Translations under genes and position numbers: made by a program | The notes under the pieces: model-generated | Seen by the model: only the letters and a program-made list of their open reading frames with translations | Databases searched by the model: none | Told to the model about the DNA's origin: nothing | Assembly: GCA_017936785.1 (NCBI GenBank) | Contig: JAGBEV010000045.1 | Span: 1 to 59,803 of the forward strand | DNA: 59,803 bases | Direction of reading: 5' to 3' | Source: Lachnospiraceae bacterium | GTDB lineage: Bacteria > Bacillota > Clostridia > Lachnospirales > Lachnospiraceae | Shown here: one piece after another, positions 1 through 59,803 of the stretch | Position numbering within the stretch: position 1 is the stretch's first letter | Layout of the letters: the number at the start of each line of letters is the position of its first letter

Positions 1-208
1 AGGTAAGGATAATTGATTAGGCATAGAGCCTCCTTCCTGATCAAACAAAGGCTACTATAAATATACAACTTTGCAAGAGTAACTGCTAGTTTGCAAAAGT
101 AGTTGTAAGCAAAAACAAGCAGTTAAAAATTCATTTTTAGAAAGCCTTTTAAATAAAAGAATCCAAAAAAATTCCCTTGCAGGCTCTTATGCTTCCCTGC
201 AGGAAATT
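1..208 (+). other. Upstream region of GGDEF-EAL gene with 20-bp tandem repeat
   Basis: All three forward frames carry stops before position 82. Two direct copies of TTTGCAARAGTA lie at 70-81 and 90-101, a 20-bp period close to two helical turns, which could be a protein-binding site. From 83 onward the frame of the downstream gene is open with no ATG, GTG or TTG until 209, yet it already reads like protein (SLQEILDN just before 209). It could be a regulatory region or the decayed 5' end of a longer sensor gene. Confidence 0.5.
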
Positions 209-1804
209 TTGGATAATGTAGGCACTTGCATCTATGTAAAGGATTCTGAAACAGGAAAGTGCCTCTTTGCAAATAAATTGTTAAAGAGAACCTTTGAACT
301 GGAACTGAAAAACGGAACTTTGGATATGCTTCTGGCAAATGCGAGACCTTTGGGGGCAAAAGACGGATTTTATGAGGTCGATCACAAGGAAAGGGGCAGA
401 TGGTATGATCTCTATCAGGTCCTGATCAACTGGATCGACGGCAGAAAGGTCAATCTGTATGCTTTGTATGATATAACGGATAAAAAAATCTATCAGAAGA
501 AGATCGAACAGCAGGCATATACGGATTTCCTCACAGGATTATACAACAGAATGTGCTGCGAAAGAGATCTGGCAGTTCAGATCGACAGAGCAAAAGGCTT
601 AAAGCAGCAGGGCGGTCTCCTTTATATGGATCTGGATGATTTCAAACATATCAATGACGGATTAGGGCATCAGTACGGGGATGTGCTTTTACAGTCCATT
701 TCCCATGCCTTTCAGAGAGTGGAAGGAATCGGGGAGACCTGTTACCGAATGGGTGGAGATGAATTTATTATTATCATTCCGCCGGAAAGCTTCTCTCAGA
801 TAGAAATTATTATTGAAGATATCAAAGAAATATTCAGTAAACCATGGTATTTAAAGGACGCTGATTATTACTGCACCATGAGTATGGGAGTATGTACATT
901 TCCTCATGACGGTGATACCGTTGCGGATCTGATCAAAAAAGCGGATATTGTCATGTATGAGGCGAAGAGGGCGGGCAAAAACCGGATTGCCAGATATTCT
1001 TCCGATTTGAATTCTTTATCCAATAAAAGATTAGATATGGAAAAAAATATGCGGGATGCTACCAGTGATAATTGCAGTGAGTTCAATGTATATTTTCAAC
1101 CGATTATCGATATTCAGAAACCGGGTGCGCCATGTGCGGGTGCGGAAGCGCTGGTAAGGTGGAATTCCTCGGCTCTGGGCTTTATTCCGCCGGCAGATTT
1201 TATTCCTTTAGCGGAATATCTGGGGCTGATCACGCCCATTGGCAATTATGTATTGAGAGAAGCATGTTATGCCTGCAAGAAGTGGAATGATAACGGGCAT
1301 CCGGAATATAAGGTCAGTGTAAATCTTTCCGTAGTGCAGCTTTTACAAAGCGATATTACGGAAGTGGTAGGACGGGCGCTTCGGGATACAGGAATCAGAC
1401 CGGAGAATCTGACCCTTGAGGTAACGGAAAGTCTGGCAATTAACGATATGAAGCGGATGAAGGTAATCCTGGGCGAAATCAGGAAGCTGGGAGTCCGGAT
1501 CGCATTGGATGATTTTGGAACCGGATATTCTTCCCTGAACCATATCAGGGAAATCCCTCTGGATGTTATCAAGGTGGATCAGAGCTTTGTGAAAGATCTT
1601 GCGGAGGATGAATATTCCCAATCCTTTATTAAGATGGTAGCGGAGCTGGCTTCTGCCATTGATGTGAGCATTTGTGTAGAGGGTATTGAGACCAGGGAAC
1701 AGTATAAGGTGTTAGAAGGCATGAAGGTAAGACTGGTCCAGGGATATTATTTTGATAAGCCCTTGCCAAGGGAAGAATTTGAAATCAAATATGTCATGGA
1801 ATAG
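209..1804 (+). CDS. GGDEF-EAL protein (c-di-GMP synthesis/turnover), 5' end uncertain
   Basis: Predicted bifunctional cyclic di-GMP enzyme. A PAS-like segment (about residues 1-85) precedes a diguanylate cyclase domain with intact GGDEF at residues 182-186, then an EAL phosphodiesterase domain with AEALVRW, VNLS, LEVTES, DDFGTGYSS, IKVDQ and VEGIE. All residues normally needed for both activities appear present. The start at 209 is TTG with AGGAAA only 2 nt upstream, a poor spacing, and the coding pattern continues upstream to a stop at 80. The true protein may therefore be an N-terminally truncated version of a larger PAS-GGDEF-EAL sensor. No membrane segment is visible in the remaining part, so it is probably cytoplasmic. 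Confidence 0.85.
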   Translation: MDNVGTCIYVKDSETGKCLFANKLLKRTFELELKNGTLDMLLANARPLGAKDGFYEVDHKERGRWYDLYQVLINWIDGRKVNLYALYDITDKKIYQKKIEQQAYTDFLTGLYNRMCCERDLAVQIDRAKGLKQQGGLLYMDLDDFKHINDGLGHQYGDVLLQSISHAFQRVEGIGETCYRMGGDEFIIIIPPESFSQIEIIIEDIKEIFSKPWYLKDADYYCTMSMGVCTFPHDGDTVADLIKKADIVMYEAKRAGKNRIARYSSDLNSLSNKRLDMEKNMRDATSDNCSEFNVYFQPIIDIQKPGAPCAGAEALVRWNSSALGFIPPADFIPLAEYLGLITPIGNYVLREACYACKKWNDNGHPEYKVSVNLSVVQLLQSDITEVVGRALRDTGIRPENLTLEVTESLAINDMKRMKVILGEIRKLGVRIALDDFGTGYSSLNHIREIPLDVIKVDQSFVKDLAEDEYSQSFIKMVAELASAIDVSICVEGIETREQYKVLEGMKVRLVQGYYFDKPLPREEFEIKYVME

Positions 1805-1893
1805 AGATCGATATTATTTATGAAAAATGAGGATCTGTGTGCAGGGGAAAGCATGGCAGAGAAGGGGAAAATACCGGGAAAAGGGGGAGAGCA

Positions 1894-3915
1894 ATGGAAA
1901 ACAGTGCAAATGAAGCAAATACAAAAAATCAGGACAGAATAATACTTTTACAGCAGCGTATTATTGATTTGAAGAAAGAGTGCCGGGATGTTCAGTTTTG
2001 TGCATATCTGGATATGGTATGGAATGAACTGAAAAATGCGGAAAATACAGTTGGTCAATTGGAAAAGCTGGTGGAGACCAATTATCAATTGTATCAGAGA
2101 AAAAATCCGGTACAGCAGTCTTATGCCCAGCCGCCGCAGTATACACAGGCACAGTATGTGCAGCAACAACAGGATATACAGGCACAACAATATATGCAGC
2201 AATCCCAGTATACGCAGCAACAACAGGATATACATGTACAACAATATATGCAGCAATCCCGGTATGTGCAGCCGCAACAGGACATTCAGGCGCAGCAGTA
2301 TATGCAGCAATCCCAGTATGTACAGGCACAACAATATGTACGTCAGTCACAGCAGAATATTACACCAGGGGGAAATCCCCAGAAATCTGTTGAATTTAAA
2401 GTAGGAACCATTATATTGGGCGTTGTGGGCATTGCTTTTTTACTGATTGCCTTTATTACATTCGGATTAAATTACATGAGCAATATGCTTCAGGGGATTT
2501 TCCTATATGTCATCGGAGCTGTGATCCTGGCATCATCGGAGCTGTTTTTTGCCAAAAGGATCGAGAAGTTTTCCTATTGCCTGACGGGATTGGGAATCAG
2601 CAGTCTGTATATTACCACGCTTTTGAATTATATTTATTTAAAAGTATTTCCCGGATGGGTGGCGCTTCTGATCACCGTAGCAGTTACGGCATTCTTTTTC
2701 TATCTGAGCAGGAAAAAGGATTCGGGCATGATCAGGATCATCTGTCTGATCGGCTGTTATATTTCGCTGGTGCCCATTCATCAGTTGAAGAGTCTGGTGG
2801 AATTTTTACTGCCGGCAATCGTGATCTTCCTTGTTAATCTGGCAGGAGTTTACTGTCCGGTCAGAAAACCCAGGAAGGCAGTGGATATTATCCAGTATAT
2901 CTGCAGCTTTACTTTGATCTTTTATTTAATTCATTTACAGTGGATTTCCGGGCTTGAAATGTGGCCGGTTTTCATCCTGGTCTGCGGAAATGTACTGACT
3001 CTGCATCTGCTTTATCATGTAACAGGTGAGGATATGGGCTATCGTGTCCTTTATTTTATAGGGCAGGCTGTCAATATCGGTTGTCTGTTGTATATTGGGA
3101 GGCATGAGTACTGGCTTCATTTTGGAGTGATCGGAGTGACAGCATTATGTGCCGGACTTACAGTATTGCTTTGGAAGAAAAAACTGCGCTTTGCTCCATA
3201 TCTGTTTTTGGCTGTTTATGGAATTTTAGCATATATGCTGGAGGGAGATCCTTTCTGGCTGACCCTGGCATGTCTGGTCGTATTTGCAATCAATAAAGGA
3301 TGCGTGAGATTTTTCAAGGAATTTCCCGTTCCTGATGCGGTATATACCATGGCATCGGCAATTGGAGTATGCTGTTTAACAAGAAGCGGAGATGCGCAGA
3401 TTTTGGGTTACATTTATGCCTGCTGTATTTTAGTTTCCTGTATCTTTGTGAAAAAATATAAGAAATATCATATTTTTACAGCCCTGACCTTCGGATGGCT
3501 GTTTTTGCTTACGGAAGGCTTCAGACCTTTCCTTTGCAGCATTTTGATCTGCGTTCTGGCAGCTGTGGCGATCGGAGCGGGATTCTATAGGAAGGATAAA
3601 GGGGTTCGTATTTATGGGCTTGTGCTGATGATCTGTGTGGCATTAAAGCTGGTCATCTTTGACTTTTATGAATCTGAAGCAGGCTTCCGGATTCTGGTAT
3701 TCCTCGTTGTAGGACTGCTGATCCTGGGCATTTCCTTCCTGTATATCTATTTGGAAAAGAAATTAAATGAGGAAGAAAAAAGGCGTTTACATGCCGGGAT
3801 GAACCCTATGCCGGCACCTCAAATCTTCGGAGAACAGCCGCAGACATTTATGGCAACAATGCCGGGAAATACAGAGCCGCTGCAGCAAAATATAGAAAAT
3901 GCAGAGCAGCAATAG
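1894..3915 (+). CDS. Multi-pass membrane protein with Gln-rich repeat linker (DUF2339-like)
   Basis: A 673-residue integral membrane protein of unknown function. Residues 1-65 look like a short coiled coil, residues 75-165 are a Gln/Tyr-rich linker made of an 18-residue repeat, and the rest is a long series of hydrophobic helices (at least fourteen), ending in a short Met/Pro/Gln-rich tail. The layout (coiled coil, low-complexity linker, many helices) recalls DUF2339 membrane proteins, but I cannot confirm that family. The start at 1894 is chosen because GGGGGAGAG precedes it at good spacing; an in-frame ATG 57 nt upstream has no convincing SD. The gene follows the GGDEF-EAL gene by 89 bp. 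Confidence 0.75.
   Translation: MENSANEANTKNQDRIILLQQRIIDLKKECRDVQFCAYLDMVWNELKNAENTVGQLEKLVETNYQLYQRKNPVQQSYAQPPQYTQAQYVQQQQDIQAQQYMQQSQYTQQQQDIHVQQYMQQSRYVQPQQDIQAQQYMQQSQYVQAQQYVRQSQQNITPGGNPQKSVEFKVGTIILGVVGIAFLLIAFITFGLNYMSNMLQGIFLYVIGAVILASSELFFAKRIEKFSYCLTGLGISSLYITTLLNYIYLKVFPGWVALLITVAVTAFFFYLSRKKDSGMIRIICLIGCYISLVPIHQLKSLVEFLLPAIVIFLVNLAGVYCPVRKPRKAVDIIQYICSFTLIFYLIHLQWISGLEMWPVFILVCGNVLTLHLLYHVTGEDMGYRVLYFIGQAVNIGCLLYIGRHEYWLHFGVIGVTALCAGLTVLLWKKKLRFAPYLFLAVYGILAYMLEGDPFWLTLACLVVFAINKGCVRFFKEFPVPDAVYTMASAIGVCCLTRSGDAQILGYIYACCILVSCIFVKKYKKYHIFTALTFGWLFLLTEGFRPFLCSILICVLAAVAIGAGFYRKDKGVRIYGLVLMICVALKLVIFDFYESEAGFRILVFLVVGLLILGISFLYIYLEKKLNEEEKRRLHAGMNPMPAPQIFGEQPQTFMATMPGNTEPLQQNIENAEQQ
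2152..2349 (+). repeat. 54-bp coding tandem repeat, 3.7 copies
   Basis: Copies at 2152-2205, 2206-2259, 2260-2313 and a partial copy to 2349 encode variants of QYVQQQQDIQAQQYMQQS. The period is 18 codons and copies differ by a few substitutions. The open antisense frames across this stretch are by-products of its composition. Confidence 0.9.
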
Positions 3916-3936
3916 AGCAATATAGGGCTGGCGGAA

Positions 3937-3965
3937 TTGAATTTGTAAAAATAGTATGATAAAAT
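3937..3965 (+). promoter_or_regulatory. Probable sigma-A promoter of glnS
   Basis: TTGAAT (3937-3942), 17-bp spacer, TAAAAT (3960-3965), about 50 bp before the glnS start. Confidence 0.6.
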
Positions 3966-4015
3966 GAGCGTAAATTATGCGGGAGGGCATCCCGTGGATC
4001 TTGGGAGCTGACAAA

Positions 4016-5683
4016 ATGGAAAATGAAAAAATTACAAAAAATTTTATCGAACAGGAAATAGATAAAGATCTTGCAGAGGGTGTTTATGATACTGTACACA
4101 CCCGTTTTCCGCCGGAGCCGAACGGCTATCTGCATATCGGACATGCTAAGAGCATTATTTTAAACTATGGACTTGCCAAAGAATATGGCGGCAAGTTTAA
4201 CATGAGGTTTGACGATACCAATCCCACAAAGGAAAAGACGGAGTTTGTGGAATCCATTCTTGCTGATATCAAATGGTTGGGGGCAGACTGGGAGGACAGG
4301 CTGTTTTTTGCTTCAAACTATTTTGACCAGATGTATGAATCAGCAGTAAAGCTGATCAAAAAGGGAAAAGCCTACGTTTCTGACCTATCTGCTGATGAGA
4401 TCAGGGAGTACAGAGGTACTCTGACAGAACCGGGTAAAAAAGACCCTTATTCCGACCGTTCGGTTGAAGAAAATCTGGAACTTTTTGAAAATATGAAAAA
4501 GGGCATGTATCCCGACGGAAGTAAGGTGCTGCGCGCCAGAATTGATATGGCTTCCTCTAATATCAATATGAGAGATCCTATTATCTACCGTGTCGCACAT
4601 ATGTCTCATCACAATACGGGAGATAAATGGTGCATTTATCCCATGTACGATTTTGCACATCCCATTGAAGATGCCATCGAAGGAATTACCCATTCCATCT
4701 GTACTTTGGAATTTGAGGATCACAGGCCTTTATATGACTGGGTTGTAAGGGAATTGGAATATCCCCGTCCCCCCAGACAGATCGAATTTGCCAAGATGTA
4801 TCTGACCAATGTGGTAACAGGCAAGAGATATATCAAGAAACTGGTAGAAGACGGTATTGTGGACGGCTGGGATGATCCCAGACTGGTATCCATTGCAGCA
4901 CTCAGGAGAAGGGGCTTTACACCGGAATCCATCAGAAAGTTTGTAGAGCTTTGTGGCATTTCAAAGGCAAATTCCTCAGCAGATTATGCAATGTTAGAGT
5001 ATTGTCTGAGGGAAGACCTGAAATTAAAGAGAAGCCGTATGATGGCAGTTTTAGATCCGATCAAGTTAGTGATTGATAATTATCCTGAAGGTCAGACAGA
5101 AATGTTAGAGGCTGCTAACAATATGGAGAATCCGGAGCTTGGCACTCATCAGGTTCCCTTTGAGAGAGAGCTTTATATTGAGCGTGAAGATTTTATGGAA
5201 GAGCCGCCTAAGAAATATTTCCGTTTGTTCCCGGGCAATGAAGTGCGCCTGATGCATGCATATTTTGTGAAATGTGTGGATTATGAAAAAGATGAAAATG
5301 GCAATGTAACCGTAGTTCATTGTACCTATGATCCGGAAACCAAGGCAGGAAGCGGTTTTACGGGCAGAAAGGTAAAAGGAACCATTCACTGGGTTCCGGT
5401 ACATTCCGCTGTGAAGGCACAGGTGCGCTTATATGAAAATATTGTGGATGAAGAAAAAGGGGTATATAATGAAGAGGACGGAAGTCTGAATCTGAATCCG
5501 AATTCTTTGACAGTACTGGACAATTGTTATATTGAGCCGGCAATTGCGGGGGCAAAGGCATATGACAGCTTCCAGTTTGTAAGAAATGGATTTTTCTGCG
5601 TGGATTATAAGGACACTACGGAAGATCAGCTGGTATTTAACAGGATCGTTTCCTTAAAGAGTTCTTTTAAGCTGCCTAAATAA
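4016..5683 (+). CDS. glnS: Glutaminyl-tRNA synthetase
   Basis: Class I synthetase that charges tRNA-Gln with glutamine in the cytoplasm. The 555-residue product carries the HIGH signature ([12 protein letters not shown]), the family block GWDDPRL followed by [13 protein letters not shown], and the C-terminal anticodon-binding beta-barrel region ([10 protein letters not shown] onward). The KMSKS loop reads VTGKRY where E. coli has MSKRK; alignment to the conserved GWDDPR block keeps the second lysine. The start at 4016 is preferred over an in-frame ATG 39 nt upstream because GGGAG lies 8 nt before it and the protein then begins like the family. It probably shares a transcript with the next gene 34 bp away. 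Confidence 0.95.
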
Positions 5684-5717
5684 ATGTTAAATTAGTTTTA
5701 GAATTGGAGAAATTGGG

Positions 5718-6590
5718 ATGGATAACAATTTACTGTCGGGTTTGGGGGATTTAGGTCTTGGCAATTTAGAGGGAATGGAAATTTATGAAACGCAAAAGGC
5801 TGATGCGGACCGGAATATTGAAAGGGAACCTAAGGTACAGGAAGTTAAGGAAGAAGATCTGCTGTTTGATAAAAGCTTTACCTGCCCGGTCTGTGATAAG
5901 GACTTTAAGGCTAAGATGGTCCGTTCCGGAAAAACAAAGGCAATGAGTCCTGATATAGATTTAAGACCCAGATATGAATATGTGGATGTGCTGAAGTATG
6001 ATATCATTGCCTGTCCTCATTGCGGTTATGCCGGTATGGGCAAGAATTTTGCGTATTTAACGGCAGGTCAGAAAAAAGCTATCAGGGAAAACATCTGCAG
6101 CAGCTTTAAATCAAGAACAGTAGATCCCAATCAGAAGGTTTATACCTATAAGGAAGCTCTGGAGCGTCACAAGCTTGCTTTGGTCAATACTATAGTAAAG
6201 CACGGAAAAGCAAGTGAAAAGGCATATATCTGTTTAAAGACCGGCTGGCTTTTAAGGGGAGAAGCAGAATCCTTTGATCCCCAGGAACCGGATTATGCCA
6301 AAAAGAAACGTGAAAATGAAAGTGCAGAATATCAGTTTTTGAAAAATGCTTATGACGGTTTTATACAGGCGAGAGCCAGTGAAACCTTTCCGATCTGCGG
6401 CATGGATGAAATGACCATAGATTATCTGTTGTCAGCTTTGGCGATCCGTTTCGGAGAGTATGACACTGCGGCAAAATTGATCAGTGCCATTATTGTTTCC
6501 AGAACGGCAAATCCCAGAATAAAGGATAAGGCACATGATTTGAAGGATATCCTTGCGGAAAAAGTTAAGGAAAGAAAAGCCAATGAATGA
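5718..6590 (+). CDS. DUF2225 zinc-ribbon protein
   Basis: A 290-residue cytoplasmic protein of unknown function. Two CxxC pairs (CPVC near residue 57 and CPHC near residue 99) suggest a zinc ribbon. The C-terminal half is helical and resembles a TPR-like region (LKTGWLLRGEA; AIRFGEYDTAAKLISAII). This matches my memory of DUF2225, common in Clostridia. It sits 34 bp after glnS and overlaps the next gene by 8 bp, so the three are probably co-transcribed and the regulator translationally coupled. Confidence 0.8.
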   Translation: MDNNLLSGLGDLGLGNLEGMEIYETQKADADRNIEREPKVQEVKEEDLLFDKSFTCPVCDKDFKAKMVRSGKTKAMSPDIDLRPRYEYVDVLKYDIIACPHCGYAGMGKNFAYLTAGQKKAIRENICSSFKSRTVDPNQKVYTYKEALERHKLALVNTIVKHGKASEKAYICLKTGWLLRGEAESFDPQEPDYAKKKRENESAEYQFLKNAYDGFIQARASETFPICGMDEMTIDYLLSALAIRFGEYDTAAKLISAIIVSRTANPRIKDKAHDLKDILAEKVKERKANE

Positions 6591-7974
6591 ACTGACAATT
6601 CCTTTCAATGAAAAAAGTAAGGAACATTTATATCAGCAGATTTATTCTTATATGAAAAATGAAATCCAGAAAGGGAATCTGCCTGCAGGGCAGAAGCTTC
6701 CCTCTACCCGTGCACTGGCTGACCATTTACAGGTATCCAGGAGCACGGTGGATTTTGCTTATGGACAGCTCTTATCGGAAGGATACATTGAATCCATTCC
6801 ATATAAGGGCCATTTTGTTTGTGAAATAACCAGGCTTTACCGACAGGAAACCATAAACAGTGAAGAAGAGGAAGCTGCAGGAGAGAAGAAGGCAGCTTTT
6901 GATTTTTCACCAAACAGCATTGATATTACCTGTTTTCCCTTTGCTACATGGAAAAAGATATCCAAGAATGTCTTTATGGAAGAGGAAAAGGAGATCTTTG
7001 AGCTGGGAACAGCCAAGGGGGATAAGAGGCTGCGTGAGACCATATGCAGTTATCTCCACAGCAGCAGGGGGGTGGAGTGTACTCCCGGTCAGATCATTGT
7101 GGGTGCCGGTAATGATTATCTTTTGATGCTTTTACAGAAAATACTTGGAACAGGGCGGAAGGTTGCCGTGGAAAATCCTGCCTATATGCGGGCGGCGAGA
7201 ATTTTTGCCTCAGGTGGTTATAAGATCCGTCCTATAGACTTAGACGAAAACGGAATGCGGGTGGATCTGCTTAAAGAAAGCAATGCCCAGATTGCTTATA
7301 TTACTCCTTCCCATCAATTTCCTACAGGTGTTATTATGCCCATTGGCAGAAGAATGGAAATTCTCGGATGGGCAGAAGAAGAGGAAGACCGTTATATCAT
7401 AGAAGATGATTATGACAGTGAATTCCGGTATAAGGGAATGCCCATTCCTTCCCTGCAGGCTTCAGATGCCAATGGGAAGGTAGTTTATCTGGGAACCTTT
7501 TCCAAATCCATTGCACCTGCGATCAGGATCAGTTATATGGTATTGCCTAAGACATTGCTGCAGATCTATGAAGAAAATCTCTGGTTTATATCCTCTACTG
7601 TGTCCCGCATCGATCAGGCGATCCTGTATCACTTTATGGAGGATGGACATTTTGAACGATATCTGAACAAAATGCGCAAGATCTATAAAGGGAAGCATGA
7701 CCTGATGATGGAATGTCTGCGGCCCTTTAAAAAGGCATTTGAGATCCGGGGAGAATATGCGGGGCTGCATGTGCTGCTGGAAGATAAAAGGGGATACAGG
7801 GAAGATGAACTGATTTCCCTTGCAAAAGAAGCGGATTGTAAGGTTTATGGAATGAGTGATTATGTAATTGGAAAACAGGAAGGAAAAGCCACAATCATTA
7901 TCGGTTATGCGGCTTTATCAGAGGAACAGATCGTAGAAGGCATGGACAGATTAAAAAAAATGTGGCAGATTTGA
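6583..7974 (+). CDS. MocR/GntR-type regulator with aminotransferase domain
   Basis: A 463-residue transcription factor of the MocR (PdxR-like) class. The N-terminal winged helix (residues 5-75, LPSTRALADHLQVSRSTVDFAYGQL) is joined to a fold-type I PLP-dependent aminotransferase-like domain. The predicted PLP lysine is in TFSKSIAP (about residue 308), and the DDYDSEFRY block is present. Family members sense PLP or an amino-acid ligand; the target here is unknown, and no B6 genes are adjacent. The start at 6583 overlaps the DUF2225 stop and has AAGGAAAG just upstream. Confidence 0.9.
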   Translation: MNELTIPFNEKSKEHLYQQIYSYMKNEIQKGNLPAGQKLPSTRALADHLQVSRSTVDFAYGQLLSEGYIESIPYKGHFVCEITRLYRQETINSEEEEAAGEKKAAFDFSPNSIDITCFPFATWKKISKNVFMEEEKEIFELGTAKGDKRLRETICSYLHSSRGVECTPGQIIVGAGNDYLLMLLQKILGTGRKVAVENPAYMRAARIFASGGYKIRPIDLDENGMRVDLLKESNAQIAYITPSHQFPTGVIMPIGRRMEILGWAEEEEDRYIIEDDYDSEFRYKGMPIPSLQASDANGKVVYLGTFSKSIAPAIRISYMVLPKTLLQIYEENLWFISSTVSRIDQAILYHFMEDGHFERYLNKMRKIYKGKHDLMMECLRPFKKAFEIRGEYAGLHVLLEDKRGYREDELISLAKEADCKVYGMSDYVIGKQEGKATIIIGYAALSEEQIVEGMDRLKKMWQI

Positions 7975-8001
7975 CCTGTGGAAAAATCTGCCGCATTTTA
8001 A
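7957..8001. terminator. Bidirectional terminator between convergent genes
   Basis: Inverted repeat AAAATGTGGCAGATTT (7957-7972) and AAATCTGCCGCATTTT (7984-7999), 16 bp with one G.U pair, flanked by A and T runs. The left arm overlaps the last codons of the MocR gene. Confidence 0.85.
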
Positions 8002-8003
8002 AA

Positions 8004-8348
8004 TTATTCTTCATCAATGGGAGTTTCGTCTTCGATCTCTTCATCCTCGTCGTCAAAGAATTCTTCAACGGAATTCATATCGTCCAAGGTAACATCCTTT
8101 TCGGGAGTGGAATCGGAATCCTCTTCTGCTGATGCTTCAAAATGAAGGGGGACATAATTGCGCTGGGTTTTGCTGTCTGTAACAGTTGTCAGATCATCAT
8201 CCTCATCAAATGCGTCAAAATCCTCTGCATCATCATCGTCTTCATCAAAGTATTGGGCGTCCTTTTTTTGAAGGTAATAATATGTTCCGGCAGCCGCAGC
8301 GCCTACTGCAGCGCCCAGTAATAATAAATTTCTGATTTTTTTTGCCAT
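8004..8348 (-). CDS. Small single-pass membrane protein with very acidic tail
   Basis: A 114-residue product: MAKKIRN, one Ala/Gly-rich membrane helix (about residues 7-25, LLLLGAAVGAAAAGTYYYL), then a strongly Asp/Glu-rich soluble tail. Topology by the positive-inside rule would put the short basic N-terminus inside and the acidic tail outside, but this is uncertain. The ATG at 8348 has GGAG 11 nt upstream; an upstream in-frame GTG lies before that SD. It is transcribed divergently from the TetR gene. Function not recognised. Confidence 0.75.
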   Translation of the reverse strand: MAKKIRNLLLLGAAVGAAAAGTYYYLQKKDAQYFDEDDDDAEDFDAFDEDDDLTTVTDSKTQRNYVPLHFEASAEEDSDSTPEKDVTLDDMNSVEEFFDDEDEEIEDETPIDEE

Positions 8349-8390
8349 ATCTTGGAAATCTCCTTTCACGTAACCATGCTATACATACTG

Positions 8391-8421
8391 TTATTTTAAA
8401 ATAAAACACGCAGGAAAACAA
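8391..8421 (-). promoter_or_regulatory. Promoter of acidic protein with 14-bp palindrome over its -10
   Basis: On the minus strand, TTGTTT (8421-8416), a 17-bp spacer and TAAAAT (8398-8393). A perfect palindrome TTATTTTAAAATAA (8391-8404) covers the -10 and could be an operator, perhaps for the divergent TetR protein. Confidence 0.55.
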
Positions 8422-8428
8422 GTGGATA

Positions 8429-8457
8429 TTGCAATGCTTTTTTTGCTATGGTAAGAT
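8429..8457 (+). promoter_or_regulatory. Probable promoter of tetR-flavoprotein operon
   Basis: TTGCAA (8429-8434), 17-bp spacer, TAAGAT (8452-8457), 31 bp before the TetR start. Confidence 0.55.
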
Positions 8458-8488
8458 TATTTTCGATTAGAAGTAAAGGAATTCACAT

Positions 8489-9115
8489 ATGAACGACAAA
8501 TTTTTTGATTTAAAAAAAGAAAAACAGGACAGGATGATCAACGGAGCATTGAAAATATTTGCTCTGAACGGTTATCAGAAGGCGAGTACGGATGATATCG
8601 TAAAGGAAGCCGGAATATCCAAAGGCTTATTATTTCACTATTTCGGGTCCAAGGCAGGATTGTATGTTTTTGTCTATGAATATAGTGCCAGATATATGTC
8701 CATGGAGCTGCAGAGGGCGGTATCTTTGAGAGAGCGGGATCTGTTCCGGCTGCTTTCCCAGGTGGAAGATGCCAAAAACGTATTGCTGCGCAATTACCCA
8801 TACATGCAGAAATTCCTGCTGACCCATGAGGATGTACAGGATAGGGAAATCCAAAAGGCTATTGAGGGTTTTACGGATTTAGTGCCTAAAGCCATGGATG
8901 AGGTTGTGGAAAGAGCTGATTTTGACCGGATCGAGCCGGATGTGGACAGAGCTTTTCTGGTGCGCTCCATGAACTATGTTACGAGAGGTCTTATGGAAAC
9001 GGCTTTAACGGACAAAATGGATGCAGAAGATGTATATAAAGAAGCCAAGGCATTTTATGAAATGATGCGGATAAAATTTACGAAAAAGGAATATTTGGAG
9101 GAAGATGAATCATGA
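8489..9115 (+). CDS. TetR family transcriptional regulator
   Basis: A 208-residue repressor-type protein. The helix-turn-helix is at residues 15-60 (INGALKIFALNGYQKASTDDIVKEAGISKGLLFHYFGSKAGLY), a textbook TetR N-terminus; the C-terminal ligand domain is divergent and gives no clue to the inducer. It overlaps the next gene by 4 bp (ATGA), so the two are translationally coupled, and the flavoprotein is its likeliest target besides its own promoter. Confidence 0.93.
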   Translation: MNDKFFDLKKEKQDRMINGALKIFALNGYQKASTDDIVKEAGISKGLLFHYFGSKAGLYVFVYEYSARYMSMELQRAVSLRERDLFRLLSQVEDAKNVLLRNYPYMQKFLLTHEDVQDREIQKAIEGFTDLVPKAMDEVVERADFDRIEPDVDRAFLVRSMNYVTRGLMETALTDKMDAEDVYKEAKAFYEMMRIKFTKKEYLEEDES

Positions 9116-9735
9116 AGGTATTATTGTTAAATGGAAGCTCTAATCAGAAGGGATGTACTTATACAGCATTGTCCGAGGCAGCTAAGGTCTTAAATGGGGA
9201 AGGAATTGAGACGGAGATCATACAGCTTGGAGGCGGTCCCATCAGAGACTGTATCGGATGTGGCGGCTGCAGGGCAGGAGAAGGCTGTGTGTTTTCAGAT
9301 GATGCCATTAATGATATCGTAAAAAAGGCAGAAGAATGTGATGGTTTTGTTTTTGGAACCCCTGTTTATTATGCCCATCCTTCAGGAAGAGTTTTATCTG
9401 CCCTTGACAGAATGTTTTATTCAGGCAAAAAGGCATTTGTACATAAGCCGGGCTTTGCCATAGCTTCCGCAAGAAGGGCGGGAACCACGGCAAGTGTTGA
9501 TGTGCTGCAGAAATATTTTACCATTTCGGAGATGCCTGTTGCTTCTTCCAGCTATTGGACCATGGTCCATGGCAGCAAGCCGGAGGATGTATTAAAAGAT
9601 GAGGAAGGGCTGCAGACTATGAGAAATGCCGCAAGGAATCTGGCGTGGCTGATGAAGTGCATTGCTCTTGGAAAGGAAAACGGAGTGAATCCGCCGGAGA
9701 CTGAAAGCGGAGCGAGGACGAATTTCATCAGATGA
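9112..9735 (+). CDS. Iron-sulfur flavoprotein / NADPH-dependent FMN reductase family
   Basis: A 207-residue flavodoxin-like oxidoreductase. It starts MKVLLLNGSSNQKG, the FMN phosphate-binding loop, and has C-IG-C-GG-C-RAGEG-C (about residues 47-59), the compact CX2CX2CX5C motif that ligates a 4Fe-4S cluster in methanogen-type iron-sulfur flavoproteins, followed by GTPVYYAHPSG (FMN contact). Substrate unknown; candidates are quinones, nitro compounds or other small electron acceptors. It is coupled to the upstream TetR gene. Confidence 0.9.
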   Translation: MKVLLLNGSSNQKGCTYTALSEAAKVLNGEGIETEIIQLGGGPIRDCIGCGGCRAGEGCVFSDDAINDIVKKAEECDGFVFGTPVYYAHPSGRVLSALDRMFYSGKKAFVHKPGFAIASARRAGTTASVDVLQKYFTISEMPVASSSYWTMVHGSKPEDVLKDEEGLQTMRNAARNLAWLMKCIALGKENGVNPPETESGARTNFIR

Positions 9736-9742
9736 TCTGAAT

Positions 9743-9790
9743 GATATAAAAAACTCTGCCGGGATCACTGCCTGGCAGAGTTTTTATATC
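9743..9790. terminator. Bidirectional intrinsic terminator
   Basis: Near-perfect hairpin: left arm 9743-9760 (ending ACTCTGCC), right arm 9774-9790 (starting GGCAGAGT), with T runs for both directions. It separates the flavoprotein gene from the convergent DUF6062 gene, which ends 1 bp later. Confidence 0.92.
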
Positions 9791-10552
9791 CTACTTATTC
9801 TGCTGGTAGACCGGGTCGGCGGGATAGCCGCCCCAAAGTTTCTGCATACCGCGCTGGATGGCATCCTTGGAGTTTTTCCAGTCTGCGTCTTTGTTGCGGT
9901 AGTCGAATTTTTCTACCAGCCATGCCACGTCTTCACCTACACGTTTCAGGTTTGTCTGCATCAGATCAAAGAGAAGGGGGAAGAGGGTATCCTTTTGTTT
10001 TTCATTCAGCTGGGTATCCGCTTCAGCGCAAATATCGCCGAAATGATGGAGGCATAAGCCCTTGCTGTTCTTTAACATTTCGGTCATTTCCCCATCCTTT
10101 TTGTACATAAAGAAAAATGTGTCCAGATATCTTTGATAGGTAGTGGAAAACTCTTTGCAGATATAGCAGGATTTTTCGCGTTCCTTTACCCAGGCTGCCA
10201 TGGAATTCATGGAGTCAGGGCTTTTTTTCATTTTATTCATAAAGGAGGATTTGCTTCGGGAAAACATTTTGACCTGTTCATCCAGCTCTTTGTTCATCTG
10301 AACATAATGTGTTTTCAGAATCCAGCCGTTGCCAAGGGTGTTGCCATAGTCAAACATCTTTTTAAAATGGGCGCGGCAGAAGCCTGCCTTGTCGGTCTGG
10401 TCACGCATATCGCTTTCCATATAAGAAGAACCGGAACCAAGGACCAGGTCCAGCAGATCCTGTTCCACATTCCGTTCAATAAAGCAGAAGGGACATTCAT
10501 CCGCTGCATGAAAGGCATCGGTTAAAGGTATGGTATATAAGGTTTCTTTCAT
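9791..10552 (-). CDS. DUF6062-like Cys-rich protein
   Basis: A 253-residue soluble protein. Cys/His pairs at CPFC (residues 20-23), CRAH (about 59), CYIC (about 130) and CLHH (about 170) suggest two metal-binding or redox clusters. The pattern matches what I recall as DUF6062, found in Lachnospiraceae and relatives, but the function is unknown. The start at 10552 has GGAGAG upstream. It is a single gene, convergent with the flavoprotein operon and divergent from uraA. Confidence 0.7.
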   Translation of the reverse strand: MKETLYTIPLTDAFHAADECPFCFIERNVEQDLLDLVLGSGSSYMESDMRDQTDKAGFCRAHFKKMFDYGNTLGNGWILKTHYVQMNKELDEQVKMFSRSKSSFMNKMKKSPDSMNSMAAWVKEREKSCYICKEFSTTYQRYLDTFFFMYKKDGEMTEMLKNSKGLCLHHFGDICAEADTQLNEKQKDTLFPLLFDLMQTNLKRVGEDVAWLVEKFDYRNKDADWKNSKDAIQRGMQKLWGGYPADPVYQQNK

Positions 10553-10626
10553 TTTTTCTCTCCGTTTCTGTCAGATAATACTATAAGACTATTTTACTAA
10601 GGGATGAAAGAAATCACAAGAAAAAG

Positions 10627-10656
10627 TTGGTAATATACCAGGTGATGTGGTAAGAT
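10627..10656 (+). promoter_or_regulatory. Possible promoter of uraA
   Basis: TTGGTA (10627-10632), 18-bp spacer, TAAGAT (10651-10656), giving a roughly 50-nt leader. No PyrR-type attenuator structure was seen in it. Confidence 0.35.
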
Positions 10657-10712
10657 GTACGTTAAAGGCAAAAAACATTTTATATTTCATTTACAGATGG
10701 GAGGAATTTGTT

Positions 10713-12083
10713 GTGGAGACACAAAAAGAAGTAATCCGTGATGCCAGACAATTGGGAGTGCCCAAAATGCTCCTGTTAGGTTTGCAGCATATGTTTGCCA
10801 TGTTTGGCGCTACGATCCTTGTACCGATTCTTGTTAATACCTATTTTGAAGGTGAAGGCTTATCCATTCAGGTCACTTTGATCTGTGCCGGACTGGGAAC
10901 TTTGTTTTTCCATGTCTGCTCAAAGTTTAAAGTACCTGCATTTTTAGGTTCATCCTTTGCATTTTTAGGCGGTTTTTCCAGCGTAGCACAATTGAATACC
11001 GGGAAATTTGCGGACATGACCATGGGAGAAAAACTTCCTTATGCCTGCGGCGGTATTGTTGTTGCCGGCTTATTGTATATTGTGCTGGCATTGGTCATCA
11101 AACTGGTGGGAGTTAAGCGTGTGATGCGTTTCCTGCCTCCGGTTGTAACAGGTCCCATCATTATCTGTATCGGACTGAGCCTGGCTCCTTCTGCTGTGTC
11201 CAATGCTTCCACCAACTGGCTTTTGGCGATCATTGCCCTGGCGGTTATCATTATTTTTAATGTGTGGGGCAAAGGAATGTTTAAGATCCTGCCTATTTTA
11301 ATGGGCGTTATCATTTCTTATGTGGCAGCATTGATCATGAATGCCTGTGGTATGACAAATCCCGACGGTTCGGCTATTTTGAATTTTGCAAATGTTGCTG
11401 CTGCGGACTGGGTAGGACTGCCGCCCTTCCAGCTTTGTAAATTTGATATTACAGCCATATTGGTAATGGCGCCCATTGCTCTTGCTACCATGATGGAGCA
11501 TATTGGAGACATTTCTGCCATTTCCGCTACAGTAGGCAGAAATTATCTGGCTGATCCGGGGCTTCACCGTACCCTGATCGGTGATGGTGTGGCAACCTCC
11601 CTTGCTGCCATGTTTGGCGGTCCGGCAAATACTACCTACGGGGAAAATACCGGTGTATTGGAATTAAGCCATGTATATGATCCAAGAGTAGTCCGCCTTG
11701 CGGCTGTATATGCCATCGTATTGAGCTTCATTCCTAAAATGGCTGAAATTATCGGTTCCCTGCCATCATCCATTATCGGCGGCATCAGTTTCATGCTTTA
11801 TGGTATGATTTCTGCGATCGGTGTCAGAAACGTGGTGGAAAATCATGTTGACTTTACCAAATCCCGTAACCTGATCATTGCGGCTGTAATTCTGGTATGC
11901 GGACTGGGATTTTCAGGGGGACTTACCTTTGTAGTAGGCGGAACTTCCGTTACATTGACTTCTCTTGCGATCGCAGCTTTGGCAGGCATTATCTTAAATG
12001 CAATTCTGCCGGGTAAGGATTATGAATTTGAGACGGCGGAAATGGAAGAAAGTGAAGAGACGGAAGCAGGAGACGCAGAATAA
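10713..12083 (+). CDS. uraA: Uracil permease (NCS2 family)
   Basis: A 456-residue membrane transporter of the nucleobase:cation symporter-2 family, importing uracil. The region NTTYGENTGVLELSHVYDPR and the block GGISFMLYGMISAIGVR match UraA closely, and MMEHIGD carries the glutamate expected to hold the base. Hydrophobicity fits 14 helices. The start is GTG 10713, with GGGAGG 8 nt upstream; an in-frame GTG at 10647 has no SD. Monocistronic: its own possible promoter and a strong terminator. Confidence 0.92.
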   Translation: METQKEVIRDARQLGVPKMLLLGLQHMFAMFGATILVPILVNTYFEGEGLSIQVTLICAGLGTLFFHVCSKFKVPAFLGSSFAFLGGFSSVAQLNTGKFADMTMGEKLPYACGGIVVAGLLYIVLALVIKLVGVKRVMRFLPPVVTGPIIICIGLSLAPSAVSNASTNWLLAIIALAVIIIFNVWGKGMFKILPILMGVIISYVAALIMNACGMTNPDGSAILNFANVAAADWVGLPPFQLCKFDITAILVMAPIALATMMEHIGDISAISATVGRNYLADPGLHRTLIGDGVATSLAAMFGGPANTTYGENTGVLELSHVYDPRVVRLAAVYAIVLSFIPKMAEIIGSLPSSIIGGISFMLYGMISAIGVRNVVENHVDFTKSRNLIIAAVILVCGLGFSGGLTFVVGGTSVTLTSLAIAALAGIILNAILPGKDYEFETAEMEESEETEAGDAE

Positions 12084-12102
12084 AACAATATTGAATATCA
12101 TC

Positions 12103-12148
12103 AAAATAAAATGATATAAGGACAAAAGCCTTATATCATTTTATTTTG
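12103..12148 (+). terminator. Intrinsic terminator after uraA
   Basis: Perfect 19-bp stem: 12103-12121 (ending GATATAAGG) with 12129-12147 (starting CCTTATATC), 7-nt loop, T-rich 3' arm. Confidence 0.9.
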
Positions 12149-12363
12149 CATAAATACCATATAATTCCTGTTAAATAGAAGGGGTGTATTCAATATGAAA
12201 AGTTTTATATAACTTTAAAAGAGGTACATATAGATATTTATAACCGGAAATGTTAAAATTTTATAAATGGCTATGTAGTATCATTTGCAGCAGAGAATCA
12301 GAAGTTTTTTGATCATATAAAAATCTTTACTGATATAAATAACAGAAAGGCTTTGGAATTTTC
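12149..12363 (+). other. AT-rich gap before addB
   Basis: 215 bp with no clear gene, promoter or structure. A short open stretch (about 12,280-12,363) runs in frame into addB without a start codon; it is too short to call a relic. Confidence 0.4.
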
Positions 12364-15300
12364 ATGTCTTTACAGTTTTACATAGGCGCCTCCGGCGCCG
12401 GAAAGAGCAAAAGAGTATATGGCGATATTTTAAAGCGTGCCGAAAGAGAACCGGGCACCCGCTTTTTTGTGGTGGTACCGGACCAGTTTACCATGCAGAC
12501 CCAGCGGGTCTTATGCCAAATGTCCCAGACCGGCGGCATTATGAACGTGGAGGTCTTAAGTTTTGGAAGACTGGCACACCGCATTTTTGAGGAATTGGGA
12601 TATGAAAATCTGCCCCGGCTGGATGATACGGGAAAAAACCTGATCCTGCGTAAAGTTGCGGTGGAGCATGAAAAAAGCTTGAGCGTTATCGGAGCGAATT
12701 TAAGAAGAACAGGCTATATTGCACAGGTCAAATCCGTGATTTCCGAGTTTGCACAATACGGGATCTCGCCGGAGGATATGGATGGGCTATTAACATTAGC
12801 GGAAGGGAAAGGCAATTTAAAAGCTAAACTGGAAGATTTGCAGGTGCTTTATAAGGGATACCGGGAATATATCAGCGGGCATTTTATCACTACAGAGGAG
12901 ACCATTGATATTCTGGTAAAAAGCGTGAGGCAGTCGGAGCTTTTAAAGGGAAGCGTAGTGGTCTTTGACGGTTTTACAGGTTTTACGCCCATTCAGGACT
13001 TGCTGCTGAAGGAACTGATGATCTATACAAAGCAGGTGATCGTGACTCTCCTGGGAGATCATAAAGAGGATCTGTCGGGGGAAGTGGAAGAACAGAAATT
13101 GTTTTATCTGACTGCAAGAGCTTATCACAAGCTGGAACGGCTGGCAAAGGAAAATGGGATCGACAGAGATGAAGATGTGATATTAGACGGAAAGCCGGTA
13201 AAGCGCTATTTGGAAAATGAAGTGCTTTCCCATTTGGAAAGAAATATTTTCAGAAGCAGGCGGACCCTGCCTGTTCCGGGAAAAGGGGCAGTGTCTCTTG
13301 TGCGCTGCAGGGACCCTAAGGCGGAGACGGAGTGGGTGTGCTTAAACATCCGCAGAATGATCAGGGAGGAAAATCTTTGTTATCGTGACTTTGCGGTCAT
13401 CACGGGAGATCTGTCATCCTATGGGTATCTTTTGCGGGAAAGTTTCGCAGAGCATGGCATCCCGTTGTTTCTGGATCAGAATGTGAGCCTGTTGTTTCAC
13501 CCGTTTATGGTATTTTTAAATGGGCTTGTCCGTATGCTGGTATCAGATTTTTCCTATGAAAGCGTTATGACGCTCCTTCGCAGCGGCTATCTGGATGCAG
13601 CTGATGAAGAAATCGATGCTTTTGACCGTTATCTGTTAAAATACGGCATCCGGGGTAGAAGAAAATACGGCAGGGCATTTGTGCGAAGGGATGAAAAACT
13701 GGAAATCGTTAATCAGGTTAGGGAAAGCCTGATAAATGCGGTAGAGCCTCTGTTAAAAAGCGGAAATACTGCGAGGGAATATACCAGGGCTCTCTATGAC
13801 ATCTGTGTGTCACAGGATCTGGAAGAAAAGCTGAAAATCCAGGCAAAGGAGTTTGAGGAACAGGGGAAGTTAGCCAAGGCAAAGGAATATGAGCAGGTGT
13901 ACAGGGCTGTTATGGGGCTTTTAGACCAGATCCATGCTCTTTTGGATGAGCCTATGGATCTGGAGGAATATGGTGAAATATTGAAGGCGGGTTTTGCAGA
14001 ACTGAAGGTGGGAAGCCTGCCCCAAAGCGTTGACCAGGTTGTGGCGGGCGACATGGAAAGAACCCGTTTAAAGCCTGTCAGGGTGCTCTTTATCATAGGG
14101 GTTAATGACGGCATCATTCCGGGAAATGGCGGCAGCGGAGGGCTGTTATCGGATATGGAAAGAAATTTCCTCTTAGAAGCGGGAATTGAACTGGCGCCTA
14201 CACCCAGACAGAAGGGCTTTGAAGAAAGGCTGTATCTGTACATGAATATGACACAGCCATCAGAAAAATTGATCCTGTCCTTTTCTGAGGTAAACGGAAA
14301 AGGGGAAACCTTGCGCCCCTCTTATCTGATCCATACGGTGGAGCAGTTGTTTACGGACGTGGAAGTGGATTCTGCAGGCGATGATGAACAGATGGAGATG
14401 ATCGAAAGCAGGGAAAGCGGGCTGAAGCTCCTTTCAAAGCTCATCAGGGAATATGCCGGGGGGCTTCTGGAGCAGCATCCGGAGCGGAAAAGGTTATTTA
14501 TTGAGCTGGCAAAGGCTTTTTATGAAGAACCGGAATTTGGGAATCTTTTGGCGGCAGCATTTTATGAATATGAAAATGTTCCTTTATCGGAGGCGGCTGC
14601 AAAAAGATTGTTTGGGGAAGTCCTGCATACCAGCGTCAGCCGTCTGGAGCAGTTTTGTGCATGTGCTTATTCCCATTTCTTAAAATACGGATTAAAGCTG
14701 TCCGAAGAAGAGGGATATACTTTTGAAGCTGTGGATCTGGGAAATCTGTTTCATGAGACCTTGTACCGCTTCGGAAAACATATGTCTGAAGGAAACTATA
14801 ATTGGATCACCTGTCCCAAGGAAGAGGCGGATGCTTTTATTGACCGGGCAGTGGATGAATTTGCTGCAGAATACGGTGATACGGTACTGTATGATACGGC
14901 ACGGAATGAAGCTGTAAAAGAGCGTGCAAAAAGTATTTTAAAAACAACTGTTGAGAATCTGGCTTTCCAGTTAAAAAGAGGTCTTTTTGAGCCGGTCTGT
15001 TATGAAATGCCCTTTTTCACAAAGAGGGATGTGGAGCTTTACGGCAAGGTGGACAGGCTGGATGTGGCAGAAAAGGACGGAAAGGTCTATGTGAAGGTGC
15101 TGGATTATAAATCCGGCAGGCATAAGTTTGACCCGGCAAGACTTTTTTATGGTCTGGACCTTCAATTAGCAGTTTATATGAATGCGGCTGTGGAGCGGGA
15201 AGAGAAGTTACAGGAAGGAAAAGAGATTGTCCCTTCCGCCATTTTCTACTATCAGATCGAAGAGCCTATGGTAGAGGGCATGGCAGAAGAAGGCGAAGAG

Positions 15301-15729
15301 GCGCGGATGGAAAAAATACGGGAAAAACTGAAGGTCCAGGGACTGATCCGGGAGGAGGATGTGGTACTGGAGCTTTTGGATACTACCTGTGAGGAAAATT
15401 CTCTGGTAATTCCCGTAAAAAGGAAAAAAAGCGGAGAGCTTGCAGCAGCTTCCCAGACTGCAGGGGGAGAGAGATTTGATCTTATAGGAAAATTTGCTTC
15501 CCTGAAGGTGGAACAGATCGCCGAAGAGATCAGGAAAGGCGAAATAGGAATAAATCCCGGTACGGACGGGGCGCAGTCGGCATGTGATTATTGCAGCTAC
15601 CGCAATGTGTGCGGCTTTGAGAAACGTCTGCCGGGCTTTCAGGAGCGCAATCTGAAGCTGTCGGAAGATGAGGCATATGCTGCCATGGAAAAAAGCGTGA
15701 CAGAAAACCGGAAAGCAGAAGAGAAATGA
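12364..15729 (+). CDS. addB: ATP-dependent helicase/nuclease subunit B
   Basis: AddB subunit of the AddAB helicase-nuclease that resects double-strand breaks and responds to Chi, the Firmicutes counterpart of RecBCD. The 1121-residue protein starts with a Walker A motif GASGAGKS (residues 8-15) and ends with a RecB-type nuclease core (KVLDYKSGRHKFD, near residue 911). The four cysteines of the AddB 4Fe-4S cluster are present: one near residue 766 and C-x2-C-x5-C near 1072. The length is typical. It lies 30 bp before addA and is clearly co-transcribed. Confidence 0.96.
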   Translation: MSLQFYIGASGAGKSKRVYGDILKRAEREPGTRFFVVVPDQFTMQTQRVLCQMSQTGGIMNVEVLSFGRLAHRIFEELGYENLPRLDDTGKNLILRKVAVEHEKSLSVIGANLRRTGYIAQVKSVISEFAQYGISPEDMDGLLTLAEGKGNLKAKLEDLQVLYKGYREYISGHFITTEETIDILVKSVRQSELLKGSVVVFDGFTGFTPIQDLLLKELMIYTKQVIVTLLGDHKEDLSGEVEEQKLFYLTARAYHKLERLAKENGIDRDEDVILDGKPVKRYLENEVLSHLERNIFRSRRTLPVPGKGAVSLVRCRDPKAETEWVCLNIRRMIREENLCYRDFAVITGDLSSYGYLLRESFAEHGIPLFLDQNVSLLFHPFMVFLNGLVRMLVSDFSYESVMTLLRSGYLDAADEEIDAFDRYLLKYGIRGRRKYGRAFVRRDEKLEIVNQVRESLINAVEPLLKSGNTAREYTRALYDICVSQDLEEKLKIQAKEFEEQGKLAKAKEYEQVYRAVMGLLDQIHALLDEPMDLEEYGEILKAGFAELKVGSLPQSVDQVVAGDMERTRLKPVRVLFIIGVNDGIIPGNGGSGGLLSDMERNFLLEAGIELAPTPRQKGFEERLYLYMNMTQPSEKLILSFSEVNGKGETLRPSYLIHTVEQLFTDVEVDSAGDDEQMEMIESRESGLKLLSKLIREYAGGLLEQHPERKRLFIELAKAFYEEPEFGNLLAAAFYEYENVPLSEAAAKRLFGEVLHTSVSRLEQFCACAYSHFLKYGLKLSEEEGYTFEAVDLGNLFHETLYRFGKHMSEGNYNWITCPKEEADAFIDRAVDEFAAEYGDTVLYDTARNEAVKERAKSILKTTVENLAFQLKRGLFEPVCYEMPFFTKRDVELYGKVDRLDVAEKDGKVYVKVLDYKSGRHKFDPARLFYGLDLQLAVYMNAAVEREEKLQEGKEIVPSAIFYYQIEEPMVEGMAEEGEEARMEKIREKLKVQGLIREEDVVLELLDTTCEENSLVIPVKRKKSGELAAASQTAGGERFDLIGKFASLKVEQIAEEIRKGEIGINPGTDGAQSACDYCSYRNVCGFEKRLPGFQERNLKLSEDEAYAAMEKSVTENRKAEEK

Positions 15730-15759
15730 GAAGGGGCAGAGGAAAGGAGGAGAATTCAT

Positions 15760-18700
15760 ATGGCAATGAAATTCACTGAGGATCAGCAGAAGGTCATTGA
15801 TATCAGGGACTGCAACGTGCTGGTATCTGCGGCAGCAGGCTCCGGCAAAACGGCAGTTTTAGTAGAGCGGATTCTCCGTCTGATCACCGATGAAGAAAAT
15901 CCTGTAGATGTAGACAGGCTTTTGGTGGTGACCTTTACCAATGCGGCAGCGGCAGAAATGCGGGAAAGAATTCATAATGCCATACTTCACAAGCTGGAAA
16001 AGGAGCCTGATCATGTAAATCTTCAAAGACAGGCGGTATTGGTCCATCATGCCCAGATTACCACCATAGACAGTTTCTGCAGGTTTATCCTGAAAAATCA
16101 TTTTCAGGAAATCGATCTGGATCCGGGATTTGCAGTAGGAGATCCGGGCAAGATGAAGCTCATGGAAAAGGAAACCATGGCAAAGGTCATGGAAGAAGCA
16201 TATGCCGGCAGGGAATATTATGAAGGCTTTTATAAGGACTTTATGAATCTGACCAATGCCTTTGCCAGAAAGGGAAGGGATACGGCAATTGAGGAAATGG
16301 TGGATAAAATCTATCATTTCGTTATGAGCCTTCCTTTTCCGGAAAAATGGCTGAAAAATACTTTATTGGATTATGAGATAGAGGAGCTTGAGGAATTTTC
16401 CCGGTGTGAGTTTGTACAGGGGATTATGACAACTGTGTCAAAAAAGCTGGAAGGAATGGCAGCTCTTTATGACAGAATACTTGCTATCTGTATGCAGGCG
16501 GATGGACCGGAAAGTTATATTTCCCCACTGGAGCAGGAAAGGGAACAGATATTAAAAGCTGTGGAAGCTGAGGATTATGTTTCCCTAAAGGATGGGGTAT
16601 CTGCCATTGCCTTTGGCAGACTGCCTGCCATACGAAAAGGAAACTGTAATGAAGATAAGAAGGAACAGGTAAAGCAGGTAAGAGAACGAATGAAAAAGCG
16701 GACTGCTGCCTTAAAGGATATGTATTTCTTTGAATCCATGGAGGATATGAAGGAGGACATGAGAGAGACGGGAAAATTGTTAAAGCCCCTTGTGCATCTT
16801 ACCTTAGGATTTATGGAGCGGTTTGCAGCGGATAAGGCAAAGGAAAATGTCATCGATTTTTCGGATATGGAGCATTTTGCCTTAAAAATCCTGGTGGATG
16901 AAGAAGGAAATCCTACGGATACGGCAAAGATGTATCAGGACTATTATGCCCAGATCATGATCGATGAGTATCAGGACAGCAATGAAGTGCAGGAGCTGCT
17001 TTTGTCAGTGGTCTCCAAGGAGAATGGGGAAAAGCCCAACCGGTTTATGGTTGGAGATATGAAGCAGAGTATTTATAAATTCCGAATGGCAAGACCAGAA
17101 ATATTTTTGGAAAAATATTACAGATACGGAGAAGGAAAGAATACAGATGAAAAGCCCGGACGGAAAACATCCCACCATGCACGGATTGATTTAAAGAAGA
17201 ATTTCAGGAGCCGGCAGGAAGTCATTGATACAGTAAATCATATATTTTACCCTTTAATGGGACAGGAAGTAGGCGGGATCACCTATGATGAGGATGCCGC
17301 CCTCTATGGGGGCGCCCGGTATCCCCTGCCGGAATATGAAAAAGAGCAGATGGAGGAACCATCTGGAAGTACTGAGGAGAAAAAAGCAGGGAGCATAGAT
17401 ACTGAAAAAACAGAGGAACAGGAAAAAAGATACCGGGAATTTCAAACGGAGCTTCTGGTTTTTGAAAGAACTGATGAAGAGGTAGAAAAGACCCGGCTTT
17501 CCAAGGCAGAAGCAGAGGCTGCCATGATCGGCAGTAAGATCAGGGAATTGCTGCAATATGGTCAGGTGACAGATAAGGAAAGCGGAAGACTTCGCCCTGT
17601 CCGCTATGAGGATATCGTTATTTTGCTTCGTTCCACTTCAGGGCTGATGGAAAGCCTTCAGGAAGTATTAAAAAAGGAAGGAATTCCCGTCAGTGTGCCC
17701 GGCAGGACAGGCTATTTTTCTGCCAGGGAAGTACAGACTATGCTGCAGCTGTTGGATGTATTGGTAAATCCCAATAGAGATATTTCCCTGGCGGCAGTAT
17801 TAAAATCGCCTCTTTATGGCTTTCATGATGAGGAATTGGCACAGATTTCCCTTATTCAGATGGAAGACCGGGAACATGCCAGTCTTTATGACAAATTGAA
17901 GCTGTCAGATATGGAAAAAGCCAGGGGCTTTCTGGAGGAACTGGGACGCTATCGGAAGGCGGCGAAAACAGAATCCGTTCATGACCTGTTGTATATGGTG
18001 ATCAGGGAGCATCGCTATCTGGAATATGTTACGGCGCTTCCCGGAGGAGGAATCCGCCTTGCTAACCTGGAAATGCTTCTTGAAAAAGCCGTGGATTATG
18101 AAAAGCTGCAGATGCATGGATTATTCGGCTTTTTGCAGTATATGAAGCAGCTGGAAAAGTATGAGATCGATTATGGAGAAGGAACGGATGAGAAAAGTGA
18201 CTGCGTCCGTATTATGACCATTCACAAAAGTAAGGGGCTGGAATTTCCGGTCTGTTTTGTGGCAGGATTGTCCAAAAACTTTCACAGGCGGGATTTAAGC
18301 GGAGCACTTCTTCTGCATACGGATCTGGGAATCGGTATGGAATACCGCAGCAATGAAACCCATGTAAAAAGGCGGACGCTGAAGCAAAAGGTTGTTGCGG
18401 ACAGAATGAAAACGGAAGAAATGGGAGAAGAACTCCGGGTATTGTATGTTGCCCTGACAAGAGCGAAAGAAAAATTGATTCTGACAGGTGTGTCAGATGA
18501 TTTTCAAAAAGCCCTTACAGAAAGCAAGAATCTCAATGGAGGGCAGTATTTACTGCCAGCAGAGAACCGGAAGGTGGAGCCTGAACTGATCCTGGAGAGC
18601 AACAGCTATCTGAAGCTGCTGCAGCATGCATTCAGCCTTTATGAAGATGAGCCATGGCGGATTCCTTTGATTTCTCTCTACCATGAAAGGGATCTGCAGC

Positions 18701-19515
18701 TTGATAAAATCGGCACACAGTTTCAGCGGAGCATGCAGAAAGAATCTCTGGTGCAGCTTTTGAATATGAAGGGATCGGAGCAATCCCCGTCAGAAAATCT
18801 CCTGAGGGAAAAAATTGATTTCGCATATCCCCATCCGGAACTGGAAGGACTGTATACTAAGACCAGTGTATCCGAGTTAAAGCTGGCGGCGCTCCATGAG
18901 GATGAGCAGACCGATGTGCTCTTTGAAACAGAACAGGAGGATTCAGTCATTCCTTTATTTATGCAAACGGAGCAGAAGGCGGGCGGCGTCACCAGGGGTA
19001 CAGCTTACCACAGATTGATGGAGCTGCTGGATTTTAAGAAATTTGCAGGGATAACTGACAGAAATGAAAAGGGAAGGATATTAAAAGAGCAAAGGGAAGA
19101 AATTCTGCGGAAAGGGAGAATGGCACAGGCGGATATGGACTTGATCAGTCCGGACAAAGTGGAAGTCTTTTTAAACAGCAGTCTGGCAGAGGAAATGGCA
19201 CTGGCAGACAGGGAAGGAAAGCTCTTTAAGGAACAGCCCTTTGTCATGGCTGTCAGCGCAAAAACGGTAAACCCTAAATTTCCAAAAGAGGAATCCATGC
19301 TTATTCAGGGTATTATTGATGCTTATTATGAAAAACAGGGAGAAATTTACCTGATGGATTACAAAACGGACCGGGTAAATAAAAAAGAGGATCTGATACA
19401 AAGGTATCAGACCCAGCTTGATTATTATAAAGAAGCCTTGGAAAAGCTTACAGGAAAAAAAGTAGCAGGAGTCTATATTTATTCCTATCACTTTTTGGAA
19501 TCCATTGCCATTTGA
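15760..19515 (+). CDS. addA: ATP-dependent helicase/nuclease subunit A
   Basis: AddA, the 3'-5' SF1 helicase and second nuclease subunit of AddAB. The 1251-residue protein has Walker A AAAGSGKT near residue 30, the TFTNAAAAEMRERI block, a motif II region with IDEYQDSN, late helicase motifs TIHKSKGLEFPV and RVLYVALTRAKEKL, and a C-terminal PD-(D/E)XK nuclease (GIIDAYYEK then LMDYKTDRV). AGGAGG precedes the start. The last 28 bp overlap the 3' end of the opposite-strand glycosyltransferase gene. Confidence 0.96.
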   Translation: MAMKFTEDQQKVIDIRDCNVLVSAAAGSGKTAVLVERILRLITDEENPVDVDRLLVVTFTNAAAAEMRERIHNAILHKLEKEPDHVNLQRQAVLVHHAQITTIDSFCRFILKNHFQEIDLDPGFAVGDPGKMKLMEKETMAKVMEEAYAGREYYEGFYKDFMNLTNAFARKGRDTAIEEMVDKIYHFVMSLPFPEKWLKNTLLDYEIEELEEFSRCEFVQGIMTTVSKKLEGMAALYDRILAICMQADGPESYISPLEQEREQILKAVEAEDYVSLKDGVSAIAFGRLPAIRKGNCNEDKKEQVKQVRERMKKRTAALKDMYFFESMEDMKEDMRETGKLLKPLVHLTLGFMERFAADKAKENVIDFSDMEHFALKILVDEEGNPTDTAKMYQDYYAQIMIDEYQDSNEVQELLLSVVSKENGEKPNRFMVGDMKQSIYKFRMARPEIFLEKYYRYGEGKNTDEKPGRKTSHHARIDLKKNFRSRQEVIDTVNHIFYPLMGQEVGGITYDEDAALYGGARYPLPEYEKEQMEEPSGSTEEKKAGSIDTEKTEEQEKRYREFQTELLVFERTDEEVEKTRLSKAEAEAAMIGSKIRELLQYGQVTDKESGRLRPVRYEDIVILLRSTSGLMESLQEVLKKEGIPVSVPGRTGYFSAREVQTMLQLLDVLVNPNRDISLAAVLKSPLYGFHDEELAQISLIQMEDREHASLYDKLKLSDMEKARGFLEELGRYRKAAKTESVHDLLYMVIREHRYLEYVTALPGGGIRLANLEMLLEKAVDYEKLQMHGLFGFLQYMKQLEKYEIDYGEGTDEKSDCVRIMTIHKSKGLEFPVCFVAGLSKNFHRRDLSGALLLHTDLGIGMEYRSNETHVKRRTLKQKVVADRMKTEEMGEELRVLYVALTRAKEKLILTGVSDDFQKALTESKNLNGGQYLLPAENRKVEPELILESNSYLKLLQHAFSLYEDEPWRIPLISLYHERDLQLDKIGTQFQRSMQKESLVQLLNMKGSEQSPSENLLREKIDFAYPHPELEGLYTKTSVSELKLAALHEDEQTDVLFETEQEDSVIPLFMQTEQKAGGVTRGTAYHRLMELLDFKKFAGITDRNEKGRILKEQREEILRKGRMAQADMDLISPDKVEVFLNSSLAEEMALADREGKLFKEQPFVMAVSAKTVNPKFPKEESMLIQGIIDAYYEKQGEIYLMDYKTDRVNKKEDLIQRYQTQLDYYKEALEKLTGKKVAGVYIYSYHFLESIAI

Positions 19516-20501
19516 CGGTAGCGTGCGGCTTCCTCAGGATTTCCCAGCTTTTCATAGCAGTGTTCCAAAGCCGTTAAAGGAATCTCGGTGTGGTGGCGGA
19601 GGCTTAAAGCGCTTTCTGTCTCAAAGGCTGCATTGTAATACCAGATACATGCTTCCTCCAGATCGCCGCAGGTTTCATAATATTCGCCCAGCTCACAGCA
19701 GATTTCGCTGCAGCCGCCGCTGGCGATTGCTTTTGTAGTATATTTAAAGAAATCCAGATATTTTTTGGAAAGCAGGCATGCTTTGGCGCAAATGCAGCAT
19801 GCTTCAAGTATTTCGTCCATGCTTCTGTTTTCATCGTCAATAGAGGCGGCAAAAGCCGGATATGCTCTGATGAAATCCTGGGCTTCTCCGGAAATAAATA
19901 ATTCCTTGGCATACAGGTTATGCAGTCTTTGGTTTAATCGTACGCCGTCCTTGTTCAGCCGTTCAAAAGCCTGGATGTCCCGGGCTTTATGGTTGCTGGT
20001 GGGACAATGAGTGATGGTGATGTCGCTTTCATAAACCAGCGGATCTAAGCGGACCGCTTCATGAATGGCATTCTCCCATATAAATGTCCGAAGCCTTTTA
20101 TAGAGCTTGGGACGAAGCTCCTTATCAAAATTATAAATGGTATTATAGGACAACTGGTTGGCGTAGTACATCTGCACGATGTCGATTTCCGGCAGGAGTC
20201 CTTTTTTGAGTATCAGGAATTTCTTGCGGTTTTCTTCGTCTAAAACCTCATCGGCATCGGCGCAATATATGTAATCCCTGGTTGCCTTGGAAAAAGAAAA
20301 ATTTCTGGCGTCGCTGAAACTTCCGGTCCAGGTAAAATCATAAATCAGATCCGTATAGTTTGCGGCAATCTCCTTGGTCTTATCGGTGGAGCCTGTATCT
20401 ACAATGATGATCTCATCCATGAGATCCGCAATGGAATCCAGACATCTTGCCAAAACGGCTTCTTCATTTTTAACAATCATACAAAGACTGATGCTGATCA
20501 T
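19488..20501 (-). CDS. Family 2 glycosyltransferase with helical repeat C-terminus
   Basis: A 337-residue GT-A glycosyltransferase. The N-terminal GT2 domain shows SLCMIVKNEEAVLARCLDSI, VDTGSTDKT and the metal-binding CADADEVL (DxD-like). The remainder is alpha-helical and TPR-like (CCELGEYYETCGDLEEACIWYYNA). This is the arrangement of small GT2-TPR proteins that modify peptides or surface glycans; the acceptor is unknown. The start has AGGAGG at good spacing. It lies 116 bp downstream of thiT on the same strand and may be read through from it. Confidence 0.9.
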   Translation of the reverse strand: MISISLCMIVKNEEAVLARCLDSIADLMDEIIIVDTGSTDKTKEIAANYTDLIYDFTWTGSFSDARNFSFSKATRDYIYCADADEVLDEENRKKFLILKKGLLPEIDIVQMYYANQLSYNTIYNFDKELRPKLYKRLRTFIWENAIHEAVRLDPLVYESDITITHCPTSNHKARDIQAFERLNKDGVRLNQRLHNLYAKELFISGEAQDFIRAYPAFAASIDDENRSMDEILEACCICAKACLLSKKYLDFFKYTTKAIASGGCSEICCELGEYYETCGDLEEACIWYYNAAFETESALSLRHHTEIPLTALEHCYEKLGNPEEAARYRQMAMDSKK

Positions 20502-20617
20502 AAGAATTCCTCCTTTTGCTGCTTATATGGCTTAAGCCTGATAGGTATATTTTAGCATATTAAACAAAGAATGCCTATTTAAAATGAAGAAATTTCCAAT
20601 TGATTCATCATGCTTAT

Positions 20618-21292
20618 TTAGGACAATGCCATTGCCTTGATCTTCTCCAACGCCTTCTTTACAGGAGGAAGATTGATGATGATCAATGTAATGATCATTT
20701 CCAAAAGGATGTAGCTGTAATTGTAGATAATGGAATATACGGAAGTCAGTGATTTGGGAAACCACTCAGGCATATAATCCATCCAGTAAATATATCCGCC
20801 GATGGTGTGGAAAAGTCCCCGTACCAGACAGCCCACAATGTAGCCGATGGTAAGACCATGCTTTTTGCTGTACCAGATTCCGGCAAGTCCCAGAGCAGTA
20901 AAGGCAAAGAAATAATCGCAGCAGATCTGGAACGGTGTAAGGAAATAAGTGGCGCCTGTCTGCATAAACTGCAGGATACTGTAGGCGAAAGCGGTGAGCA
21001 GACCAACCTTAACACCATAAAGGTAACCTATGTAACAGATGAAGAACATGCTGAATAAGGTTACGGAACCGCCCATGGGCAATTCATATTTGATATAGGA
21101 TGTGACAAATGCCAGGGCAAGTGCGATGCCTGCAAAAGCAAGCTGCTTTGCATTGATCTTTTTGGCGCTCTGCTTTTTATCCACAATAAATGCGGTAACC
21201 AGCATGACCAAAATAAGCAGAATAACAAGGGCGATATAGCCATTGTCAGAGAGGGCATAATAGCCGTCTTCAGAGTTGATAAAATGTGACAT
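20618..21292 (-). CDS. thiT: Energy-coupled thiamine transporter S component
   Basis: A 224-residue membrane protein with about six helices matching ThiT (YuaJ), the substrate-binding subunit of an ECF transporter. It captures thiamine and works with shared EcfA/EcfA'/EcfT subunits encoded elsewhere. The identification is strengthened by the TPP riboswitch directly upstream on the same strand. Its SD (AAGGAGG) lies in a hairpin 7 nt before the ATG, so expression should fall when TPP is plentiful. Confidence 0.95.
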   Translation of the reverse strand: MSHFINSEDGYYALSDNGYIALVILLILVMLVTAFIVDKKQSAKKINAKQLAFAGIALALAFVTSYIKYELPMGGSVTLFSMFFICYIGYLYGVKVGLLTAFAYSILQFMQTGATYFLTPFQICCDYFFAFTALGLAGIWYSKKHGLTIGYIVGCLVRGLFHTIGGYIYWMDYMPEWFPKSLTSVYSIIYNYSYILLEMIITLIIINLPPVKKALEKIKAMALS

Positions 21293-21299
21293 AAAAAAA

Positions 21300-21322
21300 C
21301 CTCCTTATGATTGCATAGGAGG
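21300..21322 (-). promoter_or_regulatory. SD-sequestering hairpin of thiT
   Basis: The SD arm ATAAGGAGG (21308-21300 on the minus strand) pairs with CCTCCTAT (21322-21315) around a 6-nt loop. Further upstream, ATTTTGCAG (21397-21389, in the 3' strand of the aptamer's closing region) can pair with CTGCAAAAT (21352-21344), giving a plausible switch between the aptamer and the SD region. Confidence 0.6.
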
Positions 21323-21390
21323 GGACTACTAAAACAGGTTGATATTTTGCAGAGTGATCTTCTGATATATGGATTATACCAAAGCATCCT

Positions 21391-21490
21391 GCAAAATTGC
21401 TTCCTTACGCCGGTATTATCCGGTTCAAGTAGTGAGGGTTAGCTGCCAGAATCGGCAGCAGTCTCAGCCATGGGGCTCCCCTAGCAAAAT
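21391..21490 (-). promoter_or_regulatory. TPP (THI-box) riboswitch
   Basis: On the minus strand the conserved elements appear in order: GGGGAGCCC, GCTGAGA, a variable stem, AACCCTCAC, CTTGAACC, GGATAATACCGGCG and AAGGAAGC. These are the pyrimidine- and pyrophosphate-sensing helices of the TPP aptamer. It lies about 100 nt before thiT, leaving room for a translational expression platform. Confidence 0.96.
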
Positions 21491-21549
21491 TATTTGATTC
21501 GTACACACTATACTTGGTTTAAAAAGTTTTGTCAACTAAAAGAAAAAAT

Positions 21550-22077
21550 CTATTCTACTTTTCCCATACGGTTAAATGGAAAATAACAAAAAGCTGCCTT
21601 CCCTAAAATCTGATCTTCCCTTACAAAAGTATTTTCCCAATATCTGGAGTCAAAAGAGTAATTTCTGTTATCACCCAGTACAAAGTAACTGTTGCCGGGA
21701 ACTGTGTAAGGACCGAAATCACCCAAAGGAACTTCGGGAGTAAAGGAATCATCCAGAGGTTCTGCTGCACCATTGATATAAACCTTACCCCCTAAAATGG
21801 TTACGGTTTCTCCGGGAAGACCAATGATCCTTTTGATATAAAGGACAGATTCGTCATCGGGATATTTAAAAATAATGATATCATATCTTTGGGGAATTCC
21901 TGTTTTATAAGCCAGACGGTTGCCAATGACACGATCGCCGGTCATAATGGTATTTTCCATGGATTCAGATGGAATCTGAGCGTTTACGATCAAAAAGGTA
22001 TCCATCAGCCATACCAGAATAACAACTACCACAAATATGATCACATATTCAAGTAATTCACGAATTATGGCTTTCAT
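21550..22077 (-). CDS. lepB: Type I signal peptidase
   Basis: Membrane-bound protease that removes signal peptides from exported proteins. The 175-residue product has one N-terminal anchor (YVIIFVVVVILVWLM), the catalytic serine in PSESMENTI and the catalytic lysine in YIKRIIGLPGE, plus the family box GDNRNYSFDSR. The length is typical of Gram-positive SipS-type enzymes. The start at 22077 is preferred because AAGGAAG lies 7 nt upstream; an in-frame ATG 63 nt earlier lacks an SD. Monocistronic. Confidence 0.95.
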   Translation of the reverse strand: MKAIIRELLEYVIIFVVVVILVWLMDTFLIVNAQIPSESMENTIMTGDRVIGNRLAYKTGIPQRYDIIIFKYPDDESVLYIKRIIGLPGETVTILGGKVYINGAAEPLDDSFTPEVPLGDFGPYTVPGNSYFVLGDNRNYSFDSRYWENTFVREDQILGKAAFCYFPFNRMGKVE

Positions 22078-22242
22078 AAAGTTTCTTCCTTGGGCATTTT
22101 GTGTTATTCTCATTATACAGGGCAAAAAAAGATTGTACAAGAGTCAAAGAGTCAGCGGCAGTCCTTAAAAACTATGGTATATGGCTGAAAGACTCACTAT
22201 TTGCGGAGATAAAATGGAAGAAAAAACAGGGAGGAAATGAGG

Positions 22243-23826
22243 ATGTATCAATATGTCCTTTTTGATCTGGACGGCACACTGACTGATCCCAAGGAAGGAA
22301 TCTGTAAATCAGTACAGTATGCGCTGCATGCACAAAATATAGAGGAACCTGATCTGGATAAACTGGAGCCTTTTATCGGACCGCCTCTGATGGCAGGCTT
22401 TCAGGAATTTTATGGTATGGATGAAAACAGAGCCAAAGAGGCGGTGGCAAAATTCAGAGAACGGTTTGAAACAGTAGGGCTTTATGAAAATGAACTCTAT
22501 CCGGGAATGGAAGAATTTCTTGCAGGATTACAGGAAAAAGGAATCCGCCTTGCTGTTGCTTCCAGCAAACCCAGGGAGTTTGTGGAGAGAATTTTAAAGC
22601 ATTTTGGCATAGACCGATATTTTGAAGTTGTAGTGGGAAGTGAAAAAGATGGCAGAAAGGTAGAAAAGACAGATGTCATCAGAGAGGCATTGGCAAAGCT
22701 TTTTAAATTACCGGAAGAAAAGATCATTTCCATTGATGTGAGTAAATACGGTGAAGGAAAAGGGGAACAGGACAGGGAAGAAGCGGAAAAGAAGGCAAAG
22801 AGAATTATTCCTATAGATGATATTCTAATGGTAGGAGACCGTAAGTTTGATATATTGGGGGCACATACCTTCCTGCTGGATGGGGCAGGGGTATCTTATG
22901 GATATGCGCCTGAAGGAGAGCTGGAAGCGGCAGGAGCAGATTATATCACGGACAATCTGGAGGAACTTTGGAGGATCATAACCGGGGAAGATATCAGGGA
23001 TAGATATGGAAGGACCAGGGCGTTGCAAAAAAGTCTGCAGATCCTTTCACCTGTTGTTTATGATTTTCTTTTATCTTTTGTCATACTGTTTCTTTTAAAA
23101 TGGGGACTGGATGTAATGCTAAAAGGTCCCCTGGGAAAATTTGGAGGCTGGTTTGAGATGAACTCCAAACAGATGGCAGTATACTTTGATGCTTTTGCCA
23201 CCGCTTTGTGCGCATTGGTATTTGCAGGTATTTATAAACGTGAGAAATACCATCCCATATCCCGGATCGTAAGGCGGCGGAATCAAAAAAGGCTGGTGCG
23301 GGCGGCAGTACCCTTAGCAGGAGTATCCATGTGTCTGGCGTTGTTTTTAAATAGTCTCTTTGCCTTTCTGCGCCTGTTTTCACTATCTGCTGCATATGAA
23401 GGAGTGGCGGACATTCAATATTCTGTTTCTATGCTCTTTGGATTGCTCAATTATGGTCTTATAAAACCTGTAGAAGAGGAACTTGTCTTCCGTGGGCTTG
23501 TGTATGGGAGAATGCGAAAGTACTTTTCAGCCGTTATTTCCATTCCCGTTTCAGCATTGCTGTTTGGAGCATATCATGGGAATCTTGTGCAATTGGTCTA
23601 TGCTTTTATCATGGGATGCTTTCTGGCATATGCCTTTGAAAAATATAAAAGTCTGAAAGCCTCCTTACTGGTGCATAGTGGGGCAAATCTGATCGTTTAT
23701 GTGACAAGCAGCCTTCAGGGGATAAATCAACTGGTGTTTACGAAAGCCGGTATCATTATTTCGGGCCTCCTTATGGTATTGTTTTTCTTTTTACTTATAA
23801 AAGAAAATGTGCCAAAAAGAAAATAA
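22243..23826 (+). CDS. HAD phosphatase fused to CPBP membrane protease
   Basis: A 527-residue two-part protein. Residues 1-245 are a HAD hydrolase of the phosphoglycolate phosphatase type (FDLDGTLTD with nucleophile Asp, VASSKP, GDRKFDILGA), with an unusual charged insertion (about residues 165-190, rich in Lys/Glu) before the last motif. Residues 270-527 are a membrane domain with the CPBP/CAAX protease signature EEELVFRG (about 411-418) and a later AYHGN motif. The soluble phosphatase should face the cytoplasm. The start at 22243 is chosen for its SD (GAGG, 8 nt); an ATG 6 nt upstream is too close. Substrates unknown. Confidence 0.85.
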   Translation: MYQYVLFDLDGTLTDPKEGICKSVQYALHAQNIEEPDLDKLEPFIGPPLMAGFQEFYGMDENRAKEAVAKFRERFETVGLYENELYPGMEEFLAGLQEKGIRLAVASSKPREFVERILKHFGIDRYFEVVVGSEKDGRKVEKTDVIREALAKLFKLPEEKIISIDVSKYGEGKGEQDREEAEKKAKRIIPIDDILMVGDRKFDILGAHTFLLDGAGVSYGYAPEGELEAAGADYITDNLEELWRIITGEDIRDRYGRTRALQKSLQILSPVVYDFLLSFVILFLLKWGLDVMLKGPLGKFGGWFEMNSKQMAVYFDAFATALCALVFAGIYKREKYHPISRIVRRRNQKRLVRAAVPLAGVSMCLALFLNSLFAFLRLFSLSAAYEGVADIQYSVSMLFGLLNYGLIKPVEEELVFRGLVYGRMRKYFSAVISIPVSALLFGAYHGNLVQLVYAFIMGCFLAYAFEKYKSLKASLLVHSGANLIVYVTSSLQGINQLVFTKAGIIISGLLMVLFFFLLIKENVPKRK

Positions 23827-23912
23827 TTCTTATGAAATAATCCATATATTCTGAAAATTTATCAATAAAAATAAAATTGTCGAATTGTCAGACGATTGTT
23901 AAAAATTTCTTC

Positions 23913-23941
23913 TTTACAAGTTGAAAAAATGGGTGTATAGT
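23913..23941 (+). promoter_or_regulatory. Promoter of gltBD
   Basis: TTTACA (23913-23918), exactly 17 bp, TATAGT (23936-23941), 47 bp before gltB. Upstream (about 23,876-23,905) ATTGT occurs three times, twice as AATTGTC, possibly an activator site. Confidence 0.7.
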
Positions 23942-23988
23942 AACATCACGAACGCAAAAGCTGGATAAACCCAGAAAGGAGATTTCAC

Positions 23989-26900
23989 ATGTTTGACGCA
24001 AAGTTAGATATGCCCAAGCCTCCCCTTTACCGGGAAGAATTTGAGCATGACAACTGCGGTATCGGTGCTTGTGTGAATATAAACGGAACAAAAAGCCGTG
24101 CCACAGTTGAAAACGCATTAAAGATCGTAGAAAATTTAGAGCACAGAGCCGGCAAAGACGCCGAGGGTAAGACGGGTGATGGAGTTGGAATCCTGACACA
24201 GGTTTCTCATAAGTTCTTCACAAAAGTCGCTGATACCCTCGGTATTTTTTTGGGCGATGAAAGAGAATATGGTGTGGGTATGTTTTTCTTCCCTCAGGAT
24301 GAATTACACAGAAACCAGGCTAAGAAAATGTTTGAGATCATCGTGGAAAAGGAAGGTCTTACATTTTTAGGATGGAGAGAGGTTCCCACAGTTCCTTCTG
24401 TTTTGGGACATAAAGCAGTAGAATGTATGCCCTGTATCATGCAGGCATTTATCAAAAAACCTGCTGATGTGGAAAAAGGTCTGGAATTTGACCGTAAACT
24501 TTATATTGTAAGGCGTATTTTTGAACAGTCCACAGATTCCACCTATGTTGTTTCCTTAAGCAGCCGGACTATCGTATATAAAGGTATGTTTCTGGTTGGA
24601 CAGCTCCGTACCTTCTTTAGTGACTTACAGGATGAGGATTATGAATCTGCCATTGCCATCGTCCATTCCAGATTCTCTACCAATACCAATCCCAGCTGGG
24701 AAAGAGCCCATCCCAACAGATTCATCGTACACAACGGCGAGATCAATACCATCCGGGGCAATGCGGACAAGATGCTGGCGCGTGAAGAAAATATGGAGTC
24801 CGTTCATTTAAAAGGACAGCTTGCTAAAATCCTTCCGGTCATCAATGCCTCCGGTTCTGACTCGGCAATGCTTGACAATACGCTGGAATTCCTTGTTATG
24901 AGCGGAATGCCCCTCCCTCTTGCAGTTATGATCACCATTCCGGAGCCCTGGGCAAATAATAAGACCATGAGCCAGGATAAAAAGGACTTTTATCAATATT
25001 ATGCCACCATGATGGAGCCATGGGACGGACCGGCTTCCATTCTGTTCTCCGATGGAGATTTGATGGGTGCTGTTCTTGACCGTAACGGATTAAGACCTTC
25101 CCGTTATTATATTACTGATGACGGTCAGGTTATTCTTTCCTCCGAGGTAGGCGTCCTTCCTATCGATCCTACTAAGATCGTAAAGAAAGAAAGACTTCAT
25201 CCGGGCAAGATGCTTCTGATCGATACTGTTAAGGGCGAGGTTATTGATGACGATCATTTGAAACAGTCCTATGCAAGCAAGCAGCCTTACGGCGAATGGC
25301 TGGATTCCAATCTGGTGGAGCTTCATGATCTGAAAATTCCTAATATGAGAGTGCCGGAATTTACCTATGAAGAAAGACAGCGGATGCAGAAGGCTTTCGG
25401 TTATACCTATGATGAATTGAAACAGACCATTCTGCCTATGGCAAAGAACGGTTCCGAAGCCATTGCGGCAATGGGCGTTGATACTCCCCTGCCTGTATTG
25501 AGCAAATCAAAACATCCGTTATTTAACTACTTTAAACAGTTGTTTGCACAGGTTACCAATCCGCCTATCGATGCGATCCGTGAAGAGGTGGTAACTTCTA
25601 CTACCGTATATGTAGGTAAGGACGGAAACCTTCTGGAAGAAAAACCTGAGAACTGCAACGTATTAAAGGTACGCAACCCGATCCTGACCAATACGGATAT
25701 TTTGAAGATCAAAAATATGAAAGCCGACGGTTTTAAGGTTGAAGTTGTTCCCATTACTTATTATAAGAACACCAGTCTTGAGAAAGCCATTGACCGTCTG
25801 TTTGTGGAAGTGGACCGTATGTTCCGTGACGGGGCAAATATCCTGATCCTTTCCGACAGGGGCGTGGATGAAAACCATGTGGCAATCCCTTCACTTTTGG
25901 CAGTTTCCGCATTGCAGCAGCATCTGGTAACCACCAAGAAGCGTACTTCCGTAGCGATCATTCTGGAATCTGCGGAGCCAAGGGAAGTACATCATTTTGC
26001 AACCCTGTTAGGCTACGGCGCATGTGCCATCAACCCTTATCTGGCGCAGGAGTCCATTAAGGAATTGATCGATAACAGAATGTTGGATAAAGATTATTAT
26101 GCAGCGGTCAATGATTATAATGATGCGGTGCTTCACGGCATTGTCAAGATCGCATCCAAAATGGGTATTTCCACTATCCAGTCCTACCAGGGCTCCAAGA
26201 TTTTTGAAGCAATCGGTCTGGACTATGATCTGGTAAATAAATATTTCGGCGGAACGGTCTGCCGTGTAGGCGGTATTACTATGGAGGATATTGAAAAGCA
26301 GGTAGATGAGCTTCACTCCATGGCATTCGATCCTCTGGGACTGGAGACGGATCTGTCTTTGGAAAGCCCCGGACATCATAAGATGAGAAGCGGCGGAGAC
26401 GAACACCTTTACAATCCTGAGACCATTCATTTGCTGCAGGAGTCCACACGCCGTGGTGATTACAACATGTTTAAGCAGTATACCGCATGTGTCAATGACG
26501 AGACCAGCATAAAGACATTAAGAGGTCTTATGGACTTCAATTATCCCAAAAAAGGAATTTCCATTGAGCAGGTTGAAAGTGTGGATTCCATTGTGAAAAG
26601 ATTTAAGACAGGTGCCATGTCCTATGGTTCCATTTCCAAGGAGGCGCATGAATGTCTTGCTATCGCCATGAATAATCTGGGCGGTAAATCCAACACCGGT
26701 GAAGGCGGAGAGGATCTGGAGAGACTTTCCGTAGGACCTGACGGATTGAATAAGTGCTCTGCGATCAAGCAGGTTGCATCAGGACGTTTCGGCGTTACCA
26801 GTAAATATCTGACCAGCGCACAGGAAATCCAGATCAAAATGGCACAGGGAGCAAAACCCGGCGAAGGCGGACATCTGCCGGCAGGAAAGGTTTACCCCTG

Positions 26901-28542
26901 GATCGCAAAGACCCGTCATTCAACACCGGGTGTAGGTCTGATCTCCCCGCCGCCTCATCACGATATTTATTCCATTGAGGACCTGGCACAGCTGATCTAT
27001 GATCTGAAAAACGCCAATAAAGATGCAAGAATTTCCGTAAAACTGGTTTCTGAAGCAGGTGTAGGTACAGTTGCGGCAGGTGTGGCAAAAGCGGGAGCAC
27101 AGGTTATCCTTGTTTCCGGTTATGACGGCGGTACAGGCGCAGCGCCTCGTAACTCCATTCACAATGCGGGACTTCCCTGGGAGCTGGGACTTGCGGAGAC
27201 ACACCAGACTTTGATCATGAACGGACTTCGCAACAAAGTGCGCATTGAAACAGACGGTAAGCTCATGAGCGGACGTGATGTTGTGATCGCTGCACTGTTA
27301 GGCGCAGAGGAATACGGCTTTGCAACAGCGCCCCTTGTAACTATGGGATGTGTCATGATGCGTGTATGCAACCTGGATACCTGTCCTGTAGGTGTGGCAA
27401 CCCAGAATCCGGAGCTTCGCAAGAGATTCCGCGGCAGACCTGAATATGTAGAAAACTTCATGCGTTTTATTGCTGAGGAAATGCGTGAATATATGGCAAA
27501 GCTGGGCGTTAAGACCATCGATGAACTGGTTGGACACACAGAACTGTTAAAAGTAAAAGAAAACGTAGATGACAGATATGCAAAGATTGATCTTGGCAAT
27601 ATCATCAACAATCCTTATGTGGGAACAAAAGAAAAGGTTACCTTTGATCCCAAGCAGGTATATGACTTCCAGTTAGAAAAGACCATGGATGAAAAGGTAC
27701 TGTTAAAACAGCTTTCCAAGGCTATGGAAACCGGTGCCAAGAGAAGCATTGAAGTGGATGTTTCCAATACGGACAGAGCATTCGGTACGATCCTGGGTGC
27801 GGAGATCACCAAGAAATTTTACAATACCCTTCCGGAAGATACTTACCGCGTGTTGTGTAACGGCGCAGGCGGACAGAGCTTCGGTGCTTTTATTCCCAAG
27901 GGACTGACTCTGGAGCTGGTGGGAGATTCCAACGATTACTTCGGCAAGGGCTTATCCGGCGGCAAGTTGATCGTTTATCCGCCTAAGGGAAGCAAGTTTA
28001 AACAGGATGAAAACATTATCATCGGTAACGTGGCATTGTATGGTGCTACCAGCGGTAAGGCATTTATCAATGGTGTTGCAGGAGAACGTTTCTGCGTCAG
28101 AAACTCCGGCGCCATCGCGGTAGTGGAAGGCTGCGGCGACCACGGCTGTGAATACATGACCGGCGGACGGGCGGTAATCCTGGGCAAGGTAGGCAAGAAC
28201 TTTGCAGCCGGCATGAGCGGCGGTATCGCTTATGTACTGGATGAGGACAACAGCCTTTATACAAAGGTCAATAAAGAAATGGTTTCTTCTTATGAGATCA
28301 CATCCAAATATGATGTATTGGAATTAAAAGACCTGATCAAAGAACATGTGTCATATACCAATTCCGAAAAGGGCAAGCTGATCTTGGAAAACTTCGGAGA
28401 ATATCTGCCGAAATTCAAAAAGATCATTCCTCATGATTATGAGACCATGTTAAAAGCGATCGTCCAGATGGAAGAAAAAGGTATGAGCGCAGAGCAGGCA
28501 CAGATCGAGGCATTCTATGCCAATAAAAATAAGGAAGATTAG
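23989..28542 (+). CDS. gltB: Glutamate synthase large subunit
   Basis: Large chain of NADPH-dependent glutamate synthase (GOGAT), converting glutamine plus 2-oxoglutarate into two glutamates. The 1517-residue protein begins with a 21-residue propeptide before Cys22 (EHDNCGIGAC), the class II amidotransferase nucleophile. It continues through the central domain, the FMN-binding synthase domain (SGYDGGTGAAPR), the 3Fe-4S cysteines (CVMMRVCNLDTCPVG, near residue 1121) and the C-terminal GXGXG beta-helix. It lies 11 bp before gltD and is co-transcribed under a near-consensus promoter. Confidence 0.98.
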   Translation: MFDAKLDMPKPPLYREEFEHDNCGIGACVNINGTKSRATVENALKIVENLEHRAGKDAEGKTGDGVGILTQVSHKFFTKVADTLGIFLGDEREYGVGMFFFPQDELHRNQAKKMFEIIVEKEGLTFLGWREVPTVPSVLGHKAVECMPCIMQAFIKKPADVEKGLEFDRKLYIVRRIFEQSTDSTYVVSLSSRTIVYKGMFLVGQLRTFFSDLQDEDYESAIAIVHSRFSTNTNPSWERAHPNRFIVHNGEINTIRGNADKMLAREENMESVHLKGQLAKILPVINASGSDSAMLDNTLEFLVMSGMPLPLAVMITIPEPWANNKTMSQDKKDFYQYYATMMEPWDGPASILFSDGDLMGAVLDRNGLRPSRYYITDDGQVILSSEVGVLPIDPTKIVKKERLHPGKMLLIDTVKGEVIDDDHLKQSYASKQPYGEWLDSNLVELHDLKIPNMRVPEFTYEERQRMQKAFGYTYDELKQTILPMAKNGSEAIAAMGVDTPLPVLSKSKHPLFNYFKQLFAQVTNPPIDAIREEVVTSTTVYVGKDGNLLEEKPENCNVLKVRNPILTNTDILKIKNMKADGFKVEVVPITYYKNTSLEKAIDRLFVEVDRMFRDGANILILSDRGVDENHVAIPSLLAVSALQQHLVTTKKRTSVAIILESAEPREVHHFATLLGYGACAINPYLAQESIKELIDNRMLDKDYYAAVNDYNDAVLHGIVKIASKMGISTIQSYQGSKIFEAIGLDYDLVNKYFGGTVCRVGGITMEDIEKQVDELHSMAFDPLGLETDLSLESPGHHKMRSGGDEHLYNPETIHLLQESTRRGDYNMFKQYTACVNDETSIKTLRGLMDFNYPKKGISIEQVESVDSIVKRFKTGAMSYGSISKEAHECLAIAMNNLGGKSNTGEGGEDLERLSVGPDGLNKCSAIKQVASGRFGVTSKYLTSAQEIQIKMAQGAKPGEGGHLPAGKVYPWIAKTRHSTPGVGLISPPPHHDIYSIEDLAQLIYDLKNANKDARISVKLVSEAGVGTVAAGVAKAGAQVILVSGYDGGTGAAPRNSIHNAGLPWELGLAETHQTLIMNGLRNKVRIETDGKLMSGRDVVIAALLGAEEYGFATAPLVTMGCVMMRVCNLDTCPVGVATQNPELRKRFRGRPEYVENFMRFIAEEMREYMAKLGVKTIDELVGHTELLKVKENVDDRYAKIDLGNIINNPYVGTKEKVTFDPKQVYDFQLEKTMDEKVLLKQLSKAMETGAKRSIEVDVSNTDRAFGTILGAEITKKFYNTLPEDTYRVLCNGAGGQSFGAFIPKGLTLELVGDSNDYFGKGLSGGKLIVYPPKGSKFKQDENIIIGNVALYGATSGKAFINGVAGERFCVRNSGAIAVVEGCGDHGCEYMTGGRAVILGKVGKNFAAGMSGGIAYVLDEDNSLYTKVNKEMVSSYEITSKYDVLELKDLIKEHVSYTNSEKGKLILENFGEYLPKFKKIIPHDYETMLKAIVQMEEKGMSAEQAQIEAFYANKNKED

Positions 28543-28553
28543 GAGGTGCGATT

Positions 28554-30047
28554 ATGGGAAAACCAACAGGATTTATGGATTATGAGCGTCAGACCAGCGG
28601 TTCGGAGGCTCCAAAAAGCAGAATAAAACATTTTAATGAGTTCCATGCGTATCTCCCGGAAGAAAAGCAGAAATTACAGGGAGCACGCTGTATGGAGTGC
28701 GGCGTTCCTTTCTGTCAGGCAGGCATGATGATCTGTGGCATGGCTTCAGGTTGTCCTTTGCACAATCTGATACCGGAGTGGAATGACCTGGTATATACAG
28801 GCAACTGGAAACAGGCATATAACCGTCTGAAAAAGACCAATAACTTTCCGGAATTTACATCCAGAGTATGCCCGGCGCTTTGCGAAGCCGCATGTACCTG
28901 CGGTCTGAACGGAGACCCGGTGGCAACTAAGGAAAATGAACATGCCATCATCGAAAAGGCTTATGAAGAAGGATATGCAAAGGCAAATCCTCCCAAAGTG
29001 AGAACCGGTAAAAAAGTTGCGGTCATCGGCAGCGGACCTTCCGGACTGGCATGTGCGGACCAGTTAAATAAAAGAGGACATCTGGTAACGGTGTTTGAGC
29101 GCAGTGACAGGGTCGGGGGACTGCTCATGTACGGAATCCCCAACATGAAGCTGGAGAAGCATGTGATTGACCGTAAGGTTAAGATCATGGAAGAAGAAGG
29201 CGTTACCTTTGTGACAGGAGCAAATATCGGAAAAGATGTTAAAGCGTCCAAGATTTTAGCTGATTTTGACAGGGTAGTCCTTTGCTGCGGCGCTTCCAAT
29301 CCAAGGGACATCAATGCACCGGGCAGGGATGCAAAAGGAATTTACTTTGCGGTGGATTTCCTGACAGCCAATACCAAATCTTTGTTAAATTCCGGATTTA
29401 AGGATAAGCAGTATGTGGACACCAAGGGCAAAAATGTGGTGATCATCGGCGGCGGCGATACGGGGAATGACTGTGTAGGTACTTCCATCAGACATGGTGC
29501 AAAATCCGTAACCCAGCTTGAAATGATGCCAAAAGCTTCTGATGAAAGAGCGGAAAATAATCCATGGCCTGAGTGGCCCAAAGTCTGCAAGACAGACTAT
29601 GGTCAGGAAGAGGCGATAGCCGTATATGGCCACGATCCCCGTATTTATGAGACAACGGTCAAAGAATTCATCAAGGACAAAAACGGCAATTTAAAAGGTG
29701 TGAAAACCGTAAAGCTGAACTGGGAGAAAGACCCTGCAACAGGACGTATGAAAATGAGCGAGATAGAAGGCAGCGAACAGGTTCTGGATGCTGAAATCGT
29801 TCTCATAGCTGCGGGATTTTTGGGAAGCCAGAAGTATGTAACGGATGCCTTTAAGGTGGAAGTGAACGAGCGTACCAATGTAAAAACAGACAGCGGAAAA
29901 TATAAGACCAATGTGGATAATGTATTTACGGCAGGCGATATGCATAGAGGGCAGTCACTGGTTGTCTGGGCGATCAGGGAAGGAAGGGAAGCTGCAAAAG
30001 CAGTGGATGAAAGCCTCATGGGATATTCCAATCTGAATGTACAGTAA
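28554..30047 (+). CDS. gltD: Glutamate synthase small subunit
   Basis: Small chain of GOGAT, the NADPH- and FAD-binding partner that feeds electrons to GltB. The 497-residue protein has the N-terminal cysteine set for two 4Fe-4S clusters (CMECGVPFC, CPLHN, CPALCEAACTCG), an FAD loop (VIGSGPSGLACA, near residue 160) and an NADPH loop (VIIGGGDTGNDC, near residue 297), with a final FAD block FTAGDMHRGQSLVVWAI. AGGAGG precedes the start. Confidence 0.98.
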   Translation: MGKPTGFMDYERQTSGSEAPKSRIKHFNEFHAYLPEEKQKLQGARCMECGVPFCQAGMMICGMASGCPLHNLIPEWNDLVYTGNWKQAYNRLKKTNNFPEFTSRVCPALCEAACTCGLNGDPVATKENEHAIIEKAYEEGYAKANPPKVRTGKKVAVIGSGPSGLACADQLNKRGHLVTVFERSDRVGGLLMYGIPNMKLEKHVIDRKVKIMEEEGVTFVTGANIGKDVKASKILADFDRVVLCCGASNPRDINAPGRDAKGIYFAVDFLTANTKSLLNSGFKDKQYVDTKGKNVVIIGGGDTGNDCVGTSIRHGAKSVTQLEMMPKASDERAENNPWPEWPKVCKTDYGQEEAIAVYGHDPRIYETTVKEFIKDKNGNLKGVKTVKLNWEKDPATGRMKMSEIEGSEQVLDAEIVLIAAGFLGSQKYVTDAFKVEVNERTNVKTDSGKYKTNVDNVFTAGDMHRGQSLVVWAIREGREAAKAVDESLMGYSNLNVQ

Positions 30048-30112
30048 TCGATTTCATAAAAGCGGAATATTTAGTACTTCAAAGTATTAAAGCATTGTAC
30101 CCTAAAAAAAAC

Positions 30113-30140
30113 TTTACTTTTTGGCAGAAATCGGTATAAT
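30113..30140 (+). promoter_or_regulatory. Promoter of HPr-like gene
   Basis: TTTACT (30113-30118), 16-bp spacer, consensus TATAAT (30135-30140). The leader is about 95 nt. Confidence 0.65.
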
Positions 30141-30180
30141 TGCTATCAACAAAGGAAATGCTAATATTTAACAGCAGTGG

Positions 30181-30211
30181 CACCATATGGCAAAAATTGT
30201 GTAATATGGTG
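30181..30211 (+). promoter_or_regulatory. Leader hairpin before HPr-like gene
   Basis: Perfect 8-bp inverted repeat CACCATAT (30181-30188) and ATATGGTG (30204-30211), 15-nt loop, inside the predicted 5' leader and ending 29 bp before the ATG. It could be an operator or an RNA structure. Confidence 0.4.
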
Positions 30212-30240
30212 TATGAGGAGTATGAAAGGTGGCTTTTATC

Positions 30241-30468
30241 ATGACAGAACGTAAAGTAACGATGGGTCCTGAAGAGGCAAGGGAATTGGTACAAATTGCA
30301 ACAAAATGTGATTTTGACATTGATATTTCTTATAACCGGTATACAGTAGATGCAAAATCCATTTTAGGAGTTCTTGCATTGGACTTCTCTAAGGTTTTAA
30401 CCATTTCCTATAACGGAATCAGTGACGAATTGGAGGATTTCTTATCCAGATTTGCAATGGCTTGTTAA
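30241..30468 (+). CDS. HPr-like protein lacking the active-site His loop
   Basis: A 75-residue protein that follows the HPr fold: beta1 (RKVTM), helix A (EEARELVQIATKC), the beta pair DIDISYNRYTVDA, then KSILGVLALDFSKVLTI, equivalent to the KSIMGVM segment that carries HPr Ser46. The GLHARPA loop with the phosphocarrier histidine is missing; GPEEARE follows beta1 directly. It therefore cannot be a PTS phosphocarrier in the normal way but keeps the serine region (Ser40) that HPr kinase could recognise. The start at ATG 30241 is chosen for AGGTGG 8 nt upstream. Monocistronic. Confidence 0.75.
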   Translation: MTERKVTMGPEEARELVQIATKCDFDIDISYNRYTVDAKSILGVLALDFSKVLTISYNGISDELEDFLSRFAMAC

Positions 30469-30494
30469 GTACAGACAAAAGAGATTGAGTTAAA

Positions 30495-30528
30495 AAACTC
30501 CCTCTGGGGTTAATCCCAGAGGGAGTTT
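30495..30528. terminator. Intrinsic terminator after HPr-like gene
   Basis: Perfect 14-bp stem AAACTCCCTCTGGG (30495-30508) with CCCAGAGGGAGTTT (30515-30528), 6-nt loop. The T run is modest on the plus strand and better on the minus strand. Confidence 0.85.
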
Positions 30529-30642
30529 GTGTTGTGTATCAAAGGAAAGAAAAATTGTAGCGGATAAAGCTTCTGAAAGGTATTTACCTTTTTCTGTTGT
30601 TAAGTATACTCCGGTTTGCCTGTTGCTGAATGAAATCAGTCA

Positions 30643-30671
30643 TTGTGGTTATAAAAGGCATATGATATAAT
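30643..30671 (+). promoter_or_regulatory. Promoter of Gln/Asn-rich membrane protein gene
   Basis: TTGTGG (30643-30648), 17-bp spacer, consensus TATAAT (30666-30671). Confidence 0.6.
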
Positions 30672-30785
30672 TTATATGTTACAGGAAATGACAATTTGAA
30701 ATCTAAAAAGCAGATAACTGTACAATGCCTGCTTTTAGGAATTCAAATAAAAATGGGGGATTCAAGAGGGGAAGGGTATTTTCAA

Positions 30786-31280
30786 ATGGGGAAAAATGAA
30801 CAATATAATGTTCAAAATCAAAACATGCAAAATCAGATGATGCAGGATCAAAACATACAATATCAAAACGTACAAAATGAATATATGCAATACAGGGATG
30901 GTTATAAACCGGTTGACTGGGATGACGGTAAGATTCATACAGTTGTACAGGGATATGATATCAATGATCCTGAACATTGGAATAGAAATGTACATTATCG
31001 CCCTCAACATGATATGGACGGTCCGCAATATATTAAAGGCAGGCAGGTGGGCTTTACAATGGTAACGAATGACCCGAAAGTAGTGATACCTGCGTATGTC
31101 GTACTTTCTATTATATTTATTATCATCACAGCTGTTCTGTTATCTATCGAAATGTTTAGATTTATGGGAGTCTTTTTTGCTATAATATTGATAGTGTTCT
31201 GGGTTGCAACTTTAAAGGAAAATATTCCATATTGGAAAAAACTGCGAAAAACTCAGAAGGATGATAAAAATAAAAAATAA
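30786..31280 (+). CDS. Small membrane protein with Gln/Asn-rich N-terminus
   Basis: A 164-residue protein of unknown function. Residues 1-40 are low-complexity Gln/Asn/Met/Tyr (QNQNMQNQMMQDQN), residues 45-95 are polar, then two adjacent membrane helices (VVIPAYVVLSIIFIIITAVLL and a second ending VFWVATL) and a Lys-rich tail. Its Gln-rich lead echoes the membrane protein at 1894. The start at 30786 follows GGGGAAGGG; longer in-frame starts extend into sequence that does not look coding. It has its own promoter. The MFS leader follows 18 bp downstream without an obvious terminator between them. Confidence 0.65.
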   Translation: MGKNEQYNVQNQNMQNQMMQDQNIQYQNVQNEYMQYRDGYKPVDWDDGKIHTVVQGYDINDPEHWNRNVHYRPQHDMDGPQYIKGRQVGFTMVTNDPKVVIPAYVVLSIIFIIITAVLLSIEMFRFMGVFFAIILIVFWVATLKENIPYWKKLRKTQKDDKNKK

Positions 31281-31298
31281 TTTTTACAGAGGTTTACA

Positions 31299-31400
31299 AT
31301 GAACGGTCTTGGTTATACGCCAATATGCAGCAGTAGTTGTCTTGAAAAATGTTTCGAAATACATTTTGACGGGATTACTGCGCCTATTTTTAAGATGTAA
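31299..31400 (+). CDS. Cys-rich 33-codon leader ORF upstream of MFS gene
   Basis: A short ORF with AGAGG 6 nt before its ATG, encoding 33 residues that begin MNGLGYTPICSSSCLEKCFE and contain three cysteines. It ends 121 bp before the MFS start. Codons 25-28 overlap GGGATTACTGC (31371-31381), one strand of a predicted stem, so translation of this ORF would disturb the leader RNA. This is the layout of leader peptides in translation-controlled resistance genes. It could instead be a chance ORF. Confidence 0.5.
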   Translation: MNGLGYTPICSSSCLEKCFEIHFDGITAPIFKM

Positions 31401-31520
31401 GTTTCTTTTACCTCATTGTAAAAAGCAGTAATTCCGAAAGGCTTAATCTTTTACCGGTAAGAAAACCGGCAGGGAAAGAGCCTTTTTTTGATGCAAGAAA
31501 TAATAAAAAGGAGTTACTGC
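31371..31520 (+). promoter_or_regulatory. Candidate attenuator with mutually exclusive pairings over MFS SD
   Basis: Strand B, GCAGTAATTCC (31425-31435), can form 11 consecutive pairs (one G.U each) with either strand A, GGGATTACTGC (31371-31381, inside the leader ORF), or strand C, GGAGTTACTGC (31510-31520, the MFS SD and the bases up to 1 nt before its ATG). A terminator-like hairpin (31437-31489) lies between B and C. A-B pairing leaves the SD free; B-C pairing hides it. Leader translation should favour one state. Confidence 0.6.
31437..31489 (+). terminator. Intrinsic terminator in MFS leader
   Basis: Stem AAAGGCT (31437-31443) with AGCCTTT (31479-31485), extended by CTTT/AAAG and CCGGT/ACCGG, followed by seven T (31483-31489). 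It stands 32 bp before the MFS start, so it would have to be read through for the transporter to be expressed, as in transcription attenuation. Confidence 0.75.
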
Positions 31521-31521
31521 A

Positions 31522-32682
31522 ATGAATAAAAATTTAGAGAAAAATATTGTTCTGGACTATATGTTCCGGATTCTTTGCAATTTTGCATTTGTAGATGGAA
31601 TTTTTGTTTTATATTTAAGGCACAAAGGGCTGGCCCTTTGGCAGATCGGTGTCTTAGAGGGGATTTTTCATGTCACGAGCCTGATAACGGAAATTCCATC
31701 CGGGGCGCTGGCGGATCTGTTTGGAAGAAAGCAGGCGTTGCTGGCAAGCCGTTTGTTTGGAGTTATATCTTCAGTGATCATGATATCTACGGATAGGATG
31801 TGGCTTCTAGGCATGGGTTTTGTGTTTACTGCATGGAGTTTTAATCTGCTTTCTGGTTCTGAAGAGGCACTTTTGTACGACAGCTTTCTGGGATTGGAGC
31901 AGGAAGAAAAGTATTTTAAGACCAATGGAAGATTGAGCTTTGCGGCGGAGATTTCCAATGGATTGGGTATATTTTTGGGAGGATTTTTGGCAAAGTATTC
32001 CTATACCCTGTGTTATTTGATCCTGATCGGAATAGATATGCTTTCATTTATGGTTTGCTTATTTCTGGCAGAGCCAAAGACAGGAAATAATAATAAGGAA
32101 GAGATATCTGTTAAGACCCATTTCATCAGAAGTTTTCATCTATTAAAAGAGAATGGGCAGCTGCGGTATATTTTGTTTCATTATGCTGTATTATTTGCAT
32201 TTTTTACCAGTATATATTTTTACAGTCAGGAGTATTATTTTGCAAGAGGATTTGATGAGGGAAAAATCGGACTGATCCTGCTTGGAATCAGTGGCTGCAG
32301 CAGCATGGGAGCATTGCTTAGCGAGAGAGCTGCAAAAAGGTTTGGAAATCGTACCTGTTATGGGATGGGGATGATGTTAGCTTTAGGAATGATTTTAATG
32401 TCTGCAAAGATGAATTGGGTTTCTGTTTTGGGATTTGGTTTAAGCTCCATGGCAAATGCGGCTCTTTATCCATTGCAATCCAATGAACTGAACAGGTGCA
32501 TTCCTTCAGAGCAGCGGGCAACAGTGCTCTCTGTCAGCAGTATGTGTTTTTCTGTGGTCATGATCCTGTTGTTTCCGCTTATTGGGCTGTTAGCAGATTA
32601 TTTGGGGCTGGAAAGAATTATTATAGTGTTAGGTCTGGCTTTGTTGATTTATAATCATTTATTCCGTCATCCAAGGAAATAG
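31522..32682 (+). CDS. Major facilitator superfamily transporter
   Basis: A 386-residue inner-membrane transporter with about 12 helices. The MFS loop 2-3 signature is visible as GALADLFGRKQALL. The protein resembles drug-efflux type MFS members, but I cannot assign a substrate. It is preceded by an unusual leader (short ORF, terminator, SD-masking strand), which suggests that expression is induced, possibly by a ribosome-targeting compound that it exports. The start has AAGGAG 9 nt upstream. Confidence 0.9.
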   Translation: MNKNLEKNIVLDYMFRILCNFAFVDGIFVLYLRHKGLALWQIGVLEGIFHVTSLITEIPSGALADLFGRKQALLASRLFGVISSVIMISTDRMWLLGMGFVFTAWSFNLLSGSEEALLYDSFLGLEQEEKYFKTNGRLSFAAEISNGLGIFLGGFLAKYSYTLCYLILIGIDMLSFMVCLFLAEPKTGNNNKEEISVKTHFIRSFHLLKENGQLRYILFHYAVLFAFFTSIYFYSQEYYFARGFDEGKIGLILLGISGCSSMGALLSERAAKRFGNRTCYGMGMMLALGMILMSAKMNWVSVLGFGLSSMANAALYPLQSNELNRCIPSEQRATVLSVSSMCFSVVMILLFPLIGLLADYLGLERIIIVLGLALLIYNHLFRHPRK

Positions 32683-33204
32683 GAAGAAATAAAAGCACCT
32701 ATATATTCTAAGCAAAGTGACAAAAATATTACTATAAGATATAATGATAAATATAAGAAGTGCACTTTAAAATTAAATGGTAATGATAATTTTGAAACAT
32801 TGACCATGGGCATAAATACGGAAAAGTATTAAGATATACGATATCAGGGAAATGATGTGGTGGATATATGGGTGCTTGGGTTAATTTTTCCATTCATATT
32901 GAGATAGCAGACAGAACCTTTGGTGCCATTAAAAAGATCGGGTATCAAGAAGTTTCAGATGAATTGATAGATCAGATTGCAGGAAGCCTTTGACTTTAAC
33001 ATACTCAGCCAACTGTCCGGCTTAAGATCGCTTCAACTCAATCTCTTTGATCTGAGGGATTATAACTGTCAAAATTAACAAAATTGCAGGATATCAGATT
33101 AGATAATGTTTCAATCGATTTGGAAACAGTAGATGATGAACTGCGCAGAATCATACATTGTTGATGGGTGATAGAAAAACTGAAATTGTATGAGGTCAAT
33201 CGTT
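32683..33204 (+). other. Gene-free stretch of decayed coding sequence
   Basis: 522 bp between the MFS gene and the next intact gene. It contains only broken reading frames, described in the pseudogene entry, and no promoter that I can support. Confidence 0.6.
32700..33164 (+). pseudogene. Decayed gene relic(s) with leucine-rich segments
   Basis: Protein-like fragments occur in shifting frames. The first reads from about 32,696 and ends SKQSDKNITIRYNDKYKK, then KLNGNDNFETLTM to a stop near 32,832. Next is a 41-codon piece (32868-32993) beginning MGAWVNFSIHIEI, then LSGLRSLQLNLFDLRDY (32995 onward) and LTKLQDIRLDNVSIDL ending at 33164. The last two have leucine-rich-repeat spacing. Several frameshifts or stops separate them. 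Most likely one or two small proteins of the immunity/LRR kind in decay. Confidence 0.5.
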
Positions 33205-33708
33205 ATGAAAATAAGAAGATTTCGTGCTTATGCAGAAAAAGATGATTTGCAAAATGTACTTGAAGAATTTCAAGACAAATTTGAAATATACTATGTGCCA
33301 ACCTATTCTGATACGGGGAAAATTTCCTATAACAGTATTATGGAAATAGAAAATGCAGGTGTTAATTTTTATGGTTCTCATATTGGAAATATGCAAATGT
33401 TTGTCTTTCTGAAAAACACAGAATGTCTATGGAGAACAGAAACGGGAAATTCAGCATGTATCTGCATTGACCTGAATGGAATTTATCAGGAAAATGCTAT
33501 TTTCCCAACAGAAATCAGTACTATGTATTATGATAATGAAACAGCAAAAAGGCTGTATGACGGACTTAAAAAAATATTTAGAAAACAGGCTGTCAAATCT
33601 GTAAATGGTGCTTATATATGTCCAAAAGCTTATGAACATAAGGGAAATTATAGATTCTGCACCATTGATATTAAATCTCCGCCGGAATATGATTTAAAAG
33701 TTGAATAG
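33205..33708 (+). CDS. Unknown small protein, first of four-gene cluster
   Basis: A 167-residue soluble protein, no family recognised. It starts MKIRRFRAYAEKDDLQNVL and ends SPPEYDLKVE, with no signal peptide or membrane helix. The start at 33205 has GAGG 8 nt upstream. It is followed at 21 bp by another unknown gene on the same strand. Size, solubility, AT-rich composition and neighbours resemble immunity genes of polymorphic toxin systems, but no toxin is in view. Confidence 0.65.
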   Translation: MKIRRFRAYAEKDDLQNVLEEFQDKFEIYYVPTYSDTGKISYNSIMEIENAGVNFYGSHIGNMQMFVFLKNTECLWRTETGNSACICIDLNGIYQENAIFPTEISTMYYDNETAKRLYDGLKKIFRKQAVKSVNGAYICPKAYEHKGNYRFCTIDIKSPPEYDLKVE

Positions 33709-33729
33709 CCTGTTGTGAGGTTTTGATAA

Positions 33730-34284
33730 ATGGATAAAGAAATCAGTGAATTCAAAAAAATTTCCCTTACGGGCAGGCTGTGTTATTTATTTATGTGCAT
33801 AGAAAAATATCTTGTTTCTTGTTATCCGGATAGGGATTGGACGATCGTTGCTAAAAAGTGCTGGCAATGGACCAATGGCTATTGGGATGAAGGCTGCGAC
33901 CGGTATTCCCAGGTCGTTCCAAGATATCTTTTTGAATTTGACAATTATCATGAAACCAATGAACGGGAATTTGACGGCGAGCTTTCGGAAAGCGACTATG
34001 AGACTTTGATAAATTTGTATGATGGAATTACAGATGGCAGCAAAGAGAATGAAATAGACCGAATACTGACGTTGCCAATCGATTTTAACAATGTCTGTGA
34101 AGGCACTGGATTCTCTTTCGCAGATGAGCCTACATTAAAAATTCTATTGGAGGCGCAATCTATTTTGTTAAGACATAATATTGACTGCCCGCCTGTTGAT
34201 GCCATTTGTTGTTTAACCATAGACCGGAAGAATGGCTGGGGAGAGTTTATGGACAGTGAGTATCTTTCTATTATTTTAAAATGA
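33730..34284 (+). CDS. Unknown Trp/Cys-containing small protein
   Basis: A 184-residue soluble protein, family not recognised. A Trp/Cys-rich stretch (DWTIVAKKCWQWTNGYW, about residues 36-52) and an acidic body (EREFDGELSESDYETL) are its main traits. GAGG lies 9 nt before the ATG. It is the second of four co-directional short genes and may be an orphan immunity protein; this is inferred from context only. Confidence 0.7.
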   Translation: MDKEISEFKKISLTGRLCYLFMCIEKYLVSCYPDRDWTIVAKKCWQWTNGYWDEGCDRYSQVVPRYLFEFDNYHETNEREFDGELSESDYETLINLYDGITDGSKENEIDRILTLPIDFNNVCEGTGFSFADEPTLKILLEAQSILLRHNIDCPPVDAICCLTIDRKNGWGEFMDSEYLSIILK

Positions 34285-34338
34285 TTAACCGGGTCTGAGC
34301 GGTGTTTGGACAAAAGAATGAAAATATGGGGGACGAGT

Positions 34339-34962
34339 ATGGAAGAAAAAAATTTAGAGCAGGTAAAAGAATTGATTAACAGGATTGCTGATTCCTACGA
34401 TCTGCCGTCAGAAGAGCAGGTTATGGAAATGCGCCGGCTGACAGGAATCGACTGGGAGGCAGAAGAACTGCAAATGTTGTGTTGTGGGTATTGGGAGCAT
34501 CATTCATTAGAAGAAACAGAATATCTGATGTTTCATGAGGAATATCCACCTGTCAATGAAACAGAGCTGGTTTTCTGGAAATATAAACCCGGCGTTGTCA
34601 TGGACGATAAAGAAGTATATGAGAAATATCGTTTGGGAAAAGGAAAACTAAAAGCAATAGAAGCACTGGATGTTGAATTAATACTTCAAAAAATAAAATT
34701 TCTGTTTCCTAAATATGAGCAAAATACAAATGCAGGCAGTGAGGGAAAAAGCTATCGCTTTGACTGTTCGGAGCAAGTGGAATATTGGACGGATACCCAT
34801 TTCTGGATTTTTATATACGGCAGGGAGATAGAGGATCGAATAGAAAACCAGTTGGTGCGTTTCTCCTGTCGCAATATGAGCGAACAGCAGATTAGCGCTA
34901 TTGCGGCATGTATGGAAGAATTTCAATGCTCTTTACATATCAAAGAAGTGAAAAACAGATAA
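34339..34962 (+). CDS. Unknown small protein
   Basis: A 207-residue soluble protein, family not recognised. It starts MEEKNLEQVKELINRIAD; the middle carries WEHHSLEETEYLMFHEEYPP and the C-terminal half is mixed alpha/beta (QVEYWTDTHFWIFIYGREI). The start at 34339 is chosen for GGGGGA 6 nt upstream; ATG 34318 and TTG 34306 are in-frame alternatives. Third gene of the cluster. Confidence 0.65.
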   Translation: MEEKNLEQVKELINRIADSYDLPSEEQVMEMRRLTGIDWEAEELQMLCCGYWEHHSLEETEYLMFHEEYPPVNETELVFWKYKPGVVMDDKEVYEKYRLGKGKLKAIEALDVELILQKIKFLFPKYEQNTNAGSEGKSYRFDCSEQVEYWTDTHFWIFIYGREIEDRIENQLVRFSCRNMSEQQISAIAACMEEFQCSLHIKEVKNR

Positions 34963-34993
34963 TGGCTGGGGAAATTTAAAGGAGAAAGCTATA

Positions 34994-35584
34994 TTGAGCA
35001 GTGCTTATAATGAAAGCCGCTATTTGCAGTTTAAAGAGCGGATTGAAAAAACAGAAATGGATGTCGCAAAAAGCAGAAGATTGATTTTAATTATACTACA
35101 ACAGTTAGAACCGTATTATCAATGCCTTCTTACCTTAGAAAGTATGGAACCGTTTGCAAAATTGAAAGGATTCCGTGAATATGTCAAATTGCATATCAAT
35201 AGCATTGAGCCGGATGTATTAGAGGAATATATTTTGCTTTGCAATGAAACAGGTCAGATTGTTGGAGAAGGCGAGGAATCAGAATTATTTTCGGAAGAAG
35301 ATATTTTATTGATGAGGGAAAAGTATTATACGGAAATACATACTTTATCGGATGAGCATAAGTTAGTGAGTGATTATGGATATTGTATATTTGGTTCATT
35401 GTATTATATAATCAGCTTTTTTCAATTTAGCACAGAAGATGCGGATAAAATGAAAAAAAGAGTAGAAAAATTGATATCTTTTATATTTGAAGATATGTTG
35501 TTAGATTTTAATGAAGATTTATATGACTTAAGCAACATTTCTTTTATTGATTCAACCGTTGATTTGCTGATGAAAGAATTATGA
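34994..35584 (+). CDS. Unknown helical small protein (TTG start)
   Basis: A 196-residue protein, mostly helical, family not recognised. It begins MSSAYNESRYLQFKERIEK and ends STVDLLMKEL; a hydrophobic helix (CIFGSLYYIISFF, about residues 132-144) is probably buried rather than membrane-spanning. The start is TTG with AAAGGAG 9 nt upstream. It is last in the four-gene cluster, and its stop lies 3 bp before a strong promoter for a short RNA. Confidence 0.65.
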   Translation: MSSAYNESRYLQFKERIEKTEMDVAKSRRLILIILQQLEPYYQCLLTLESMEPFAKLKGFREYVKLHINSIEPDVLEEYILLCNETGQIVGEGEESELFSEEDILLMREKYYTEIHTLSDEHKLVSDYGYCIFGSLYYIISFFQFSTEDADKMKKRVEKLISFIFEDMLLDFNEDLYDLSNISFIDSTVDLLMKEL

Positions 35585-35587
35585 ATC

Positions 35588-35616
35588 TTGCAATCAAAAT
35601 CTGCATATGCTATAAT
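35588..35616 (+). promoter_or_regulatory. Promoter of candidate antitoxin RNA
   Basis: TTGCAA (35588-35593), 17-bp spacer, consensus TATAAT (35611-35616). No gene of normal size follows on this strand; the transcript would end at the hairpin at 35660-35697. Confidence 0.7.
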
Positions 35617-35622
35617 GCCAGT

Positions 35623-35705
35623 AGGCAAAAGAGATTGCAAGTCCATGTGGACAAGGAATGAATCCCCCAACTGTATGCCAGTACGGTTGAGGGATTCTTC
35701 TTTTC
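35623..35705 (+). ncRNA. Candidate type I antitoxin RNA, about 80 nt
   Basis: Bounded by the promoter at 35588-35616 and a hairpin-plus-T-rich end near 35,705. It contains a palindrome GTCCATGTGGAC (35641-35652). It lies opposite the region into which the small toxin-like mRNA on the minus strand would run, so the two transcripts can overlap at their 3' ends, the arrangement of txpA/ratA and similar pairs. There is no coding potential of note. Confidence 0.55.
35660..35705 (+). terminator. Terminator of candidate antitoxin RNA
   Basis: GAATCCC (35660-35666) pairs with GGGATTC (35691-35697), extended by CAAC/GTTG and GTA/TAC, followed by TTCTTTTCTTTTA. Confidence 0.75.
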
Positions 35706-35732
35706 TTTTATAGTGGCAAAGCACCCACTAGG

Positions 35733-35822
35733 CTATTTGTTGTTGCTGTCAAGCCATTTGATGATGTAGTGGCAGGCTACACCACCCATAACAGTAATCA
35801 AAAAAGAAATTGCAATTTCCAT
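35733..35822 (-). CDS. 29-residue hydrophobic peptide, candidate type I toxin
   Basis: A very short ORF with a strong SD (GGAGGAGGTG) 6 nt before its ATG at 35822. The peptide is one membrane helix followed by a charged tail: MEIAISFLITVMGG, then VACHYIIKWLDSNNK. This is the size and shape of small membrane-active type I toxins (TxpA, BsrG, holin-like peptides), and I recall close relatives widespread in Firmicutes. A consensus -10 lies upstream, and a convergent short RNA gene lies beyond its 3' end. Together they look like a complete type I module, not tested here. Confidence 0.65.
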   Translation of the reverse strand: MEIAISFLITVMGGVACHYIIKWLDSNNK

Positions 35823-35868
35823 GTGAACACCTCCTCCCATTGCCGGGTGTCGGTTGGACAACAAGCCA

Positions 35869-35877
35869 ATTATATCA
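35869..35877 (-). promoter_or_regulatory. Extended -10 of candidate toxin gene
   Basis: TGATATAAT on the minus strand, a TGn-extended consensus -10, about 47 nt before the toxin ATG. No good -35 at the usual distance. Confidence 0.5.
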
Positions 35878-35902
35878 CCAATTTTTGCAATATCCTACAA
35901 TA

Positions 35903-37465
35903 TTATTCCATCAGTTCCTTTAAAATTTCACAGAATTCTTCCGGCGAATCGGCATGAGGTGTATGCCCACAACCTTCGAGCAAAACCATGTCCTTTTCAG
36001 GCGCAGTAATATTATTATAATAGTCTTCGGTAAGCTTTATGGGACAGGTCCAATCATAGGAACCTGAAATAAAATAAACAGGCATTTGATAGTTCGTTCC
36101 ATAATCATATACGTTTGTCTGCAAAACGTAATCATATAACTGCTTGTTAAGGTTATAGATCGTGTCTATACCTTCCAGTGACTTTAATTGCCATTTCACA
36201 TCATCCACTCCCAAATATGGGGAAGTAATAAAATTCCAGGTCATATCATTTTGCTTAGGAGGATTCTGGTGATACATCGCAGAATATTGGCTTAATTTTA
36301 CCAAAGCTTCAAGATTTCCATTTGCCAGATATTGCTCATATGCCTGGATCATCGGGGAGGTGTCATCGCCCTTCTCTGTGGCGATTGCAAGCGCATCTTC
36401 ATAACTGTAAATATAGCCATCCTCTAATGATACAACCTGTCCTATGCCAACATAGTTTGAGACTTTGTCGGGATGGTCCAGTACATACTTGCTTCCAAGC
36501 ATTGTTCCATAGGAGTGCCCCATGATGATAACCTGACTTTGTCCGAATCTGTCACACACATAATCCACCAATTCATCTAAATCTTTTTGGGCTTGTTCAA
36601 ATGAAGCAGTGGTATTGTCCGGGTCCTTATCCATATTACTAAAATATGTCCTGCCGCAGCCACGCTGATTCCAACTAACTACCGTATATTCATCTACAAG
36701 ATAGTTTGTAAATGGATATGAAAAACTACTGTCCGGGCTTGCCGGTCCTCCGTGAAGATAAATGATTACAGGGCTTTCAACATTCTTACTTCTGATAAGC
36801 AGATACTGTTCCTGACCGCCAAGGGGCACATAAATTTCTTCATCCACACCTGTACCGGTATGGATAGAACAATCAATGTAATTAAAATTTCTGCACCCGA
36901 TCATGATAATTATAAAACCGAAAAAACAAGCAAAAATTCCGCTGACGGTCCATTTCATAATACGAAGAAAAAGATTTCTCTTCGTATTACCGCCGGAAAT
37001 TTCTTTATAATGATTCAAATGAATGCTGATATGACCGATTCCCAGGATAATTGTTGAAATAATAAGGAAAATATTGCTTCCGTATACACCCAGTAAAAAG
37101 AATGCACATACCGGCAATGTGGCTCCGGCAACCGGGATTTTGCAAATACTCGTGTAAAAATCAGACATCTTCTTTTCACTTCGGAAATATTTTATCCAGT
37201 AAACTTCATACAGAAGCATCAAAAGGAAAGAAAGCAGTAACCATACACACCATATAGAGTTGATTCTTATGTTGAAGTCGGAGAATATCAGTACACAACA
37301 ACATACGAGTACTTCTCCGATCCGCTCAAGGATCTGTAAAAACTTATTTTCATTTTTGAGATAATGATCATAATCTTTCGGCTGATTCTTAGTCCAGATG
37401 ATATTGGGGATAAACAGCATGAGAAGATAGATAAGTCCTGTATATGAGAAACCGAAATGGATCAT
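35903..37465 (-). CDS. Membrane-anchored alpha/beta hydrolase (prolyl aminopeptidase-like)
   Basis: A 520-residue protein in two parts. Residues 1-195 hold about six membrane helices. Residues 215-520 are an alpha/beta hydrolase with the oxyanion motif LHGGPASP, WNQRGCGRT, the nucleophile elbow GHSYGT (Ser near 318), an acidic residue in GSYDWTCP and the histidine in GCGHTPH. The LHGGP and WNQRGCG blocks are typical of proline iminopeptidases and related peptidases. The catalytic part would sit at the membrane surface, on which side is unclear. GGGAG precedes the ATG. Substrate unknown; it is divergent from a zinc-ribbon gene. Confidence 0.85.
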   Translation of the reverse strand: MIHFGFSYTGLIYLLMLFIPNIIWTKNQPKDYDHYLKNENKFLQILERIGEVLVCCCVLIFSDFNIRINSIWCVWLLLSFLLMLLYEVYWIKYFRSEKKMSDFYTSICKIPVAGATLPVCAFFLLGVYGSNIFLIISTIILGIGHISIHLNHYKEISGGNTKRNLFLRIMKWTVSGIFACFFGFIIIMIGCRNFNYIDCSIHTGTGVDEEIYVPLGGQEQYLLIRSKNVESPVIIYLHGGPASPDSSFSYPFTNYLVDEYTVVSWNQRGCGRTYFSNMDKDPDNTTASFEQAQKDLDELVDYVCDRFGQSQVIIMGHSYGTMLGSKYVLDHPDKVSNYVGIGQVVSLEDGYIYSYEDALAIATEKGDDTSPMIQAYEQYLANGNLEALVKLSQYSAMYHQNPPKQNDMTWNFITSPYLGVDDVKWQLKSLEGIDTIYNLNKQLYDYVLQTNVYDYGTNYQMPVYFISGSYDWTCPIKLTEDYYNNITAPEKDMVLLEGCGHTPHADSPEEFCEILKELME

Positions 37466-37528
37466 CGTTTTAGCTCCCTTTAGATAACTTGTGTTTAACT
37501 TTTTATAAAATTTGATTCATTGATATTC

Positions 37529-37537
37529 ATTATATCA
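37529..37537 (-). promoter_or_regulatory. Extended -10 promoter of hydrolase gene
   Basis: TGATATAAT on the minus strand, about 64 nt before the hydrolase ATG. Confidence 0.5.
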
Positions 37538-37600
37538 GAAAAAATCCTTTTATTCCACTTATATTATTGATGCTGCATTTTATTCAGTTCGCACAGTTCG

Positions 37601-37628
37601 TTTACAATGTGTTATAATTTACTATAAT
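37601..37628 (+). promoter_or_regulatory. Promoter of zinc-ribbon gene
   Basis: TTTACA (37601-37606), 16-bp spacer, TATAAT (37623-37628), 50 bp before the start at 37679. Confidence 0.55.
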
Positions 37629-37678
37629 ATTTTATTCCCATTGGTTAAAAAGCATGGTTATTATGAATAGGTAATTAT

Positions 37679-38026
37679 ATGACAAATAGAGAAAAAAGGT
37701 TAAGGAAAAGAAAAAGGGACTTCAAATGGTCGCAAATCGGTATGATTGGTGTACGAAGATGTCCTATATGCGGTGGAACAAACACGATTCATATATACAG
37801 GCATGATGCCTGGGCATGCAGAGATTGTAATGAATGGCTTGATGTGAATTGTGGTGATTCTACATGTCCGTATTGTAAAGATAGACCTGAGACTCCGGAA
37901 GAAGTATATTGGAGAGCTGATTTATTAATAGGAACTGCTCACGAGAGAAAAATGTGGAGAAGAAATAATTATCATCACAAAAAGGTTGGTGAGCTTCGCA
38001 AGTATAGAAAGTTTCATAGTGAGTAG
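37679..38026 (+). CDS. Small zinc-ribbon protein
   Basis: A 115-residue basic protein with three Cys pairs: CPICGG (about residues 28-33), CRDC (about 47-50) and CPYC (about 63-66), enough for a zinc ribbon. The N-terminus (REKRLRKRKRDFKW) and C-terminus are strongly basic, so nucleic-acid binding is possible. I recognise no named family. The next gene, also with CxxC pairs, starts 41 bp later. Confidence 0.65.
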   Translation: MTNREKRLRKRKRDFKWSQIGMIGVRRCPICGGTNTIHIYRHDAWACRDCNEWLDVNCGDSTCPYCKDRPETPEEVYWRADLLIGTAHERKMWRRNNYHHKKVGELRKYRKFHSE

Positions 38027-38066
38027 TTTTTGTTCAATAAACTATAAATTGGAGGAATACCCTTGT

Positions 38067-38372
38067 ATGATAGAAAAGGATGACTGGCGGTTGTTAAATG
38101 ATGTAGCATACTTAAAAGGTAAGTATTTAAATCCAACAAGCGGAGGCGAAATTTCCAGTAAAGTGCCCCATCTGAAAAAATGTGTTTTCTGCTGGGATGA
38201 AGTGGACAAGACTGCCTATTCCTTTTGGTTTGTTCCGGAGGATATCAGCTGTTGCATTTGTGAAGATTGTTATAATGATTTTAAAGAAATGTTTGAATGG
38301 AAAGACCTGGATGGCTGGGATATTGACTGGTCTGCCGGGACGATTACAAAGGAATCAGGAGAAAGAGAGTAA
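38067..38372 (+). CDS. Small CxxC protein
   Basis: A 101-residue soluble protein beginning MIEKDDWRLLNDVAYLKGK. It has CVFC (about residues 38-41) and CCICEDC (about 60-66), a plausible zinc site, and an acidic Trp-rich C-terminus (WKDLDGWDIDWSAG). The ATG at 38067 has GGAGG 11 nt upstream. Function unknown; likely co-transcribed with its neighbours, 6 bp before the acetyltransferase gene. Confidence 0.65.
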   Translation: MIEKDDWRLLNDVAYLKGKYLNPTSGGEISSKVPHLKKCVFCWDEVDKTAYSFWFVPEDISCCICEDCYNDFKEMFEWKDLDGWDIDWSAGTITKESGERE

Positions 38373-38378
38373 GAAAAA

Positions 38379-38900
38379 ATGAAGATAGAAACAGAAAGGC
38401 TTATTTTAAGAGAATATACGATGGATGATTACGATGCCCTGTATGAAATTGTGTCAGATCCGGAGACGATGCAACATTATCCAAAGCCCTTTGATGAAGA
38501 AAGGACCAGGGGATGGATTGAATGGAATCTGAAAAATTATCAGGAATATGGTTTTGGTCTTTGGGCTGTAGTATTAAAGGAGACAGGGGAATTTATCGGT
38601 GATTGCGGTATTTCAATTCAAAATATAGATGAAGAAATGCTTCCGGAGATAGGGTATCATATAAATAAAAAATATTGGAGAAAAGGATATGGAAGCGAAG
38701 CTGCCAGAGCGGTAAGAGACTGGGCATTTCAAAATACAGAATATGATGTGATCTATTCCTATATGAAATATACAAATATCGGATCATATTCTACTGCTAT
38801 TGCAAACGGGATGAAGAAAGTAAAAGAGTATCCGGATGCAAAAAATGAAATCTCATATACCTATGCGATCACCCGCACGGAATGGGAAAAGATGAAGTGA
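38379..38900 (+). CDS. GNAT acetyltransferase (RimJ/RimL type)
   Basis: A 173-residue N-acetyltransferase. It starts MKIETERLILREYTMDDYDAL, the usual opening of the RimJ/RimL group, and has the core strand IGDCGISI and the acetyl-CoA pyrophosphate loop region YWRKGYGSEAARAV (RKGYGSEA fits R/Q-x-x-G-x-G/A). Substrate unknown: a protein N-terminus, an antibiotic or another small amine. Confidence 0.9.
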   Translation: MKIETERLILREYTMDDYDALYEIVSDPETMQHYPKPFDEERTRGWIEWNLKNYQEYGFGLWAVVLKETGEFIGDCGISIQNIDEEMLPEIGYHINKKYWRKGYGSEAARAVRDWAFQNTEYDVIYSYMKYTNIGSYSTAIANGMKKVKEYPDAKNEISYTYAITRTEWEKMK

Positions 38901-38940
38901 CAAACAATGTAATATTAAACTGGATTGGAAGGAGAATCTT

Positions 38941-39285
38941 ATGATTTTGTATAGACCCGTTGGAACAAAGGAATTGGAATTGATCAAAGAGAGCGGAAAT
39001 TTAAGGTTTCCTGAAAGATTACCGGATCAGCCCATATTTTATCCGGTTCTGAATGAAAAATATGCTACAGAGATCGCTTCACAGTGGAATGTAAAATACA
39101 ATGAAGACCATAAGGGTTATGTAACAGCATTTGAAATTGATGATGAATATTGTAAAAAATTTGAGGTTCATACTGTGGGAGCTTCTTATCATCAGGAATT
39201 GTGGGTGCCTGCAGATGAATTGGACACATTTAATCAGCATATTATGGGAGAAATACATGTAATCAGCGAATTTCCCGAGGAATAA
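38941..39285 (+). CDS. Conserved small protein, ADP-ribosylation/crystallin J1-annotated type
   Basis: A 114-residue protein starting MILYRPVGTKELELIKESG, with PFYPVLNEKYA-like and VHTVGASYHQELWVPADEL blocks. I recall this short family as often labelled ADP-ribosylation/crystallin J1, a name that probably rests on weak similarity; no catalytic residues are evident. AAGGAG precedes the start. It lies 40 bp after the GNAT gene. Confidence 0.65.
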   Translation: MILYRPVGTKELELIKESGNLRFPERLPDQPIFYPVLNEKYATEIASQWNVKYNEDHKGYVTAFEIDDEYCKKFEVHTVGASYHQELWVPADELDTFNQHIMGEIHVISEFPEE

Positions 39286-39302
39286 AGGAACTCAATGTGA
39301 TA

Positions 39303-40160
39303 TTATTCTTGAAGATCAACACAAACGATTTCAGGATCATTAAATAATCTGACAGGAATAATACTGTTTCCAAGTCCCCGGCTGATGTACATAGTTGTGT
39401 CTTTTTCCTGATGTTCGCCTGAAGTGTATTCGGGAAAGAAGCCCTGGTCAGGCGCAACGATAGCCCCAACAAAAGGAAGTATAAATTGACCGCCATGTGC
39501 ATGCCCGGTTAAAACCAGATCGCAACCTGCTGATGCATATTTCGATAAATATTGCGGTTCATGAGCTAATACTACACTTAACTTATCATCATCTATTTCG
39601 CTTATCAAATGATCTAATGTGCCATTTGACAGACTATTATCATCCAGCCCGATCAGACAAAATCCGCTTTTTCCCACAGAAATGTCTACACACTCATTGT
39701 TTAAAATAACAGCTCCGGTCTGTTCTATCCCATTAAATAATTCAGCCTGTTCATCTTTTGTAAGCCAATATTCATGGTTACCTGTTACATAATAAACATC
39801 GCTGATCAAAACAGCCTGTTTTACAAAACTGATAGATGTCTTAATATCAGTGTGATTAGAATCAACAATATCACCGGTTATGACGATGATATCCGGTTCC
39901 AGCTCCGATATTTTTTTCAGCAGTTTTCTATTATCATGTCCAAATTCTGCATTGTGCAGATCGGATATCTGTACGATACGATATCCGTTTAAATCGGCAT
40001 CTGTCTTTTCGCTCTGATATGTATATGTTGTTACGGTTAAATGATGATTTTCATACCAAAAGAAACAGATGAAAAGCACAACAACGCAGGTTATTTTTAT
40101 TAGTTTTACAATTTTCTTTTTATTCTTCACATTAAGCCTCATAATAAAATTACTGTTCAA
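39303..40160 (-). CDS. Membrane-anchored metallophosphoesterase
   Basis: A 285-residue calcineurin-like phosphoesterase. An N-terminal signal anchor (VVLFICFFWYE, within the first 40 residues) is followed by the metal-binding blocks QISDLHNAEFG, VITGDIVDSN, VTGNHEYW, LAHEP and LTGHAHGGQ. It resembles YkuE/YaeI, enzymes linked to lipid or UDP-sugar pyrophosphate hydrolysis at the membrane. The annotated start is TTG 40160; ATG 40142 is an alternative, and neither has a strong SD. Confidence 0.88.
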   Translation of the reverse strand: MNSNFIMRLNVKNKKKIVKLIKITCVVVLFICFFWYENHHLTVTTYTYQSEKTDADLNGYRIVQISDLHNAEFGHDNRKLLKKISELEPDIIVITGDIVDSNHTDIKTSISFVKQAVLISDVYYVTGNHEYWLTKDEQAELFNGIEQTGAVILNNECVDISVGKSGFCLIGLDDNSLSNGTLDHLISEIDDDKLSVVLAHEPQYLSKYASAGCDLVLTGHAHGGQFILPFVGAIVAPDQGFFPEYTSGEHQEKDTTMYISRGLGNSIIPVRLFNDPEIVCVDLQE

Positions 40161-40179
40161 AGATTTCTTTCATATAGTT

Positions 40180-40208
40180 ATTATACTAATTCATATGGCT
40201 GTTGTCAT
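40180..40208 (-). promoter_or_regulatory. Promoter of metallophosphoesterase gene
   Basis: On the minus strand ATGACA (40208-40203), 17-bp spacer, consensus TATAAT (40185-40180). Confidence 0.55.
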
Positions 40209-40357
40209 CCGCAGTTTGCTGAAATTTCCTTATGCTTTTACCATTGTAAACAGATATATTTCTTTCCCTTGTTTTTTCGTTTATCTGGTATCATAATAAC
40301 AAGAGATATGATATAGCATGATGTAATAATGCAGGTGGGCAGTGAGGAGATGAAACC

Positions 40358-41431
40358 ATGAACCATATTAAAATTGCAGAAATTCCAACGGGCTATGGGT
40401 ATAACCAATATGTCTGGACCATAGACGAAACTTCTCTGTTCCAATATTTATCCACATGGTCCGCTGATTTCTCTGATGACAAAACAATCAAGGTGATGAA
40501 GCCCTTTGAGGATCTGTGTCCGGCGTGGGTTAAAGACCTTGAATGGCAAGGCGATGTAAGGTTTGTCTGGAAAGTGATTGAACTGGATTCGGCTGTTCTG
40601 CCGCTGTTATTATGTCCTGATGATACGGACTTTTCCTGTATTGTTATTGTAGCTGAAGTTAAAAAGACTGAGAGTTTTGTTTATTGGAATAGAATCGGAT
40701 ATGTTCTTCACAAAAATGAAGATTTTGATGAGGAAAAAAAGAATGGAATACTAAATACAGATGCGTATTCAGATGAAGATTGGCAAAAGTATGGAGATAA
40801 TATTGCATGGGAAGAGGTAAATAGTCCCGAATGGCGTCAGTGGATAAGCGAACATTGGGATGAAGAGCTCTATAGAAGGCGAATGAACTATACCCTGCCC
40901 TATTATCAGACAGAGGGCAATATTTTCTGGATGCACACCGTAAACTGGGTATTTGACAGATATGAATATGAACAGATGGCAGATGAATATTGGAAGCTGC
41001 AGACCATAGAACAATTAAATGAATATAACCCCGGGCAAAAGATGAATATCAAAGAATGCGCCGAGCTTTTTGCCAACTTGACAAGGGATGGAAGAGCAGC
41101 TTTGGAGAAGCATCTGATGGATTATCAGGAAATTTTGTTACACCTGCTGGCAAGTGAATTGGTCAGTATGCCCCTGATCAGTTTATTAAAAGAAAATCCC
41201 GGATCAGATGACGATATCAGGATCTATTGTAAAGTGATTGAGATCATGTGGAAATACGGGGATGAAGCGGTTGTAAACGTAGTAGATGTGACCATTCTTG
41301 AAAGCCTGTCCGATGAAGAAGCGGTATGGCAGAGGTTTGGGATGTATATTTCAGAAGAATTTAAAACCTATATAAATGAAGAAGTTTTAACTTTGAATTT
41401 AATGATGGGAGGCGTAAAGCGAATTAAGTGA
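40358..41431 (+). CDS. Large unknown protein with possible DUF7674-like C-terminal domain
   Basis: A 357-residue soluble protein. Residues 1-220 are acidic and Trp-rich with no recognised fold (PFEDLCPAWVKDLEWQGD; WEEVNSPEWRQWISEHWDEEL). Residues 228-350 form a helical domain (ECAELFANLTRDGRAALEKH; CKVIEIMWKYGDEAVVNVVD) that recalls DUF7674, often found near toxin-immunity genes; confidence in that match is low. GAGGAG precedes the start. A coding-like scrap follows its stop in another frame. Confidence 0.65.
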   Translation: MNHIKIAEIPTGYGYNQYVWTIDETSLFQYLSTWSADFSDDKTIKVMKPFEDLCPAWVKDLEWQGDVRFVWKVIELDSAVLPLLLCPDDTDFSCIVIVAEVKKTESFVYWNRIGYVLHKNEDFDEEKKNGILNTDAYSDEDWQKYGDNIAWEEVNSPEWRQWISEHWDEELYRRRMNYTLPYYQTEGNIFWMHTVNWVFDRYEYEQMADEYWKLQTIEQLNEYNPGQKMNIKECAELFANLTRDGRAALEKHLMDYQEILLHLLASELVSMPLISLLKENPGSDDDIRIYCKVIEIMWKYGDEAVVNVVDVTILESLSDEEAVWQRFGMYISEEFKTYINEEVLTLNLMMGGVKRIK

Positions 41432-41491
41432 AAAGTTTGATGAGGTAGCAAAGGTCTTCCGGAATGCAGGAATAGAAGTGGAGAGAATTTA
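41430..41491 (+). pseudogene. Short coding-like relic after the 40358 gene
   Basis: In the +1 frame relative to the preceding stop, the DNA reads SEKFDEVAKVFRNAGIEVERI then TAG at about 41,491. This looks like a conserved C-terminus detached from its gene by a frameshift or deletion. It has no start codon or SD. Confidence 0.35.
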
Positions 41492-41522
41492 GGCAGGTCC
41501 GGAGCATTGACATTAGTGGGGG

Positions 41523-41864
41523 TCATTCTTCACGTATGTCATATTGCGTGATCCAATTATGGATTTCTTTTACTACCGGTTTTAAATCCCTGCCCATCTG
41601 AGTCAGAGAATACTCTACCTTGGGCGGGATCTGCTGGTATTCTTTACGGTTGACAAGACCGTCTTTTTCCAATTCTTTTAATTGTGCAGTCAGCATTTTA
41701 TGGGTAATAGGTGCAAGCAGGCGTTTCAATTCGCCATAGCGCAGCACTTCGTGGAAAGCCAGAATATAAATGATCCGTAATTTCCATTTTCCCCCGATCA
41801 TATTTACAACTTTTTCAAATTTTTCATATCCTACGTCTTTCAGATAACAAGTTTCTTTCTCCAT
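41523..41864 (-). CDS. HxlR/YodB-type redox-sensing regulator
   Basis: A 113-residue winged-helix repressor of the HxlR family (MIGGKWKLRIIYIL; LKELEKDGLVNRKEY; KVEYSLTQMGR). It starts MEKETC, so it has a cysteine at position 6, the position of the thiol sensor of B. subtilis YodB. A palindrome matching the YodB/CatR box lies between it and the divergent flavoprotein gene. The likely role is repression of itself and the flavoprotein, relieved by quinones, diamide or other electrophiles. That role is inferred. Confidence 0.88.
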   Translation of the reverse strand: MEKETCYLKDVGYEKFEKVVNMIGGKWKLRIIYILAFHEVLRYGELKRLLAPITHKMLTAQLKELEKDGLVNRKEYQQIPPKVEYSLTQMGRDLKPVVKEIHNWITQYDIREE

Positions 41865-41900
41865 ATTATAACTCTCCTTTTGGATAGTATCTCACAAAAA

Positions 41901-41924
41901 AGTACGTACTTACTAAATTTAGTA
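41901..41924. promoter_or_regulatory. Putative HxlR operator, two abutting palindromes
   Basis: AGTACGTACT (41901-41910) directly followed by TACTAAATTTAGTA (41911-41924), both perfect palindromes. The second fits TACT-N6-AGTA, the arrangement of YodB/CatR boxes. It is centred between the divergent HxlR and flavoprotein genes. Confidence 0.7.
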
Positions 41925-41978
41925 TACAGAGATAGAATGAAAAAGCAAATAAATTTTAAAGGTTGGGGGATGTGCCGG

Positions 41979-42656
41979 ATGAAAATTGTGATCATAAACG
42001 GAAGTTATAGAAAAAACGGAGCAACAGCGTGTATTTTAAATGAAATGTATCAACAATTAAAGGAATATAGCAATGTAGAGGTTCAAATGATCCATGCAGC
42101 GGATTTAGAACTAAAATATTGTTCAGGATGCAGTATTTGTTACAAAACAGGAGAATGTATTTATAAAGATGATCTGGAAAATGTTTCATTAAAAATGGGA
42201 AATGCAGATGGAGTTATTATAGGTTCTCCCACTTATGCAAGCAATGTGTCCGGACAGATGAAAGTGATCATAGACCGGGGACATTTTGTAATGGAACAAC
42301 TGCTTTATGGAAAGTATGCCATAAGTGTTGCAACCTATGAAAATTATGGCGGAAAAGATTGTGCTAAGGTACTGAATAAGCTTTTATCCTATTCCGGAGC
42401 GATGATCAGCAAAACCATAACAGTCCGGAACAGATTTAATGTAAATCCGTTGGAAGATGCCAGGTTAAGAGAAAAGATTCAAAAGGCAGTTACCCGGTTT
42501 TATGGAGATATTGCGGGACAGCGTAAATATATACTTCAAAAAATAAAACATTTTATCATATTCCATTTGGGAATCCGTCCCTTTGTCTTACGAAAAGGTT
42601 CTCAATATGATGGCGTGATCAGACATTGGAGAAAAAGAAATATTATAGGAGGCTAA
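41979..42656 (+). CDS. Iron-sulfur flavoprotein / NADPH-dependent FMN reductase family
   Basis: A 225-residue flavodoxin-like protein starting MKIVIINGSYRKNGAT (FMN phosphate loop), with C-SG-C-SI-C-YKTGE-C, the compact CX2CX2CX5C motif of iron-sulfur flavoproteins, and GSPTYASNVSGQMKV. A basic C-terminal extension follows (HFIIFHLGIRPFVLRKG). The start at 41979 is preferred (GGGGGA 8 nt upstream); ATG 41970 and longer forms are in frame. It is divergent from a YodB-like regulator, so it probably reduces electrophilic or quinone-like compounds and is induced by them. Confidence 0.88.
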   Translation: MKIVIINGSYRKNGATACILNEMYQQLKEYSNVEVQMIHAADLELKYCSGCSICYKTGECIYKDDLENVSLKMGNADGVIIGSPTYASNVSGQMKVIIDRGHFVMEQLLYGKYAISVATYENYGGKDCAKVLNKLLSYSGAMISKTITVRNRFNVNPLEDARLREKIQKAVTRFYGDIAGQRKYILQKIKHFIIFHLGIRPFVLRKGSQYDGVIRHWRKRNIIGG

Positions 42657-42669
42657 AGTAATAAGGCAA

Positions 42670-43056
42670 ATGTGTAGTTTATTTCCTGTTATATGTTCAA
42701 TCATTACTTTTATTATGTGCTTTTTACATATCCTGTTGGTTTTGGGAGTGCCCATCGGAGAATATGTACTCGGCGGAAAAGATAGGGTGATTCCAAGAGA
42801 GAAAAGGCATATCGATGGTATAATTGCATGTGTTTTTTTATTTATAGGATTATTTTATTTAGGAAAGGCAGGGTTAATATCCTTTTATTTTTCCCCTTTG
42901 TTTTCTAAGGGAATAATGATCGCGTATACCGTGTTTTTGGCATATGCCATTATAGGAAATATTTTCTTTACCAAAAGTAAGAAAGAAAAAATTGTGATGA
43001 TACCGGCTTCGGTCATTGCCTTTATATGCAGTCTTTTTACACTTCTTCTCGTTTGA
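42670..43056 (+). CDS. Four-helix membrane protein
   Basis: A 128-residue integral membrane protein with four hydrophobic helices and a basic loop (GGKDRVIPREKRH) after the first. No family is firmly recognised. It lies 13 bp downstream of the flavoprotein gene and is probably co-transcribed and co-induced with it. The SD is not strong: AGGAGG lies 17 nt upstream and AAGG 3 nt upstream. Confidence 0.65.
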   Translation: MCSLFPVICSIITFIMCFLHILLVLGVPIGEYVLGGKDRVIPREKRHIDGIIACVFLFIGLFYLGKAGLISFYFSPLFSKGIMIAYTVFLAYAIIGNIFFTKSKKEKIVMIPASVIAFICSLFTLLLV

Positions 43057-43173
43057 ATGTTTTTATCAAGATAAAGGGGAAAATATTTCAAAAGTTCATT
43101 CCGCTCTATGAATTTTATGTTATGATGTTGTAAAAGAGAACAATATTACAAATCGAAATTTGGAGGACGGATC

Positions 43174-43776
43174 ATGAAGTCTATGAAAAAATATATTTTG
43201 GCAATAATACTTGGGTTGGTTGTGGGGGTACTGACATTAGTCGGTCAAAAGTATCTTCCAATGAATCTCAATTTCCTTGCAAATTCGGGTGCAGTTTGGC
43301 TAATTCCTGCATTTTTACTAAGTTATTTTGAAAAGGGAAATAGGCTGCAGGCTATCGCTACCTCAATCGTGTGCTTGTTGGGCTGTGTTTATGGTTACTA
43401 TATTTTCGAAGCTGTTCTGAACCATCATGCTTTTACGCTTGCCAGAGGGACTCTGTTGTGGTCTGGCGTTGCTTTAATCGCAGGAGCAGTGTTCGGGTCT
43501 GGTGCTTTTTTTGCAAATCAGGAGAACAGCAAACTAAAATACTTTGGGATGAATCTGCTTCCGGCTGTATTCACAGCTGAGGGGCTGGATAATGTAATTC
43601 ATATCAAAGACTATTCCCATATGGTTCCTGCGGTAATCATGAAAATAATCATTGGAGTTATTCTATACTTGGTAATCAATAGAAAAGATGTGATAAGGCG
43701 AAAGAATATAATATCTTATGTAGTTATCACTGCACTTGGAGTAGTAGCTTTTGCAGTATTATTTGGAGGCATATAA
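43174..43776 (+). CDS. DUF6518-like membrane protein
   Basis: A 200-residue membrane protein with about six helices (YILAIILGLVVGVLTLVG; GAVWLIPAFLLSYF; YLVINRKDVIRRKN). The order of helices and the GAVWLIPAFLL block match my memory of DUF6518; function unknown. GGAGG precedes the start at good spacing. Its stop codon touches one copy of a 12-bp direct repeat that recurs at 47,659. Confidence 0.65.
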   Translation: MKSMKKYILAIILGLVVGVLTLVGQKYLPMNLNFLANSGAVWLIPAFLLSYFEKGNRLQAIATSIVCLLGCVYGYYIFEAVLNHHAFTLARGTLLWSGVALIAGAVFGSGAFFANQENSKLKYFGMNLLPAVFTAEGLDNVIHIKDYSHMVPAVIMKIIIGVILYLVINRKDVIRRKNIISYVVITALGVVAFAVLFGGI

Positions 43777-43786
43777 ATTCCAGTTT
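43775..43786 (+). repeat. 12-bp direct repeat, left copy
   Basis: AAATTCCAGTTT, identical to 47659-47670. The two copies bracket the segment with duplicated acetyltransferase and lipoprotein genes. Confidence 0.5.
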
Positions 43787-43807
43787 TTCTAGCGGAGGTT
43801 ACGAATA

Positions 43808-44407
43808 TTGGATAATAATATACTTGCTTCAGATAGGATATTGATTAGACCTATTTTAAAAGGTGATACAGATGCAATTCATGAATATGCTAGTGATAAA
43901 AGTATTACTATGATGATGTTTCTTCCTAACGAAACCAGAGAAGAGACGGAGTCGTTTGTAGAATATGCAGTTTCCGAATGGAACAAAGATACTATTAACG
44001 ATAGAGAATACGTGATTGTATATGAAGGGAATGTTATTGGCGGAATAAACCTTGAGTACAATGACACTAAAGACGCTTGTGAAATAGGATGGACGGTTCA
44101 TAAGAATTATAGAAATAAAGGGATTGCAACTGAGGCAGCAAAATTGTTAATTGAGTATGCCTTTAATAATTTATTGATACATAAAGTAACATCACACTGT
44201 GATTCAGCTAATTCTGCATCAGAGAAAGTTATGATAAAGATTGGTATGACACTTGTTGATAATAGTGGAACTCGATTTTATCCTAAAACAGGTGTTACTT
44301 CTGGTGAGTATCTATATGAAATAACAAAAGAGAAATACTACCAGCAAAAAGGTATTGGTGATAGCAGTAAAATTTCACGTTGTGGGGATGCAAAAATCGA
44401 AATTTAG
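43808..44407 (+). CDS. GNAT acetyltransferase (intact copy)
   Basis: A 199-residue N-acetyltransferase of the RimJ/RimL type: LASDRILIRPILKGDTDAI opening, core strand YEGNVIGGINLEY, and the acetyl-CoA loop YRNKGIATEAAKLL. The C-terminus (YYQQKGIGDSSKISR) is longer than usual. The start is TTG 43808 with GGAGG 9 nt upstream. A second, inactivated copy with about 97% identical flanks lies 2.9 kb downstream. The 3' end overlaps no gene; the next starts 12 bp later. Confidence 0.88.
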   Translation: MDNNILASDRILIRPILKGDTDAIHEYASDKSITMMMFLPNETREETESFVEYAVSEWNKDTINDREYVIVYEGNVIGGINLEYNDTKDACEIGWTVHKNYRNKGIATEAAKLLIEYAFNNLLIHKVTSHCDSANSASEKVMIKIGMTLVDNSGTRFYPKTGVTSGEYLYEITKEKYYQQKGIGDSSKISRCGDAKIEI

Positions 44408-44418
44408 GGGGCAGAGAT

Positions 44419-44877
44419 ATGGCTATTGATAAAGTAGATTGGCACTGGGAGAGTGCGGCAGAGCTGTATAGGGAAAAACATGGTATTACAGGAGAGTTTA
44501 CACAGGAACAGGTGGATGAAATATGGTTATTGGCTTCTAATCATATTGGACTGTTTATGAAATGGTTAATTGATCATAATCTTCAAGGGGAAGATGCGGA
44601 CATAGAAACCTGTCAAAAAGTCCGCGACGGACTTATGACGGGTTCTGAATACTTAATGTTTGACTTAGATGGCAAGTTTTGTGAAGAAGATGTAAACGAG
44701 CATGCCCTTGAGTTTGTGAAACAATACTATGAAAATGAATACTTCAATGATTACGGCGCAACCTGCCCATGTAACGAGCACAATGTTCCGTGCTATAGTT
44801 TCATCTCTGATATAAATGATTATAATGCTTTGAGAACACGTATTGATGCAGCATATAAAAAATATAAGGATCAATAA
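44419..44877 (+). CDS. DUF7832-like small protein
   Basis: A 152-residue soluble protein. The opening KVDWHWESAAELYREKHG followed by NHIGLFMKWLIDHNL matches the DUF7832 pattern (tryptophan/histidine start, then a THIGMF-like block), a family often seen near immunity genes. Cysteines in GATCPCNEHNVPC may bind metal. The start at 44419 has GGGGGCAGAG upstream. Its role is unknown. Confidence 0.65.
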   Translation: MAIDKVDWHWESAAELYREKHGITGEFTQEQVDEIWLLASNHIGLFMKWLIDHNLQGEDADIETCQKVRDGLMTGSEYLMFDLDGKFCEEDVNEHALEFVKQYYENEYFNDYGATCPCNEHNVPCYSFISDINDYNALRTRIDAAYKKYKDQ

Positions 44878-44957
44878 ATGGGGCATTTTTTGTGCCGATT
44901 GCGCTTTTTAAGCGTTCCGGTCTGATAGATTACTATAGCATTAGTGGGGGAAAATGT

Positions 44958-45572
44958 ATGAAAAGAATAATAAGTGTTATTTTAATATCGGTCATAATGA
45001 TATGCTGCGTAGGCTGTGAAAGTCAGGGTAATATGCAAGATGAAACAGGAGTGAATACAAGTGAGACTCCAAGCATTGTATTTCTTGTGAGAACAAATAT
45101 ATATGATTCTGTGCAGGGGGAATATGTAAGCGTAAAAAAATTCAGGCTGGGGTTTTATGATCATGACGGCAACTTCTGGTTATCGGATGATCCTGATGTG
45201 TTAGATATGGATAATGAAACGCTGATTGATGAATATGAAGCCGGTCGTCTGACTGATCGGATTCAGCTTTCGGCAAGCTGTGATGCAGATATCCTTGCAG
45301 AACAGTATGCGAAGATGCGCGATATTTATTTAAATGAACAGCTTGAACTTAAAATTGCGGATTCAGAGGAAGTAAATCTGGAAAGCCTAACGCGATCGTC
45401 TTCAGATTTACTATGTTCTACATGGTATGGTTTTTATGTTGATGAGAATGGAGATATGCAGTATCAAATCATTCACCAAAGGAAACTGGAGGAAGAATTT
45501 GACACAGACAATGATTCGGTAAATGAGATTTACGATTGGTTACAAAAAGCATTACAGGATATAGGGTTTTGA
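44958..45572 (+). CDS. Lipoprotein, first of tandem pair
   Basis: A 204-residue exported lipoprotein. It starts MKRIISVILISVIMICCVGC, a short signal peptide ending in a lipobox with the modified Cys at position 20. The mature part is acidic and of unknown fold (FYDHDGNFWLSDDPDVLDMD; STWYGFYVDENGDMQYQII). GGGGG precedes the start. A paralogue of the same length and order of blocks follows 94 bp downstream. Confidence 0.8.
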   Translation: MKRIISVILISVIMICCVGCESQGNMQDETGVNTSETPSIVFLVRTNIYDSVQGEYVSVKKFRLGFYDHDGNFWLSDDPDVLDMDNETLIDEYEAGRLTDRIQLSASCDADILAEQYAKMRDIYLNEQLELKIADSEEVNLESLTRSSSDLLCSTWYGFYVDENGDMQYQIIHQRKLEEEFDTDNDSVNEIYDWLQKALQDIGF

Positions 45573-45666
45573 TTTGAGTAAAAATATAGAATGATAAAAT
45601 CCGTTAGTTTCTTATGCGATTTGGCAATAATTGAATTGATTCATATCATACAGGGGGGAGAAAGGT

Positions 45667-46314
45667 ATGAAAAGAATAATAAGTGTTATTTTAATATCAA
45701 TCATAATGATATGCTGTGTAGGCTGTGAAAGCCCAGGCAATATTCAAGATGAAACAGGAGTGGATACAAGTGAGATTCCATGTATTGTATATCTTGTAAG
45801 AACGGATACATATGATTTGGTGCAGGAGGAGTTTGTAGGAAAATGGAATCTGGCCTTTTATGATAGTGATGGCAATTTCTATTTATCGGATGATCCTGAT
45901 GTGTTAGATATGGATAATGAAACATTGATTGTTGAATATGAGGCGGGGCGTCTGAATGATAAGATTCAACTTTCGGCAAGTTGTGATGCAGCTATCCTTG
46001 CAGAACAATATGCAAAGATGCACAATATTTATTTAAAGGAACAGCTTGAAATTGTGTATTCAGAGGAAAAAAATCTTGAAATAGTTGCTGAGCTGTCAAG
46101 GCGATCGAGTTCACTTACTAACTGTTCTACATGGTATGGTTTTTATGCTGATGAGAATGGAGATATACAGTATCAAATCATTCATAAAAGGGTGTCAAAT
46201 GTACAGGTTTACACAGACAATGAATCGGTAAATGAGATTTACGATTGGTTACAAGAGGTATCAGAAGAGCAAGATATGAAGTATTGGCTTATACCTTCCC
46301 ATTCAGAGAATTGA
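45667..46314 (+). CDS. Lipoprotein, second of tandem pair
   Basis: A 215-residue paralogue of the preceding lipoprotein: MKRIISVILISIIMICCVGC signal, then the shared block SDDPDVLDMDNETLI and STWYGFYADENGD. It differs by scattered substitutions, a small insertion and a different C-terminus (EVSEEQDMKYWLIPSH). GGGGGG precedes the start. The pair probably arose by tandem duplication followed by divergence. Confidence 0.8.
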   Translation: MKRIISVILISIIMICCVGCESPGNIQDETGVDTSEIPCIVYLVRTDTYDLVQEEFVGKWNLAFYDSDGNFYLSDDPDVLDMDNETLIVEYEAGRLNDKIQLSASCDAAILAEQYAKMHNIYLKEQLEIVYSEEKNLEIVAELSRRSSSLTNCSTWYGFYADENGDIQYQIIHKRVSNVQVYTDNESVNEIYDWLQEVSEEQDMKYWLIPSHSEN

Positions 46315-46376
46315 ACAAATTAGAATTGTGTAGAATGGAATCAGCAGAATGACAAAATCAGATCGGGGGAAACGAA

Positions 46377-46715
46377 ATGTCATTGTGGGATAGAACATGT
46401 ATGGAAGAACTGTTTGCTTCATTAGGTAACCCTATTATTGCGCTCTATGATGACAATGAAATGAATGAAGCAGCAAACTATGCTTTGCTATTGGGAGATA
46501 ATGAACAGCGGATATTATCTATGAAGAAATACAGTTTATCAGATATTTTGTATGGAAGATATTACTGGTTTACTAAATTTCTTGTTCGCTATGAAAAACT
46601 TCATGGGAAAGACGCAGGCATGGAACAACAACAATTTAAGATTATTGAAGCTATGGACTATGCGGGATGTGTTGATTGTTCCCTATTGGAAAAAATAGAG
46701 CAAGACTTTTTCTAA
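46377..46715 (+). CDS. Unknown small protein
   Basis: A 112-residue soluble helical protein beginning MSLWDRTCMEELFASLGNP, no family recognised. GGGGGAAAC lies just before the ATG. It sits between the lipoprotein pair and the broken acetyltransferase copy. Confidence 0.6.
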   Translation: MSLWDRTCMEELFASLGNPIIALYDDNEMNEAANYALLLGDNEQRILSMKKYSLSDILYGRYYWFTKFLVRYEKLHGKDAGMEQQQFKIIEAMDYAGCVDCSLLEKIEQDFF

Positions 46716-46730
46716 CGGAGGTTACGAATA

Positions 46731-47132
46731 TTGAATAATAATATACTTGCTTCAGATAGGATATTGATTAGACCTATTTTATAAGGTGATACAGATGCAA
46801 TTCATGAATATGCTAGTGATAAAAGTATCACTATGATGATGTTTCTTCCTAACGAAACCAGAGAAGAGACGGAGTCGTTTGTAGAATATGCAGTTTCCGA
46901 ATGGAACAAAGATACTACTAACGATAGAGAATACGTGATTATATATGAAGAGAAAGTTATGATAAAGATTGGTATGACATTTGTTGATAATAGTGGAACC
47001 CGATTTTATCCTAAAACAGGTGTTACTTCTGGTGAGTATCTATATGAAATAACAAAAGAGGAATACTACCAGCAAAAAGGTATTGGTGATAGCAGTAAAA
47101 TTTCACGTTGTGGGGATGCAAAAATTGGAATT
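46731..47132 (+). pseudogene. Broken second copy of the GNAT gene
   Basis: From 46,713 to 47,132 the DNA repeats 43,792-44,406 at about 97% identity. Codon 18 is changed from AAA to TAA (46782-46784), and 195 bp (65 codons, equivalent to 44026-44220) are missing, which removes the whole acetyl-CoA-binding core. The duplicate keeps its SD and TTG start. The frame after the stop stays open and runs into the next lipoprotein, but that is not a real fusion. Confidence 0.88.
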
Positions 47133-47147
47133 TCAGGAGGTATTCCT

Positions 47148-47612
47148 ATGAAAAGGGTATTGGTATTATTTTTGGTATTGATTTGTATGTTGTCATTAGT
47201 TGCTTGTGATAAAGCAACTGGCAGTGGAGAACCTGTAAGAGGTGGTGATGTTTCAGATATGCCTGAGATTGATAAAAATGTTTTTGGTGAAACAGAGCGG
47301 ACACAGCAAGCGATTGTTGAAAGTATAAGTGGAACAATTACTCGTATAGATGAAGATAAAATTTATGATTTGACCGAAGAAGAAGTAAAAATAATCGCAG
47401 ACATTATTGAAAATGGCACTTGGAATACAGAAGGGACTGCCGAATGTGCCAATGATTGCAAACTTATAATTGATGAAAGAACATATTATTATCATTCGGA
47501 ATGTGGAACATTCAATGACAAAGAGAACAATCAGAACTTATCTGTAACGGTTGAAGAGAAAGAAAGTATAAATGTAATATTAGCTCAATATATAACACTT
47601 GGTTTAGAGTAA
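47148..47612 (+). CDS. Lipoprotein
   Basis: A 154-residue exported lipoprotein, unrelated in sequence to the tandem pair upstream. Signal peptide MKRVLVLFLVLICMLSLVAC ends in a lipobox with Cys20; the mature part begins DKATGSGEPV and has two further Cys (ECANDC). AGGAGG lies 7 nt before ATG 47148, which decides this start although the frame is open upstream through the broken GNAT copy. Function unknown. Confidence 0.8.
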   Translation: MKRVLVLFLVLICMLSLVACDKATGSGEPVRGGDVSDMPEIDKNVFGETERTQQAIVESISGTITRIDEDKIYDLTEEEVKIIADIIENGTWNTEGTAECANDCKLIIDERTYYYHSECGTFNDKENNQNLSVTVEEKESINVILAQYITLGLE

Positions 47613-47658
47613 TTCATGTGATTATCTTTAAGGCTGTTTTGCTTAGAAACAGAACTAA

Positions 47659-47670
47659 AAATTCCAGTTT
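47659..47670 (+). repeat. 12-bp direct repeat, right copy
   Basis: AAATTCCAGTTT, identical to 43775-43786. Confidence 0.5.
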
Positions 47671-47686
47671 GCCAGGGAGGTGGATT

Positions 47687-48001
47687 ATGGCTTCAAGTAA
47701 AGAGTATTTAAATTTTATATTGGAACAGTTAGCAGAATTGGAAGAAATATCATATAGAGCAATGATGGGGGAATATATCATCTATTATCGTGGTAAAATC
47801 GTTGGCGGCATATACGATGATAGATTACTTGTAAAGCCCGTAAAATCGGCTGTTTCACTTATTCCGGATGCAACTTATGAATTGCCTTATGATGGGGCAA
47901 AAGAAATGTTGCTGGTTGATGATGTTGACAACAAGGAATTTTTGGCAAGACTATTTCATGCTATGTATGACGAACTTCCGGCACCAAAGAACAAGAAATA
48001 G
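47687..48001 (+). CDS. TfoX/Sxy N-terminal domain protein
   Basis: A 104-residue protein matching the TfoX N-terminal domain (ISYRAMMGEYIIYYRGKIVGGIYDDRLLVKP). In proteobacteria TfoX/Sxy promotes competence, but stand-alone short forms like this are common in Firmicutes and their role is unknown. The start at 47687 has GGGAGGTGG upstream; a longer in-frame ORF begins at 47618 without an SD. Confidence 0.88.
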   Translation: MASSKEYLNFILEQLAELEEISYRAMMGEYIIYYRGKIVGGIYDDRLLVKPVKSAVSLIPDATYELPYDGAKEMLLVDDVDNKEFLARLFHAMYDELPAPKNKK

Positions 48002-48042
48002 CATAAACTTCCGGTTTGGCACCAAAGAAAGAGACGGAAATA

Positions 48043-48678
48043 ATGAATTCAATAAATAAGTATTTAAGGGAGAGTCTTTTCAGATCCTATATTGAAAGAA
48101 ATAAAAACAGAAAAGAGCAGAAGCTGTTTGATATTATATTTGGAACAGTATTTATGGTATGTATCTTATTTTTTATGGCAGCACTTGTCTTGATATGTGC
48201 ACTGCAGAAGAGGGCAGGCATCATAATGTTTGGGATTGTTCTGGTATGCTTTATAGTGACAGCGGGATTTGCGGTTTTTCGTAAAAAGCGGATCATGAAA
48301 AAGCTGTTTCCTATATCCATCGGAAGTGAAAATATAGAAAAGATATATATAAATAATCCGGATTTTCTGGATCATTTATATGCTGGGTCAGCGCTTACCA
48401 TGGGAATTGAGGGCATGCCCGATGCGGAATTTTTTAATATTATCTATAACTGGTTATACGGACTGAACGGATTAAGAAACGGACAATTAAAACTGTATTT
48501 TCTTCAGGGAGCGCAGTTAAATCAAAAATTTAACTGTAAAATAGGAGATGATACCCAGATCATCTGTATTTCTAAACAGGATCTGGATATCAATAAAGAA
48601 AATGCAGAACAGTTTTCAATAGAGCATATGATCTTTGGTAGATATCTGGATGATATCGTTGATAATGCCAATAGGTAG
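48043..48678 (+). CDS. Two-helix membrane protein of unknown function
   Basis: A 211-residue protein with two close membrane helices (about residues 30-80: GTVFMVCILFFMAALVLI and GIIMFGIVLVCFIVTAGF), a basic turn (RKKRIMKK), and a soluble C-terminal domain of about 125 residues (SIGSENIEKIYINNPDFLD onward). No family recognised. The start at 48043 is the best ATG; TTG 48016 is in frame. Confidence 0.65.
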   Translation: MNSINKYLRESLFRSYIERNKNRKEQKLFDIIFGTVFMVCILFFMAALVLICALQKRAGIIMFGIVLVCFIVTAGFAVFRKKRIMKKLFPISIGSENIEKIYINNPDFLDHLYAGSALTMGIEGMPDAEFFNIIYNWLYGLNGLRNGQLKLYFLQGAQLNQKFNCKIGDDTQIICISKQDLDINKENAEQFSIEHMIFGRYLDDIVDNANR

Positions 48679-48743
48679 AAGATTTATGACACCTGATCGA
48701 TAAATCGGGTGGATATTAAGAAAAAGGGAAAGGAGTCCGGAAA

Positions 48744-51203
48744 ATGGAAATCAGAATCTCGGTCCGCAGCTTTGTAGAATTCCTGCTGCGCAGCGGAGAC
48801 ATCGATAACCGCAGAAGCGGCGGAAACGAAGATGCCATGGCGGAAGGGGCAAGGATTCACCGCATGATCCAGCGCCGCATGGGCATTGAGTATCAGGCAG
48901 AAGTCTGGATGGCAGAAATGATTTCTTTTTCTCAATACTCCATTATCATAGAAGGAAGAGCCGACGGTATCATTGATGACGGCAAAAACGGCAGAGTTGT
49001 AGTGGATGAGATCAAATCCACCTATCGTGAATTAAAGAAAATAAGTACACCGGAGCCTGTGCATCTGGCACAGGCGAAATGTTATGCCTATATTTATGCA
49101 AAACAGCATGAACTGGATGAAATCGGCGTGCGCATGACCTACTGCAATATAGATACGGAACAGATCAAATATTTTCATGAGAATTTCAAATTTTCCTCTT
49201 TGCAGAAGTGGTTTGAAAACCTTCTGATGCAGTATAAAAAGTGGGCTGATTTTGAATACCAATGGAAGGAAAAGCGGCAGAAAAGTATTGGGGAGATCAC
49301 ATTCCCCTTCGATTACAGGATGGGACAGAAACAGCTTGTGGGCTATGTATACCAGACCATATGTGAACATAAAAAGCTGTATCTGGAAGCCCCTACCGGT
49401 GTGGGGAAAACCATATCCACCATGTACCCTTCCATTAAGGCAATGGGAGAAGGGAAGGCGGACAAGCTGTTTTATCTGACCGCAAAGACCGTAACGGGAA
49501 CTGTGGCGAAAGATACTCTGGACCTGCTGCGGGATAAGGGGCTGGCATTTAAAAGCGTGGTCATTACTGCCAAAGAGAAAATCTGTCCCATGGAAGAATG
49601 CAGCTGCAATCCCATAAACTGTCCTTTTGCAAAGGGGCACTTTGACAGGATCAACGACGCGGTCTATGATATGCTGACCCATGAGGATGTATTTGACAGG
49701 GATACCATTTTGGAGTATGCCCTGACACACGAAGTCTGTCCTTTTGAAATGGGACTGGATATGAGCCTGTTTTCTGACGGGATCATCTGTGATTATAATT
49801 ATCTTTTTGATCCCCGTGCCTATTTGCGCAGGTTTTTTGCGGAAGGGATCAAAGGTTCTTATTTGTTCCTGATCGATGAGGCGCACAATCTGGTGGAGCG
49901 GGGCAGGGAAATGTACAGCGCTGCACTGGTAAAAGAGGATTTCCTCAAACTGAAGGAAATTGTGAAGCCCCATTCTCCCTACCTGGCAAGACTGGCGGAG
50001 AAGTGCAATAAGGAGCTTCTGGCATTAAAGAAGGAATGCGAGACTTACCGTGTCCTTACAAGCCATGCCGGAGTTGTAACGGCATGTAACAAACTGCACG
50101 GAGCTATCAATAATTATCTGGATGATCATGAAGATTGTCCGGTCAAAGAACCCCTTCTGGATTTTTATTTTGAACTGGACCGCTTTCTGGATACCTATGA
50201 CAGGATGGACCGGGAGCATTATGTGACCTATACAGGATACGATGAACAGGGCCGTTTTTTCATTAAGGAGTTTTGCGTTGATCCGTCAGAGGAACTAAAA
50301 CAATGTATGGAAAAAGGTGTGGCAACAGTGTTATTTTCAGCAACCTTTTTACCTATTCAATATTATAAAAGCCTTCTTGGGGGAAGTGATGAGGATTATG
50401 AGGTCTATGCCAAAAGTACGTTTCCCCCGGACCGTCAGATTCAGCTGGTGGGTCATGAAGTGACCAGCAAATATACCAGGCGGGGAGAAACGGAATATTT
50501 AAATATCGCACGTTATATATATAGTGTTATTAGTGCAAAGGAAGGAAATTATATGGTTTTTTTCCCTTCTCATGCATTCCTGGAAAATGTGTATCGTGCT
50601 TTTGAAACTCTTTATGGAAAAGAAGAGGACCTTCTGCTTTTGATGCAGGAGGCATATATGAAGGAAGATGAGAGAGAGGCGTTTCTGGATTTCTTTTTAA
50701 ACCCGGAGGATGTGGAATTTAAAGGAAAGATTCAGATGGAGGTGCTGATAGAAGGAGAGATCCCTGAGGAAGATGGCAAAAAGATTTCTGATGAATTGCC
50801 GGATCACCTGGGAACCAAAACCCTGATCGGTTTTTGTGTCATGGGAGGTATTTTCGGAGAAGGCATAGACTTAAAGAACGATTCCCTGATCGGAGCTGTC
50901 ATTGTAGGAACCGGGCTTCCCCAGGTCTGTCCTGAACGTGAAATTTTAAAAAATCACTTTGACGCCATGGGAGAAGACGGATTTGACTATGCCTACAAAT
51001 ATCCGGGTATGAATAAGGTCCTTCAGGCGGCAGGCAGGGTGATCCGCACAGCCGAAGATGCCGGAATCGTAGCACTCTTGGATGAGCGTTTTATGCAGGC
51101 GGGTTACCGAAAGCTGTTCCCTGCTGAATGGCAGCACATAACACCTGTTACCATTGAAAATGCCGGAATTGCCGCGGCAAACTTCTGGGAAGATATGATG
51201 TAA
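48744..51203 (+). CDS. Cas4-like nuclease fused to Fe-S XPD/DinG-type helicase
   Basis: An 819-residue DNA repair enzyme. Residues 1-165 hold a PD-(D/E)XK nuclease (EGRADGIIDD, VVVDEIKST, then AQAKCYAYIYA as the RecB QxxxY motif). The rest is an SF2 helicase of the DinG/XPD/Rad3 group: Walker A EAPTGVGKT near residue 215, four cysteines for a 4Fe-4S cluster between residues 279 and 293 (CPMEECSCNPINC), DEAH box LIDEAHNL near 376, and motif VI QAAGRVIRTAEDAG near the end. It should unwind and cut damaged or branched DNA. GGAG precedes the ATG. It is convergent with nfo, another repair gene. Confidence 0.9.
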   Translation: MEIRISVRSFVEFLLRSGDIDNRRSGGNEDAMAEGARIHRMIQRRMGIEYQAEVWMAEMISFSQYSIIIEGRADGIIDDGKNGRVVVDEIKSTYRELKKISTPEPVHLAQAKCYAYIYAKQHELDEIGVRMTYCNIDTEQIKYFHENFKFSSLQKWFENLLMQYKKWADFEYQWKEKRQKSIGEITFPFDYRMGQKQLVGYVYQTICEHKKLYLEAPTGVGKTISTMYPSIKAMGEGKADKLFYLTAKTVTGTVAKDTLDLLRDKGLAFKSVVITAKEKICPMEECSCNPINCPFAKGHFDRINDAVYDMLTHEDVFDRDTILEYALTHEVCPFEMGLDMSLFSDGIICDYNYLFDPRAYLRRFFAEGIKGSYLFLIDEAHNLVERGREMYSAALVKEDFLKLKEIVKPHSPYLARLAEKCNKELLALKKECETYRVLTSHAGVVTACNKLHGAINNYLDDHEDCPVKEPLLDFYFELDRFLDTYDRMDREHYVTYTGYDEQGRFFIKEFCVDPSEELKQCMEKGVATVLFSATFLPIQYYKSLLGGSDEDYEVYAKSTFPPDRQIQLVGHEVTSKYTRRGETEYLNIARYIYSVISAKEGNYMVFFPSHAFLENVYRAFETLYGKEEDLLLLMQEAYMKEDEREAFLDFFLNPEDVEFKGKIQMEVLIEGEIPEEDGKKISDELPDHLGTKTLIGFCVMGGIFGEGIDLKNDSLIGAVIVGTGLPQVCPEREILKNHFDAMGEDGFDYAYKYPGMNKVLQAAGRVIRTAEDAGIVALLDERFMQAGYRKLFPAEWQHITPVTIENAGIAAANFWEDMM

Positions 51204-51254
51204 GCCCCTGCCAATTCTCTTCTTCTTCCTTTTTCAGCCGTTTCGGGTACTGAC

Positions 51255-52127
51255 TCAGCCTCTTAATCTGGCAATCTCTTCCTTATAAGGAGCCACCGTT
51301 TTATCCGGATCCTGGGGGTCCGGAATCCATGGTGTTTCCAAAATCTTCGGAACCTCCAAAAAATCTTTATGATGTACAATCCCATACAGGGCATCAAAGC
51401 CGATATAACCATCTCCCAGGTTGGCATGGCGGTCCTTTGCAGCCCCCTGGGGATTCTTGCTGTCGTTAATGTGAAATACTGCAATCTGGTCCTTCCCGAT
51501 GATCCGGTCAAATTCCTCTATGACTCCATCAAAATCCTCCCGGATGTTATATCCGGCATCGTGGGTATGGCAGGTATCAAAGCAGATGCGCAGATTTTCG
51601 GAATACTTCACACCATCGTAAATTGCTGCAAGCTCTTCAAAACTTCTGCCGATTTCAGATCCTTTTCCTGCCATGGTCTCCAAAGCGATTTTACAGGGCA
51701 TGTCTTTGGTCATCACTTCATTTAAGCCTTCAATGATCCTGGCAATTCCTTTCTCTGCACCTTCGCCTACATGGGAGCCGGGATGCAGTACCAATACCCG
51801 GCTTTTGAAATCAACGCTTCTTTCCAGCTCCTTTGCCAGAAATTCTACTGCTAAAGTAAAGATGTCCGGTTTTACGGTATTGGCAAGATTGATAATATAT
51901 GGAGCGTGAATGATGATCTGGTCTATACCATTTTCTTTTAAATAGGTCCAGCCTGCTTCCAGATTACATTGGCTGGTTTCTTTGCGTCTGGTATTTTGGG
52001 GAGCGCCTGTATAAACCATCAATGTATCGGCACCATAGGATACAGCTTCCTTTGCTGACCCTAAAAACATTTCTTTTCCGCTCATTCCCACATGGGAACC
52101 TAATATGATTTTTTGTTCAGTTTTCAT
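51255..52127 (-). CDS. nfo: Endonuclease IV (AP endonuclease)
   Basis: A 290-residue zinc-dependent AP endonuclease of base excision repair. The TIM-barrel blocks are complete: [62 protein letters not shown] (metal ligands) and LETPW. The length is typical. The ATG at 52127 is 14 nt from AAGGAG, longer than usual. It is convergent with the nuclease-helicase gene, with only 51 bp and no visible terminator between. Confidence 0.96.
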
Positions 52128-52188
52128 GTTTATATTTTAAACTCCTTTTCTGGCTTTTTTCTGATTTATTTTTGATTATGAATAATCA

Positions 52189-52501
52189 TGTGTATAAATT
52201 TTAAACACAATATAGAAACAAGCGTTATGATATTGACATGATTCTTTCTGACAGGACAGAAAATTATGTCATATCATGTCTGTAAAATACTATATCATAT
52301 AACAAATGTTCTGAAAAAGCCAATGTTTGGAAGTTATCCACAACCAAAAAATAATACAGTTCACATAAATTGCAAAAATGAAAAGTGTTATGCAATGATG
52401 AAAAAAGTCGAAAATTTGAAAAAAATGCAAGAAATGACAAGCAGTCTTGCATAATTTTTGGCGGTCTCTGTCTAAAAATGACAGGTAATTGGTGTGGATA
52501 A
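52189..52501. promoter_or_regulatory. Three DnaA-box-like 9-mers
   Basis: TTATACACA on the minus strand (52189-52197), TTATCCACA on the plus strand (52334-52342) and TTATCCACA on the minus strand (52493-52501). Two are perfect consensus boxes, spread over 313 bp of AT-rich DNA. Confidence 0.55.
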
Positions 52502-52703
52502 CTCTGTGGAAATTGGGGATTTCTTTAAAAAAGGTAGTGTTATGTAATTTTTGCAAGAAAAATGTCATAAAAAATTTGCAATGAAAATGTCAAAAAATAT
52601 GCTGGTGGGTGCGAATTATAAAATAAGGTTATGTAAACGGAGAGAAAAAAGGAAAAATGTAGTAAAAAAGCAGATGTTCTCTATTTTTTTCCTCTATTAG
52701 GGT

Positions 52704-52732
52704 TTCTACATATGGTAGACATGTGTTATAAT
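52704..52732 (+). promoter_or_regulatory. Distal promoter-like site before GH13 gene
   Basis: TTCTAC (52704-52709), 17-bp spacer, consensus TATAAT (52727-52732). An inverted repeat TCTAC-ATATG-GTAGA (52705-52719) overlaps the -35. Confidence 0.5.
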
Positions 52733-52768
52733 GAGCACAAGATTTTCCATGAAAATTCTTAAAATACA

Positions 52769-52822
52769 TTGACATGAAATATATATCGTGGTATGTTGAG
52801 TGTACTAATTGGGATAGTACAC
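52769..52822 (+). promoter_or_regulatory. Proximal promoter and operator of GH13-ABC operon
   Basis: Consensus TTGACA (52769-52774), 17-bp spacer, weak TATGTT (52792-52797). A perfect inverted repeat GTGTACTA-N7-TAGTACAC (52800-52822) covers the expected start site, a good position for a repressor. Confidence 0.6.
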
Positions 52823-52861
52823 GATGAACAGCGGCGGTAGCAGCTTAGGAGGAGCAAAAAG

Positions 52862-54175
52862 ATGTGGGCTTATGAAAGCGTGTTTTATCAAATTTATCCA
52901 TTAGGGTTCTGCGGAGCGCCTTTTGAAAATGACGGAGCAGAGGAATCCAGAATTTTAAAAGTCATCGATTGGATTCCCCATATTAAAAAATTAGGCGCCA
53001 ATGCCATCTATTTTTCACCGGTATTTGATTCCGATACACATGGGTACAATACCAGGGATTATAGAAAGATTGACTGCAGATTAGGCAGTAATGAAGATTT
53101 CAAAAAAGTATGTGATGCATTACATAAGGAAGGAATCAAAGTTGTGCTGGACGGCGTCTTTAATCATGTAGGGCGCGGTTTCTGGGCGTTTCAGGATGTT
53201 TTGAAGAATCGTGAGAATTCTCCGTATAGAGATTGGTTTTACCGGATCGATTTCGGCGGTAATTCCAATTATAATGATGGATTATGGTATGAAGGATGGG
53301 AAGGCAATTATGATCTGGTAAAGCTGAATCTTAGAAATGAAGCTGTGATCAGCCATCTCTTAGATTGTGTCAAGGGCTGGATTGATGAATTTGACATTGA
53401 CGGTTTGAGGCTGGATGTGGCTTATTGCCTGGACCATGATTTTGTCAGAAGGCTGAGGAGCTTCTGTGACGGAAGCAAGGCGGAATTTTTCCTGGTAGGG
53501 GAAATGCTTCATGGAGATTACAATCAGATGGTAAATGAGGGGATGCTCCATTCCGCTACTAATTATGAGTGTTATAAAGGACTGTTTTCCAGCTTTAACA
53601 GCATGAATATGTTTGAGATCAATCATTCCCTTCTCCGTCAGTTCGGACCGGAGAACTGGACCTTATACAAAGGAAAACATCTGTTATCATTTGTGGACAA
53701 TCATGATGTCTCCCGTATAGCCAGCAATCTGACCAATGAAAAGCATCTGCCGCTGATCTATGCGCTGATGTTTGGTATGCCGGGAATTCCCTGTGTATAT
53801 TATGGAAGCGAATGGGGAGCGAAGGCAAATAAAAGTGAGGGCGATCCGGCATTGAGAGCCTGCTTTGAAAAGCCGGAGGAAAATGAACTGACAGAATTTA
53901 TCACTTCTTTAGCAAAGGCAAAGAAGGAAAGCAGGGCATTAAATTACGGAGATTTTAAATCCGTAGTCTTAACAAATAAACAATGTATCTTTGAAAGAAA
54001 GTGTGATGAAGAACGTGTGCTGGTAGCCATCAATGCAGATGGTGAGAGCTATACGGCTCATTTTGACGCAGGCTGCGGAACAGCAGTGGATCTGATCAGC
54101 GGAAAGCTGCATGATTTCGGCGGAGGAAGTGAATTGCCTCCTTACAGTGCTGCCTTCTGGAAAATGGAAAGATAA
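52862..54175 (+). CDS. GH13 alpha-glucan hydrolase (cyclomaltodextrinase/neopullulanase-like)
   Basis: A 437-residue cytoplasmic glycoside hydrolase of family 13, acting on alpha-1,4 (perhaps alpha-1,6) glucans. The catalytic triad is in place: Asp185 in GLRLDVAY, Glu214 in VGEM, Asp282 in VDNHDVSR; DGVFNHVG supplies the conserved Asn-His. There is no signal peptide and no large N-terminal domain, so it probably handles maltodextrins taken up by the cell. GGAGGAG precedes the ATG. It lies 25 bp before an ABC exporter operon and may share its promoter. Confidence 0.92.
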   Translation: MWAYESVFYQIYPLGFCGAPFENDGAEESRILKVIDWIPHIKKLGANAIYFSPVFDSDTHGYNTRDYRKIDCRLGSNEDFKKVCDALHKEGIKVVLDGVFNHVGRGFWAFQDVLKNRENSPYRDWFYRIDFGGNSNYNDGLWYEGWEGNYDLVKLNLRNEAVISHLLDCVKGWIDEFDIDGLRLDVAYCLDHDFVRRLRSFCDGSKAEFFLVGEMLHGDYNQMVNEGMLHSATNYECYKGLFSSFNSMNMFEINHSLLRQFGPENWTLYKGKHLLSFVDNHDVSRIASNLTNEKHLPLIYALMFGMPGIPCVYYGSEWGAKANKSEGDPALRACFEKPEENELTEFITSLAKAKKESRALNYGDFKSVVLTNKQCIFERKCDEERVLVAINADGESYTAHFDAGCGTAVDLISGKLHDFGGGSELPPYSAAFWKMER

Positions 54176-54200
54176 ATTAAGGATAAAGCGGAGGTGTAAA

Positions 54201-54929
54201 ATGAAGACAGAGCAGGAAGCTGTCATTCAGGTCAAGGGGCTTTATAAGATATATAAGGTCGGCGATACCAAAGTGCGGGCTTTAAATGGGGTGGATTTTC
54301 AAATTCACAGAGGTGAGTTTTGTGCTATTGTAGGTGCGTCCGGTTCAGGAAAATCTACCTTATTAAATATGCTTGCGGGATTGGAAAAGCCTACAAAGGG
54401 CAGTATCATCATAGCAGGTGAGCATATGGAAAAGAAGTCTGAAAACGAACTGGTTGCCTTCAGAAGAAAGCATATTGGATTTATATTTCAGTCCTTTAAT
54501 CTGCTTCCTACCATGAATGCGGTGGAAAATGTCGCTCTGCCTTTGACCTTCCAGGGAATGGATAAGGCGAAAAGAGAGAAAATGGCAGAGAGTGCCATTA
54601 AATTGGTAGGGCTGCAAAAGTACAGGAAACACAAACCCACGCAGATGTCAGGCGGGCAGCAGCAAAGGGTTGGTGTAGCAAGGGCTTTGGTAGTGAACCC
54701 TGAAATCATTTTTGCCGATGAACCTACCGGTAACCTGGATTCTCATACATCTGAGGATGTCATGAACCTGATGAAAAAAGTAGTGCGGGAGCAGAACCAG
54801 ACATTGATCATGGTTACCCATGACAACCATCTGGCTGAATACGCAGACCGTATCTTTCATATAAAAGACGGAAAAATCATTAAAATAGTAGATAAGAGGG
54901 AGAATGCAGAGTATGAGGATAAGGAGTAG
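54201..54929 (+). CDS. ABC transporter ATP-binding protein (MacB/LolD type)
   Basis: A 242-residue ATPase with Walker A GASGSGKST, Q-loop FQSFNLLPTM, signature SGGQQQRV, Walker B IIFADEPTG and H-loop VTHD. The sequence is of the MacB/LolD/FtsE type, which pairs with FtsX-like permeases, as encoded two genes downstream. The start at 54201 has GGAGGTG upstream; it lies 25 bp after the GH13 gene and 4 bp before the next gene. Confidence 0.95.
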   Translation: MKTEQEAVIQVKGLYKIYKVGDTKVRALNGVDFQIHRGEFCAIVGASGSGKSTLLNMLAGLEKPTKGSIIIAGEHMEKKSENELVAFRRKHIGFIFQSFNLLPTMNAVENVALPLTFQGMDKAKREKMAESAIKLVGLQKYRKHKPTQMSGGQQQRVGVARALVVNPEIIFADEPTGNLDSHTSEDVMNLMKKVVREQNQTLIMVTHDNHLAEYADRIFHIKDGKIIKIVDKRENAEYEDKE

Positions 54930-54933
54930 AGAG

Positions 54934-56493
54934 ATGAGAAAGACCAAAGAAGTTAAAACAAAATTTAGCAAAATTGCAATGCTGTTTGCCATTGCCATGA
55001 CTGTTGCGGCAGGTGTATTTGCAACGGGGACTACGGTATGGGCAACAAATGTTGAAGAAAAAAGCAACAGCGGCAACGGCATTTATGATGAGGAACCGAC
55101 ACCTATCAGCACCAGTGATTTCATCATGGTGGGAGGCAACTGGGTAACCCCTACAGCTACCTACGGCAGAACCGTAAATGTGGTACTTCCGTTAGTAAAC
55201 ATGTCTACTGTGAATTTAAACAATGTTATAGTAACACCTGTTATTGCATCTAATTCCAGCGAATGGCCTTTTGAAATTGAGACCAGCGGATATACACAGA
55301 CGATCTCCGATCTGCCCGGCAGAGGCAACGGTCAAAATGATATGGACAGAAGAAGGGAGCTGACATGGACCTTCAAGACCAGAAGTGATGTGTTAAACGG
55401 ATATTATAAAGTGCCTTTCAATGTTATTTATCAGACAAGTGAAGGTTTTGAGACAACAACAGTTACTACATGGGTAAGAGCGGTAGGCGCTCCCGGAAGC
55501 GGAAACCTTTCTGACGGAGGCGCAGGAATTTCCACACCCAGAGTAATCATTACCGGATTTGATACGGTTCCGGCAGATGTATATGCAGGAGATACCTTTA
55601 CACTGACCCTGCATTTAAAAAATACTTCCAAGCGTACGGCAGTATCCAACATGCAGATCGATCTGACCACTCCTACGGCAGGAAAGGATCAGGAGTCTAC
55701 TTATGAGGCATTCCTTCCAACCAGTGGTTCCAATACTTTATATGTGGAAAAGATCAATGCAGACGGTACGGCGGATATTTCCATTGAAATGACAGCGAAA
55801 GCGGACCTTAGCCAGAAACCTTATGCTATTGCTGTAAATATGGCATATGAAGATTCCAAATACAGTCCCTTTACCGCTACAGCAAATGTATCCATTCCCG
55901 TAAAGCAGGAATCCAGATTTGATATCGGTTCCATGGAAGTGCTTCCGGCAGATATTTCTGTGGGAGACCAGACCAATGTCATGTTCAGTATTTTCAATAC
56001 CGGAAAAACTACTTTATATAATGTACAGGTTAAATTTGAAGGCGACAGTGTCAGCGGCGGTGAAACTTTCATAGGAAAGATCGAGCCCGGTGCTACCGGC
56101 AATGTGGATACTATGGTTACCGGTGAAGCAGCTACCATGGATGATGGAATCGTAAAAGCGGTTGTTTATTATGAAGATGAGGCTGGCAAGGTATATACGC
56201 AGGAACAGGAATTTACATTATTTGTTTCGGAAGCCTTTGTGGACGACGGAATGATGTATGATGATATGATGATAGAAGAAGAAAGCGGCAGCGGTCATAA
56301 GGTGGCGATTATTGTTACTATCGTGATCGTGGTGCTGATTGCAGGTACCATTACAGCAGTTATTATTATTAAAAAGAGAAAAAAGAAAAAAGAGCAGATG
56401 GAATTAGAAGCGGAATTGGATGATGACGCTGATGCAGGAGAGGGTACTGAAGGCAGTTCGGATGCTGAACAGGACAATAGTGATGAGGTGTAG
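54934..56493 (+). CDS. Exported CARDB-like protein with C-terminal membrane anchor
   Basis: A 519-residue extracytoplasmic protein. The signal peptide (MRKTKEVKTKFSKIAMLFAIAMTV-like start, cut near ATNVEE) is followed by a disordered linker, two or three Ig-like beta domains of the CARDB/COG1361 kind (IITGFDTVPADVYAGD; MEVLPADISVGDQTNV), an acidic DDGMMYDDMMIEEE spacer, one membrane helix (AIIVTIVIVVLIAGTIT), a basic stop and an acidic tail. It lies between the ATPase and permease, where HlyD-type MacA usually sits. AGGAG precedes ATG 54934; ATG 54913 is an alternative. Confidence 0.8.
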   Translation: MRKTKEVKTKFSKIAMLFAIAMTVAAGVFATGTTVWATNVEEKSNSGNGIYDEEPTPISTSDFIMVGGNWVTPTATYGRTVNVVLPLVNMSTVNLNNVIVTPVIASNSSEWPFEIETSGYTQTISDLPGRGNGQNDMDRRRELTWTFKTRSDVLNGYYKVPFNVIYQTSEGFETTTVTTWVRAVGAPGSGNLSDGGAGISTPRVIITGFDTVPADVYAGDTFTLTLHLKNTSKRTAVSNMQIDLTTPTAGKDQESTYEAFLPTSGSNTLYVEKINADGTADISIEMTAKADLSQKPYAIAVNMAYEDSKYSPFTATANVSIPVKQESRFDIGSMEVLPADISVGDQTNVMFSIFNTGKTTLYNVQVKFEGDSVSGGETFIGKIEPGATGNVDTMVTGEAATMDDGIVKAVVYYEDEAGKVYTQEQEFTLFVSEAFVDDGMMYDDMMIEEESGSGHKVAIIVTIVIVVLIAGTITAVIIIKKRKKKKEQMELEAELDDDADAGEGTEGSSDAEQDNSDEV

Positions 56494-56496
56494 CCC

Positions 56497-57876
56497 ATGA
56501 AGTTTCGTGATTTATTGCGGCTTAGTACCAGCAATCTTTTTAAGCGGAAGCTGCGGACGGTTTTGACAGTGTTAGGCGTCATGATCGGTGTAGCATCTAT
56601 TGTGACAATGGTTTCACTGGGACTGGGTCTCAGCCGCAGCCTTACGGAAGAAATGTCAACTTATGGCAGTTTGACCAGTGTTACGGTTCAGGATGCTTCA
56701 AATATGTATTTTTATGATGGTTCTTCCGATAGTGAGGTAGATGAAAATAAGCATTTAGATGATGATGCCATTGCAGAGCTGTCCCAGCTTCCCAATGTGG
56801 AGCGGGTGGTTCCCATGATCGAGACCAGTGCGCTTTTAAAATCAGGAGCTTATGAGGCTTATATTACCTTGGTGGGAGTGCCTGACGGATATCTGGAGAG
56901 TGAGAATGTGGAATTGGCTGAAGGGACATATCCGGCAGGCGGCAGCGGACAGATGCAGGTAATGTATGGCAATCAGATCATAAACCAAATCTATAATCCC
57001 AAAACCTACAGCGGTTACTGGTATGATGGAACAATGGCAGACGTGGATCTGATGAATGACACGGTTTTCTTCATTTTGGATATGGACTCTTACTGGAATT
57101 TTGAGAGCGGTTATGTGGGCGAGGATGGAGTTGCTCCCAAAATGCCCAAAAAGCATTTGTTTGAAGCCAGCGGTATAGTAGCCGGAGGTGTAGATGACTA
57201 CAATTCTTACAGCTACTATGTTTACTGTAATATTGATGATTTAAAGGCAATCCTGAAAAAGGAGTTTAAAGGCAGGACCATTCCGGGTCAGCCCACAACA
57301 AGCAGCGGAAAGCCCTACAAGGAGATTTATTACAATAGACTTCTTGTATATACAGATTCCATGGATCATGTAACAGACCTGCAGACTATGATCAGCGGAA
57401 TGGGATATAGTGCAAGCAGTGATGCGGAATGGATTCAGTCCAATCAGAAGCAGATGGGTTATATTCAGCTGGTGCTGGGCGGCATCGGTGCCGTTTCCCT
57501 TCTGGTTGCAGCAATCGGCATTGCGAATACTATGATGATGTCCATTTACGAGAGGACCAAGGAAATCGGTATTATGAAGGTTTTGGGCTGTGATATGTAC
57601 AATATTCAGGGAATGTTTCTTATTGAAGCAGGCTGCATCGGTTTTATAGGCGGTGTGGTAGGATTGATCATCAGTGGGATCTTATCCTGGGTTATCAATA
57701 TAGCGGCAGCCTCCATGGGCGATGCAATGGGATTGTCTGGTCAGATTTCCTATATACCTGTCTGGCTGGCGGCATTGTCTCTGGTGTTTGCGGTTCTGGT
57801 AGGTATGCTTGCCGGGTTCTTCCCTTCCCTGAGGGCGATGAAATTAAGTCCTTTGGCGGCAATCCGCAATGAATAA
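56497..57876 (+). CDS. MacB/FtsX-type ABC permease
   Basis: A 459-residue permease: one N-terminal helix (TVLTVLGVMIGVASIVTMVSLG), a large extracytoplasmic MacB periplasmic-core domain (residues 50-315) and three C-terminal helices (IQLVLGGIGAVSLLVAAIGIANTMMMS, containing the conserved ERTKEIGIMKVLG coupling region, up to LAGFFPSLRAMKLSPLAAIRNE). With the ATPase it forms a mechanotransmission-type complex rather than a classic importer. GAGGTG lies before the ATG, 3 bp after the previous stop. Confidence 0.93.
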   Translation: MKFRDLLRLSTSNLFKRKLRTVLTVLGVMIGVASIVTMVSLGLGLSRSLTEEMSTYGSLTSVTVQDASNMYFYDGSSDSEVDENKHLDDDAIAELSQLPNVERVVPMIETSALLKSGAYEAYITLVGVPDGYLESENVELAEGTYPAGGSGQMQVMYGNQIINQIYNPKTYSGYWYDGTMADVDLMNDTVFFILDMDSYWNFESGYVGEDGVAPKMPKKHLFEASGIVAGGVDDYNSYSYYVYCNIDDLKAILKKEFKGRTIPGQPTTSSGKPYKEIYYNRLLVYTDSMDHVTDLQTMISGMGYSASSDAEWIQSNQKQMGYIQLVLGGIGAVSLLVAAIGIANTMMMSIYERTKEIGIMKVLGCDMYNIQGMFLIEAGCIGFIGGVVGLIISGILSWVINIAAASMGDAMGLSGQISYIPVWLAALSLVFAVLVGMLAGFFPSLRAMKLSPLAAIRNE

Positions 57877-57917
57877 ATATACCGGATGAAATTAAAGGTC
57901 ATAAACATACAGAATGT

Positions 57918-57973
57918 GCAAGAAACTTCGTGAAAATTTGTACAAAATAAAGCGTAAGTTTCTTGCTTTTTTT
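57918..57973 (+). terminator. Intrinsic terminator of GH13-ABC operon
   Basis: Perfect 11-bp stem GCAAGAAACTT (57918-57928) with AAGTTTCTTGC (57956-57966), 27-nt loop, then seven T. Confidence 0.88.
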
Positions 57974-57994
57974 GTGGAACAATTTCGGGAACTA

Positions 57995-58003
57995 TGCTAT
58001 AAT
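57995..58003 (+). promoter_or_regulatory. Extended -10 promoter of SHOCT protein gene
   Basis: TGCTATAAT, a TGn-extended consensus -10, right after the terminator. The -35 region (TGGAAC at 17 bp) is poor. The leader of about 85 nt contains a small hairpin TGTCAT-TTT-ATGACA. Confidence 0.55.
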
Positions 58004-58093
58004 GTTTCATAGAATTGCGTGCACACAATGTCATTTTATGACAATAATGGGATTGGGGCATTCTAAAATAAAGGGTTATAGGGGCGAGAGAAT

Positions 58094-59704
58094 ATGCAAG
58101 ATCATGGAATGGACGCAGCAAGAAAAGCTGCAGAGGAAGCAGCAAGAAAGGCAGCCGCAGCCGCAGCAATGAAGGCAGCCGCAGAAGCAGGCGGTGACGA
58201 GGCGGCACAGAGACAGGCAAAATTAGCAAGAGAGGCTTTGGCAAAATCAAAGCAGCAGGAACATCGGGAAGCAGAAAAGCCTGTACAAAAAGCAGAAGGT
58301 GCAGAACAGAAAAACACAGGAGTAAGCTCGGCTGAAGATGCAAAGCGCCAGTCAGCAGGCATTGCAGCTAAAAAGAGAGCGATAGAGGTTTCTTTGAGAA
58401 TTGCTGAAGAGGTAGCAAAACAGGCTGCTCATGAGGCAGTGGAGAAGGGATCTTCTGAGAAAGATGCTGCCCGTAAGGTAATGGAAGAAGAGACCGTACG
58501 GAAGGCAATTACCGAGACAACAAAGAAGGCAGCTGAAGAAATAGCAAAACGGGTTGCCGATGAAAATAATGTAAAAGTCATGGAGACTGCCAAAAAATAT
58601 GATGAGGTAGTCCGCAAAGCAAAAGAGGATGCGACTGAAAAGGCTAAGGAAGAAGCACAGGCTATAGTAGAGGAAACTGTTAAAAAGGCAAAAGCTGATG
58701 CAGATTCCGCAGTGGCAGACACTGTTGCAAAAGCAGAAGCAGAAGCAAAGAAAAAATTAGAAGAGATCGTAAAGAAAGCCGAAGAAGAAGCAAAAGCGGC
58801 TGTTGAAGAAGCGAAAAAGAAAGCCCAGGCGGAAGCAGAAGCAAAGGTGGAAGCAGCGAAAGCAAAGGCGGAAGCAGAAGCAAAGGCGGCAGTGGAGGAT
58901 AAGTCCAAGGCAGCAGAAGAGGTTGCAAAGGTAAAGGCATCTGAAGAAACCAGAAAGATAGAGACAGAGGCGGCAAAACAGGTAGAAGTCACTGTGCGCA
59001 ATGAAGTGGTTTCCATAGCTTCCGATTCCGCAGCAGAAGCGGTTAAACAGATCGAAGCAGATAAAGCCAGAAAACTGGAAGAAGAGAGAGAACGCCAGGC
59101 AGCAGAAGCGGAACGCTTAAGGAAAGAAGCTGAAGAGAAAGCAAGGCTGGAAGCAGAAGCAGAGGCAAGAAGGATCGAAGAAGAACGCCTGAAGAAGGAA
59201 GCAGAAGCAAAGGCTAAGGCAGAAGCGGCAGAAAAAGCAAGAAGAGCAGCAGAAGAACTTGCTTACAGAAAGATTCAGGAAGAAGAACGTAAGAAAGCGG
59301 CAGCCGCAGGACAGACGGTTTCTCCGCTGCCGGATTTAAAACCTTCCTCAGGAGCAGTTGCAGCAGTAAATCAAACCCAGACTACTGCACCTCAGCCTTC
59401 CATGTCGGCTACACAGGCAGCAGCGGCGGCAGCGGCTCAGGCAGTTGCAAAAGCTCAGGCGGCAAATGTGACGGCAGCAGGCCAGTCATCTACAGCGGCT
59501 GGAAAGACCTCTACCATGGCAGGTCAGACTTCCCAAACCGCACCTTCATCTTCTGTTACAGGAATTCCTGCCAGCGGCAAGCTTTCCTTTGCAGAATTTG
59601 AAAAGGCTGCAAAGAAATTAAAGATCTTACTGGATAATGGAATTATTTCCCAGGAAGAGTTTGCAGCAGAGAAGCAGAAGCTGGTTGCCAACATGGAAAT
59701 CTGA
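58094..59704 (+). CDS. Ala/Glu/Lys-rich coiled-coil protein with SHOCT tail
   Basis: A 536-residue low-complexity protein. Residues 1-400 are almost entirely Ala, Glu, Lys, Arg and Gln in long heptad-like runs, predicted to form a continuous coiled coil. Residues 405-490 are Ala/Thr/Gln/Ser-rich and flexible. Residues 495-530 (SFAEFEKAAKKLKILLDNG then ISQEEFAAEKQKL) match the SHOCT domain, a short C-terminal oligomerisation module. There is no signal peptide or membrane helix. A structural or scaffold role is possible; none is known. Large antisense open frames here are by-products of composition. Confidence 0.8.
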   Translation: MQDHGMDAARKAAEEAARKAAAAAAMKAAAEAGGDEAAQRQAKLAREALAKSKQQEHREAEKPVQKAEGAEQKNTGVSSAEDAKRQSAGIAAKKRAIEVSLRIAEEVAKQAAHEAVEKGSSEKDAARKVMEEETVRKAITETTKKAAEEIAKRVADENNVKVMETAKKYDEVVRKAKEDATEKAKEEAQAIVEETVKKAKADADSAVADTVAKAEAEAKKKLEEIVKKAEEEAKAAVEEAKKKAQAEAEAKVEAAKAKAEAEAKAAVEDKSKAAEEVAKVKASEETRKIETEAAKQVEVTVRNEVVSIASDSAAEAVKQIEADKARKLEEERERQAAEAERLRKEAEEKARLEAEAEARRIEEERLKKEAEAKAKAEAAEKARRAAEELAYRKIQEEERKKAAAAGQTVSPLPDLKPSSGAVAAVNQTQTTAPQPSMSATQAAAAAAAQAVAKAQAANVTAAGQSSTAAGKTSTMAGQTSQTAPSSSVTGIPASGKLSFAEFEKAAKKLKILLDNGIISQEEFAAEKQKLVANMEI

Positions 59705-59726
59705 TCATAAGAAAAGTGAGAAAAAT

Positions 59727-59761
59727 AAAACTCCCAACCGAATGACGGTTGGGAGTTTTTT
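59727..59761. terminator. Bidirectional intrinsic terminator
   Basis: Perfect 14-bp stem AAAACTCCCAACCG (59727-59740) with CGGTTGGGAGTTTT (59746-59759), 5-nt loop, T runs on both strands. It serves the SHOCT gene and the convergent tRNA transcript. Confidence 0.92.
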
Positions 59762-59775
59762 ATGGCATTAAAAAA

Positions 59776-59803
59776 TCGCGGTGACAGGATTTGAACCTGC
59801 GAC
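59776..59803 (-). tRNA. tRNA 3' end, cut by window edge
   Basis: On the minus strand the sequence ends with a T arm (CAGG-TTCAAAT-CCTG) and the 3' acceptor strand CACCGCG plus discriminator A at 59776, so the missing 5' end should begin CGCGGTG. No CCA is encoded. The anticodon lies outside the window, so the isotype cannot be given. Confidence 0.85.

Follow-up and report, generated by a model that had tools for sequence, protein, structure and literature searches.

Known leader attenuators and the locus studied here

In attenuators of the erm and cat type, four strands of the leader RNA, numbered 1 to 4, form the mutually exclusive helices 1:2, 2:3 and 3:4, of which 3:4 contains the Shine–Dalgarno sequence (SD) of the controlled gene, and IFVI is one of the known arrest motifs of leader peptides. 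Ribosome-stalling leaders are compact reports of the compounds that a bacterium meets. The leader peptides MefEL, ErmKL and ErmDL read MTASMRLR, MTHAMRLR and MTHSMRLR, respectively (PMC4335068), and in mef(E)/mel and msrD an efflux MFS or ABC-F gene is preceded by a leader peptide that stalls ribosomes and by a terminator (excerpts of PMC4335068 and PMC10314930). The leader of Bacillus subtilis vmlR unites stalling on a uORF (the tripeptide MIN), a terminator with an incompatible antiterminator and an SD-sequestering hairpin (PMC9226507), and TTNTTT is a pause motif in this leader (PMC9226507) as well as in that of msrD (PMC10314930).

Here, we have analysed a stretch of 59,803 nucleotides from a Lachnospiraceae bacterium (contig JAGBEV010000045.1; the window), in which an earlier note had pointed out, ahead of an MFS transporter gene, a leader resembling the stalling attenuators of resistance genes. 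The resemblance held up: the leader is conserved and appears to be a leader-ORF attenuator of the same kind as those of erm, mef, msrD and vmlR. It shares with ermC and cat a leader ORF that has an SD of its own, a set of four strands, the 1:2/2:3/3:4 exclusivity and an SD within 3:4, but it has no IFVI motif, it controls an MFS pump and it carries an extra terminator between strands 3 and 4. Inspection of the leader peptides by eye revealed none of the known arrest motifs, such as +X+ and IFVI. They are also unlike MefEL, ErmKL and ErmDL as given in PMC4335068. The likeness to vmlR extends to the terminator, the SD-sequestering hairpin and TTNTTT, which follows strand 2 in 26 of 32 leaders, though not in the window; the differences are a leader peptide of 30–42 residues (34 loci) and a 2:3 helix that, in leaders of the window's type (type A), does not overlap the terminator (compared with the excerpts of PMC9226507). 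In comparison with mef(E)/mel and msrD, the leader lacks both the +X+ motif and the MYLIFM peptide, and its RNA is different (as far as described in the excerpts of PMC4335068 and PMC10314930). No Rfam cis-regulatory family matched the leader at its gathering score, matches in 31200–31600 being below threshold. The leader ORF had been called unfamiliar, and indeed its peptide motifs were not found by exact letters in the 5.39 million papers searched, and among the results listed in topic searches there was no description of it. The kind of mechanism is already known; for the leader peptide lineage we found no published match.

Alternative helices in the leader

The leader ORF of 33 codons (MNGLGYTPICSSSCLEKCFEIHFDGITAPIFKM; 31299–31400), which has peptide relatives in other loci, is preceded by its own SD, AGAGG, read from the sequence at 31288–31292; these and all other features of the locus are on the + strand. 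Downstream of its start lie A (GGGATTACTGC, 31371–31381), B (GCAGTAATTCC, 31425–31435) and C (GGAGTTACTGC, 31510–31520), the last of which comprises the SD and spacer of the MFS gene (31522–32682, ATG at 31522, 386 aa; Pfam MFS_1, E 4e-27). The best NCBIfam match of the transporter was HP1165-family efflux, under the cut-off of that model; PADLOC returned nothing matching it, and no related solved structure was found at E 0.01. The earlier note had placed the ORF, its SD, A, B, C and the MFS start correctly, and the two helices that it had claimed were reproduced, as A:B and B:C each have 11 of 11 pairs with one G.U (B:C duplex, −18.5 kcal/mol). No other 11-bp helix with one G.U or none exists in 31283–31545, except for a neighbour of A:B shifted in register by one base. 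Any such helix arose in 58 of 400 dinucleotide shuffles of this region, and two that share a strand arose in 0 of 400, in line with the claim that such a pair is unlikely by chance.

The leader region has a fold energy of −71.1 kcal/mol (z = −5.2 compared with shuffles), and its minimum-energy fold revealed an additional strand within the leader ORF that had been overlooked: strand 1 (31327–31344, codons 10–16) forms 14 pairs with 31370–31383, that is, with strand 2 (A). Together with strands 3 (B) and 4 (C), it gives the 1:2/2:3/3:4 layout of erm-type attenuators. With A, B and C alone, a ribosome on A would turn the transporter gene off; strand 1 makes stalling an ON signal, since a ribosome over strand 1 frees A to take B. 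Thus, the proposal that translation of, or stalling in, the leader sets efflux expression was supported with regard to the kind of attenuator, which is conserved, but its scheme of A, B and C was incomplete and needs strand 1. The label 'Cys-rich' given to the ORF is weak, with 3 Cys in 33 residues; Cys14 is present in 4 of 33 distinct leaders, and Cys10 was demanded by the search pattern described below.

The terminator claimed between the two helix options is also present. This intrinsic terminator, T2 (31438–31489), is nested between strands 3 and 4 and consists of a hairpin (31438–31484, −19.4 kcal/mol) with U7 at 31483–31489; a simple consensus terminator scan did not list it, probably because its stem is interrupted. 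As in leaders of the vmlR, mef and msrD type, an intrinsic terminator thus belongs to the leader, and a hairpin with a U tract stands close 3' of B in all 32 folded loci. A second U-rich tract (31387–31391), 3' of the 1:2 hairpin, may be a pause site for RNA polymerase or a first terminator. The corresponding T-rich tract after A occurs in 31 of 31 rows of our alignment (31 of 34 loci; L012, L016 and L030 omitted) and is interrupted in L024.

Conservation of the leader and its downstream genes

The earlier note had made its proposal depend on the conservation of the pairings and the leader ORF in orthologous loci, and both were found to be kept. When the MFS protein was searched for in 397 genomes from the family of the window (E up to 1e-50, no peptide filter), orthologues came up in five genomes, including that of the window. 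All four other loci carry a related leader ORF, three with MNGLGY[TI]P[VI]CSSS and one diverged (SKGFHIVVSSSS), and an A-like element lies behind the leader start in each of them. A degenerate peptide pattern, GY[TIM]P[IVM]CSSS, run on genome contigs yielded 33 loci, three of which were shared with the MFS-protein search. It should be noted that the pattern fixes codons 5–13, so that their conservation in the pattern loci follows from the search itself. The labels of 26 loci were Lachnospiraceae or genera that we take to belong there, and those of the other seven were Eubacteriales, Clostridium (two, including the ABC-F locus L017), Clostridia, Bacillus and Bacillota (two). One locus, L008, is from the culturable Anaerosacchariphilus polymeriproducens.

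The A element was found in 33 out of 33 pattern loci, 69–72 nt 3' of the leader ATG and with 17–23 of 23 positions matching; the match to B was weakest in L011, L014 and L022 (7 of 11 positions). A predicted leader ORF is thus present in the window, in its four orthologous loci and in all 33 loci of the pattern search. According to tblastn, a relative of the window's MFS protein follows in 30 of the 33; of the remaining three, L017 has an ABC-F gene, and the slices of L009 and L011 end 403 and 165 nt after the ATG. In three loci (L019, L028 and L031), a type A leader is followed by MFS frames that break 15, 134 and 74 codons after the start used, which reflects decay or assembly errors.

Mobile elements were searched as well. 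There was no DNA match for three leaders in plasmids or for one leader in phages, and three patterns had no match in viral contigs. The leader peptides gave chance-level tblastn matches in plasmids (E 2 to 7 among the matches listed, which were 30 of 56 records in one search and both of two in another), and the MFS protein matched 87 plasmid records, all at less than 60% identity, and one phage partially. A single-protein scan of genome contigs produced 22 pattern stretches, none of which was confirmed. Weak covariance-model matches at L050, L051 and L052 were judged to be due to chance. Another weak match to the leader model, L048 (E 0.0019 per genome, 397 genomes searched), is possibly due to chance; it has a 7-codon ORF, MSGFSCR, and a hairpin with CGGGATTATTG, and precedes a gene for an Lsa-family-like ABC-F protein (713 bits, cut-off 750) that is open at the end of the slice.

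RNA-level constraint and covariation

The leaders fall into two classes with respect to the frame in which A is read, RDYCALF in one and GITAP[FI]F in the other. The offset of A is 72 in 21 and 71 in 12 of the 33 distinct leaders used for codon counts (L017 left out), and both classes retain the sequence of A together with the T-rich tract that follows. On a tree of 25 MFS proteins (L017 and proteins shorter than 340 aa excluded), the frame label changes five times, and at least two of these changes are forced by well-supported branches. Because A is kept in two reading frames, it is conserved as RNA, and it offers a clean case of RNA constraint within a coding sequence. For the beginning of the ORF, pN/pS was 0.21 in codons 2–9, of which codons 5–9 were fixed by the pattern, compared with 0.53 in codons 14–18, and peptide-level selection on codons 2–9 is suggested by these values.

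Covariance analysis across homologous MFS leaders, which the earlier note had named as a check, showed that both helices covary. B paired better with the C of its own locus than with those of others: for B:C (29 distinct pairs), the own mean energy was reached in 0 of 5000 permutations, and for A:B (17 distinct pairs) in 3 of 5000, counts that include related sequences and are not strict probabilities. In A:B, changes on both sides occur at pairs 1, 5, 8 and 11, and 164 of 186 cells are standard pairs. The core of B pairs with the SD region of C at seven or eight of eight positions in 23 of 29 distinct loci; fewer positions pair in L010, L017, L026, L029, L035 and L037. Mutually exclusive helices with a common strand, one of them covering the SD, are supported by these data, but not in L017.

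Simulated ribosome stalling

The effect of a stalled ribosome was simulated by masking the RNA covered by a ribosome at codon 9 in 32 loci (L011 and L024, in which no start was found, were dropped; transporter starts were set by hand in five loci). On average, the probability of A:B rose from 0.24 to 0.68 and that of B:C fell from 0.53 to 0.20, A:B being raised in 31 of the 32 loci. The SD became more open than without a ribosome in 25 loci and was more open than with a ribosome at the stop codon in 26. At equilibrium the window illustrates this poorly, as its B:C is strong and stronger than A:B: on the full leader, masking raised A:B from 0.00 to 0.10 and B:C was 0.90. L018, L020 and L036 behaved in the same way. 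When the RNA ended at T2, however, A:B in the window went from 0.03 to 1.00 with masking, which suggests that the order of synthesis would decide the switch there. In the absence of a ribosome, A paired with strand 1 with a probability of 0.95 in the window and a mean of only 0.28 over the 32 loci, so that a first strand inside the leader ORF, where a stalled ribosome would cover it, is evident in the window but weak on average in the family. At L017, with its ABC-F gene, B:C has only 5 of 8 pairs and the SD was open in every state (0.81–0.82).

T2, on the other hand, did not respond. Its probability in the window was 0.96 both with and without the stalled ribosome. Over the 27 rows in which the right hairpin was scored, it was 0.55–0.99 without and 0.88–1.00 with the ribosome; the mean over 32 rows changed from 0.84 to 0.86, five of these rows being scored on another hairpin (L020, L021 and L030) or a composite one (L010 and L033), with the right hairpin seen separately in all five. 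Since neither A:B nor masking affected its probability in the equilibrium folds, T2 was rejected as the switched element of type A leaders; a terminator prevented by stalling, as in the vmlR, mef and msrD type, was not seen in these folds, nor was an antiterminator strand overlapping T2. T2 may set a low constant level, help to unite B and C or respond to another factor.

A sister family of leaders

A search of the eight other genomes of the window's genus gave one match at E ≤0.001 (L003), a transporter 29% identical to that of the window and preceded by a leader of a different, sister type. The sister pattern GGGGATAGTGCGC(N)CTTTTTTAG, with up to three mismatches, matched 16 of the 397 family genomes, and no control matches were among the matches listed. 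One of the 16 was a type A locus, one (G374) had an unrelated-looking repeat and 14 were sister loci. G374 contains 16 matches to TATAGGGATAGTCTGCCCTTTTTTAGG or the like, of which ten are listed (L061 and L069–L077), several of them at positions 41–67 of contigs; this repeated element is apparently another thing than the leader.

The 14 sister loci and L003 share an ORF of 18–38 residues, M.W[KR]......L..[KN]G, which reads GDSA through A in 13 of the 15. In the other two, L054 and L067, the start is one more base away and a stop codon closes the frame ahead of or within A, yet the letters of A are kept, a second sign of RNA-level constraint on A. An MFS gene 28–33% identical to that of the window was found in 13 of the 14 sister loci (L057 counted via L047, which is the same place). 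In L059 the sister-type leader is intact, but the reading frame of the transporter stops within a few codons; the next ORF, of 413 aa, looks by eye like that of a secretion adaptor, and the pump seems to have been replaced or lost.

The topology is that of type A, with different letters and before related transporters, and the sister leaders have no Ser/Cys run. B is typically GCATTATCTCCTTAA and C TTAAGGAGATTTTTTTATG, and the B:C hairpin overlaps the SD and is followed by a U tract; judged from these letters, sister B:C would double as an SD lock and a terminator-like hairpin. Masking in 14 loci (L053, with no C matched, was left out, and L054 and L067 were started one base off) raised A:B from 0.21 to 0.70 and lowered B:C from 0.49 to 0.23; L067 did not respond (A:B 0.00 to 0.01) and L003 did so little. 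The own mean of sister B:C was reached in 1 of 5000 permutations (14 pairs, related sequences included). A leader from another family, L049 (NIKKGYTPISSSS), looks intermediate between the two types. We tentatively suggest, with rather less than even confidence, that the GYTP[IV]CSSS and KKGYTF..YGDSA leaders could be two branches of one undescribed Lachnospiraceae arrest-peptide lineage, sensing a compound via the ribosome and switching on dedicated MFS exporters or an ABC-F protein.

Proposed mechanism and inducer

The strands and their exclusivity, conservation and covariation, together with the tie to MFS and, once, ABC-F genes, can be read from the sequences, and they make it quite probable, in our judgement, that the element is a ribosome-stalling attenuator, presumably for a ribosome-targeting inhibitor; that stalling takes place, at which codon and by which class of inducer is what we infer from them. 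In the absence of inhibitor, strand 1 would pair with strand 2, or ribosomes would pass through the leader; strand 3 would then be free for strand 4, and the transporter SD would be hidden. An inhibitor would stall the ribosome on MNGLGYTP[IV]CSSS, at about codons 8–13, where it would cover strand 1, and strand 2 would take strand 3 before strand 4 is synthesised, permitting translation of the transporter. T2, between strands 3 and 4, would lower basal transcription. A conserved peptide that occurs in many Lachnospiraceae, at little-known pumps, and that has none of the arrest motifs used for comparison points to an inducible tolerance system that has gone unrecognised, and the leader would be a natural sensor for the triggering compound.

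A ribosome-targeting inducer is favoured by L017, in which this leader, equipped with a promoter-like site of its own, precedes an ABC-F gene whose product passes the NCBI 'ribosomal protection-like' model (469 bits, cut-off 380). No drug-specific model was passed by this protein, and none of 200 family genomes had a close relative at E 1e-200, a limit that is probably too strict. The export of a thiol-related compound, which the earlier note had suggested as another option, is not supported, as the CSSS run coincides with strand-1 RNA and the sister family is without the run. Although TGY-AGY-AGY-AGY is consecutive in 33 of 33 distinct type A leaders, the run seems better explained as strand-1 RNA read in one frame. 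Stalling by phenicol-like inhibitors follows context rules, and it could be speculated that the SSSS stretch or the T-P pair suits them.

Several other explanations were considered. The leader may sense a small molecule by nascent-chain arrest, as TnaC and SpeFL do, with the MFS protein exporting that molecule, be it an antibiotic or not. The fairly long leader with its conserved N-terminal motif and the MFS relatives downstream in most fetched loci fit this idea, but one leader stands ahead of a ribosomal protection-like ABC-F, which is not an exporter, and we regard it as unlikely. Amino-acid attenuation, in which a lack of charged Ser or Cys tRNA would stall ribosomes at CSSS, could account for the invariant TGY-AGY-AGY-AGY codons. 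However, the same run doubles as the A-pairing strand and was demanded by the search pattern, the sister family has the same switch without it, and the downstream genes identified encode MFS or ABC-F proteins and not biosynthetic enzymes, which makes this explanation very unlikely.

Regulation might also act mainly on transcription, at T2 or at the U tract that follows the 1:2 hairpin, with SD pairing being secondary. The hairpin and U tract near B in all folded loci and the U tract behind the SD-overlapping hairpin of the sister family speak for it, and the vmlR leader unites both levels (PMC9226507, in excerpt); against it, masking did not reduce T2 probability in the 27 correctly scored rows and an antiterminator strand overlapping T2 was not seen, and we consider it highly improbable that transcription is the main level. 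Finally, chance complementarity, or a constraint from the common SD motif only, would be compatible with the shuffles that contained some 11-bp helix, but it is already contradicted by the lack of shared-strand pairs in the same shuffles, by conservation and covariation and by the two-frame reading of A, and hardly deserves any credence. Compared with these alternatives, the ribosome-stalling attenuator remains our preferred reading.

Promoters and neighbouring genes

A promoter-like site with at least 10 of 12 consensus matches was found within 150 nt upstream in 19 of 32 loci, compared with 1.5 expected from shuffles (32 of 34 loci, window included; L012 and L016 had too little upstream DNA). 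In the window, the first promoter scan listed no + strand promoter ahead of the leader, and the best site is a weak candidate with 9 of 12 matches, a −10 box TATAAT at 31181–31186 (with TAGATT at 31157–31162), 112 nt 5' of the leader ATG and within an upstream ORF. This 194-aa ORF (30696–31280, +), without Pfam match, has a Gln/Asn/Met-rich N-terminal part and a hydrophobic C-terminal half; it ends 18 nt 5' of the leader start codon, so that both may lie on one transcript. Behind the transporter, 33190–35584 (+) holds four successive ORFs of 172–218 aa without Pfam or NCBIfam match or notable mutual similarity. Genes for the large and small subunits of glutamate synthase lie 5' of the locus (23989–30047, +), and a TPP riboswitch at 21385–21492 (−) scored 69.8 bits, over the Rfam gathering score.
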